This document shows, one piece after another, positions 1 to 35,488 of a DNA stretch of 35,488 nt. Under the pieces are notes generated by a model, which made no database searches, was not told where the DNA came from, and saw nothing but the letters and a program-made list of their open reading frames with translations. Position 1 is the first letter of the stretch. Every line of letters begins with the position of its first letter. The stretch is taken from positions 1-35,488 of IMG/VR virus record IMGVR_UViG_3300025617_000059; one strand, given 5' to 3'. Source of the DNA: a virus. The position numbers and the translations under genes are program-made.

Positions 1-179
1 ATTTTAGTAAACGACCCGTTAGAAATAGATTGTGCAGATGTAGCATAAGCACTAAACGCAGGGCCGCTGTTCTGAGTAATACTACTCGCACTCGTCAACA
101 CCGTACCAGTCTCCGCAGGAACCGTGATGCTACCCGTGCCGTCAGCTTTCTTGATTGTGTTTACAAGGATTTCGCTCAT
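1..179 (-). CDS. Modular tail protein with start of a C1q-like domain (3' truncated by window edge)
   Basis: Only the first 59 codons are present. The start ATG (177-179) overlaps the stop of the upstream gene as ATGA. The first ~30 residues (MSEILVNTIKKADGTG, then a PAETGTVLTSAS block) nearly repeat the N-terminus of the tail protein at 33788-34822, so this is probably a shared attachment or trimerisation module. The following residues (GPAFSAYATSAQSI) look like the opening strand of the C1q/TNF-like heads common on phage tail proteins. The remainder is outside the window. If the window is circular, the frame reads on without a stop into the tail gene at the right edge. Calling it a tail protein is safe; the C1q-like head is inferred from a short stretch. 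Confidence 0.75.
   Translation of the reverse strand, partial: MSEILVNTIKKADGTGSITVPAETGTVLTSASSITQNSGPAFSAYATSAQSISNGSFTK
136..161. repeat. 26-bp direct repeat, copy 1 (tail-gene N-terminal module)
   Basis: This 26-bp stretch is identical to 34779-34804. It encodes the KKADGT part of the shared N-terminal module. The surrounding DNA is similar but diverged, so this is a local patch of identity that could serve as a recombination site between tail genes. Confidence 0.8.
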
Positions 180-523
180 GGCTTTGGATACTCCGCTTTA
201 ACAGCCGCAATGGTAGTCTTCCATGCGTCAATGCCTTCATGGTAAATCTGATCCAGTTGGTCTGCGATGGATGGGTAGGCTGATGCACGATCCAGTTTGT
301 ATGGTGCATTGTCTGCGTCCCACTGTGCTTGTAGTTCTGCTACCTTGGCATCAAATTCTTCTTTGGTTGGCTTGGTTACACCGTCCTGAATAACAATGGC
401 GTGTTCCCAACACATACGCTGATCGTTTGGAATTGTGTTCCCGTCTGCGTCAACCTTTGCCCATCCATACCAGTTAGGAGTATCAGGACGCAGGGCTTTT
501 AATGCTCTTTGTGTAAAGTCCAT
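176..523 (-). CDS. Small tail protein, tail-assembly-chaperone-like
   Basis: The 115-residue soluble protein sits between two tail-fibre-type genes, overlapping the upstream stop by one base and the downstream start by four. The C-terminal half carries a block (about residues 80-110) with the pattern YPSIADQLDQIYHEGIDAWK, which I recall from small phage proteins annotated as tail fibre or tail assembly chaperones. The N-terminal half is rich in Trp and acidic residues and has no membrane segment. A role in folding or assembling the neighbouring adhesins is inferred from context. It could instead be a minor virion component. Confidence 0.6.
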   Translation of the reverse strand: MDFTQRALKALRPDTPNWYGWAKVDADGNTIPNDQRMCWEHAIVIQDGVTKPTKEEFDAKVAELQAQWDADNAPYKLDRASAYPSIADQLDQIYHEGIDAWKTTIAAVKAEYPKP

Positions 524-1170
524 TAGGTTTCTCCTAGTCTGATAAATACCATTGATGTTCTACTGTCTTGACTGTCCCCTGTAAATATGGCTCCAGCCCC
601 CCCGTTTCCTGCGGCGGCTCTTACATACATGGAGACCTTGTGCGTTGATGTATCTTCTACATCAAAAATAAACTCTGTAGGAACTGGAGATTGATAACTT
701 TCACCACTTGCTAAGTTATTGTACTTAGCCGCTGTTATGTTCCAGTTAGACCCGTTATCTACTGTAGTGGCAATAGAAACAGAAATATATGCGTTACCAG
801 AAGTTGCATAAAATCCAGCATGGGCCGTAATTTTCCATATTCCAGTAGAGGGGAATGTGAATACTCCAGACGATTCAGTCATTCCTGTACCAATTTTAGA
901 AAAACCGTGTGTGTCCACTCTTTCCCAGTTGTTTGGCACTATTTGAAAGGAGCTATTTGAAGGACTAAAGTCAGTGCTAATTCGCCACATGTCTGCACCA
1001 GTAATCCCAACAGCAGAGTCGAGATTAGCAACAGGGATAGATGACGCACTCGTCAACACCGTCCCCGCCTCATCAGGCAACGTCAGTGTGCGGTCTGTAT
1101 TGCTGTTGGGTGCGGCAATGGTGAACGTGCCAGTTCCCGATGCGTTGCCTTGGATTGCTACCTTACTCAT
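523..1170 (-). CDS. Modular tail protein, conserved N-terminal module plus C1q-like head
   Basis: The 215-residue protein starts MSKVAIQGNASGTG, followed by a PNSNTDRTLTLPDEAGTVL block. The same module opens the protein at the right edge of the window. Residues ~75-215 form a beta-rich domain with alternating aromatic and glycine strands (GIWKITAHAGFYATSG; RTSMVFIRLGE at the end), resembling C1q/TNF-like trimer heads on phage adhesins. A GAGGTAAC ribosome binding site precedes the ATG, which overlaps the upstream stop. It is probably a receptor-binding or tail-tip protein. The ligand cannot be predicted. Confidence 0.7.
   Translation of the reverse strand: MSKVAIQGNASGTGTFTIAAPNSNTDRTLTLPDEAGTVLTSASSIPVANLDSAVGITGADMWRISTDFSPSNSSFQIVPNNWERVDTHGFSKIGTGMTESSGVFTFPSTGIWKITAHAGFYATSGNAYISVSIATTVDNGSNWNITAAKYNNLASGESYQSPVPTEFIFDVEDTSTHKVSMYVRAAAGNGGAGAIFTGDSQDSRTSMVFIRLGET
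1045..1082. repeat. 38-bp perfect direct repeat, copy 1 (tail-gene N-terminal module)
   Basis: The 38 bp are identical to 35365-35402. They encode the PDEAGTVLTS part of the MSKVAI-type module. A 20-bp portion recurs in the 5' part of the left-edge gene (about 85-104). DNA identity falls off sharply on both sides, as expected of a shared recombination patch rather than a recent whole-gene duplication. Confidence 0.85.
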
Positions 1171-1532
1171 TCTGTTACCTCAACCCAGTTGGTTGTGTCT
1201 TCGTCCCAATCATACCGATTACCATCAGTTGGGCGTGGAACAGGAGGCTCCCAAAGACAGCTTGTTTCATTCAGTGTCCATGATGCAAAAGGTTGTGGAG
1301 ATATAAATGCGTCACGATCAGCGTCATAGGTATATCCGACCCCTGCATAGTTCTTGCGGAATGGAGTGCCGCCGTTGGAATGTATTCCTCCAACAGTGTT
1401 GTAGCTTGTGCGCTTACAAATCTGCCCACGCTTCATTGCATAATATTGTTCCCAATCAAAGTTAGACTCGTCTTTACCAACGATGACTTCGGTCACAACA
1501 TTGTTTTCATCTAAAAATGCGTAATGTGCCAT
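1167..1532 (-). CDS. Conserved marine-phage protein of unknown function (tail region)
   Basis: The 121-residue acidic, Trp-rich protein contains two recognisable segments: FRKNYAGVGYTYDADRDAFI near residues 58-77, and a C-terminal run SWTLNE..CLWEPPVP followed by DWDEDTTNWVEV. I recall this pattern from a small family widespread in marine myo- and podoviruses, usually located near tail-fibre genes. No enzymatic motif or membrane segment is visible. It overlaps the next tail gene by four bases, suggesting translational coupling. Function is unknown; a structural or fibre-assembly role is inferred from position only. Confidence 0.65.
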   Translation of the reverse strand: MAHYAFLDENNVVTEVIVGKDESNFDWEQYYAMKRGQICKRTSYNTVGGIHSNGGTPFRKNYAGVGYTYDADRDAFISPQPFASWTLNETSCLWEPPVPRPTDGNRYDWDEDTTNWVEVTE

Positions 1533-1542
1533 CTTCCTAACC

Positions 1543-2445
1543 TTATCCGAAACTTATCGTGTCTGTACCGGCAGTAATAACTGTCTGGTTCTTGCCGTTT
1601 ACAACTGAAGTAGAAGCAGTCAATCCAGAGCCAACCGTGATTTCGTAGTCTGTTGCGTAGCGCACAATAACAACCCCAGAACCACCGGCCCCACCATTTT
1701 TTGCACCGTCTCCTGCGCCACCGCCACCACCACCTGTGTTAGGGCTTCCAGCTTGCCCGACTGTTCCAGAGCTATCTCCGCCATTATCGCCACCACCACC
1801 TGTGCCTCCAGACACAACAGTATTGTTACCGCCAGCACCGCCTCCCGCAAAAAAGCCTGAATCACCCACAGATGAACCAAAGGTTGAACTGTAATCTATA
1901 CCGTCGCCTCCGTAAGATTGGCCGTCAGTATTACCAGCTTCACCAGCACCTCCGCCTCCTCCAGAGAAAGTTGTTGCATCACCGCCATTGTTTCCAAAAC
2001 CTGTTCCACCACCAGAGTTTGATTGTGTTCCGGAAGCCCCTGTTGATGTAGTATTTGTCGGTCTTCTTGCCCCACCGCCCGATCCACCACTTTCAGGATT
2101 TGCGGATTGACCCCCACCGCCACCTCCTCCGATAGCCGTAATTGCACCAAATGTAGAGTTTGACCCTGAATTAACATCAGAACCACTTGTGCTAGTGGCA
2201 CCACCAGCGCCGATTGAAATTGTATAGCTAGCGCCACGGGCAATAACCGCAGTGCTGTGATAGACCAGACCACCAGCGCCACCACCACCGCCTTGGTCAT
2301 GCGTTCCAGCGCCACCACCAGCAACAACAAGCACCGTAAGTGGAATATTTAATCCAGCTTTTACAGCACCGGATAACGCATCTAACCCGACAACCCCATC
2401 CTGTACAAGCGATACGCCTGTTGTTCCGTTTAGTTCTAGTGCCAT
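1543..2445 (-). CDS. Glycine-rich tail adhesin
   Basis: The 300-residue protein begins MALELNGTTGVSLVQDG, a module often seen at the start of phage tail proteins. A hydrophobic strand follows (PLTVLVVAGGGAG, ~35-47), then about 200 residues dominated by Gly, Ser and Asn with many runs of four to seven glycines. The glycine-rich part closes with GGSGVVIVRY. This matches the layout of glycine-rich tail domains. Distal adhesins such as gp38 of T-even-like phages are known to fold glycine-rich motifs into polyglycine-II sandwiches with receptor-binding loops. Placement directly after the main fibre supports a distal host-recognition role. The fold assignment is inference. Confidence 0.7.
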   Translation of the reverse strand: MALELNGTTGVSLVQDGVVGLDALSGAVKAGLNIPLTVLVVAGGGAGTHDQGGGGGAGGLVYHSTAVIARGASYTISIGAGGATSTSGSDVNSGSNSTFGAITAIGGGGGGGQSANPESGGSGGGARRPTNTTSTGASGTQSNSGGGTGFGNNGGDATTFSGGGGGAGEAGNTDGQSYGGDGIDYSSTFGSSVGDSGFFAGGGAGGNNTVVSGGTGGGGDNGGDSSGTVGQAGSPNTGGGGGGAGDGAKNGGAGGSGVVIVRYATDYEITVGSGLTASTSVVNGKNQTVITAGTDTISFG

Positions 2446-2446
2446 C

Positions 2447-4165
2447 TTACACCACCACCCATCTTGATCCTGTTGGTACTGTTACGGTGTAGCCTGTGTC
2501 AATCGTGATCGGCCCCGCACTTACCATGTTGTTACCTGTTGTCATCGTGTAATCCTCAGACACTGTGATCTGGTTTTCCCATCCGACGACAGCCGTGTTA
2601 CCACCTCCGACAGCTCCCCATGCAGCTCCGTCGTATCCTTCAAAGGCATCCGAGTCATCGTTGAACCGGAACATCCCTTTCACTGGAGTAGGACGCTGTG
2701 CCTCTGTACCGACTGGCAGTGTCAATGCACCAGTGGTATTGAGGATCAGGTCACCTGTCATTGTGTCGCCAGTGGTGCTGACCTTCGTCGCAATTGACGC
2801 AAGCTCTGCATACAGCGCCAGGATCTCTGTCTCGATTGCAGCCAAGCCTGAGATCGCTGTCGTCGCAACAGTGCCGTCCTCGATGTCGGCAAGGGTTGCC
2901 ATGTCTGCGGCGCGATCTGCCAGGGTGTTCATGTCAGCGACAATGGCAGCTGTTGCCAGTGTGTTCATGTCACTGACGACATCAGCTGTACCCAGAGTAT
3001 TCAAGTCAGCAATTGCGTCAGCAGTTCCAAGAAGCCCAATCTCGGTTGTCTTGGCAGCCAGCGCCTGGATGTCAGCCGAGTCGCCTGACACAGTCGTAAT
3101 CTCACTGGTGATATCTGCAAGTGCATCCATGTCTGCAACGATTGCCGCCGTTGCAAGCGTGTTCATGTCAGCAACTACGTCTGCTGTCCCCAGGGTATTC
3201 ATGTCCGCCACAACGTCTGCTGTGCCGAGCGTGTTCATGTCTGCAATGGCATCTGCTGTACCGAGCAGCGCCATCTCTGAGGTGACATTTGCAAGAGCGT
3301 CCATGTCTGCGACAATCGCTGCGGTCGCAAGTGTATTCATGTCAGCAACAACATCTGCTGTGCCAAGGGTTGCTAGATCGGCGACTGCATCAGCTGTACC
3401 GAGACGCCCGATCTCTGTCACCTTATCAGCAACTGCATCCAGGTCTGCCACAATTGCAGCAGTACCGAGCGTATTCATGTCGGCAATAGCGTCTGCTGTA
3501 CCGAGCAATGCAACCTGGGCATCAACGGCTGCTACTGCTGTGACATCCGACGCAATCGCTGCCACGTTTTGAATGGCATCCGTTGCGTCGGTGCCATCCT
3601 CGATGTCAGCCAGAGTCTTAATGTCTGTCGCAACCTCTGCCAGGGTCGTCACGTCATCTGAAGGAACGGCAGCAGCAACATCACCATTTGCGTCGAAAGA
3701 CAGGAACGCATTCACGCGATCGGCTTTCTTTGGAAGAATCATGGTAATGCCGGTCGGGTCAAAGACCGGAGCTTTGACTGACCTGGCGGTTTCTTCAGCG
3801 ATTTGCTGTACAAAGATGGTCAGAGCATCAAGCTGCTCGTTCAGAGCTGACGCCTTGAGATCACCAGCCGTCACAAAGTCAGTGGTGCGCTCAATATCTC
3901 TAGCACCAACAATGATGACCAGGTCGTCAGCATCTGGAGTCGCCGGGACGTTACCGCCTACGTTAACAACTAACGTGACTGATCCGGTGCCGTTTGCGTT
4001 GATGGTGACCGAATAGTCTGTTGTCTTAGTTAATACCGTCTCATTGAAATAAACTGCAACATCATCGTCGTCTAGAATTTCAAACGAAAAGGCATACGGA
4101 CCAACGCCTGAAGCGCCAGTAAACGAAACCTTTCTTGCTACTGCGTTAATGTTAAAGTCAGCCAT
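2447..4165 (-). CDS. Main tail fibre with T7-type N-terminus and 12-residue repeats
   Basis: The 572-residue protein has an N-terminal ~150 residues that resemble the virion-attachment domain of T7 gp17-type fibres (MADFNINAVARKVSFTG, then a beta-rich block, then DIERTTDFV...LNEQLDALTIFVQQ). The middle third is a shaft of 12-residue units of the type LGTADVVADMNT. Residues ~460-572 are a beta-rich tip with a TTGDTMTGDLILN segment, common in phage fibres. The start is supported by GGAG six bases upstream. The protein probably forms the six side fibres attached at the tail and carries the downstream-encoded adhesins or chaperones. Confidence 0.85.
   Translation of the reverse strand: MADFNINAVARKVSFTGASGVGPYAFSFEILDDDDVAVYFNETVLTKTTDYSVTINANGTGSVTLVVNVGGNVPATPDADDLVIIVGARDIERTTDFVTAGDLKASALNEQLDALTIFVQQIAEETARSVKAPVFDPTGITMILPKKADRVNAFLSFDANGDVAAAVPSDDVTTLAEVATDIKTLADIEDGTDATDAIQNVAAIASDVTAVAAVDAQVALLGTADAIADMNTLGTAAIVADLDAVADKVTEIGRLGTADAVADLATLGTADVVADMNTLATAAIVADMDALANVTSEMALLGTADAIADMNTLGTADVVADMNTLGTADVVADMNTLATAAIVADMDALADITSEITTVSGDSADIQALAAKTTEIGLLGTADAIADLNTLGTADVVSDMNTLATAAIVADMNTLADRAADMATLADIEDGTVATTAISGLAAIETEILALYAELASIATKVSTTGDTMTGDLILNTTGALTLPVGTEAQRPTPVKGMFRFNDDSDAFEGYDGAAWGAVGGGNTAVVGWENQITVSEDYTMTTGNNMVSAGPITIDTGYTVTVPTGSRWVVV
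2920..3506. repeat. 36-bp / 12-residue tandem repeats in the tail-fibre shaft
   Basis: On the coding strand the array reads as units of 36 bases encoding L(G/A)TA(D/A)xVADM(N/D)(T/A). Related units start near 3506, 3470, 3350, 3254, 3218, 3182 and onward, broken by shorter 10-residue spacers such as LANVTSEMAL. Most differences between units at DNA level are synonymous, while residues at the Leu, Ala-Asp and Met positions are kept. This indicates selection on a regular shaft structure. Similar repeats are familiar from marine phage fibres. Confidence 0.85.
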
Positions 4166-4206
4166 TTCTATCTCCGGCTAAAGTAATCTCTTTGTACCAT
4201 AAAACG

Positions 4207-7098
4207 TCACTGAACTGAATTGACTTTCAATCTCAGCTGTGCGTCATCTTGAATTAACAACTGTCGAGCAGCTGACCTGTAGTTGCTGTGGATATTTCTA
4301 ATGACCTTCATCTTGTCGGCTTTTGTCGGAAGCTCGGCATACTCAGGACTCTTGATAATGTTTTCTAGTGCGATCAAGACCGTTCCTTCAGGGTCATAAT
4401 TGTCGCCCCCTGGTAGGCGTCCAAACTGATCCATTGAGTTTGTAGTGCGAATCCACTTGTTGTACTGCTCTGCATTGAGTAGTACGCCGTCAATCTTCTG
4501 AGGTGTCCTGCTGATGCCGTCGCCTAGATCCATCATCTCTTTGTCGACAACGCTAAACTTTGCGTCCTTGATTCTAACAGGTGACCAGAACTCCCACCAA
4601 ACGCCAGTGCCTACAGTTAACTCTTCGCCCCACTCATTAAGCTTTGGCGGCAAATCCTTGTTGAAGAACGGGTTCCTAGCTTTGGCTTTTTGCAATGCAG
4701 AATAGAATCCTCTGGCAAATGCTGGCAGCGTTGTAACGTCTTCACCTAGGAATCCTTCGGATGGCAACATCGTGTTCTTTGCTTGCGTGTCGATCTGCCT
4801 GGTGACACCAGCTGTAAAGGAGCTGACAGTTGGAGCTAGTGTCAGCGCAGCCTCTGTCACCTTTTCTCCAAGAAGCCCAAACAGTGCATCAAATTTTTCT
4901 GCACCTGATGGACGTTGCATTGCAGACTGGATTTCAGAAAGCCCTTGGAGTAATGGCATTTCAATTAAGTATTCAGCCAGGCCAACAGACATGGCCATAG
5001 CCATCTCATCTAGAGTCTCTTGGTTTGTTTCATACTGAGCGTAGTACGCAAAATCAGCAGCCATTGCTAATACGCCAGAGATAGGGTCGAACCTAGAATA
5101 TGTGATTGACTTGTAGGTGCCGTCTTCCTGCCTGATGTTGATCGAGTATGGCTGGAACCCTTGGCGGCGCATTGCAGCCCTTGCCTCTTTATCAGACGGT
5201 CCAGCTCCAAAGATCCGTATTGACTGGTCTTCTCCATCTAGGCCAAAAGCCGCATACGCAAACGATCCAAAGATAGCGGAACCCATTGCTGCTTTAGCTA
5301 CAGCAACGTCTGCCTCTCGACCACCGGCTGCTAGCTTCTTATAAAAGCCAGGGTACACAAGCATTGCCGGGCTGCGCTCTAGCGTTGCCTTCATTACATT
5401 GACCGGGGTCTTAAAGAACGGCACAAACAGTTTTGCTATCGGGTGATTGAGCGCGCCCTGCATTTGAGCAAGGAAACCATCTAAGTCACCCTGGAACGTC
5501 ATGTCTCTAGCCGCCTCAACGACAGACCTCTTGACGTCCTCAGAAGGGTTGTTAATGACGTTAGCGCGCTCCAGGGCATAAGCCTTTTTAGCATCCTCTA
5601 CTGAGCCGCCAGTCTTGATTGTCATTTCGTACATATCAGACGCACGCATGGATGCAATCTGATACAGAGTGACCCGTCCACCGATCGCCTTAAAGAACTC
5701 GTCTTCTGCAAGCAAAGCCCTACCGCCTAACCTGGCGTATATTCCAAAAGCATTGACCGCTCCAGAAATAGCGCCGTCGTCAAACATCTTCCGTGGATCG
5801 CCAGTTGTGCCGATCGCTCTGCGAGTCCTGACGTCTATTTTCGACGCGAGGTCAGATGGGGTTTCGGTCAATGCTGTTTTGCCGGCCATCATAAATGCGT
5901 CAGTCAATCCAGCTCGCATTCCTTCTAACTGAGCCAAGCCTTCTCTAGCTCTGACACGGTCCTTGTTGCCCGTGACCGTAGAGCGCAGCTTGCCAAAGCC
6001 AGACGCGACAAAAGTCTCTAGCACATTCATCGCCATGTAGGTCGCGTTGCCGGCGATGTTAACCATGTGCGTCACAGGTGATGTCAGGATTGCGTTAATC
6101 CAAACTTCCGTGATCACATCCATAGACTTAGCGTTTGTTGCCTTTTTAATAAAACGCATTTGTGCAGACGGGTCTGTGATTGCCAGGTAATGGCGTCCGA
6201 CATATTCAATATCTTGCGAGGTCTTGGCGCCGAATAAAGTCAGCTCTTCAATAACTGATGGCACTCCGCGACGCTGTAGTTCTCCGGCTAGCTGCACTGT
6301 GCGCGCTGCCTCGGAGACAGTGCCAGATAGATTCTCTGCTACCCGACCACTAACCGTCGCCATTTGTAAGGCAGCCATCATTGCTGCTTCACGCTCTGGG
6401 CCAGTTGGCATTTGGAACGCCTCAGAAAACGCTGACCGAGATTGCTTGATCAATTGACTGTACGCCAACATTCCCGCTAGGAAATCTTCTGGCGGTAACA
6501 CATCGCCTGGCTGGCGTTTTGCTAGATCAAACACAACCTGGTCTAAGCCGCGCTCTTGGGCCATGACCATCATTTGCTCAAAGGTGATCGTTCCGCGCCG
6601 AGCCTTTTCAAACAGTCCTTGGTTTGCGTCCTTAAACTTTGCCAGGTAGTCAGCGGCATCAAACTCACCGCCAGCCTCAAAGATAGCTGGGAAGTTTAAT
6701 CCTTTCGCGTATTCACCGCCGAGCTGTTCATTGATTAGCCTTAGCTCATCTGGGTCTGCTGGCGCCACGACGATTGTCCGGCCAACCTGTTGAATCGGTG
6801 GAGGTGGAGCAGCATCCATTGTGACGCGCTTCTCAGCCTCTAGCGCCCTGTCCTTAACTGCCTCTAGTCCAGACTTAATTACTGACCCAAGGCCAGCAAC
6901 CTGTACAGGCTCTGGATTAGCAATGACGTCGTCTTCTGGCTCTAAGGCATCGGGCTGGTAGGTAGCCTCAGTGGTGGCATCCTCGGCTTGCATTTGATCA
7001 ACAACAGGATCAATTGCTTCATTGGTCTTGAGCGCTTTCGTCTCCAGTGCGGCGACGATCGTGTCTTCAACTTTATCGTTTATCTTCTGCTCGATCAC
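4207..7098 (-). CDS. Large internal virion (DNA-ejection) protein
   Basis: The 963-residue protein is encoded after the tail tubular genes, the position of the T7 gp16-type ejection protein. It starts with GTG overlapping the previous stop (GTGA). Residues 1-110 are acidic and proline-rich, followed by long predicted helices. Moderately hydrophobic stretches (SPVTHMVNIAGNATYMAMNVLE; MGSAIFGSFAYAAFGL) could insert in the membrane. A segment HPIAKLFVPFFKTPVNVMK resembles one I recall from large polyvalent or ejection proteins of other phages. I see no clear lysozyme or transglycosylase motif. It probably helps form the channel that carries DNA into the cell. The exact activity is unknown. Confidence 0.7.
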   Translation of the reverse strand: MIEQKINDKVEDTIVAALETKALKTNEAIDPVVDQMQAEDATTEATYQPDALEPEDDVIANPEPVQVAGLGSVIKSGLEAVKDRALEAEKRVTMDAAPPPPIQQVGRTIVVAPADPDELRLINEQLGGEYAKGLNFPAIFEAGGEFDAADYLAKFKDANQGLFEKARRGTITFEQMMVMAQERGLDQVVFDLAKRQPGDVLPPEDFLAGMLAYSQLIKQSRSAFSEAFQMPTGPEREAAMMAALQMATVSGRVAENLSGTVSEAARTVQLAGELQRRGVPSVIEELTLFGAKTSQDIEYVGRHYLAITDPSAQMRFIKKATNAKSMDVITEVWINAILTSPVTHMVNIAGNATYMAMNVLETFVASGFGKLRSTVTGNKDRVRAREGLAQLEGMRAGLTDAFMMAGKTALTETPSDLASKIDVRTRRAIGTTGDPRKMFDDGAISGAVNAFGIYARLGGRALLAEDEFFKAIGGRVTLYQIASMRASDMYEMTIKTGGSVEDAKKAYALERANVINNPSEDVKRSVVEAARDMTFQGDLDGFLAQMQGALNHPIAKLFVPFFKTPVNVMKATLERSPAMLVYPGFYKKLAAGGREADVAVAKAAMGSAIFGSFAYAAFGLDGEDQSIRIFGAGPSDKEARAAMRRQGFQPYSINIRQEDGTYKSITYSRFDPISGVLAMAADFAYYAQYETNQETLDEMAMAMSVGLAEYLIEMPLLQGLSEIQSAMQRPSGAEKFDALFGLLGEKVTEAALTLAPTVSSFTAGVTRQIDTQAKNTMLPSEGFLGEDVTTLPAFARGFYSALQKAKARNPFFNKDLPPKLNEWGEELTVGTGVWWEFWSPVRIKDAKFSVVDKEMMDLGDGISRTPQKIDGVLLNAEQYNKWIRTTNSMDQFGRLPGGDNYDPEGTVLIALENIIKSPEYAELPTKADKMKVIRNIHSNYRSAARQLLIQDDAQLRLKVNSVQ

Positions 7099-9716
7099 TG
7101 AGTGTCTCCTGGGGTCTGATTAGATTTCGACCCTATCTTCTGGACCTCGGCATCTTGAATCTTAGCTGCCTCGTCAAAATCATCAAATGACGGAATATCT
7201 ACTTTGCCGCCAAAATAATTTGGATCATGTACAAACAGGATAACGTCAGGCTCGCCATTATTGAAGTCAGCAAAGTCAGCTTTATTCCAATTAGGCGGTG
7301 CGTATTCGTCATTCCAGCGAACTCTTGCTACTGGCCTAAAACCAGCAGTTTCGTAAATCGCAGGAAGATATGTGTCAAATGCATCTAGCTTTTTGCCGCC
7401 GGCTTGAACTGCGGCTTGGAGCATTGAGTAACCACCGCCTGAAGGCTCTGACTTTGATGCAAAGACGGCCACAATATCGCCATCAGGTTTAATGGCAAAT
7501 CCGCTGCCGTTCTCGGTTCTGAATAATCTTGCTTCAGATAGCTCTTCCGCAGATTTAATGTCGACTTGCGCCGCGTCAGCTCGGCCAGCCATAGCAGCTG
7601 TCATTTCCTGGTTATAGGTGACAGCGTCTGTCTTTGGAACTTCTTTGACGACGGGGACAGATAACCCGGCAGCTTCGTACTGACGGGCTGACACAGGGTC
7701 TGGATTAAGGACTAAAAGCCCATCTCCTCCATCCCCTTCAGCACTCGCTCGCGCGTAAGGCCCGGGTGTCGCTCCAAGGTTTTGGCTATCGCCTGTTCCC
7801 TCGGGTCCAGGTCGGCGCCCTGATCGGACGGTGCGCTGCTTGGCTCCGACACTTCTGAAGTCTGTGAGTCCCTCGCTTGCCGGTTCAACTCCAGCTTCAA
7901 CTTCATCGCTTCCGCGAACTCCTGGTCGTAACTCATTTTGTATTTTCTCCGATGCTGCTGAAAAAGACCCTGGTCGCGATGGTACGCCAAGATCAGTATA
8001 TAAGTTTTGCTCAAAGAACCACAGAACGGCCTGAGTATCTTGCTCTGAAAGATCTCCGTCACCTAAGTCATCAATGACCCTGGAAACAAACTCTTCCATG
8101 CGGGCGCGCTCCTGAAGATTTCTAGGCGCTTCCGCCAGCCCACCATCAGGATTTTTCATGCTGCCAAAGTGACGATTGTACGATCTACTGAACCAAGAAT
8201 CCTTGGTTGTTGCTTGATACCCATTAAGGTTCAAGCTGTACTTACCCGTCTTGTCGCCAAGTATCATCGACCCAAGGTGTAAGCTGTCTTTACCACCACC
8301 TACTCCACTTGGTCCGCTGCTTAGGCCAGCTGCCTTCCGTATATCTGTTAGCTCTTTAAGAGTATGCGGAGATAACCACCAATCGGCAAACCCGTCAACT
8401 CCTTTTGTTTCGACCAGATACTTAATGACTTTCATGCCAGCAGCAACCGATTGCTGCTTGGCTCCCCATCCAGCACCCTTAATGCCTTCTGTTACGGCAC
8501 CTGGGGCTGGCGGATTAAATGGTACAGAACCTGTTCTAAGGTAGCCAAGTAATGCAGCCGTGGCCGCCTTGGTGTTTCCTGGATCTACCTTCTGGCCAAT
8601 AGATGTTGGCGCCGCTAAAGCAGTCCACAGGACTCTTAAACTTTCATCGTCAGCAAGTCTCTCTAAACCAGGGATCTTTGATAAATTCTCAAAGGTCTGT
8701 CTAACATCATTGTCATACCAGCCCTTGCCGGAAGTGCCTTGCCCAAGTTGATATCTAATTTCATTTGCTGCGTCTGTTACCGCTAATGAAAAGTCGGCGT
8801 CATCATCTGGATTTAGTTTTCTACCATAGATTTGCTGGTGCTGATTGTTGAAGTAATCTGCAACATCATCAACTTTTGGCCGGGTGTTTCCCTTGCCTTG
8901 AGCAATAGTTTTTACTTCGTTTTGAGCTGCGGTTTTAACTTCATCACTTTGCCGAACGCCTACATAGAAAGCGTCGTCCTGAGTCTCCCCTAGCAACTTT
9001 TGAACGCCTACGATCACATCGTCGACTGGCTCTGTTGGGTCAAACCCAGAGCGCAATGTCGTACCAGTGCCACGCTCTGCCACACGCGCTGGCGCGCCAG
9101 CTGCGTAATCCACGGCGGAATCCTTTAACCACTTGGCGCCTTTAAGCAGCTGCTTGGCTCCAGGTATTGCATTGACAACAATCGATGACAGCTCTCCGCC
9201 GAGGTAGCCCTCGCCGAACGCTTCGACTTGCTCATCGCTAAAGCCGAGGTTCTTCCCTTGCTCTTTTAGCTTTTCCCCAACCATTGCAGACGGAACCAGC
9301 TTCAGCATTTCTAGGACGCCTTCTAGTTTCTTGCCTTCGTCTGCTGTAATCATGCCAGCTGCAATCAATGGCGGGAGACTGACTAAGTCGGGCAAAGTCA
9401 AAAGCACTGATGTTGTGAAACCTAGTGGAGCGCCAATTGCCTGAAACGCTTCACGCTCAAATATTTTCTTTTGCTCTTCCACTGGAAGCTCTGCCCTGCC
9501 GAGCATATAACTTGGGTCGGGTCGACCTGTTGCTCCAATCATTGGTTCAACGGATGTAACCTCTGGAGACTCGGCGATCTCGGCTCTCGTCGGCTCGACA
9601 GCTCTCGGAACCCAAGTAGTCATGCCGTCTTCGCCAACACTTAGGTCAAACTCATTAGAGCCAGATGACATTCTGTTGAAGCCTTGAGTCAGCGCGTCAT
9701 CAAATGTATTGCTCAT
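7095..9716 (-). CDS. Internal virion (ejection) protein with C-terminal GNAT-like domain and low-complexity linker
   Basis: The 873-residue protein is joined by ATGA and GTGA overlaps to both neighbours in the ejection block. Residues ~80-200 contain amphipathic and hydrophobic helices. Residues ~220-570 are helical. Residues ~595-675 are a Gly/Ser/Arg/Glu-rich disordered stretch. The last ~200 residues hold a compact domain (FAIKPDGDIVAVF, GGYSMLQAAVQAG, YETAGFRPVARV) resembling GNAT-like domains in polyvalent ejected proteins. The disordered stretch coincides with an internal overlapping gene (7712-7936). It is probably injected with the DNA and could act on host targets. The GNAT-like call is from pattern only. 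Confidence 0.65.
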   Translation of the reverse strand: MSNTFDDALTQGFNRMSSGSNEFDLSVGEDGMTTWVPRAVEPTRAEIAESPEVTSVEPMIGATGRPDPSYMLGRAELPVEEQKKIFEREAFQAIGAPLGFTTSVLLTLPDLVSLPPLIAAGMITADEGKKLEGVLEMLKLVPSAMVGEKLKEQGKNLGFSDEQVEAFGEGYLGGELSSIVVNAIPGAKQLLKGAKWLKDSAVDYAAGAPARVAERGTGTTLRSGFDPTEPVDDVIVGVQKLLGETQDDAFYVGVRQSDEVKTAAQNEVKTIAQGKGNTRPKVDDVADYFNNQHQQIYGRKLNPDDDADFSLAVTDAANEIRYQLGQGTSGKGWYDNDVRQTFENLSKIPGLERLADDESLRVLWTALAAPTSIGQKVDPGNTKAATAALLGYLRTGSVPFNPPAPGAVTEGIKGAGWGAKQQSVAAGMKVIKYLVETKGVDGFADWWLSPHTLKELTDIRKAAGLSSGPSGVGGGKDSLHLGSMILGDKTGKYSLNLNGYQATTKDSWFSRSYNRHFGSMKNPDGGLAEAPRNLQERARMEEFVSRVIDDLGDGDLSEQDTQAVLWFFEQNLYTDLGVPSRPGSFSAASEKIQNELRPGVRGSDEVEAGVEPASEGLTDFRSVGAKQRTVRSGRRPGPEGTGDSQNLGATPGPYARASAEGDGGDGLLVLNPDPVSARQYEAAGLSVPVVKEVPKTDAVTYNQEMTAAMAGRADAAQVDIKSAEELSEARLFRTENGSGFAIKPDGDIVAVFASKSEPSGGGYSMLQAAVQAGGKKLDAFDTYLPAIYETAGFRPVARVRWNDEYAPPNWNKADFADFNNGEPDVILFVHDPNYFGGKVDIPSFDDFDEAAKIQDAEVQKIGSKSNQTPGDTQ
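7712..7936 (-). CDS. Small overlapping (overprinted) gene inside the ejection-protein gene
   Basis: A 74-codon frame lies wholly within the gene at 7095-9716, on the same strand but in another frame. It starts MSYDQEFAEAMKLKLEL, has a Ser/Pro/Asp-rich centre and ends HPGLTRERVLKGMEEMGF. The C-terminal helix-turn pattern HPGLTxExx...GF is one I recall from small free-standing phage proteins. GGAGA lies nine bases before the ATG. Third codon positions are strongly G/C, unlike those of the host frame. In this interval the host frame encodes low-complexity residues, as expected when the other frame is under selection. The function is unknown, perhaps a minor virion or assembly protein. Confidence 0.65.
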   Translation of the reverse strand: MSYDQEFAEAMKLKLELNRQARDSQTSEVSEPSSAPSDQGADLDPREQAIAKTLERHPGLTRERVLKGMEEMGF

Positions 9717-11425
9717 TGTTGCGCCTCGATTCGTATCAGTAATGGTAAAAGCTTGTCTATTGCCTGTGTGCGCCTGGCTTCATTTGGATACAAGCCTGGG
9801 TTATTAGTAATTGCATCTAACAGCTCTTGAGCAGATAGGTTCTGCAAACTAGATATCGTCCTCAGCTCATCACCCAGCTGCTCTGCTGAACGCCTCAAGG
9901 AGTCGTTTGCCAGGTCATCACCGCTGCCTTCCAGATCCCTGATTGCGTCTCGCACAAACTGAAGCGCATCTATACCTGGGTTTGCATCCATAGCAATGAT
10001 TAGCTCGTTCTGGATCTTAGCAACTTCTTGCTGCGCGATTCTATTGACGCCAGCTGCGTTGAATAATGGTTGATCAGGCAGCCCGCGCGCACCTTTCAAG
10101 AAAGTAATCGCCTTGGTGTAAGACTGATTTTCTTGCGCCTTAATATCTGACATAAAGGTTTTGTAAGAAGAGATACTGAGGTCGCCGTCATTGAAGGCGC
10201 TATCAACATCACCTTGCGTCAACTGGTTGCGTAGCGACAAAACCTCTAGGTTGCGAACAACTTGCGGTTTATCAATTCCCGCTGTAGTCGCTGCCACCTC
10301 AGACTTAGACGCCCAAGCCGTAGGATCTTTTTTCTTCAGCTCCAAAAGAATAGACTCCATCTCTTCTCTTTCGCCGTTAAGGAACGCTACTGTAAAGCTA
10401 GCTTGTAGCTCATTTGACTCTTTAATCCTTTTCTTCTCTTTTGCTGATTCGGCTTGCGACTCCAGGCTGAACTTGTTAGACAGAGCTGCGTTCAGCTCAC
10501 CAAACAGAGTTCTGCGCTCTTGATTTGTTAATATGTCAAATGTCGCCTGGACCTCTTTGTCCTCAAACTTTTCGGTGCCGCCTTTCAATATGTTGAGCGC
10601 AACGCCAGGCTTTAACATTGCCTCATCCATCACAACACCAATCTTGGCGTCAGACACAGCCTTATCTAAGTCTGCTATCGCTTGTTTTGCGAAAGATGGG
10701 TCGTCGATTTGCATAGCGTATTCAAGGATCTTGTCCCTTGATGCCTCGATCATTTGGTCAACAGTAACAACTTCTTTTGTTTCTTCATTAACTTGCGGCC
10801 CAGCCCTGACTATTGTTTCTGCTGATCTAATGACGTTATCAACTCCAGCGCGGTAACTAATTTCTAAGTCTTTCTTTGCAGCGACAGCTTCTTGTTTAGC
10901 CGCTGCCAAATACGCTGAGTTAGAGCTAAGTCCAATTGACGCAGAAAACTGTTGCGCTGCGAGCGGGTCAATGGAGCGCAGGATTTCAGATTGAGAACTT
11001 GCTAAAAGCTGAAGCCGAGTTCCCATGTCGTCTAACGTGATCTCGCCTTTTTCATATGCGGTTTGAATCTCGGTAACAGACTTTCTGGCTTCGATCTCCA
11101 TTGACGTAGTCAGAGACGATAACGCGGCCTCCCTAGCTGTCTGACCAAACACAGTCGTCTTGTCACCAGGTACTTGTTTTGCTGGGTCTTCACCGCGTGC
11201 GATTGCATCTTTTAGCTGCTGGGCAGATGGTGCGTTGAGCGCGCCGTACTCACGACCTGTGACTTTAGCCTCGACCTCTGCTTGACGAAACGCAAAGTTA
11301 GACAGGCGATCTAACTGCTGGGACAAAACCTGACTTGTGCGCCCAGCTTCTTGAATACCGACGGTGGTCATCTGAGGGATTGATGCAGACTGGATTCCTG
11401 CTTTCTGATAGATCGGCATGACCAT
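9713..11425 (-). CDS. Internal virion (ejection) protein, helical
   Basis: The 570-residue protein lies between the small internal protein (11426-12010) and the 873-residue ejection protein, matching the position of T7 gp15-like core proteins. The sequence is almost entirely helix-forming, rich in Ala, Glu, Lys and Gln with coiled-coil stretches (~310-380). There is no membrane helix or catalytic motif. The start ATG immediately follows the TAA of the upstream gene. It overlaps the next gene as ATGA. Assignment rests on gene order, length and composition. Sequence-level similarity to a named family is not obvious to me. Confidence 0.6.
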   Translation of the reverse strand: MVMPIYQKAGIQSASIPQMTTVGIQEAGRTSQVLSQQLDRLSNFAFRQAEVEAKVTGREYGALNAPSAQQLKDAIARGEDPAKQVPGDKTTVFGQTAREAALSSLTTSMEIEARKSVTEIQTAYEKGEITLDDMGTRLQLLASSQSEILRSIDPLAAQQFSASIGLSSNSAYLAAAKQEAVAAKKDLEISYRAGVDNVIRSAETIVRAGPQVNEETKEVVTVDQMIEASRDKILEYAMQIDDPSFAKQAIADLDKAVSDAKIGVVMDEAMLKPGVALNILKGGTEKFEDKEVQATFDILTNQERRTLFGELNAALSNKFSLESQAESAKEKKRIKESNELQASFTVAFLNGEREEMESILLELKKKDPTAWASKSEVAATTAGIDKPQVVRNLEVLSLRNQLTQGDVDSAFNDGDLSISSYKTFMSDIKAQENQSYTKAITFLKGARGLPDQPLFNAAGVNRIAQQEVAKIQNELIIAMDANPGIDALQFVRDAIRDLEGSGDDLANDSLRRSAEQLGDELRTISSLQNLSAQELLDAITNNPGLYPNEARRTQAIDKLLPLLIRIEAQQ

Positions 11426-12010
11426 TTAAAAGCCTCCAGGAATCATTGAAGGCATCCCCAGGCTACTAGCTGTAGGATAAAAAGTATTCTGGACAGCTCC
11501 TGTAACACTGCCGCCTCCTGCAAAGCCGCCGACATTAGACGGAGCTGATCCAAGAGTGCCGACCGATGCGACTGCCATACCCATAGTTCCGATCGCACTA
11601 TATAAACCCTGGCGTCTAGCCTGAGACGCAGCGCTATTGTATTGAGCTGCGTTGATGTCGCCGGCAGCGATACTTAAGGCCGCGTTCTCTTCTGTCATGT
11701 AATACTCTCGCACACCCAACTTGGTGCCGTAGTCCTTGATTCCTTGAGCCGTGCCGCTATATGGATCTAGGCCACCTGACGCAGCTCTTGCAGTAACGGT
11801 CCCCAGGTTCTTGCGTAGCCGGCGCAAGACCTCAACGCCCTGCTCCTTATATTGGATTTCTGCGCGCTTGGCTTTGAGCGTCTCGGTTCTGGCTTGACGC
11901 TGATAAGCTTGCGCTTGCGCTCGACCAGCCTGAATCTGACCTAGTGCGCTAGTAGCGGATAATCCTAGCCCGATCATCTGTAATGTAGTTAGTCCTGCCA
12001 TTACTGCCAT
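11426..12010 (-). CDS. Small internal virion protein (T7 gp14-like position)
   Basis: The 194-residue protein has a short hydrophobic N-terminus (AGLTTLQMIGLGLSATSALG). A long charged helix follows (QAYQRQARTETLKAKRAEIQYKE, ~35-60), then a segment with LGTVTARAASGGLDPYSGTA and a Gly/Ala/Ser-rich C-terminus with a second hydrophobic stretch (~135-155). Small T7 gp14-like ejection proteins have this build and the same position after the tail tubular proteins. In T7, gp14 is ejected first and acts at the outer membrane; a similar role is inferred here. Confidence 0.65.
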   Translation of the reverse strand: MAVMAGLTTLQMIGLGLSATSALGQIQAGRAQAQAYQRQARTETLKAKRAEIQYKEQGVEVLRRLRKNLGTVTARAASGGLDPYSGTAQGIKDYGTKLGVREYYMTEENAALSIAAGDINAAQYNSAASQARRQGLYSAIGTMGMAVASVGTLGSAPSNVGGFAGGGSVTGAVQNTFYPTASSLGMPSMIPGGF

Positions 12011-12011
12011 A

Positions 12012-13991
12012 TTACTGTCCCACCGATACCTTATAGTCCAGAGCCAACACGTTCATCTTGAGCGGCACTGTCTGCGTAATTGTAATCTTACCTTCTTTGG
12101 TAAATCCGAGCAGAGGCCCAGTCTTTTTGATGCCTGTAAATTCTTGCACCGCTCGGTCTAGATTGTCTTCTCCAAACTGCCTAAACGCTACTTGCTCACC
12201 GTTAATAGTGACAGCCTGGGATTCAAAGTGTTCGCTGTTGATTTCTAATATCCGCTTCTTGAATCCCCGGATATTACCAGATGGCAGTCTTGGCTCTACA
12301 GGCATCGTCACGACTGTAGGTGTGTAATTCAAACCAATCGTATAACTCTCGGTTGCTGGGTCGGTAAAAGTAATCGACCCGCTGCTGACAGTCTTGTCGG
12401 CCTCGACGACACCATCTCTCACTACTTTGACAGTCTCTGCTTCTAGGTGATCTAGGCCAGAGACAGATGCAGTCGACGACCCAACGGTTGCGGTCTTCGC
12501 AGAATCTAAAGTCAAACCTTCAACAAACACCTCAACGTAGTAGACATCGCTGCCATTGATAGTTCTCTTGACCACGGCGTATGTGTCCGCGATATCGACG
12601 CCAACAGCAAGGTAGTCACCGTCTGTCGTCCACTCGGACGGAGCAATGATTTCCTGGGACCGCAACAATGTATAGCAAGCGATGCTGCCATCGTCTTCGT
12701 TGACGACCAATAGCTGATCTCCTTCATCGGTTGATGTTGCCTTGCGAACCGCAAGATCCGATGGAGATTTAAGTAAATGCGACGACAGTAGCGAGATCTT
12801 GGTTGTGACATAGCCTTGTACTGTGTCTGAGAATATGAACTCAGATAAAGCCTTGCCCTGACGCTGTACAAAGACCGTGGCGCCATCGACGTTAACTACC
12901 CGTATGCCAACCCTCGCTCCATTAGATGTTTGCTCCTGGACCGCTAGGTTGGACGGAGTGATAGGATCACCCAGAGTTTGCGGAATGTAGAACTCGCCGC
13001 CGGTAGTAAAGATCTGCAAATTACGACCAGCATACAAATCAACGATTGCATTGAATCGGCCAGTGTCTAGCGTTGCTTCAATCGCCGCGTCGTCAAAGTT
13101 TTCGCCTGGGTCAAAGTTAAAAAAGTTGCCTACCCGGCTGCCCCATATTGTAGATGGGCGCGATGATGCACCGCCAAAATACAACCGACCTTCGTAGAAT
13201 ACTGCGCTGCGCGGCCAACCCCTAGACGCTGACCAGGTATCTTCGTACCCAGTTTCCAAGTCCCAGTCGCCTGAACTGACAGCAGAGGTATCGAACAACG
13301 GCACCTCTGATATTGCTTTGACGACTGTGCCGCTAACGTAATCAATGATTCTCAGCCGCCCTTGTGGTGACACATTGATGTACTGATCGATGTGTGCAGC
13401 TAGAAATACTGAGCTGCTAGCAGTGAGCGTAATGTTGCCTGACGATGCGTCTGGAGTAATGGTTGCTGCTGGGTTGGATGAGCTGATCGTGAATGCGTGC
13501 TTAGGAACGAAATTAAAAGATAGAGTGCTGACCGTCCATGATGAGTCAGACGCGCCCCTAACAATTTTTTGTGGGGCCATCCCTTCTTGTACAACGATCA
13601 ATGTGTCTGCTGACTGCGCCCAACACATTGTAGAAATAACCGAGCTGGTAATCAATGAAACGCTTAGATAGTCATTACCGCTGCCGTTGATATCCGTGAT
13701 CAGCTCACCATCCTTGTAGACGTGCATTTGCTGATCCACAAAAATCAGCATATAGCTGTCATCTACTGAGAACTCAAACGGAACCATTCGCACAGCTGTC
13801 CCAGCAGCTGATGGCAGTGTTGAAATGTACTTGCTTCCATTGCGGCGAACAAAGCCGCCCTGGGGCTGCACAATGATGTTAGTGGCAGATTCTAGGCCGT
13901 TATAGTATTGCTGCAAGTCAATACGCGCACGCAGCTTTGGATCAAGCTCTCCAGAAGTAAAGTTGGTCTGAACTTGAACAACACGGCTCAT
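12012..13991 (-). CDS. Tail tubular protein B (nozzle), gp12-like
   Basis: The 659-residue beta-rich protein has an N-terminal signature typical of podovirus tail tubular B / stabilisation proteins: VQTNFTSGELDPKLRARIDLQQYYNGLE, then NIIVQPQGGFVRRNGSKYI. A later block contains GWPRSAVFYEGRLYFGG and PSTIWGSRVGNFFNFDPG, also characteristic. It overlaps the gp11-like gene by four bases and is somewhat shorter than T7 gp12 (794 residues). It should form the hexameric nozzle of the short tail. The identification is strong from motif pattern and order. Confidence 0.9.
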   Translation of the reverse strand: MSRVVQVQTNFTSGELDPKLRARIDLQQYYNGLESATNIIVQPQGGFVRRNGSKYISTLPSAAGTAVRMVPFEFSVDDSYMLIFVDQQMHVYKDGELITDINGSGNDYLSVSLITSSVISTMCWAQSADTLIVVQEGMAPQKIVRGASDSSWTVSTLSFNFVPKHAFTISSSNPAATITPDASSGNITLTASSSVFLAAHIDQYINVSPQGRLRIIDYVSGTVVKAISEVPLFDTSAVSSGDWDLETGYEDTWSASRGWPRSAVFYEGRLYFGGASSRPSTIWGSRVGNFFNFDPGENFDDAAIEATLDTGRFNAIVDLYAGRNLQIFTTGGEFYIPQTLGDPITPSNLAVQEQTSNGARVGIRVVNVDGATVFVQRQGKALSEFIFSDTVQGYVTTKISLLSSHLLKSPSDLAVRKATSTDEGDQLLVVNEDDGSIACYTLLRSQEIIAPSEWTTDGDYLAVGVDIADTYAVVKRTINGSDVYYVEVFVEGLTLDSAKTATVGSSTASVSGLDHLEAETVKVVRDGVVEADKTVSSGSITFTDPATESYTIGLNYTPTVVTMPVEPRLPSGNIRGFKKRILEINSEHFESQAVTINGEQVAFRQFGEDNLDRAVQEFTGIKKTGPLLGFTKEGKITITQTVPLKMNVLALDYKVSVGQ

Positions 13992-14605
13992 CCGCGCACC
14001 GCAATCAAGGTAAAGTCTTGGAATGCCTCGTTGGAGTTGTTTGCTCCATCAATGCTAGCCGCGACCCGGAAGTATCCTCCCCGGCGATTCTCAGCAACTG
14101 TGCCAAATGCCTTTTGCTCAAAATACTGAGCCTTGGTGATCTGATCCGTTACTGTCTCAGCAATCTCTGCTGCCATTGCATATTTAAGCAACTGCACAAA
14201 GTATGTAGGCAAGGCCGACTCGCCTACTGAATTCTGATAATCAACAAAGATTGTCTCTTCGTTTGTATTCAAGCTTGTGCCAAATATCTCCCATCCGTAT
14301 TGGATTGGAGCAACACTGGTTGCGCTTGTATTAAATACAGCCCTGACCCCTGACATCATGTCGCCAGGCAAGGCGTACTGATACTTCCACTCGTTTGCCG
14401 GAGTCGATGTCAGTCGGGATAGCTGCACTTTCTTAAATGACCACGACCAGGGATAGGACGCGATAATGGAATCTTTCAAATCATCATATAATCTGTCGCA
14501 GATCTGCGCTGCGTCAGTGCCGTCCGAAAACGACGAAAGAGGCGATGCCCCTAATAGAATCAATGCGTCCGAACAGATGGACAGTTTGGTATCACCTGAT
14601 GCCAT
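13988..14605 (-). CDS. Tail tubular protein A (adaptor), gp11-like
   Basis: The 205-residue protein shows the typical opening of gp11-type adaptors (LSICSDALILLGASPLSSFSDGTDAAQICDRLYDDLKDSIIASYPWSW spans about residues 8-55). The family repeatedly shows a Leu-Gly-rich first helix, a Y-pattern helix and a PWSWS motif, as seen here. A later Tyr-rich helix ends RGGYFRVA. The ATG follows a TGAGGTGAC ribosome binding site and lies just after a hairpin. The gene is coupled to tail tubular B by an ATGA overlap. It forms the ring joining portal and nozzle. Confidence 0.88.
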   Translation of the reverse strand: MASGDTKLSICSDALILLGASPLSSFSDGTDAAQICDRLYDDLKDSIIASYPWSWSFKKVQLSRLTSTPANEWKYQYALPGDMMSGVRAVFNTSATSVAPIQYGWEIFGTSLNTNEETIFVDYQNSVGESALPTYFVQLLKYAMAAEIAETVTDQITKAQYFEQKAFGTVAENRRGGYFRVAASIDGANNSNEAFQDFTLIAVRG

Positions 14606-14621
14606 GCGTCACCTCATGTAG

Positions 14622-14643
14622 AAAAGGCTCCCCGGAGGGAGCC
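14622..14643 (-). terminator. Intrinsic terminator-like hairpin after the capsid/decoration unit
   Basis: On the leftward strand a 7-bp stem, GGCTCCC/GGGAGCC with a TCCG loop, is followed by TTTTC. It lies between the 91-residue virion protein and tail tubular A. The T tract is short, so it probably only weakens read-through. This would lower tail-gene expression relative to capsid. Confidence 0.6.
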
Positions 14644-14650
14644 GATCTAT

Positions 14651-14926
14651 TTAGTCTGCGTCAGCAACGCTGATGGCTGTACCATCAGAAACGTCGACAA
14701 CTGTTCCAGTGTTTGACAACACAATGACCAGTGACGCTGTTGGTGTAGCTGAGTCACGAACGTACATCAGATCACCGACTTTCAATAAGTCAGCTGCATC
14801 ATTGAAGTAGCCTGATGTGTTCACTGTGGCGATCGCATCAGCAGATGTGTATGACCACATTTGCGGAGCGTTGCCAGCTTTTGACTGGCCGCCAATTGGC
14901 TGTAAGCCGTCTACTGAATATGCCAT
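14651..14926 (-). CDS. Small capsid-associated protein (decoration/head fibre candidate)
   Basis: The 91-residue protein is encoded 12 bases after the major capsid gene and lies in the same transcriptional segment between the capsid promoter and the hairpin at 14622. Visible pattern: MAYSVDGLQPIGG, WSYTSADAIATVNTSGYFN, LKVGDLMYVRDS, then TVVDVSDGT. I recall this layout from small proteins encoded next to the capsid gene in related podophages. A beta-rich fold without membrane segments, and likely high expression, fit a decoration or head-fibre role. That role is inferred, not shown. Confidence 0.6.
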   Translation of the reverse strand: MAYSVDGLQPIGGQSKAGNAPQMWSYTSADAIATVNTSGYFNDAADLLKVGDLMYVRDSATPTASLVIVLSNTGTVVDVSDGTAISVADAD

Positions 14927-14938
14927 GTTTCAGTCTCC

Positions 14939-15781
14939 TTATGATTCGCGGCAAGTAATGTTCACGATACCTTCGTCATCGATCGACACTGCACCAGCTG
15001 AGAACATTGAAGCAACCAGGAAACTGGTCTTTTCAGCAATGTAATCAACACGGCTGGTCTGACCCATGCCAACACCCAATCCAAGCGCATCACGATGGAA
15101 TGCGTAGACTGTGCGATCGTTAGATCCGTCGATTGGCAAACCACCTTCATCACGGTCGCCAAGTGTTACCACGTTGAAACCGAGGAATGTGTTGATGTCG
15201 CCTTGGACAAGAGCCTTCACAGTGTTGAAATCAGAAGACGTGACCTCTGTTTCACCAAGCAGCGAATCCAAAGAATTTGCATGGATAACCAATACACGAC
15301 CGTCAGCCGGTACGTTCTTGGCATCTAACGCCTTCTTTGCAGCGCGCATTTTGGCTACGTTCAAGTTTGAGTCTGTGCCTCCAATGTCGTTGCCGACAGT
15401 ATTTGGAGAAGACGCTGCCGCTAATGCATCAAGACAAACCTGATCCATGCGACGTGCAATTGCACCTGACACAACTTGTACAAGCTCTTGGCGCTCGTTG
15501 AAGTTGATTTTTTGCTGGTTGAAAATGTCTGAGTATTCTGCCGCAATGAAGTCGGACATAGTCGCAGTGACTTGCGAATATGAGACATTCAACGGAGTTA
15601 CATCAGTCTGTGGTACGCGGATAGTCGCTGTGCCTTTCCCGATCTTAGGGAATTTAACAGTCGAACCTTCGACGTTGCTACGCTCGCGTGTGAGGCCAGC
15701 CAACATACGTTGACCCTGATAGGCTTGTTTGACCTCACTGTCGAAAAGCGTAACAAAAGCGTTTGATACTTGAATCGCCAT
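14939..15781 (-). CDS. Major capsid protein
   Basis: The 280-residue protein is encoded directly after the scaffold. Features of HK97-fold capsid proteins of podoviruses are visible: an N-arm (VSNAFVTLFDSEVKQAYQG), an extended-loop-like strand pair (STVKFPKIGKGTATIRVP), a spine-type helix (QELVQVVSGAIARRMDQVCLDAL, ~100-122), and an A-domain segment with LVIHANSLDSLL and FLGFNVVTLGD. It is shorter than T7 gp10A (345 residues). An AAGGAAG ribosome binding site precedes the ATG. Its own promoter lies upstream. Identification rests on order and overall pattern; I am confident. Confidence 0.88.
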   Translation of the reverse strand: MAIQVSNAFVTLFDSEVKQAYQGQRMLAGLTRERSNVEGSTVKFPKIGKGTATIRVPQTDVTPLNVSYSQVTATMSDFIAAEYSDIFNQQKINFNERQELVQVVSGAIARRMDQVCLDALAAASSPNTVGNDIGGTDSNLNVAKMRAAKKALDAKNVPADGRVLVIHANSLDSLLGETEVTSSDFNTVKALVQGDINTFLGFNVVTLGDRDEGGLPIDGSNDRTVYAFHRDALGLGVGMGQTSRVDYIAEKTSFLVASMFSAGAVSIDDEGIVNITCRES

Positions 15782-15892
15782 TTGTAGCTTCCTTCAATAA
15801 AAAAATAAATAAGGTTTCCAAACTCGCCACGGTTGTCCAGGGTGGGCCGTTCCTGCAAGTTACCGGCTCAGGAAAGAGTTATCGGTTAATGC

Positions 15893-15920
15893 AATATAAC
15901 TATTTTTTAAGGTGTGTCCA
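15893..15920 (-). promoter_or_regulatory. Sigma-70-type promoter for the major capsid gene
   Basis: Leftward strand: TGGACA (15920-15915), a 16-bp A/T-rich spacer, then TATATT (15898-15893). Each box matches consensus at five of six positions. It sits in the only sizeable gap among the virion genes, about 110 bp before the capsid ATG and just downstream of a terminator-like hairpin. This suggests separate, strong capsid transcription by host RNA polymerase. Confidence 0.6.
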
Positions 15921-15948
15921 ATAGAGAGAAGGGCGTCGATTGACGCCC
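15921..15948 (-). terminator. Intrinsic terminator-like hairpin after the scaffold gene
   Basis: Leftward strand: 7-bp stem GGGCGTC/GACGCCC with AATC loop (15948-15931), followed by the pyrimidine tract TTCTCTCTATT. It begins a few bases after the scaffold stop. The T tract is interrupted, so partial termination or 3'-end stabilisation is likely. The capsid promoter overlaps its tail. Confidence 0.6.
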
Positions 15949-15954
15949 TGTAGA

Positions 15955-16782
15955 TCAAGCTTCTCCGTGAAATTCGTAGAATTTTCGCTCGACCATGTTT
16001 GTGTATCCCATATCCTTGCCGTACTTGGGGTCACTGAGCATTGACTGGAGATCTTCCAGAGTCGTAGAGTTGCCTTCCTGGATAGAGATATCTGGGATTG
16101 AGCGCTCGCCGTATGACTCTCTGATCTTGTTCAAAGCCATGATGTAGTCTCGATTGTCAGCCTTAGACGCAATCGCATCGACTTCTTCTGATGACAAGGC
16201 ACCTGAATTACCAAGCTTGGTTAGCCACTGGTTAAGACCGCCGATGATCTTATCGGCTTTCGGTCCCAGCCTAGCCATCTCAGCCTCTTTGTTAGTCTCA
16301 ACCTTGTCGAGCATCTCACCGACATGATTCATGTAGATCGATGTGATCTGATCGAACTGGTCCTGGCTTAACCCACTTTCAGCGGCAAACTTACTAAAGT
16401 CATTGAGCATTGCATCGTCTTCTGCAACGCCATGATCCTTGAGGGACGCAATGTCGTAGTTCCCATCTTTAGGAGCTTTGTGCTTGCCAGCAGACATCTT
16501 GCTTCTCAGCTCTTGATAAGATTTTGCTAGCCCTTCTATATCAGGGCCATCAGTGTCTGACCAGAACTGATCTAAGCCAGTCATGAACTCAGGTATCTCT
16601 CCCCAATCCATCGACTCATCAATAGGGTCAGATGCCTCGTTGTCAATCAGGTGCGGCGCGTCATTGGGCTGCTCCTGATCTGTGTCTGATTCTAAGGCTG
16701 GGTTCAGCATTCCTTTGCTGCCTTCAGGCTGCGCTTGCTGGTCTTCGTTTTCGGTAACTAAGTTTTCAGCTGCATCACTCAT
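15955..16782 (-). CDS. Capsid assembly scaffolding protein
   Basis: The 275-residue, very acidic, helical protein is encoded between portal/Bbp19-like and capsid, the usual place for the scaffold. The N-terminal ~90 residues are rich in Glu, Asp, Gln and Pro and likely disordered. A segment FWSDTDGPDIEGLAKSYQEL (~72-91) resembles the block often seen in podovirus scaffolds. Long helices follow, then a C-terminal EDLQSMLSDPKYGKDMGY typical of such proteins, where the C-terminus contacts capsid. The start overlaps the previous gene's stop by four bases. Confidence 0.82.
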   Translation of the reverse strand: MSDAAENLVTENEDQQAQPEGSKGMLNPALESDTDQEQPNDAPHLIDNEASDPIDESMDWGEIPEFMTGLDQFWSDTDGPDIEGLAKSYQELRSKMSAGKHKAPKDGNYDIASLKDHGVAEDDAMLNDFSKFAAESGLSQDQFDQITSIYMNHVGEMLDKVETNKEAEMARLGPKADKIIGGLNQWLTKLGNSGALSSEEVDAIASKADNRDYIMALNKIRESYGERSIPDISIQEGNSTTLEDLQSMLSDPKYGKDMGYTNMVERKFYEFHGEA

Positions 16783-17051
16783 GCATTTCTTCCTCGATCG
16801 ATTCGTCTAATGATTTCCCGGACAATTGAGTTTTGTCCTTCGCGTGCAAACCCATGTGATGGGTCTTCTCCCGGATACCAAGAGGGTTGATCAAGTGTCG
16901 TCCCCCTCAAATACTCCAGAACTTCTTGGCCGGCCTCATTTGAAAAGCATCGAACGAAAGCCAGGTCTAGATCATCCTGGCTAATCTTCTTATCAAGTAG
17001 GTGCCGGTTATCTGATTCTCTCAGGCCGTCCCATCCTTCCATTTTAGTCAC
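16779..17051 (-). CDS. Bbp19-like small phage protein
   Basis: The 90-residue protein sits between portal and scaffold. The central pattern LDLAFVRCFSNEAGQEVLEYL, followed by a Pro/Trp-containing loop and FAREGQNSIVREIIRRI, corresponds to the Bbp19-like domain. That domain is named from Bordetella phage BPP-1 and found next to portal genes in several podoviruses. Its function is not established; location suggests a head assembly role. It is coupled to the scaffold by an ATGA overlap. Confidence 0.75.
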   Translation of the reverse strand: MTKMEGWDGLRESDNRHLLDKKISQDDLDLAFVRCFSNEAGQEVLEYLRGTTLDQPSWYPGEDPSHGFAREGQNSIVREIIRRIDRGRNA

Positions 17052-17054
17052 TCC

Positions 17055-18614
17055 TTACACTGGAGGTTCAGCTGGTAGCGCCGCTTGCTGTTGCTGCTGC
17101 GCCATCATCATTTGCTGCATCTCCATCATCATTTGCTCTTTTTGTTCAGGTGACGTCAGAAGTTTCTGAGGTACACCCATCTTTTCGGCAACATAGGTCA
17201 ACATTTCTTCTTGGTTGATAGCCATTTGCCCAGCCTGACCAAACGCTTGAGCGATTTGGGCAAACTGCAACACCGAGTCCAAGTCCTCCATATTCTGAGC
17301 TTGAGCTAGTGGTGAAGTTGGTACGACCTTGACCTGGAGGCCATTGACCTTCAGCGGCAAGTCGATCACGTTCATTTGATCCATCACGACCAATACTCGG
17401 CGCACGATTGGAGTCATTGCTTCCGTGATCAATCTGCCATATGCCGAGCCTAAGTTTTGAGACAGTTCCTTCATGCGTTGCACGATCTCGGTCGCACTAC
17501 GCGCTGACATATTGTCTGGCGGCAACGAATCATCGTATAGCATTTTCTTGATATTCATCACCAGGTCATTAATGACCAGCTGCGATGTATTGAAGTCTGT
17601 TGCTGCGCGTAGTGGCCGCAATGATTCACCCTGCGCTCCGCCATTTCTGGCAACAGGAATAATCGCACCCGGCGTAATTTGAATAGTTTGCGGATTCAGT
17701 ACACCGTCATCAGCTGCTGTATAGACGCCCGACACAGCAAGAGAAGCGTTCTTGAGAACAAGCTCCTTGACCTTGTTGAGCGTTTTAACGTCAGGTAGTG
17801 CAGTGACTAATGGACCGCGACCATAGACCTCGCCTGGCACCTTCATGAATCGAGATACGATCCACGGCGAAATGTCCATTGTACGATAGACCAGTTCACT
17901 AGCCGCATTCTTGTCTTTGGCATGGATCAAGTGATAACAGTAGGTATCCTCATCCACGTTGAAGACCGTGGCCTCGATCAGATCGATTTCTTCATCTGGC
18001 TTTTTCTCAATGCGCTCTTGCAGCTGCGCTGGGATTTTAGCGTCTGGCCATTGCCGTTGTATCGCCTCACCCCGCAAACGCAGCTTTCTGTACACGTTAT
18101 CAACCGTGCCATGCGGACCTTCTTCTAGAGCGACCAAGTATTGCGGCACAGGGATAAACCGAACCGGCACCTCTTCATCGCCTGGTTGAATCAGCATGAC
18201 CGCCGTGCCAACACAGAGATCCAGCAGGAACTCCGACATCGCCAGGTCAAAGTTAGTCTGCCGGATCACATCAAACATTCGGGTGTTATAAACCTCCAAA
18301 GCTTCACGCACTTCAGCGCTGCGCTCTTTAGGAATCTCATTGCCAGGCTCTAACGTACACCACTCACGGTACGGCGGGAAAAGAGCTGACTGAATGCGGT
18401 TAGCAAACCGTTGCGTAGAGTTGATCGCCGTAGCATCAAACACCCGCGCCATCTTGTTCTGGCCGGCTGTCTTGCCTTCGTATTCACCCGAATACATATT
18501 GCGCTGAGGCAGTGCAAATTCGTAACACTCCTCGTAAATCGTGCGCCAACTTTCCTTTCTAGCATCAGCCTTTTCCTGACGCTTCATGATTTCCTGCGGG
18601 CTGATGCGTGCCAT
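17055..18614 (-). CDS. Portal (T7-type head-to-tail connecting protein)
   Basis: The 519-residue protein is close to T7 gp8 (536 residues). The N-terminal helix region contains WRTIYEECYEFALPQRN and INSTQRFANRIQSALFPP, which fit the bacteriophage head-to-tail connecting protein family (PF12236). Further marks are the GRGPLVTALPDVKTLNKVKEL segment and a crown-like, Gln/Met-rich C-terminus (QQMMMAQQQQQ). It forms the dodecameric ring through which DNA is packaged and ejected, and binds the terminase and gp11-like adaptor. One of the most secure identifications in the window. Confidence 0.95.
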   Translation of the reverse strand: MARISPQEIMKRQEKADARKESWRTIYEECYEFALPQRNMYSGEYEGKTAGQNKMARVFDATAINSTQRFANRIQSALFPPYREWCTLEPGNEIPKERSAEVREALEVYNTRMFDVIRQTNFDLAMSEFLLDLCVGTAVMLIQPGDEEVPVRFIPVPQYLVALEEGPHGTVDNVYRKLRLRGEAIQRQWPDAKIPAQLQERIEKKPDEEIDLIEATVFNVDEDTYCYHLIHAKDKNAASELVYRTMDISPWIVSRFMKVPGEVYGRGPLVTALPDVKTLNKVKELVLKNASLAVSGVYTAADDGVLNPQTIQITPGAIIPVARNGGAQGESLRPLRAATDFNTSQLVINDLVMNIKKMLYDDSLPPDNMSARSATEIVQRMKELSQNLGSAYGRLITEAMTPIVRRVLVVMDQMNVIDLPLKVNGLQVKVVPTSPLAQAQNMEDLDSVLQFAQIAQAFGQAGQMAINQEEMLTYVAEKMGVPQKLLTSPEQKEQMMMEMQQMMMAQQQQQAALPAEPPV

Positions 18615-18616
18615 AT

Positions 18617-18892
18617 TTAACTATCCTGTTTGTTTCGTTTTGCAAAGGCGCGAGCCTCTGCCGGTGATGAGAAGCCCCATTTCTTCAATGCTAAGGCGTA
18701 GCGTGTTGGCTTTCCCTGGTCATCTTTCATAGGATGGTTCTGATTAGCAAACCGAGCAGCGAAAGATACGCGGCGAGGGTTGTCCCCGCTAGAAACAGGA
18801 CGGCGTAAGTTTCCGCCTTCCTTTGCTTTAAAGTGTCTTCGCCCCGCTTCATTCAGGCCGCCTTCAGGGTTCTGATGCTTTTTGATTGTCAT
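18617..18892 (-). CDS. Small basic protein, DUF6321-like
   Basis: The 91-residue, strongly basic protein (many Lys/Arg, pI clearly high) has the pattern NPEGGLNEAGRRHFKAKEGGNL, then GDNPRRVSFAARF and NPMKDDQGKPTRYALALKKWGF. I recall this as a small conserved phage family (DUF6321) often found near terminase or portal genes. There is no transmembrane segment. The start overlaps the previous gene's stop (ATGA). A DNA- or head-associated role is plausible from charge and position but unproven. Confidence 0.65.
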   Translation of the reverse strand: MTIKKHQNPEGGLNEAGRRHFKAKEGGNLRRPVSSGDNPRRVSFAARFANQNHPMKDDQGKPTRYALALKKWGFSSPAEARAFAKRNKQDS

Positions 18893-19425
18893 ACGGACCC
18901 GCCGCCGCCTAACGTGCTTGAGAGGTTGTCGTTGCGCGTTGGGGATAATAGAGAGCGGTATCCAGCAACACGACGACGCTTTGCTCTGATTTCTGCGGCA
19001 ATGCGCTGCTGCTCTTGCTCTTCGGGACTGATCGTTGGCTCTGCTGGCTTTTCCGCCGTGGCCTTAGCTGTAGAGCTTGGGCGATCGTTTCCGCCACCGC
19101 CACCACTACTTTGCGCCCTGCGCTCTGATTCAGTTTGCGTGCGGACGTAGCCACCGCCGCCTTTGACATAGCCACCGCCGCCTTTGACACGGTTATCGCT
19201 ACCCGCGCTTGGTGGCGCGTTGCCGTAGCCATAACCTCCCGACTGATCATTTTTAGATGAGGCGCCCTGAGATGAATCATCACCGCCCATAGGAGTAAAT
19301 CGAGCTTGCGTGGTAGATGACCCGCCAGCTGCTACCTTGGCAGCTTCCGCTGCGCGCTTTTGCTGGTCTGACTTTCTTTTTGACTGCGACGGAGAATCGC
19401 CGGATGGAGAGTCTGTTGCTGACAT
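18889..19425 (-). CDS. Low-complexity protein with C-terminal RSLLSP motif (head region)
   Basis: The 178-residue protein is rich in Gly, Ser and Ala and largely disordered. A short tandem repeat KGGGGYVKGGGGYV lies near residues 80-94. The last ~45 residues form a charged helix (EEQEQQRIAAEIRAKRRR) followed by RSLLSPTRNDNLSSTLGG. The same C-terminal arrangement closes the next-encoded upstream neighbour (19434-19673). Similar helix-plus-hydrophobic-tail proteins occur between terminase and portal in other T7-like phages. The function is unknown; probably virion- or assembly-associated. Its GC-rich, repeat-laden DNA may be prone to length change. Confidence 0.6.
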   Translation of the reverse strand: MSATDSPSGDSPSQSKRKSDQQKRAAEAAKVAAGGSSTTQARFTPMGGDDSSQGASSKNDQSGGYGYGNAPPSAGSDNRVKGGGGYVKGGGGYVRTQTESERRAQSSGGGGGNDRPSSTAKATAEKPAEPTISPEEQEQQRIAAEIRAKRRRVAGYRSLLSPTRNDNLSSTLGGGGSV

Positions 19426-19433
19426 AAGAACCT

Positions 19434-19673
19434 CTACTGCCCGGATAACTCGGTTGATAAACCACGCTGCGCGTCTTCTCGATCAGGCGAAAGCAAAGAG
19501 CGCGTCCCGCCTGTACGCCTTGCGCGTTGCTGGGCGGCTAGCTTGCGCTGCTCTTCGGAGCGCTCTCGCTCTGCCCTGGCTTCCGCTTTTGCATTGAGTT
19601 CTTCTTGCTTCTTTTGTGCCGCTCTTTCTTCAGCAGTTGGACCACCACCGCCGCCACCAAAAAATCCACCCAT
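19434..19673 (-). CDS. Small glycine-start coiled-coil protein, RSLLSP family
   Basis: The 79-residue protein opens MGGFFGGGGGGPTAEER. A single long charged helix follows (~15-50, alternating Glu/Arg/Lys/Ala), then GGTRSLLSPDREDAQRGL. Phages of this type often carry a small protein beginning MGG and ending in a conserved helix-plus-tail motif near the portal. I recognise the style but not a named function. The start overlaps the preceding stop by one base (TGATG). The C-terminus resembles that of the neighbouring 178-residue protein. Confidence 0.6.
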   Translation of the reverse strand: MGGFFGGGGGGPTAEERAAQKKQEELNAKAEARAERERSEEQRKLAAQQRARRTGGTRSLLSPDREDAQRGLSTELSGQ

Positions 19674-20158
19674 CAGTAAATCCTCGCATACATCATATAG
19701 TCATACCCTTCAGGGCCATAAGCTTTCATCAGACCCTCTTCCTGAAACTTCAAGAACTTAGCCCAATTCATCGCCCGCTTGCGCTCGACACTTACCACAA
19801 TTTGGATTCTGCGTAAACCAAGCGCTGGCCCAATGCTATCAAAAAACCGACGGGCGCCTCTACACAAAAGTGTACCATGCCTGATTGATAGTCGGCCTGG
19901 GACCATCCAAGCCTCGGCATTGGTTGGCCATTTGATCTCGACTCCGAGACATAGAGCTGGCTGCATCTTGTAAAAGACCGTCCAGGCATGATCGGCGTTT
20001 GCAATCGCCTCCAGACGCGCCGGTAGATTACCCATCGCGTCAAACAGCTCTAGATCTGCCTGGCTTGGAATGATCCTCTCCATGTGCGACTCATGGAAAG
20101 GCATAAACACCAGGTCGCGCATATTGACCATCTTGGTCGCTTGTTCTGACGTCACCAT
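19673..20158 (-). CDS. GNAT-fold phage protein (T7 gp13 / DUF2833-like)
   Basis: The 161-residue protein has beta strands and helices arranged as in N-acetyltransferase-fold proteins. The AEAWMVPGR strand is followed by a helix and RIQIVVSVERKRAMNWAKFL, then FQEEGLMKAYGPEGYDYMMYAR. That ending closely matches a small family encoded near terminase or portal genes in T7-like phages, linked to T7 gp13. No acetyl-CoA-binding loop (Q/RxxGxG/A) is evident, so catalytic activity is doubtful. The start ATG overlaps the large terminase stop region. No strong ribosome binding site is visible, so translation is probably coupled. Confidence 0.65.
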   Translation of the reverse strand: MVTSEQATKMVNMRDLVFMPFHESHMERIIPSQADLELFDAMGNLPARLEAIANADHAWTVFYKMQPALCLGVEIKWPTNAEAWMVPGRLSIRHGTLLCRGARRFFDSIGPALGLRRIQIVVSVERKRAMNWAKFLKFQEEGLMKAYGPEGYDYMMYARIY

Positions 20159-21750
20159 ATTGAAAAATCTGTCTTCGCTGTAAATTGTCCACCACGCGCT
20201 CCGGCTGCACCGTACCGCCCGCCGTAGCCCCTAGTCATGACCTTATGCTCACCGCCACCGAGCATGAGATAGCCAAACGCATCACCAACGTGTGAATGCT
20301 CATTCTTATTCGGCGCATCCCTAAATCGCTCAGTGCCACCGCCGACGGCCACGCGCTTGAAATGATAACCACCGGCTAATGATTTACGCAGACGCTGACA
20401 ATCCTTGTGTATCTGCAAGCCAGCTCGGCGATCAATGTACCTGTTCATAGGCATCGCTCCCGCTTCACGGCGCACCTGGAAGTCGTTCGATGCTGTTGGT
20501 CTGGCGTTCATGCCGATCGTTCGCAGATGATCAAACGCCGTGACCTCAAAGATTTCATCACGTTTCTGTCCAGCCGGGTCACCCCAGACCAGTACATCCA
20601 TCTTTGGATAGTTCGCATTGATCTCGTGCAGCAGCATTAAGCCGAACCGCTCCAGGCCCATGTCGTCGGTCACGATCTCCTTGAGTATGTTCCAGCGCCC
20701 ATTAGCCAGGCGCTGACCAAAGACAGCCGCCGGAGTCAAACCAAAGTCGAGTCCAATGTGCAGCGGCAGAGAGATGTCGACCTGGAGACTGTCATCCGAC
20801 ATTGTCGAGTCGTCATACTCTGGCCACACTGGTCGACCTTCCTGTACATACACATATTCGCCGCCGGCATAGCAGCGAATCCAGTCTAGGTTCTTACCGC
20901 CGAGCTGCTGATCGTAGTATCCATTGGGTAGGTTGTTGATGTTCTCGGCTGTCGGGCTGACCTTCCAAAACTTACCAGCCGCCGGTACGGCAGCCGGCTC
21001 ATCGGGTAATGCCTCAATGACACCGCCAGGCTGCTTGAAGAACTCCCACTTGTACTTGCCGCGCACAGGTTCCTTCTCTGCAAGCCTGAACCACCAGTGA
21101 TCATCGTCCATTGGGTTGGTGTCCATCCAAATACCGCGCCAGGGACAACCGCCGTTACCTTTGGTTGGATAACGACCGACGCGGTGTGTCAATCCTTGTA
21201 CGACAGCTAACGGCAGCTCTCTGGCCTCGTTCACCCAGGCACCAGTCAATTCTAGAGACAGTAGCTTCCTGACGTCCTTCGGTTGATCAAGCGCCATAAA
21301 GATCACCTCACAATTGATGCCGGCTGCGTCACCGCGACTCGGTAATTTGATGTGATGACTGATTGGTGGCGACCAGCGCATTGGACCCCAGACGTTCTCT
21401 GGGAATAACTCCAACCATGTCTTAATCGTCGTTGTACGCAGCTCAGGGTAGCTGTTTCGCACGATCACGAACCGAGAGTAGCGGATGCCGTCTTTTGGCG
21501 ATGGCGGCTGTTTGACGGCGCGCAGCATGATCTCGGCAGCGCAGCCGTATGACTTACCTGATCCTACTGGCCCCATCAGGCCGCGCACAAACGAATCGTC
21601 ATGCAAGAACTTCCAGGTTGTCGGCGCACCAGAAAAATCTAGATCTAGACCGCCGAGGATGTCGTCAGAAGAGGTGTTGCTGGTCTTCTTCTGCCTTCTG
21701 CTGTTGGTCGACCTCTGGCTCTGGTCCGTCGCTTTGCTCGTTCGTGCCAT
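20152..21750 (-). CDS. terL: Terminase large subunit
   Basis: The 532-residue packaging motor ATPase and nuclease has Walker A GPVGSGKS at 60-67. A Walker B-type segment reads GAWVNEAREL (170-179, Glu175). A coupling-type motif reads MDTNPMDDDHWW (209-220). The RNase H-like nuclease domain shows GLDFGLTP (Asp335), WGDPAGQKRDE (Asp391) and HVGDAFGY (Asp490). All expected catalytic residues are present and the length is normal. The first ~45 residues are basic and low complexity and overlap the small terminase gene by 86 bases. A later start would reach Walker A, so this start is retained. Confidence 0.95.
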   Translation of the reverse strand: MARTSKATDQSQRSTNSRRQKKTSNTSSDDILGGLDLDFSGAPTTWKFLHDDSFVRGLMGPVGSGKSYGCAAEIMLRAVKQPPSPKDGIRYSRFVIVRNSYPELRTTTIKTWLELFPENVWGPMRWSPPISHHIKLPSRGDAAGINCEVIFMALDQPKDVRKLLSLELTGAWVNEARELPLAVVQGLTHRVGRYPTKGNGGCPWRGIWMDTNPMDDDHWWFRLAEKEPVRGKYKWEFFKQPGGVIEALPDEPAAVPAAGKFWKVSPTAENINNLPNGYYDQQLGGKNLDWIRCYAGGEYVYVQEGRPVWPEYDDSTMSDDSLQVDISLPLHIGLDFGLTPAAVFGQRLANGRWNILKEIVTDDMGLERFGLMLLHEINANYPKMDVLVWGDPAGQKRDEIFEVTAFDHLRTIGMNARPTASNDFQVRREAGAMPMNRYIDRRAGLQIHKDCQRLRKSLAGGYHFKRVAVGGGTERFRDAPNKNEHSHVGDAFGYLMLGGGEHKVMTRGYGGRYGAAGARGGQFTAKTDFSIW

Positions 21751-22135
21751 CTTCTAATACCTCATAGGTTGTGACCGCTGGGCCTTTCATGTTGATCCCG
21801 ATCACGCTTGGCCGGGAATCGCTGTCAGAGTTTGGTTCAGTTAGTCCATGATACCTAGCTAACACGCGCAGGGCTGAAAGCTTGTCATGCATCTCGACTT
21901 CGATCGCGTTGCCATATTGGTTTGGCGTGACCCTGACCTTCTTGATTGCTTTCTGGACGTGCTTGGGGATATCAGAGCTGCGTAGCAGGGCCATGCCGCC
22001 AGACTCGGTCCATTGCAGCACGTCGGTAATGTTCGACGCAGCGATAGCGTTCAGCTCTTGTTTCACGGCCTCTTTCTCATTAGCCGACCCAAGTGCCAAT
22101 GTTTTGCGGGCGTCCCGCACTGACATCTTGCTCAT
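21665..22135 (-). CDS. terS: Terminase small subunit
   Basis: The 156-residue protein is encoded directly upstream of the large subunit. Residues ~20-100 have the helical pattern of small terminases, with IEVEMHDKLSALRVLARYHGL as a typical oligomerisation or hairpin segment. The C-terminal ~30 residues are very acidic and Gln-rich and are encoded by the stretch overlapping the large-subunit start. The start overlaps the DUF3310 stop (ATGA). It should recognise phage DNA for packaging. Identification is by position and pattern. Confidence 0.8.
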   Translation of the reverse strand: MSKMSVRDARKTLALGSANEKEAVKQELNAIAASNITDVLQWTESGGMALLRSSDIPKHVQKAIKKVRVTPNQYGNAIEVEMHDKLSALRVLARYHGLTEPNSDSDSRPSVIGINMKGPAVTTYEVLEDGTNEQSDGPEPEVDQQQKAEEDQQHLF

Positions 22136-22407
22136 AACTTTTCTGCCACCTGGATAAATGGTTGATCTTTCTCTAGCTCCTTTTGGAACTCGGCCTCCTC
22201 AAGATCACTGATCATGTCGTTTATAAACCACGTCGCCTTCTTCAGATCATCTTTGCCGCCTTTCTCTTTCCAGCGCCAGAGATACTTGATCGCTGATCCT
22301 GTCTCAAAGGCTTCAGCGCCGGATAGGTTTTGCACCGCTGCTTTGATTGCGTCGATGCATTCCATGCCGTCGCGCTGGTAGTGGCTTGGATTGATTGTGT
22401 CTTTCAT
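22132..22407 (-). CDS. DUF3310 protein
   Basis: The 91-residue protein starts MKDTINPSHYQRDGMECIDAI, followed by FETGSAIKYLWRWKEKGGKDDLKKATWFI. This is the hallmark pattern of DUF3310, a small all-helical family common in phages. The ATG at 22407 is chosen because GGAGGA lies nine bases upstream; a longer frame to 22464 would begin in G/C-rich low-complexity sequence. The family has no established biochemical role, although a nucleotide-kinase-like label appears in some annotations. Here it is coupled to the small terminase. Confidence 0.82.
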   Translation of the reverse strand: MKDTINPSHYQRDGMECIDAIKAAVQNLSGAEAFETGSAIKYLWRWKEKGGKDDLKKATWFINDMISDLEEAEFQKELEKDQPFIQVAEKL

Positions 22408-22463
22408 TTTATGTCCTCCAACGAAAACCGGAAAAATTTTGAGAGCAACCCCCCCGCCAGGCA

Positions 22464-22577
22464 TCAGGCGCCCCGGGGGGGCATAGGTGCCTTTATTGGG
22501 CGGGCGGGGATTTTTTTTTCACAGGGCCAGGCATTGTGCAGCGCACAAGTTTTAACATAATAATGATTACGCGACAT
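22464..22577 (-). CDS. Possible 37-residue protein with two Cys and two His
   Basis: The short frame starts ATG at 22577 with GGAGAG seven bases upstream and ends TGA at 22464. The product begins MSRNHYYVKTCALHNAWPCEK and continues basic and Pro-rich. The spacing of His, Cys, His and Cys in the first 19 residues could allow metal binding but is not a recognised finger. Codons 21-23 (Lys-rich) are encoded across a run of nine A, a slippage-prone site. It sits alone in the gap between initiator and DUF3310 and has a good ribosome binding site. Coding status is moderately likely only. Confidence 0.45.
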   Translation of the reverse strand: MSRNHYYVKTCALHNAWPCEKKIPARPIKAPMPPRGA

Positions 22578-22598
22578 GACGCTCTCCGTAAGTCATTG

Positions 22599-22629
22599 AT
22601 ATTACTAGCCTTCTCCAACCTGTGGATAA
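22599..22629 (-). promoter_or_regulatory. DnaA box (22621-22629) next to a possible -10 element (22604-22599)
   Basis: On the leftward strand TTATCCACA, a perfect consensus DnaA box, occupies 22629-22621. Sixteen bases later comes TAATAT, a good -10 hexamer, with no good -35 except where the DnaA box lies. This suggests a DnaA-influenced promoter for the DUF3310/terminase operon, or part of the replication origin. A single box can occur by chance in 35 kb, so the functional call is tentative. Confidence 0.45.
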
Positions 22630-22655
22630 CTGTGTGCAATTATTGGACAGATTGA

Positions 22656-23375
22656 TCATTTCTTGTACAGCCCAGACCACTTCGCAACCTGGTCGAGAGT
22701 CAATGGCGGCGTGCGTCCATTCTTCAGTGCATCCTTGGTAGCTGCAATGGCTGCATCACGCACATCATTGACCGTAACTCCTTGATTATGCAGGACTTTT
22801 GCTGCTTGATAGCTGGGTTCTGACAGCCTGGTGATGCCGCTGGTGCTTTCGATCGCTTGCTTGAATGCGTGTGCTAGTAACTGGTAGCTCTTGTTTTCAT
22901 CCCCCAGACCCCCTGTTCTCTTTTGTGCGACATCAGGCAGCGCAACATCCATTGCGGCTCGGTCATCAACGATCGCTGCAACAGGTGACATGAACTGCTC
23001 CTTGGTTGGCAGTAGATCGTTGCCATTGAACAGCACCTGGTATCTGTTGGTCATCCTGACGCCTTTCTTCTTGACGCCCTTTGGATAGTCCTTAGCCTCT
23101 AGTCTTCTGACATAGCCAGCCTTGACTAATCTAGTGATGTGCCGTGACACAGTCTCTCTCGCCACACTCAGGTGACGACCAAGAGTCAGCAGAGACGGAA
23201 AGCAAATGCCATGACCATTGGTGTGGATACACAGAGCAGCTAACACCTTGAGTGATGTTGGGTGCAGTGAGTCATCTTGCACGGCTCGTGCAGGAATGAT
23301 TGAGTACACCCTGGTGTTTGGCTTTTCCTTTGGGTAGTCCTTTACCCTCATCGTGTTAGAAAGGGACTTCGTCAT
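22656..23375 (-). CDS. Winged-helix replication initiator-like protein
   Basis: The 239-residue protein has a helix-turn-helix/winged-helix domain at about residues 32-92 (HPTSLKVLAALCIHTN, FPSLLTLGRHLSVARETVSRHITRLVKAGYVRR), of the HTH_36 type used by many phage and plasmid replication initiators. The C-terminal ~80 residues are helical, possibly a helicase contact. The ATG at 23375 has CGGAG upstream and overlaps the preceding gene by 20 bases. Being encoded near the primase-helicase and an iteron array, it is the best candidate for origin binding. A transcriptional regulator cannot be excluded. Confidence 0.7.
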   Translation of the reverse strand: MTKSLSNTMRVKDYPKEKPNTRVYSIIPARAVQDDSLHPTSLKVLAALCIHTNGHGICFPSLLTLGRHLSVARETVSRHITRLVKAGYVRRLEAKDYPKGVKKKGVRMTNRYQVLFNGNDLLPTKEQFMSPVAAIVDDRAAMDVALPDVAQKRTGGLGDENKSYQLLAHAFKQAIESTSGITRLSEPSYQAAKVLHNQGVTVNDVRDAAIAATKDALKNGRTPPLTLDQVAKWSGLYKK

Positions 23376-23898
23376 CTAACTGCTCCGAGTTGTGCTTGAA
23401 TTGTATGTTCTTAACTGTGGCGCCAGGAAACGCAGCCTTGATGCCATCAGCATCGGTCACACTGCCAGCCTCTATGATCCTGACGATCTCATCCAGCTGA
23501 TAAACGACCGGGTCTTTTCCCTTCATCAGTGGAATGACCCGCTGCATATCCATGTGGTCCGACACAAAGTAATAGTTTCTCTTGTTGATCCTAGCCTGAA
23601 GATAGAACACGTCGTCTGGCTTGTTGTTGCCACTGATCTCTGCGTCGATAGCGTGCAGCCCTTTCACAAGGTTCGCACACATATCAACAACCACTCCCGC
23701 TTCACGGGAACGTATCGCATCAAGATACCGTCTCCTAGCTGACTGATACTTCTGTGCTAACTCAGGCGATGCCATGCTATGCCAAGTGTACCAACCCCAC
23801 TTCTTATTCATCCTCTCTTCAGCTGCAATAAAAGACTGCTGGGCTGCATCCCAAGGCTCGACTCCAGGATGAATGTTTGTCTGTTTTCTATAAGCCAT
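23356..23898 (-). CDS. Replication-block protein with SSB-like acidic C-terminal tip
   Basis: I do not recognise the fold of this 180-residue protein. The N-terminal half is helical and basic with Trp residues (NKKWGWYTWHSMA). The middle contains DDVFYLQARINKRNYYFVSDHM, possibly a small beta sheet. The last residues are QLDDEVPF, strongly resembling the DDDIPF tip with which bacterial SSB recruits partner enzymes. The start has AGAGGGG upstream. Position between primase-helicase and initiator suggests a replication accessory, such as a helicase loader or a bridge to host repair and replication proteins. That role is inference. Confidence 0.55.
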   Translation of the reverse strand: MAYRKQTNIHPGVEPWDAAQQSFIAAEERMNKKWGWYTWHSMASPELAQKYQSARRRYLDAIRSREAGVVVDMCANLVKGLHAIDAEISGNNKPDDVFYLQARINKRNYYFVSDHMDMQRVIPLMKGKDPVVYQLDEIVRIIEAGSVTDADGIKAAFPGATVKNIQFKHNSEQLDDEVPF

Positions 23899-23994
23899 TT
23901 TCTACCCCTCTAACTCCGCACCAAAAAGCGCACGCACCGCACGCACCCTACTGTGGGGTGCTGTGCGTGCTATGTGTCCGAGTGCGTGCTGTTT

Positions 23995-24141
23995 ATGTGC
24001 GCTTGATGTGCGCTTAACGCTACAAGCCAGTAACCACGGGGCTTTCAGCATCCGCACATCAATGTGCGCTTCAATGTGCGCCATGTGCGCCCCCGATAAT
24101 TGTCTCGTCTTTGAATCGCAGCTCTTTTCCGCCATGTGCGG
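23995..24141. repeat. Iteron array, candidate replication origin
   Basis: Direct copies of ATGTGCG occur at 23995, 24006, 24062, 24074, 24083 and 24134. The copies at 23995, 24006 and 24062 extend to the identical 10-mer ATGTGCGCTT. One inverted copy lies at 24051-24060 (TCCGCACATC). The first two are 11 bp apart, about one helical turn. Further GTGCGTGC-type sequence lies at 23930-23990. The array covers the last codons of the primase-helicase gene and the 172-bp gap after it. Initiator-bound iterons inside or beside replication genes are well known, for example in lambda O. Confidence 0.6.
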
Positions 24142-25981
24142 ACACTAAATTGCCACTATCGATCAGTGAATTGAGCGCTCTCAGCCATGCCATTCTGCGT
24201 CTCTTTTTAGCCTTCTCATCGTCTCCATGAACGCCACCTTCATTCTCCAACCAGTACACAAATGAGTCCTTGGCGATGCTCTGATTGACCACCCCATTCT
24301 CTATTGCGTCGCGGCAACAGTTCATTGCCTTCAGCTGCTTCTCATTAAGAGTCGACCCACTGGTAAACGACGCTGCATCCTCCTTCTCCAGGTACACGCT
24401 AGTTTGTGTTCCGAAAGTGCCAGTCTCTGCCTGTGTCATCTTGAAGTACAAGTCATCGACCGGCTCTGCATCCTTTTGCTTGTCGTTATAGATCTTCACC
24501 ACCGAGTTCTCGTCCTTGGTGATCTGTAGGCTGGTATCGACAGCACCCATCAACGCTGTGCTGCCTCTCATGCCCCTGGCTGCGTCCTTGCCGCTGTGGT
24601 GCAGTCCCAGTAGCGCACACTGATACTCTTCCTTGAGCCGATCACAAGCCTTCACAAAGCGCCCCATGTCAGTCGCACTATTCTCATCGGCGCCAAGCAA
24701 TGCCCTGGCGACTGTGTCCACAACAATCAGACTGAAACCCCCAGCTCGCTCTTCAAGCTGCTGGAGAGTCACGCTCAACTTCTCGACCTCTACTGGACTC
24801 GCAAAGTTAACCGCAGTCGGCAGGACATAAAACGGCAGATCGTCTGGGTTGATCCCGTTGCCACGGTGATCGACCCACGCATTGATTCGCTTGCCAAGTC
24901 CGCCAACGCCCTCTCCTGCAATGTACAAGACAGCGCCTTGCTTGGTTGCCATGCCATGAAAATCAATGCCGCTAGCAATACTGAGCGCCAGATCGAGAGC
25001 CAGGAATGTCTTACCGCATCCAGGTGCGCCGTACATCACAGCAAAACCAGACTTAGTCAGCAGCCCCTCAACCAAGAACACGATCGGTGGCATAGCCATC
25101 AGCTCGCTTGCCTTCATGGTCTGGAAGATCTCAGGCTTCTCTTCTACGATCTCGCCTGGGTCTGCCAGCTGCTCTTCAATCAGTTGCGACTTCTTAACCA
25201 AGGCAAACAGCTGGTCTTTGGTCTTGCCGGTGTTCAGCCAGTCAACGATGTCGCCCTTGGCCGGTAGCTGGTCGGATAGATCCAATAGCCTCACCTCTTT
25301 GGCGACGCCTACCAATGTGTTGACTACCTTTGCGCCGTGCTTCACACCGACTTCATCATTGTCAGGCATGACGACAACACGGCGACCCTTCAGCCACTTG
25401 GCGTGTTCGTCGCCCCATTGACCTGAACCACCGTTATTTGTAGTTGCCAGAAGTCCGATCTCATTGAGCTTGTCGGCAGCCTTCTCGCCCTCCACAACAA
25501 ATACAATCCGTTCTTTGTGATGAATGACGGCGGGTAAATTATACGGAATCCTTTCGATTCCCTTGAGGTTTTTGATCCAGCCGCCTTGACCGTCTGGCCG
25601 CTGCTGACGGAATGTTTTCTTTCCATCCGCAAAGTCGGTACGCACCACCTGGTACTCCAGGACGCCGTGATCTCCAACATAGTCATAAACCGTAGTGACA
25701 TCGCGCTCCCTCTTCTCAAACTGTGGATCTTTGTCCATGCCAAACTCATTCTCTAGCGCGTCGGCTATGTTGCCGTTGATTTGTGGTCTGGCAAGCTTGA
25801 ATAGATCAACGAAACCACCAGACTCGCCTGTCTCGTGGTCATAGAATGTGCCTTTCTCTGTATCGACGCTCTTTGATCCTTGGCTGCCGAACCTCAGCTC
25901 GTTGCCGTGGGACAGCCTCTTGTTTGGGTCGCCCCAAATCTCTTGGGCAATGACGCCAATGTTTTCTGCGTACTTATTCAT
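24071..25981 (-). CDS. Bifunctional TOPRIM primase-helicase
   Basis: The protein has 636 residues from the ATG at 25981, which follows a GGGGTG ribosome binding site. A longer frame would run back through the terminator and is rejected. TOPRIM primase marks: VVEGEKAAD (162-170, Glu164), MPDNDEVG (205-212) and GDIVDWL (243-249). RecA-like helicase of the RepA/AAA_25 type: Walker A GAPGCGKT (318-325), Walker B SLIVVDTVARA (417-427) and GLHHSGK (459-465). The C-terminal ~100 residues look like a winged helix. It should unwind and prime DNA at the fork for a host polymerase. The 3' end carries iterons. Confidence 0.9.
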   Translation of the reverse strand: MNKYAENIGVIAQEIWGDPNKRLSHGNELRFGSQGSKSVDTEKGTFYDHETGESGGFVDLFKLARPQINGNIADALENEFGMDKDPQFEKRERDVTTVYDYVGDHGVLEYQVVRTDFADGKKTFRQQRPDGQGGWIKNLKGIERIPYNLPAVIHHKERIVFVVEGEKAADKLNEIGLLATTNNGGSGQWGDEHAKWLKGRRVVVMPDNDEVGVKHGAKVVNTLVGVAKEVRLLDLSDQLPAKGDIVDWLNTGKTKDQLFALVKKSQLIEEQLADPGEIVEEKPEIFQTMKASELMAMPPIVFLVEGLLTKSGFAVMYGAPGCGKTFLALDLALSIASGIDFHGMATKQGAVLYIAGEGVGGLGKRINAWVDHRGNGINPDDLPFYVLPTAVNFASPVEVEKLSVTLQQLEERAGGFSLIVVDTVARALLGADENSATDMGRFVKACDRLKEEYQCALLGLHHSGKDAARGMRGSTALMGAVDTSLQITKDENSVVKIYNDKQKDAEPVDDLYFKMTQAETGTFGTQTSVYLEKEDAASFTSGSTLNEKQLKAMNCCRDAIENGVVNQSIAKDSFVYWLENEGGVHGDDEKAKKRRRMAWLRALNSLIDSGNLVSAHGGKELRFKDETIIGGAHGAH

Positions 25982-25991
25982 GTAACACCCC

Positions 25992-26015
25992 AAAAAAAAG
26001 CCCCCCGTAGGGGGC
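25992..26015 (-). terminator. Intrinsic terminator after the SSB gene
   Basis: Leftward strand: a 6-bp G/C stem (26015-26000) with a 4-base loop is followed directly by eight T (25999-25992). It starts six bases past the SSB stop and ends ten bases before the primase-helicase ATG. It is a textbook rho-independent terminator. Because no separate promoter is visible between it and the next gene, it probably gives partial read-through that sets SSB well above primase-helicase. Confidence 0.85.
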
Positions 26016-26020
26016 AAACA

Positions 26021-26578
26021 TCAGAACTTCCAATCTTCATCCGAGGAAGAATCAGCCTGGGGTGCTGGCTGAGGAGGTTCTGGAGCTGGTTCTGGAGCTG
26101 CTGGTGCAGCCTCCTGTTGATCGGCTGGCTTGTCCTTCCATCCTTTCAACTCAAACTCCGGCACACGGGTAGTGCCTTTGCCGATCGCCACGGCCTTGGC
26201 TCCATTAAAGGAAACCATTGCCATCTTGTCAGCGTTACTTGCTGCGCCGTTATGGATTGCCGGCCACACTGCTTCAAGCCCCATCTTGGGACCGCTGCCA
26301 GTGCTGGTCCATTCACGCCATCCGGCGTTAGGGATAAAGACCATGACACTAAATCCGCGCTTGAAGTCTGGGTCTGGCTGACGTGACTTGACGCCGGGTC
26401 TTTCGTCCCATTGCCACTCAGGTGCCTGGCCCTCGCTGATCTTGCCCCAGCCTGTCTTTAGGCTTGCGGGGTCCACTCCCATTCCCTTGAACTCGATCTC
26501 TTCGCCATCCACATACCATGCGTTCACTGATGGCTTGAAGCGGAAATACTCCGCTGTTGAATCGTTAAGTCCTAGCAT
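26021..26578 (-). CDS. Phage single-stranded-DNA-binding protein
   Basis: The protein has 185 residues from the ATG at 26578. That start forms TAATG with the preceding stop and has AGGAGA upstream; a 12-residue longer frame is less likely. The core (RGFSVMVFIPNAGWREWTS, MGLEAVWP, MVSFNGAKAVAIGKGTTRVPEFELKGW) matches a phage SSB-like family with an OB-type arrangement as I recall it. A Pro/Ala-rich linker leads to an acidic tail ending SSSDEDWKF, as in gp2.5-type proteins whose acidic, aromatic-ended tails bind partners. It coats single strands in replication and recombination. Confidence 0.75.
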   Translation of the reverse strand: MLGLNDSTAEYFRFKPSVNAWYVDGEEIEFKGMGVDPASLKTGWGKISEGQAPEWQWDERPGVKSRQPDPDFKRGFSVMVFIPNAGWREWTSTGSGPKMGLEAVWPAIHNGAASNADKMAMVSFNGAKAVAIGKGTTRVPEFELKGWKDKPADQQEAAPAAPEPAPEPPQPAPQADSSSDEDWKF

Positions 26579-26976
26579 TACTCTTCTCCTACTTCTCTGA
26601 CTATGCCGCACCACAGCTCAAAGCTAATTTGCGCGACGCTATTGATGTCATGCTGCTCATAGCAGTCATGACCAGGGCCAACCCAGTTGATGTACACCTG
26701 GATTGGCTTCCTGTCTTGTTTGACAATCAGGACTGGGCGCAGCTGACGGAGACTTGCCTGAGCTGCTGTCTGTAACCAGAACGCCTTGATGTCGCCTGGC
26801 TTCACTACAGCGTACCGCTTGCACTCAATAGACCAACCAGGCACGCCGGACAAATCGTCCCCGCCTTGCTGGTATTGCTCTAGGTTTCTTTTTGCGGCGT
26901 ACCCAAGATGGTCCCGGATTAGGGCTGCAACCTCTCTCTCAAATGCTGCGCCCTTGTTCCTCGATGCTGCTCCCAT
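26578..26976 (-). CDS. PD-(D/E)XK nuclease, Holliday-junction-resolvase-like
   Basis: The 132-residue protein begins with basic residues and then Glu13 in GAAFEREVAALI. Asp40-Asp41 follow in QGGDDLSGVPG and Glu51-x-Lys53 in GWSIECKRY. This is the catalytic order of small PD-(D/E)XK nucleases, including archaeal Hjc-like and phage resolvases. The later strand RPVLIVKQDRKPIQVYI fits the fold. It is the first gene of the leftward block. Likely roles are resolving recombination or packaging intermediates, or trimming branched DNA. The exact substrate is uncertain. Confidence 0.75.
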   Translation of the reverse strand: MGAASRNKGAAFEREVAALIRDHLGYAAKRNLEQYQQGGDDLSGVPGWSIECKRYAVVKPGDIKAFWLQTAAQASLRQLRPVLIVKQDRKPIQVYINWVGPGHDCYEQHDINSVAQISFELWCGIVREVGEE

Positions 26977-27111
26977 TTGACTCCCTGAATGTCAATGTTT
27001 TGCAAACTCTAGAGCGGTCGTTGACAACAAGCAATCAACAAAAGCTTGCATTGTGCGGAACTTATGGTCTAACCTGTACTTGTCGATGAGGGAAACAAGA
27101 GGAGATTCGAC
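26977..27111. promoter_or_regulatory. Divergent control region between leftward and rightward operons
   Basis: 135 bp separate two oppositely transcribed genes. A perfect TTGACA lies at 27021-27026 within the near-palindrome GTTGACAAC, and TTGTCA is read on the other strand. Neither has a convincing -10 at normal spacing (leftward TGCAAA at 17 bp is weak). TATGGT occurs at 27064-27069. A copy of TTGTGCGG (27052-27059), close to the iteron core, is also present. The region must hold the early promoters, possibly activator- or repressor-controlled. Exact boxes are uncertain. Confidence 0.5.
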
Positions 27112-27516
27112 ATGACACATTTATCTTATAACGGCGTTTGTGAAAATCGTTCTTTCAATCAGTGGTGCGCTGACAATGGCGTTGAGGTTGTGACTGCCTG
27201 GGATGCCGGGATGTACGGCAACATCACCTACAAGGTGCGCGTTGCTGGCAAATTGTTGCTTGCTTCTGCCTACCAGTCTCAGCATGGCAACTTTACTTTC
27301 GACGTGAACACCGAGTCGCGTGAAGCTGCCACTGAGAATGCGTGTTGCACATTGCGTGTTGGTCAGGTCCGCGTTAAGTCAGGCGACACGATCAATGAGC
27401 CAGATGGTCGCGTAATTACTGTCGGTAAATTTATCGGAAACGAATGGCAAGCTTGGGATCAAGATGGCAAGCCTGTCTGGAATTATAGACGTTTTGTCCA
27501 CCCGGAGGCCGCGTAA
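27112..27516 (+). CDS. Early protein of unknown function, first gene of rightward operon
   Basis: The 134-residue soluble protein has AGAGGAG upstream of the ATG. I recognise no family. The sequence has mixed alpha/beta character (TYKVRVAGKLLLASAYQS; CTLRVGQVRVKSGDTINEP) and a C-terminal segment with GRVITVGKFIGNEWQAWDQDGKPVWNYRR. That segment looks like a small beta-barrel (SH3-like) domain. As the promoter-proximal gene of the early operon it is a candidate host-takeover or anti-defence protein. That role is speculative. Confidence 0.7.
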   Translation: MTHLSYNGVCENRSFNQWCADNGVEVVTAWDAGMYGNITYKVRVAGKLLLASAYQSQHGNFTFDVNTESREAATENACCTLRVGQVRVKSGDTINEPDGRVITVGKFIGNEWQAWDQDGKPVWNYRRFVHPEAA

Positions 27517-27737
27517 TGCATCATCAAGAATTCGTTGGAAAAAAAGTGATCGGTCGCTGGGGTGCGATGCACCCTGAGTCTTTCGGTGAGGTGGTGCTTG
27601 CTGGCACCATCGGTGTCTTCATACGCTGGGACGATATCCCTGAGAGTTTCGTGCCTTACTTTGAGCTGCGTAACGATTACGCGGAGCCTGTCGGCAGCCC
27701 TGTGGGTGTGTATGTTCACGTTGAGGATTATGTGTAA
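27516..27737 (+). CDS. Small early protein of unknown function
   Basis: The 73-residue protein has a start overlapping the previous stop by one base (TAATG). Alternating hydrophobic residues (KKVIGRWGAMHPESFGEVVLAG, GVFIRWDDIP) and a C-terminal VGVYVHVEDYV suggest a compact beta-rich fold. The C-terminal residues are acidic. Tight coupling to both neighbours argues that it is genuinely expressed. I cannot assign a family. Confidence 0.65.
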   Translation: MHHQEFVGKKVIGRWGAMHPESFGEVVLAGTIGVFIRWDDIPESFVPYFELRNDYAEPVGSPVGVYVHVEDYV

Positions 27738-27898
27738 TGGAGCTGCATATCGGAGCAACAATCTCACTGGCCGGCGGCAAGATCGTCGGCACAGTCCTGT
27801 CGTACCGTGGCCGTATCGTCACGATCCGCACGCCTGACGGCGATAAAAAGCGCATTGAAAAGCGCCTGATCGAAACAATCATGGAGTCATTTGTATGA
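27737..27898 (+). CDS. Small 53-residue early protein, possible SH3-like barrel
   Basis: The start ATG at 27737 overlaps the preceding TAA by one base (TAATG); the stop TGA is at 27896. The product, MELHIGATISLAGGKIVGTV then YRGRIVTIRTPDGDKKRIEK, shows five short alternating strands followed by a basic helix. It looks like a tiny KOW/SH3-like barrel that could bind nucleic acid. Coupled start and stop overlaps on both sides support coding. Confidence 0.65.
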   Translation: MELHIGATISLAGGKIVGTVLSYRGRIVTIRTPDGDKKRIEKRLIETIMESFV

Positions 27899-28029
27899 GT
27901 GAATGGTTTGCAATCGCGGTGTTATTCATCGTGACCTATGGCGTGGCAATCGCCGTGTCTGTTGTAGCCGATAAGCTACTACGCCGTTTCTTTGGACGCG
28001 GCATCTGGCCAAAGGATTACTTCAAATGA
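27895..28029 (+). CDS. Small 44-residue membrane protein
   Basis: The ATG at 27895 overlaps the previous TGA (ATGA), and the stop TGA at 28027 overlaps the next ATG (ATGA). The product opens MSEWFAIAVLFIVTYGVAIAV, a single clear transmembrane helix with outward-type N-terminus. A basic tail follows (LLRRFFGRGIWPKDYFK), expected to stay in the cytoplasm. Small single-pass early proteins may act in superinfection exclusion or membrane-protein inhibition, but no family is recognised. Confidence 0.7.
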   Translation: MSEWFAIAVLFIVTYGVAIAVSVVADKLLRRFFGRGIWPKDYFK

Positions 28030-28247
28030 TCAAGATCTATTACCAGCGCGTCGAGTTTGAGGGGAATGAATACGACATTCGATTCAGCGAAACGTCGCTC
28101 AACGACACTGAAGAAATGCCTGGCATGGAGCTGCTCGATGTCGATGGCATGGAGTCATACAGCGTACCGGCGCGTATCTGGGAGTTCTGCCAAGCGCAGA
28201 TGGATACCAAGGTCGCACTAACAGATGAGGATTTATACAGATGGTAG
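28026..28247 (+). CDS. Small acidic early protein of unknown function
   Basis: The 73-residue protein is coupled to the preceding gene by ATGA. It is acidic, with strands at the start (MIKIYYQRVEFEGNEYDIRF) and a Trp-containing helix near the end (RIWEFCQAQMDTK). A net negative charge is common among phage inhibitors and DNA mimics, yet the pattern is not specific. The C-terminal codons overlap the exonuclease start by seven bases. Confidence 0.65.
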   Translation: MIKIYYQRVEFEGNEYDIRFSETSLNDTEEMPGMELLDVDGMESYSVPARIWEFCQAQMDTKVALTDEDLYRW

Positions 28248-29194
28248 GCAAAGTCACCACAATCCAGAAGATGAGCGCGAGCCGTCTTCCAAATATCATG
28301 GGCTTCAGCCCCTGGTCCACGCCAAACGATGAGCTGGACACAACGATCCGCGCTCGCAAAGAAGGTGTGCATCACTATGAGATTCAGGTCGGCGAGGCAG
28401 CTGACTGGGGCAATGAGTTTGAAGATCAAATTATACGCACCGCTGCACGGCGCCTCGGTCTGAAGAAATTGAAGCTCGATTACCCAGAAGCTTACAACTA
28501 CAAGGATCTGCTCCAGGCGTCCTTGGATGGCGGCGCGATCGCTGATGGCCTGGTGATCAACACAGACGTCGCTAATAACATTTATGTTATGAATCAGGAA
28601 GGCACGATCACGTTGGATGGCAAAGGTGTGCTGGAAGCCAAGCTCACTCGCGTCGCACCCAGTGACGTACCAGCTGCATACCGTGGACCGATTCAACTAC
28701 AAGGTCAGATGCTCTGCACCGGCGCGCAGTGGGGTGTGATCGCAACGCTGTACCAGGGGGTGAACCTGTACATCTATGTGTACAAGGCCGATGCAGAAAT
28801 GCAGCAAAAAATCATTATGGCTTGTTCTGACTTTGAGCGGCGTGTGCGTGATGAGGATTGGTATCCGGCGATGAGTGCAGCTGAGGCAGCTGACATGAAA
28901 GGCGACGTACCTGAAGACGTCGAGATGGATGCCGACAATGATCTACAGGAAAAGATCGAGCGGTTAGCACATTTGCGAACCGAGCTGAAAGCCTATGATG
29001 GGTTGGTCACTGATCTTCAACTCGACATCATGAACGACATGAAAGAGAAGGACGCAAACATCTGTAACGCTGGACGCTACAAGATCACCTGGCCGCTGCG
29101 TCGGATCAAAGCCAAGCCGGCGCAAACCAAAGAGATCCCTGCTGTTGAAGAGCGCTGGGAAAGAGCTAAGACGCTGAAAGTGGAGGAGTTATGA
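28241..29194 (+). CDS. YqaJ / lambda-exonuclease-type recombination nuclease
   Basis: The 317-residue protein has the PD-(D/E)XK order of YqaJ-like viral recombinases: an N-terminal GMSASRLPNIMGFSPW-like segment (IQKMSASRLPNIMGFSPW), Glu59 in WGNEFE, Asp96 in ASLDGG, and Glu132-x-Lys134 in VLEAKLT. A Q motif follows in QLQGQMLCTGAQWGVIATL. The last ~80 residues are helical. It should digest one strand of double-stranded ends to produce 3' overhangs for annealing. No separate RecT/Beta-type annealase is visible, so a partner may be the SSB or an unrecognised early protein. Confidence 0.9.
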   Translation: MVGKVTTIQKMSASRLPNIMGFSPWSTPNDELDTTIRARKEGVHHYEIQVGEAADWGNEFEDQIIRTAARRLGLKKLKLDYPEAYNYKDLLQASLDGGAIADGLVINTDVANNIYVMNQEGTITLDGKGVLEAKLTRVAPSDVPAAYRGPIQLQGQMLCTGAQWGVIATLYQGVNLYIYVYKADAEMQQKIIMACSDFERRVRDEDWYPAMSAAEAADMKGDVPEDVEMDADNDLQEKIERLAHLRTELKAYDGLVTDLQLDIMNDMKEKDANICNAGRYKITWPLRRIKAKPAQTKEIPAVEERWERAKTLKVEEL

Positions 29195-29475
29195 TTAAAT
29201 TTATTTTGCTAGAGGGGCATCATTTGACCCCGATCGAAAACATTAAAAACTGCCGCAGATCTTTACAAGATGATTGGTATCTTGATGAAAATGGTAAAAA
29301 CAGGCAGTGGTTTTGTGAGTTAACCAGTATTCAGTTTGACGATGAAGGGGTGATGTGCAGCAAACTCGTTTTTCACCATGTCTTCGATGACTTTATCAAG
29401 GCGATTGAGGAAGGTATGAAGTCAGACGACCCGATTATCAAGCCGCGAACAGCCACGAAAGACGACTGGTACTAG
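29191..29475 (+). CDS. Early protein of unknown function
   Basis: The 94-residue protein has a start overlapping the exonuclease stop (ATGA) with GGAGG upstream. The sequence suggests mixed alpha/beta folding (MIKFILLEGHHLTPI; WFCELTSIQFDDEGVM) with an acidic C-terminal helix and a DDWY ending. No motif is recognised. Coupling to the exonuclease suggests a recombination accessory, but only by position. Confidence 0.65.
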   Translation: MIKFILLEGHHLTPIENIKNCRRSLQDDWYLDENGKNRQWFCELTSIQFDDEGVMCSKLVFHHVFDDFIKAIEEGMKSDDPIIKPRTATKDDWY

Positions 29476-29484
29476 GAGGTAATT

Positions 29485-29730
29485 ATGATTGGTTTTTGGC
29501 CGACGCCATGCTTGTCCAGACACTATAACTATGAGATTCCAATGAGAGAGTATTATCTTGAGGAGTCATTGTGCGGAGTTCGCGGACCAGCTTATGCAAA
29601 TCGATTTTATCTAAGGCTAGATGGATGGCCGAGCTGCTTAAATGACCCAGATAAATTTTACGGTACATGGGATGAAGGCATGGACTGCCGCAAACAGAAG
29701 GCTGTCATGTCAGTGGGGAACTTTGTATGA
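29485..29730 (+). CDS. Early protein of unknown function, aromatic-rich
   Basis: The 81-residue protein is preceded by a very strong ribosome binding site (AGGAGG, seven bases before ATG), suggesting high translation. It is rich in Tyr, Trp and Cys (C9, C30, C51, C68), with a central RGPAYANRFYLRLDGWPSC. The four Cys residues could bind metal, although spacing matches no known finger. No family is recognised. Confidence 0.6.
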   Translation: MIGFWPTPCLSRHYNYEIPMREYYLEESLCGVRGPAYANRFYLRLDGWPSCLNDPDKFYGTWDEGMDCRKQKAVMSVGNFV

Positions 29731-29981
29731 CGGAGTTTGAGATTGAAACCATCGTGGCGATGTACAAGAACGGCGACTCATATGCCGCCATTTGCAGAGC
29801 TGTCAAAAAAAGTGAGTACCTTGTGAAGCAATGGATCAAGAAGAACCGTGGTGAATACGGGCTTGAGAGGCGCAGGAACCTGGCTGACAACCTGAACAAC
29901 ACGCTGTCATCATCTGCCTGGGATGATAGCAAGTGGAATCTACAGCTAGGCATCGAGCTAATCAAAAGGAAGTGGGCATGA
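29727..29981 (+). CDS. Small helix-turn-helix protein (homeodomain-like)
   Basis: The 84-residue protein has residues ~5-42 forming a helix-turn-helix: FEIETIVAMYKNGDSYAAICRAVKKSEYLVKQWIKKNR. This resembles the homeodomain-like domains of transposases and phage regulators. A basic and then amphipathic C-terminal half follows. The start overlaps the previous stop (ATGA). Probably a DNA-binding regulator of phage or host transcription; the target is unknown. Confidence 0.65.
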   Translation: MTEFEIETIVAMYKNGDSYAAICRAVKKSEYLVKQWIKKNRGEYGLERRRNLADNLNNTLSSSAWDDSKWNLQLGIELIKRKWA

Positions 29982-30157
29982 CAGACAATCCGTATTGGCA
30001 GAACCACAACCACCGGCGTCTCGATCCAGAAGACGTGCTGCTGATTCGTCAGCTGCATGATGAAGGGCTGAGCCAGATAGAAATTGCAGAAAAATTTGAA
30101 GTCACCAAGTCTCACGTCAGTAAGATCGTGACCAGGAAAGTGTGGAGGCACCTGTGA
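29978..30157 (+). CDS. Small helix-turn-helix regulator
   Basis: The protein has 59 residues from the ATG at 29978, which overlaps the preceding TGA (ATGA) and has AAAAGGAAG upstream. A longer frame starting at 29933 lacks this support. Residues ~18-55 give LIRQLHDEGLSQIEIAEKF then VTKSHVSKIV, a classic helix-turn-helix of the resolvase/HTH type. The protein is little more than a DNA-binding domain. It likely adjusts early-to-late switching. Confidence 0.68.
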   Translation: MTDNPYWQNHNHRRLDPEDVLLIRQLHDEGLSQIEIAEKFEVTKSHVSKIVTRKVWRHL

Positions 30158-30333
30158 AAATAACGATTGAGATTGAAGGCAAGCCAGAAGAGTTCCAAGA
30201 AGTCTTTGTGCCGTCAGACAAGCAGACTGAGTTCATGAACATGACTTACGACGCATACTGTGAGGCATTGAGAACATTTATCTGGGACAACATTGACCCG
30301 CACAAATTTATTAGGGGGAAGAATGACAAGTAA
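30154..30333 (+). CDS. Small acidic protein of unknown function
   Basis: The protein has 59 residues from GTG at 30154, chosen because GGAGG lies five bases upstream and the start overlaps the previous stop (GTGA). An alternative GTG four codons earlier would lie within the ribosome binding site. The product begins MKITIEIEGKPEEFQEVFVP, strand-rich, and continues into an aromatic helix (YDAYCEALRTFIWDNIDPHKF). No family is recognised. Confidence 0.6.
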   Translation: MKITIEIEGKPEEFQEVFVPSDKQTEFMNMTYDAYCEALRTFIWDNIDPHKFIRGKNDK

Positions 30334-30535
30334 AGATCAAGCAGCTCTGGAGTTCATCAAGACGTACATCGATTCCAAGGGGTACGCACCAAACTTTGCA
30401 GAGATCATGGAAGCAGTTGGCGAGAGATCAAAGGCCGGTATCTCTAGGTCACTGGAGCGGCTAGAGAGCAACAAGTTGATTGCGCGTAGTGCTGGTGTTG
30501 CTCGCTCAATTCGCGTGCTAGAATCAAGTTACTAG
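30323..30535 (+). CDS. LexA-type DNA-binding domain protein without peptidase
   Basis: The protein has 70 residues from the ATG at 30323 (GGGGGAA upstream). The sequence FIKTYIDSKGYAPNFAEIMEAVG, then AGISRSLERLESNKLIAR and a short end, matches the N-terminal winged helix of LexA (PF01726). The Ser-Lys peptidase half of LexA is absent, so it cannot self-cleave. It might occupy host SOS-type operators or regulate phage promoters. It is the last gene of the rightward operon, 55 bases before the terminator. Confidence 0.75.
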   Translation: MTSKDQAALEFIKTYIDSKGYAPNFAEIMEAVGERSKAGISRSLERLESNKLIARSAGVARSIRVLESSY

Positions 30536-30563
30536 CGCTCCTCACTCCCGCTAGTTTCCCTCA

Positions 30564-30583
30564 GCCGGTTCAAGCTAACCGGC
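30564..30583 (+). other. Upstream hairpin of the tandem 3'-end structure
   Basis: A 7-bp inverted repeat GCCGGTT/AACCGGC with a 6-base loop lies between the last early gene and the strong terminator. It has no T tract. It could stabilise the transcript end or slow polymerase before the main terminator. Confidence 0.5.
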
Positions 30584-30588
30584 ACCCC

Positions 30589-31146
30589 TCAGCCCCTCTT
30601 CGGAGGGGCTTCTTTTATTAGGCGCATCTGAATCTTTGATTGTTTATCCTGGTTGAACCTCGCTGCCTTGCGCCGGTTCTGTCTCTTGGTGAGGATCTGT
30701 ACATTGCCAGGCACGTCGAGGCCGCAGACCTGAGCATGGATCAAAGGGATGATGTGATCGATCTCGTGCTTCACACCAGTATCGATAGATAGCAGCTGTG
30801 CCTCAAGTCGTAGCCGCCGTAATTCCTTAACGCCTTGACTGGTTGCGACTCTTGCGTTTCTCTCAAAATATCTGCGACGCGCAACGCCTTGCTTGTGGTT
30901 TGCTGATTGAGCATAGCGCTTGGCTCTGTCTCTTTTATACTGGCGGTAGGCTTCGTCTCCGTAGTCTTGCCAGTAGCCTTGCTTCGTTCGCTCTCGATTG
31001 CGTATGCGTAGACATTCGCGGCAGTTCTTGTTCTTAGCGAATCGCTCCGACAGATGACCATACTTGCATGGCTTGCCGGTGAAATAGTAAGTAACACCTT
31101 GCCTAAGCGCCTCTGCCTGGGACGCCGGAAATTTCTTTTTCTCCAT
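30589..31146 (-). CDS. HNH endonuclease
   Basis: The 185-residue protein has an N-terminal zinc-type cluster (Cys27, His31, Cys42, Cys45) in GKPCKYGHLSERF...NCREC. A long basic helical region follows, then the HNH/beta-beta-alpha motif HEIDHIIPL (His127, Asp130, His131) with GLDVPGNVQIL and Asn157. The combination is typical of free-standing phage HNH proteins. It is the last gene of the leftward lysis segment, and its stop lies in the terminator hairpin of the opposing operon. It may be a homing-type element, or assist packaging or DNA processing as some HNH proteins near terminases do. Confidence 0.85.
   Translation of the reverse strand: MEKKKFPASQAEALRQGVTYYFTGKPCKYGHLSERFAKNKNCRECLRIRNRERTKQGYWQDYGDEAYRQYKRDRAKRYAQSANHKQGVARRRYFERNARVATSQGVKELRRLRLEAQLLSIDTGVKHEIDHIIPLIHAQVCGLDVPGNVQILTKRQNRRKAARFNQDKQSKIQMRLIKEAPPKRG
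30591..30619 (+). terminator. Strong intrinsic terminator of the rightward early operon
   Basis: An 8-bp stem AGCCCCTC/GAGGGGCT closes a TTCG tetraloop (the extra-stable C-UUCG-G type), followed by TCTTTTATT. It ends the rightward operon. The final codons of the convergent HNH gene lie inside it. Confidence 0.9.
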
Positions 31147-31159
31147 TGTCCCGTCTCAT

Positions 31160-31546
31160 TCAGTAAGACCAGATAGTCGGTCGGGGGAATCCGTCGTCAG
31201 TTTCGAGATCATCTAGGTGCAGGAACCTAGAACCGTAGGAACCTTTCTGTGCAATCCCTACGCCGGTGAAGCCATGCCCTAGTGCTACACACAGCAGCTT
31301 GTAGGCATCTTCGCCATAAATGGCGACGTCTGCTGCATGACCAGTTGTATGCGCTCCAGGCTTTGACTTCCTTGCCTCGATCGGATGATGCGGGCAGCGG
31401 TATCCTGAAGTGATCACCATTGGCTGACCCCAATCGGCGCGCAAGCTGGTCAGCTTCTCCATGAAGTCAGGGTCCATGCCGTCTTCGTTGCAGCCACATT
31501 GGCAGCGCATCTCATCTTGTGTGAAGTAGGGTGACTCCCAGCTCAC
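31160..31546 (-). CDS. Endolysin, peptidase M15 family
   Basis: The 128-residue single-domain protein starts with GTG overlapping the preceding stop (GTGA). The zinc site pattern of M15 (PF08291-type) is present: GAHTTGHAADV with His66 and Asp73, and the third ligand in SRFLHLDD (His110). Early segments FTQDEMRCQCGC and ITSGYRCP are typical of the family. It has no signal peptide, so release requires the neighbouring holin. It cleaves peptide bonds in the cell-wall stem peptide (carboxypeptidase or L-Ala-D-Glu type), causing lysis. Confidence 0.9.
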   Translation of the reverse strand: MSWESPYFTQDEMRCQCGCNEDGMDPDFMEKLTSLRADWGQPMVITSGYRCPHHPIEARKSKPGAHTTGHAADVAIYGEDAYKLLCVALGHGFTGVGIAQKGSYGSRFLHLDDLETDDGFPRPTIWSY

Positions 31547-31683
31547 GACTCATCCTTCTTGGGCTTGAACGGACCTTTGCCGGCCTTCATCTGAGCATAG
31601 ACCTTTGCGTTGATAGTGCTTTTCTTTTTGGACCGTGACTTGCCGGCTGCCTTACGCTTATTCATGTTTTCATACAGACTCAT
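31543..31683 (-). CDS. Small basic conserved phage protein (46 residues)
   Basis: The ATG at 31683 overlaps the holin stop (ATGA); the TGA at 31545 overlaps the endolysin GTG (GTGA). The product MSLYENMNKRKAAGKSRSKK then INAKVYAQMKAGKGPF is very rich in Lys and Ser. I recall a widespread tiny family in marine phages beginning MSLYxNINKRKxAGTSRSK. Its function is unknown, and its conserved place near structural or lysis genes suggests a real role. It is easily missed because of its length. Confidence 0.8.
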   Translation of the reverse strand: MSLYENMNKRKAAGKSRSKKKSTINAKVYAQMKAGKGPFKPKKDES

Positions 31684-32048
31684 TTTGATTTCCTCTTATC
31701 CATAAATCCTTCGACAGCACCGCCGCCAAAATAAAAACCCAAGATGATTAGCATTGCGTAGTTGATACTAAATTGCTCCATGACCTTGGTCACTGCGTCT
31801 GGGTCGCCTTGTCCTGAGATCGTCATGCCGAGGACCAGGACATAGCTGCTCAGAAATGTCAGGCCAAACATTAACGCCAGGTAACGCTGCGCCAATTTGA
31901 ATGGAGCGTATGCGGACAACAGGTCCGTCTTTGCCTTGGCCTTTGCCTGGATCTCTTCCTCTGTGCTGGTGTGCATTGAGTCGATAAGGTCCATCCCTTT
32001 CGAGATGACGTCCCCTGATCCCAGCATCTTGCTGATGACACTGAACAT
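31680..32048 (-). CDS. Holin
   Basis: The 122-residue protein has an amphipathic, charged N-terminal half (TEEEIQAKAKAKTDLLSAY) and two strong membrane helices: RYLALMFGLTFLSSYVLVLG (~54-73) and YAMLIILGFYFGGGAVEGF (~97-115), ending in basic residues. The APFKLAQRYLAL...GFYFGGGA pattern matches the Holin_3TM/GTA-type holin family. It is encoded directly before the endolysin gene. It opens the inner membrane at lysis time. Confidence 0.85.
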   Translation of the reverse strand: MFSVISKMLGSGDVISKGMDLIDSMHTSTEEEIQAKAKAKTDLLSAYAPFKLAQRYLALMFGLTFLSSYVLVLGMTISGQGDPDAVTKVMEQFSINYAMLIILGFYFGGGAVEGFMDKRKSK

Positions 32049-32230
32049 TATGTGCCTCCTATATTGTGATCTGTCTGTATGCAGATCGAGTCGTAGTTAA
32101 TCTTGGGTTGCGGTGCAGTTGCCATGAAAAAATCTCTGGCCTCAAAGCAGTCCTCCATTGTCGGGTACACACCTTGCGGACCAACAATATATCTGTCCGC
32201 CTCCAATAAGATAACGAACAGAAACCACAT
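32048..32230 (-). CDS. Small protein with short hydrophobic N-terminus, lysis cassette
   Basis: The 60-residue protein starts MWFLFVILLEADRY, a short hydrophobic lead that may be a weak signal or anchor. Two Cys residues follow (EDCFEARDFF; YDSICIQTDHN) that could form a disulfide in the periplasm. I recall similar small phage proteins ending in an ICIQTD-like motif. Position before the holin suggests a lysis accessory, but no spanin lipobox is visible. The start is supported by GAGGAT upstream. Confidence 0.6.
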   Translation of the reverse strand: MWFLFVILLEADRYIVGPQGVYPTMEDCFEARDFFMATAPQPKINYDSICIQTDHNIGGT

Positions 32231-32231
32231 C

Positions 32232-32948
32232 TTACAGATCCTCTTCCATTAATACTGCATTGAGATAGATCGATAACTCGTTCTCGCTGCTGCTGCTCTT
32301 TGCCTCGATGGTAAAGTCAGTCTTTGGCGGCACTCTGAATGGGCGCACCAGACTGTAGTTCACATTGGTGGCAAAGGTTGCTTCCCAAAATCTGACCTGT
32401 CGGCCAGTGCTGCTGCGAGTCAACGCCCTACTAAATAGATACTTATTTGGATTGACTGTGCCTGACGTGAACTGTGCAGTGAATATGTACAGTGAGTGGT
32501 CGGCTGGCACTGTATAGATTAAGCCTTGGTCACTGCCTAGTTCCGCCTCAATGTATGCGTGTACTGTGGCATTGTTTGTGATTGAAATGGCGCCAGCGTT
32601 AGTGCCAGACAGAATGACTGCCGAGTTGATTCGGTAGAACTGGATATTGGATGCGACTGGTGTTGTGCCTGATAGTGTCACGATGTCGTTGATAACTTCG
32701 TAATCGGTATTGAGTCCTTGGATCAAGATCGACATGGTGTCGGCAGCAGAGGTCGACACGCAGCTCAGTGTCACCATCTCAGATGGGAACTGGTAGACAC
32801 CGCCGCCGTTGTTGAACACAGTTTCATATATTGTGCCGATGGTGCGATTGAATCCAAACAAATCGACAGCTTGTGCGCTGGAGTCTCGACGGTGTGCGAT
32901 TTCTAGCATCGCGTCCGGGGACGTAATTGCTGAATTAAAATATCCCAT
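32232..32948 (-). CDS. Beta-rich virion/tail protein of unknown function
   Basis: The 238-residue protein consists mostly of beta strands: NNGGGVYQFPSEMVTLSCVS near residues 46-65, YTVPADHSLYIFTAQFTSGT, FWEATFATNVNYSL, and a final ELSIYLNAVLMEEDL. I recall similarly sized proteins in marine podoviruses annotated as virion structural. The jelly-roll-like pattern suggests a small capsid or tail attachment. The start overlaps the preceding stop by one base. Function is unproven. Confidence 0.6.
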   Translation of the reverse strand: MGYFNSAITSPDAMLEIAHRRDSSAQAVDLFGFNRTIGTIYETVFNNGGGVYQFPSEMVTLSCVSTSAADTMSILIQGLNTDYEVINDIVTLSGTTPVASNIQFYRINSAVILSGTNAGAISITNNATVHAYIEAELGSDQGLIYTVPADHSLYIFTAQFTSGTVNPNKYLFSRALTRSSTGRQVRFWEATFATNVNYSLVRPFRVPPKTDFTIEAKSSSSENELSIYLNAVLMEEDL

Positions 32949-33382
32949 TAGTTACTTGCCTCACTGATTGCCCAGAGAAACGCTGCAATGACAGCGAGCG
33001 TTGTCAGTACACCACCGACAATGATGGCGATGTCGATGTACAGTTTCTTCTTGCGCTGCGCTTCACGCACCTGTGCGATCTTGGCTTGCTTCTCTTGCTC
33101 GCGTCGATCCTGAACGAACTTTTCGTATGCGTTCCAGTGGCCGGTCCACATCAGCATCTCTTTGATCTCGGCCCACTTCTGATCCAGCTCAACCTTGGCA
33201 GCGTAGAGTTCCAAATCAGATTTCTCTGGGCTGTCACCGGCTGACTTCTCGACAGCTTGCTTGGCTGACAGCATCTTGCCGATGCCAGCAAAGATCTCTG
33301 AGATCTCACCAGCATTTTGAGCAGCGGTTTTGACAACGGCATAGCTCGCATTGAAGGCGGCGATTGCCGTTAAGGGGTCCAT
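32948..33382 (-). CDS. Membrane-anchored conserved phage protein, lysis cassette
   Basis: The protein has 144 residues from the ATG at 33382 (AGGG upstream). The 26-residue longer frame is rejected. It opens MDPLTAIAAFNASYAVVKTA, followed by a charged helix and a second helix with the WTGHWNAYEKFVQDRREQEKQAK pattern (~90-112). A C-terminal membrane helix IAIIVGGVLTTLAVIAAFLW follows. I recall a marine phage family with the same build. It may be a spanin-like or holin-modulating protein. Function is uncertain. Confidence 0.65.
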   Translation of the reverse strand: MDPLTAIAAFNASYAVVKTAAQNAGEISEIFAGIGKMLSAKQAVEKSAGDSPEKSDLELYAAKVELDQKWAEIKEMLMWTGHWNAYEKFVQDRREQEKQAKIAQVREAQRKKKLYIDIAIIVGGVLTTLAVIAAFLWAISEASN

Positions 33383-33384
33383 AG

Positions 33385-33594
33385 CTACCCTGCAAACAAT
33401 CGTTTGATGGCGAGCGTGACTACCGACCCAAGAACTCCGGCTGACATCACGATCACCCACAAGCCACCTTTGCCTTGGTTGATTGCGGCGTTCACCTTGG
33501 TCATTTCTTCACGCAAGAGATGGATCTCTTTCATCAGGTTCTTTACGTCTGCTTGCAGCGCACCGAAATCTTTTGGATCAATCTCTTGGCTCAT
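33385..33594 (-). CDS. Small coiled-coil/membrane protein (XhlA-like, holin-associated)
   Basis: The protein has 69 residues from the ATG at 33594 (CGGAG upstream). An upstream ATG six codons earlier overlaps the previous gene and is less likely. The N-terminal two thirds are a heptad-rich coiled coil (LQADVKNLMKEIHLLREEM). After NQGKGG comes a membrane helix (LWVIVMSAGVLGSVVTLAI), then KRL. This is the layout of hemolysin XhlA-type and related holin-associated proteins. Confidence 0.65.
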   Translation of the reverse strand: MSQEIDPKDFGALQADVKNLMKEIHLLREEMTKVNAAINQGKGGLWVIVMSAGVLGSVVTLAIKRLFAG

Positions 33595-33598
33595 CGTC

Positions 33599-33787
33599 TT
33601 ACTCCGGCGCATCCTGAATCACCAACTCACCCGCCTCAACCTGACGCATGATTTCTGCGTAGTGGCGGTTTGCGGGGTCTAGTGGGACACCTAAAGATTG
33701 CCCATCAATAGTAGCCATAATTGCTGAGTTTTCTTGTGTATACGGGTCAACTACATATTGCGCTGAAGTAATGTTCATCTGTTCCAT
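33599..33787 (-). CDS. Small conserved phage protein, tail region
   Basis: The 62-residue protein starts MEQMNITSAQYVVDPYTQEN. The middle contains IMATIDGQSLGVPLDPANRH and the end is acidic (YAEIMRQVEAGELVIQ). I recall this as a family frequently next to tail-fibre genes in marine phages. There is no membrane segment. It begins right after the tail protein stop, so it is probably coupled. Function is unknown. Confidence 0.7.
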   Translation of the reverse strand: MEQMNITSAQYVVDPYTQENSAIMATIDGQSLGVPLDPANRHYAEIMRQVEAGELVIQDAPE

Positions 33788-34822
33788 TTATAACTCCGCA
33801 TCCGCTGTATATGAGTTAATGAATGTTGTACGGTTCCAAGTAAAATCAACGGGGCTAGAAGTGTTAATGGTTCCGCCTGTGTCACTTGTTGTTACCGTTG
33901 GGTTGGCTCGCATAGTTGTTGGAAATGAAAACCTAGCATCGTTTCCGCCAAAGTTATTTGCGTATCCATAATGGTTAGCGCAGGTAGTCGAGATATAATA
34001 GCGTCTGCAAAGTTGAAGCTCCTCACCAAAACTGCGGTGTTCAAATGGTGTGGCAACAGAGCCGACTTCTAGTTGGACTCCGGTGATTGCTACATAGTCA
34101 TTAGTTGATCCACCAAGACCCGGTATGTCTGAAGTTACCCAGTTAGTAGCATCGGCATTTTGCCAAGCTGATGTATTATAAGTACCACTAGTAAATCCAC
34201 TTGCGGCACCAAAATAAAATATTAACTGGAAGTCTCTAGTATTAGAGTTGTTGAAATTGTAAGAGGTATCTCCTGCTATTGTAGCTGTTTTATATTCCCA
34301 AGTGTCTGCGGCATTGATTGTGTAACTTGCTGATACGCTACGCTCTTGTGTTGTATTTTGGTTGTAAAAAACAACTGAGTAAGTGCCTGTTTGATTGGAC
34401 TTAACCCAAAACGACAATGTAATAGCTTTTGCGTCTGATGTACCGTAAGCCAAACTTTGCAAATCTTGACCTTCAAGGCGTGTGCGTAATGAGATTTCAT
34501 CCGCATTAGATGTACCCGCAGAAGTACAATCCATTTTGAATGAATATGCAAACCCAGATGGTGCATCAGTTGACTGGCTTAATGTCCATGTTCCTGTGTC
34601 TGTCTGAGAAGTCCATCTATCACAAGCGTAGTAACCATCAGTAGTAGTTACACCTGTCGCACTCGTCCCACGCTGTGCCACCTGCATCGCACCGTTGATA
34701 ATCAGGTTGCGTCTACCTAACGATGGTGACGCTGTGGTGACTACCGTACCTGTCTCAGCAGGGACACTCAGGTTTCCTGTGCCGTCAGCTTTCTTGATTG
34801 TGTTGACTAAGAGTTCGCTCAT
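33788..34822 (-). CDS. Tail protein with shared N-terminal module and carbohydrate-binding-like domain
   Basis: The 344-residue protein begins MSELLVNTIKKADGTG, nearly the same as the left-edge gene. A segment RRNLIINGAMQVAQRGTS follows (~36-53), a very common marine tail-protein signature. A beta-sandwich-like region comes next (AKAITLSFWVKSNQTGTYSV; DYVAITGVQLEVGSVATPFE; LCRRYYIST). This matches a recurring class of phage tail proteins with carbohydrate-binding-type domains. It likely binds host surface sugar. The start overlaps the upstream gene's stop (ATGA). Confidence 0.78.
   Translation of the reverse strand: MSELLVNTIKKADGTGNLSVPAETGTVVTTASPSLGRRNLIINGAMQVAQRGTSATGVTTTDGYYACDRWTSQTDTGTWTLSQSTDAPSGFAYSFKMDCTSAGTSNADEISLRTRLEGQDLQSLAYGTSDAKAITLSFWVKSNQTGTYSVVFYNQNTTQERSVSASYTINAADTWEYKTATIAGDTSYNFNNSNTRDFQLIFYFGAASGFTSGTYNTSAWQNADATNWVTSDIPGLGGSTNDYVAITGVQLEVGSVATPFEHRSFGEELQLCRRYYISTTCANHYGYANNFGGNDARFSFPTTMRANPTVTTSDTGGTINTSSPVDFTWNRTTFINSYTADAEL
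34779..34804. repeat. 26-bp direct repeat, copy 2
   Basis: Identical to 136-161; encodes part of the KKADGT module of the adjacent tail protein. Confidence 0.8.
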
Positions 34823-35488
34823 GATCCTACTCCGTACACCAATACAGTCCCACTTAGAGTCCCTGAACTAGCACTAATTTTCATGTACTTGACAACCCCT
34901 GTGGTTTGACTTCTAAACCCAATATTATAGAAGTAGCTGTGTAGATCACCACCGTGTCCGTAATGTGATTGTCCAAACCCGCCGTAACCTCTAGTGTTAT
35001 TAGTAGTTAGATTATCCGCCATAAGTGAAAAATTGCAGTTGTCTGTTGCTTCATTTCCCATATTAGTAGCAACCATGACTACATCGTCATTTGAACCCGA
35101 TCCTCCCGCACCGTCTTCAATCCTGTTATAACTGAAAGATGATTGTAAGCCACCGTCTGCTGAGAAGTTTGAAGTAGAAAACTCTATAAACACCTCATCA
35201 GACGCCGTACCTACCACAAGGTTTTGACCGATAATTTCGTATGACTGGTATCCAGTGGGTAGTTCAATTACTGTTCCAGTGGATACAGATGTCGATGACA
35301 ATAGCGGTTTACCCAAGAGAGACGCAGGGATTGTTCCAGTTAAATTGCCCGCAGGTATATCACTCGCACTCGTCAACACCGTCCCCGCCTCATCAGGCAA
35401 CGATAAAACTCTGTCAGTGTTTGAATTTGGGGCTTGTATTGTAAAAGTCCCTGTTCCGGAAGCGTTACCGGAAATCGCCACTTTAGAC
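34819..35488 (-). CDS. Modular tail protein (start codon cut by two bases at window edge)
   Basis: Reading from the window end gives xSKVAISGNASGTGTFTIQ. By comparison with the paralogue at 523-1170 (MSKVAIQGN), the ATG begins two bases beyond the window. Starting instead at an internal GTG (35481) is unlikely. The N-terminal module is followed by an ~150-residue beta-rich domain (STGTVIELPTGYQSYEIIGQ; EVFIEFSTSNF; YFYNIGFRSQTTG) unlike that of the paralogue. The two proteins therefore share the attachment module but differ in head. It is probably a minor fibre or tip protein. If the window ends are joined, an ATG is restored. Confidence 0.72.
   Translation of the reverse strand, partial: SKVAISGNASGTGTFTIQAPNSNTDRVLSLPDEAGTVLTSASDIPAGNLTGTIPASLLGKPLLSSTSVSTGTVIELPTGYQSYEIIGQNLVVGTASDEVFIEFSTSNFSADGGLQSSFSYNRIEDGAGGSGSNDDVVMVATNMGNEATDNCNFSLMADNLTTNNTRGYGGFGQSHYGHGGDLHSYFYNIGFRSQTTGVVKYMKISASSGTLSGTVLVYGVGS
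35365..35402. repeat. 38-bp perfect direct repeat, copy 2
   Basis: Identical to 1045-1082; lies in the shared N-terminal module of the right-edge tail gene. Confidence 0.85.

Follow-up and report, generated by a model that had tools for sequence, protein, structure and literature searches.

The host gene and the frame nested within it

The DNA analysed here, referred to as the window, is a 35.5-kb viral contig (35,488 nt) with the gene layout of a T7-like podovirus (Table 1). A gene for an 873-residue virion protein, the host gene, contains in its +1 frame a second, much smaller gene, the nested gene. Tail tube and internal virion protein genes lie next to the host gene, with matches of the neighbouring genes to phrog_418 and phrog_6651. 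Because it sits among internal virion protein genes, the host gene is inferred by position to be part of the ejection module. That its product is present in particles and ejected is likewise an inference, drawn from this position and from the "minor capsid protein" annotation of relatives in Microbacterium phages. It is noted that in one related contig (L018, IMGVR_UViG_3300004369_000079) the host gene, judged by eye, lies after a portal-like gene and before a scaffold-like one. This is the position of a minor capsid protein and not the ejection module, so the host gene is found in differing virion layouts.

Table 1. Features of the window and their positions
Feature	Position	Strand	Remarks
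Host gene, 873-aa virion (ejection-type) protein	7095..9716	-	neighbouring genes match internal virion proteins
Host middle domain, mainly helical (host residues about 250-596)	7929..8969	-	AlphaFold2 model; ends just within the nested-gene start
Host segment predicted disordered (host residues 598-666)	7719..7925	-	pLDDT <50; approximately the overlap
Host C-terminal acetyltransferase-like domain	7120..7712	-	phrog_2563 core at 7317-7610, E 5.9e-13
Nested gene, 74 aa (MSYDQEFAEAMKLKLELNRQAR...HPGLTRERVLKGMEEMGF)	7712..7936	-	+1 frame of the host gene; conserved in homologues, purifying selection
Shine-Dalgarno GGAGA	7946..7950	-	nine bases 5' of the nested ATG
Terminase	20152-21750		window gene order
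Head-tail adaptor	17055-18614		window gene order
Scaffold-like	15955-16782		window gene order
Major head protein	14939-15781		window gene order
Tail proteins	13988-14605 and 12012-13991		window gene order
Internal virion protein	11426-12010		window gene order
570-aa gene	9713-11425		adjoins host gene
Internal virion protein	4207-7098		adjoins host gene

The nested frame runs from an ATG at 7934-7936 through 74 codons to a TAG. Its third-position G+C content is 0.77, compared with 0.42 for the host frame. An earlier sequence-only reading had proposed the frame, its ATG, the GGAGA nine bases upstream and the G/C-rich third positions; all of these held, and the coordinates were exact. A longer version of the frame could begin at a GTG at 8062, but the ATG is the likely start because many homologues show stops just upstream of it. 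When the host gene of the window is shuffled among synonymous codons, the nested frame stays open in 3.1% of the shuffles. This figure is the point in favour of a chance open frame without function. Openness in the window alone is mildly unusual and unconvincing by itself, and the decisive evidence is comparative.

In an AlphaFold2 model of a host fragment (15 sequences), pLDDT falls below 50 at model residues 374-428 and 432-442, within the segment that corresponds to host residues 598-666. The stretch of predicted disorder thus matches the overlap almost to the residue. The earlier claim that the host interval is a tolerant low-complexity linker is therefore borne out, as a prediction. The domain beyond it is similar to phage proteins annotated as acetyltransferases (E about 1e-6 to 1e-3). 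A Foldseek search with a 649-residue host model gave no significant match, the GNAT fold included.

An AlphaFold2 model of the nested product from 43 sequences (mean pLDDT 69.5) has helices at residues 3-25, 45-56 and 62-71 and a linker of low confidence. With moderate confidence, the model predicts an N-terminal helix, a flexible Ser/Pro-rich linker and a C-terminal helical hairpin ending PGLTxEE..M.EMGF. Searches of the nested protein against PHROGs, Pfam, NCBIfam, PDB sequences and Foldseek returned chance-level matches only; a CUE/UBA-like resemblance was dropped (E above 7). Free-standing small phage proteins like those suggested earlier were not found, and the free-standing relatives that were found are bacterial.

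Conservation and selection of the nested frame

In a search of IMG/VR with the nested protein, all 20 loci recovered (20/20) were nested in a host-gene homologue, and the frame was +1 in each. A second scan was made with the host protein, using the patterns [ED]GFAD[WF][WM] and [FY]NNGEPD; since these derive from host domains outside the overlap, the scan is a fair test of whether the nested frame accompanies the host gene. It kept 80 of 212 relatives, 79 of which include the overlap region (the other 132 are outside the count), and the nested frame was present in 79/79, with host proteins down to 42% identity. In a third scan, for which the query was a divergent nested form, 40 of 40 loci were nested and none free, and no free-standing nested gene was found in any viral contig examined. 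Across homologues the product ranges from 67 to 84 aa, and frame, start, Shine-Dalgarno site and stop are preserved despite the changes in length. A Shine-Dalgarno-like site precedes each of 40 distinct nested starts (40/40; 34 ATG, 5 GTG and 1 TTG), compared with 24% of other ATGs in the same host genes. It should be mentioned that this count is inflated by the relatedness of the loci. The nested gene has its own ribosome binding site and start throughout this set.

The nested frame also occurs in a cultured short-tailed phage, Limnohabitans phage DC33 (PMC12195039), within a gene of 3,125 aa and with a GGAG seven bases before its ATG. The DC33 nested protein was matched by profile at E 8.6e-7, where earlier tblastn had given only E=2; apart from that hit, phage and plasmid records searched by tblastn with nested proteins yielded nothing useful. 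The DC33 record annotates the large gene only, leaving the nested gene unannotated. The taxonomy line of this record (PQ492659.1, L021) says Inoviridae, whereas the paper describes a short-tailed icosahedral member of Caudoviricetes with a 39-kb dsDNA genome.

In the Microbacterium phages Caron and Barnstormer (L022:4175-4316 and L146), a 47-codon +1 frame (MALPITEEERLAF...TDEALEAAILSGW) lies at the equivalent position, in the linker of the minor capsid protein. Fourfold sites differ between the two phages at 1/33 positions within this frame, compared with 50/286 (p=0.04). The frame could be a far relative of the nested gene, but the evidence is only suggestive. No nested frame was found in Haloarcula tailed virus 2 or in Methanobrevibacter virus vir075. 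The same was true of three stand-alone acetyltransferase loci of other phages (Streptomyces and Pseudomonas phages were checked). Proteins of phrog_2563 and phage proteins annotated as acetyltransferases match the host C-terminal domain, but the stand-alone versions checked lack the nested frame. The overlap is therefore not tied to the acetyltransferase-like domain by itself.

Selection acts on both frames. Among 21 close pairs, the host frame shows differences at 44/776 fourfold sites inside the overlap versus 1115/4961 outside (p=7e-34), with lower variation inside in 20 of the 21. A second host class gave 19/206 inside versus 1077/2516 outside (p=7e-25), so that variation is four to five times lower inside the overlap in both classes. 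The compared pairs share ancestry; the p-values overstate independence and are indicative only. Site-class analysis in the manner of OLGenie (PMC7531306) gave a nested-frame omega of 0.21 (bootstrap 0.13-0.31) in the overlap, with control values of 1.14 for the third frame and 0.81 for the +1 frame elsewhere in the gene. The host-frame omega is 0.43 in the overlap versus 0.14 elsewhere. Both frames are thus under purifying selection, the nested frame more strongly. The earlier reading would have been refuted by stops, frameshifts or missing constraint in homologues; the result was the opposite, with the frame intact and constrained across 7712-7936. Its placement of a small gene inside an ejection-protein gene held as well, the frame being conserved and selected and the virion-module context supported.

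These data bear on three alternatives to a second protein with its own start. The first is that the mRNA carries a structure or regulatory signal that causes the constraint. Low synonymous variation in the host frame, taken alone, would fit any overlapping element. However, substitutions that are silent in the nested frame occur often, even where the host protein is changed by them (dNS 0.123 versus dNN 0.026). Such a frame-specific pattern is a protein signal and not a generic constraint on DNA or RNA. Frame, start, Shine-Dalgarno site and stop also survive length changes, and bacterial copies, described below, preserve the protein in other surroundings. We consider this alternative very unlikely. 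The second is that ribosomes slip out of the host frame instead of initiating separately, so that the product would be a virion protein with an alternative, shorter tail. In its favour, no stop interrupts the nested frame in the 42 codons before its ATG in the window. Against it, a stop lies 0-7 codons before the nested start in many homologues, the start codon and Shine-Dalgarno site are conserved, and the bacterial copies stand alone with their own starts; there is very little room left for this explanation. The third, the chance open frame raised above, is all but excluded, being contradicted by all the comparative evidence, including the nested omega and the conserved free-standing homologues. 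Considering all of this, the interval 7712-7936 on the minus strand very likely codes for a real protein, in DNA that also encodes, in another frame, the linker of a virion protein; its expression is inferred from sequence.

Bacterial homologues and modular evolution

Stand-alone homologues of 73 aa, each with its own Shine-Dalgarno site and start, are found in one genus of marine Rhodobacteraceae, where 9 of 22 genomes gave matches, one of them partial only. Among close pairs of these copies omega is 0.04-0.12, and numerous stops interrupt what was formerly the host frame. The chromosomal locations of the copies differ; one has a tyrosine-integrase-like gene as its neighbour, and most have a second small gene next to them. 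A second matching bacterium, a gammaproteobacterial MAG, carries an ordinary nested copy (L049). Sampling of the order (391 genomes), the class (385) and the class of this second match (274) yielded no further lineage. The phage form has a wide distribution and the bacterial form a narrow one, from which transfer from phage to bacterium is inferred to be the likelier direction. Since the bacterial copies exist without the virion protein, the nested product can be useful without it, and outside any overlap.

Several features of the bacterial loci are recorded here as observations. The second small gene, of 134-137 aa (MTNVITLPERE...), usually adjoins the stand-alone homologue (L053, L056-L063, L149-L153). 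Each of the two stands behind a similar leader (ACTTGTRNGCCTTG...ACTAAAGCGGAG), forming a dispersed cassette. At L065:2024-2545 a different ORF (MLKEKVFEVVPWPINGF...) starts behind a similar leader-derived peptide (RRGIGPKALKREKS), which suggests that several small genes share the leader. A single-cell genome contig of Rhodobacteraceae (L050:4001-4197) holds a 197-bp intergenic decayed copy, 88% identical to that of phage locus L028. It spans exactly codon 3 to the stop, with a premature TAG and no flanking virion-gene DNA.

Among the phages, the two halves of the nested gene follow the domains of the host protein. In hosts with another C-terminal domain (L125-L127), the N-terminal half of the nested product is kept and the PGLT...MGF half is lost. 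In hosts with another middle domain (L132-L144, L157-L195), the same C-terminal half is joined to a different N-terminal half (MKQQDN...KVGAPFL). Thus, the N half travels with the host middle domain and the C half with the acetyltransferase-like domain. This co-variation could reflect functional matching or plain linkage. The latter could explain it because each nested half adjoins its matching host domain. In L125-L127 an unrelated C-terminal domain (...DMPHDPTNPKVKAAYEDLIRQT...AVHDAFGHGLEG...) takes the place of the acetyltransferase-like domain, which suggests that virion-borne effector domains can be swapped.

The sequence-only reading had further suggested that a small gene entered, or evolved within, the linker. 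The order of the two frames is unresolved; codon usage as a test of the older frame favours the nested frame in 11 of 27 and does not decide. That reading also understated the case, which is one of an overlapping gene that is old, modular and shared by all sampled members of the host-gene family.

Possible roles and comparison with known systems

In the mechanism we infer, the nested gene is most likely translated from its own Shine-Dalgarno site and ATG on the late ejection-operon mRNA. The host protein would tolerate it because the overlapped segment is a disordered linker between the middle and acetyltransferase-like domains. The nested product may partner the host virion protein in assembly or loading, its N half fitting the middle domain and its C half the C-terminal domain. 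This role is our leading guess, an inference that we hold tentatively, as more doubtful than secure; the bacterial copies, which occur apart from the virion protein, count against it.

The main rival, which we rate slightly lower, is that the nested protein acts on the bacterium, in host takeover or superinfection control. Its location would then provide only late expression with the ejection operon, and bacteria would have taken it up for phage defence or regulation. The conserved free-standing copies in Rhodobacteraceae, at varied chromosomal sites and under strong purifying selection, support this view. However, a mobile anti-host gene would be expected at varied positions, and no free-standing copy was met in the viral contigs examined. 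The tracking of a host-protein domain by each nested half also speaks against it. Returning to the partner role, a bolder and less probable version is possible, in which the nested protein chaperones a virion effector as part of a co-evolving two-protein module. Since a cut at one point in the DNA divides both proteins, an exchange of host domains would also re-match the nested protein. Rhodobacteraceae would have domesticated it as a stand-alone factor, possibly interfering with phage assembly or ejection.

The literature searched contained no account of this overlap, consistent with the earlier suggestion that it had probably never been described. The nested gene is present in the whole sampled family, yet even in a cultured phage the annotation lacks it. 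Gene callers tend to discard frames that lie within others, and for this reason the deeply conserved out-of-frame genes of tailed dsDNA phages are poorly catalogued. Recombination that swaps the domains of one protein swaps the halves of the other, which provides a natural experiment on overlapping genes, and the cultured phage DC33 makes direct tests possible.

Nested out-of-frame genes of phages are a known kind, exemplified by Rz1 and by E and B of phiX174, to which the nested gene likely adds a new family, apparently unannotated until now. T7 gp14, gp15 and gp16 form an ejection module, and the host gene similarly lies among internal virion protein genes; T7 is not known to have a gene of the host-gene type at that position. 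Internal initiation in a phage gene would give a second protein here, as in lambda C/Nu3, where a scaffold (an assembly factor) is encoded inside the protease gene, and as in Ms6 lysA with its internal endolysin (PMC3111421). Those two systems are in frame, whereas the nested gene uses a different reading frame. In the Rz/Rz1 spanin genes of phage lambda and its relatives, Rz1 is a lipoprotein for lysis and both products are needed. The arrangement here resembles that pair: the smaller gene has its own start and lies entirely within the larger one, in the +1 frame. In contrast to Rz/Rz1, the outer gene here encodes a virion protein, and the nested product is unrelated in sequence, without a cysteine or a transmembrane appearance. 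An identity as an Rz1-type spanin was rejected, since without a cysteine there is no lipobox cysteine, and there is no family match. The phiX174 genes, E within D and B within A, belong to a ssDNA phage with a size-limited genome and share with the present case out-of-frame nesting in structural or replication genes. Unlike them, the nested gene resides in dsDNA tailed phages, in host genes of up to 2,700 codons (with the larger DC33 gene given above), and its overlapping halves are exchanged together with the domains of the host protein.
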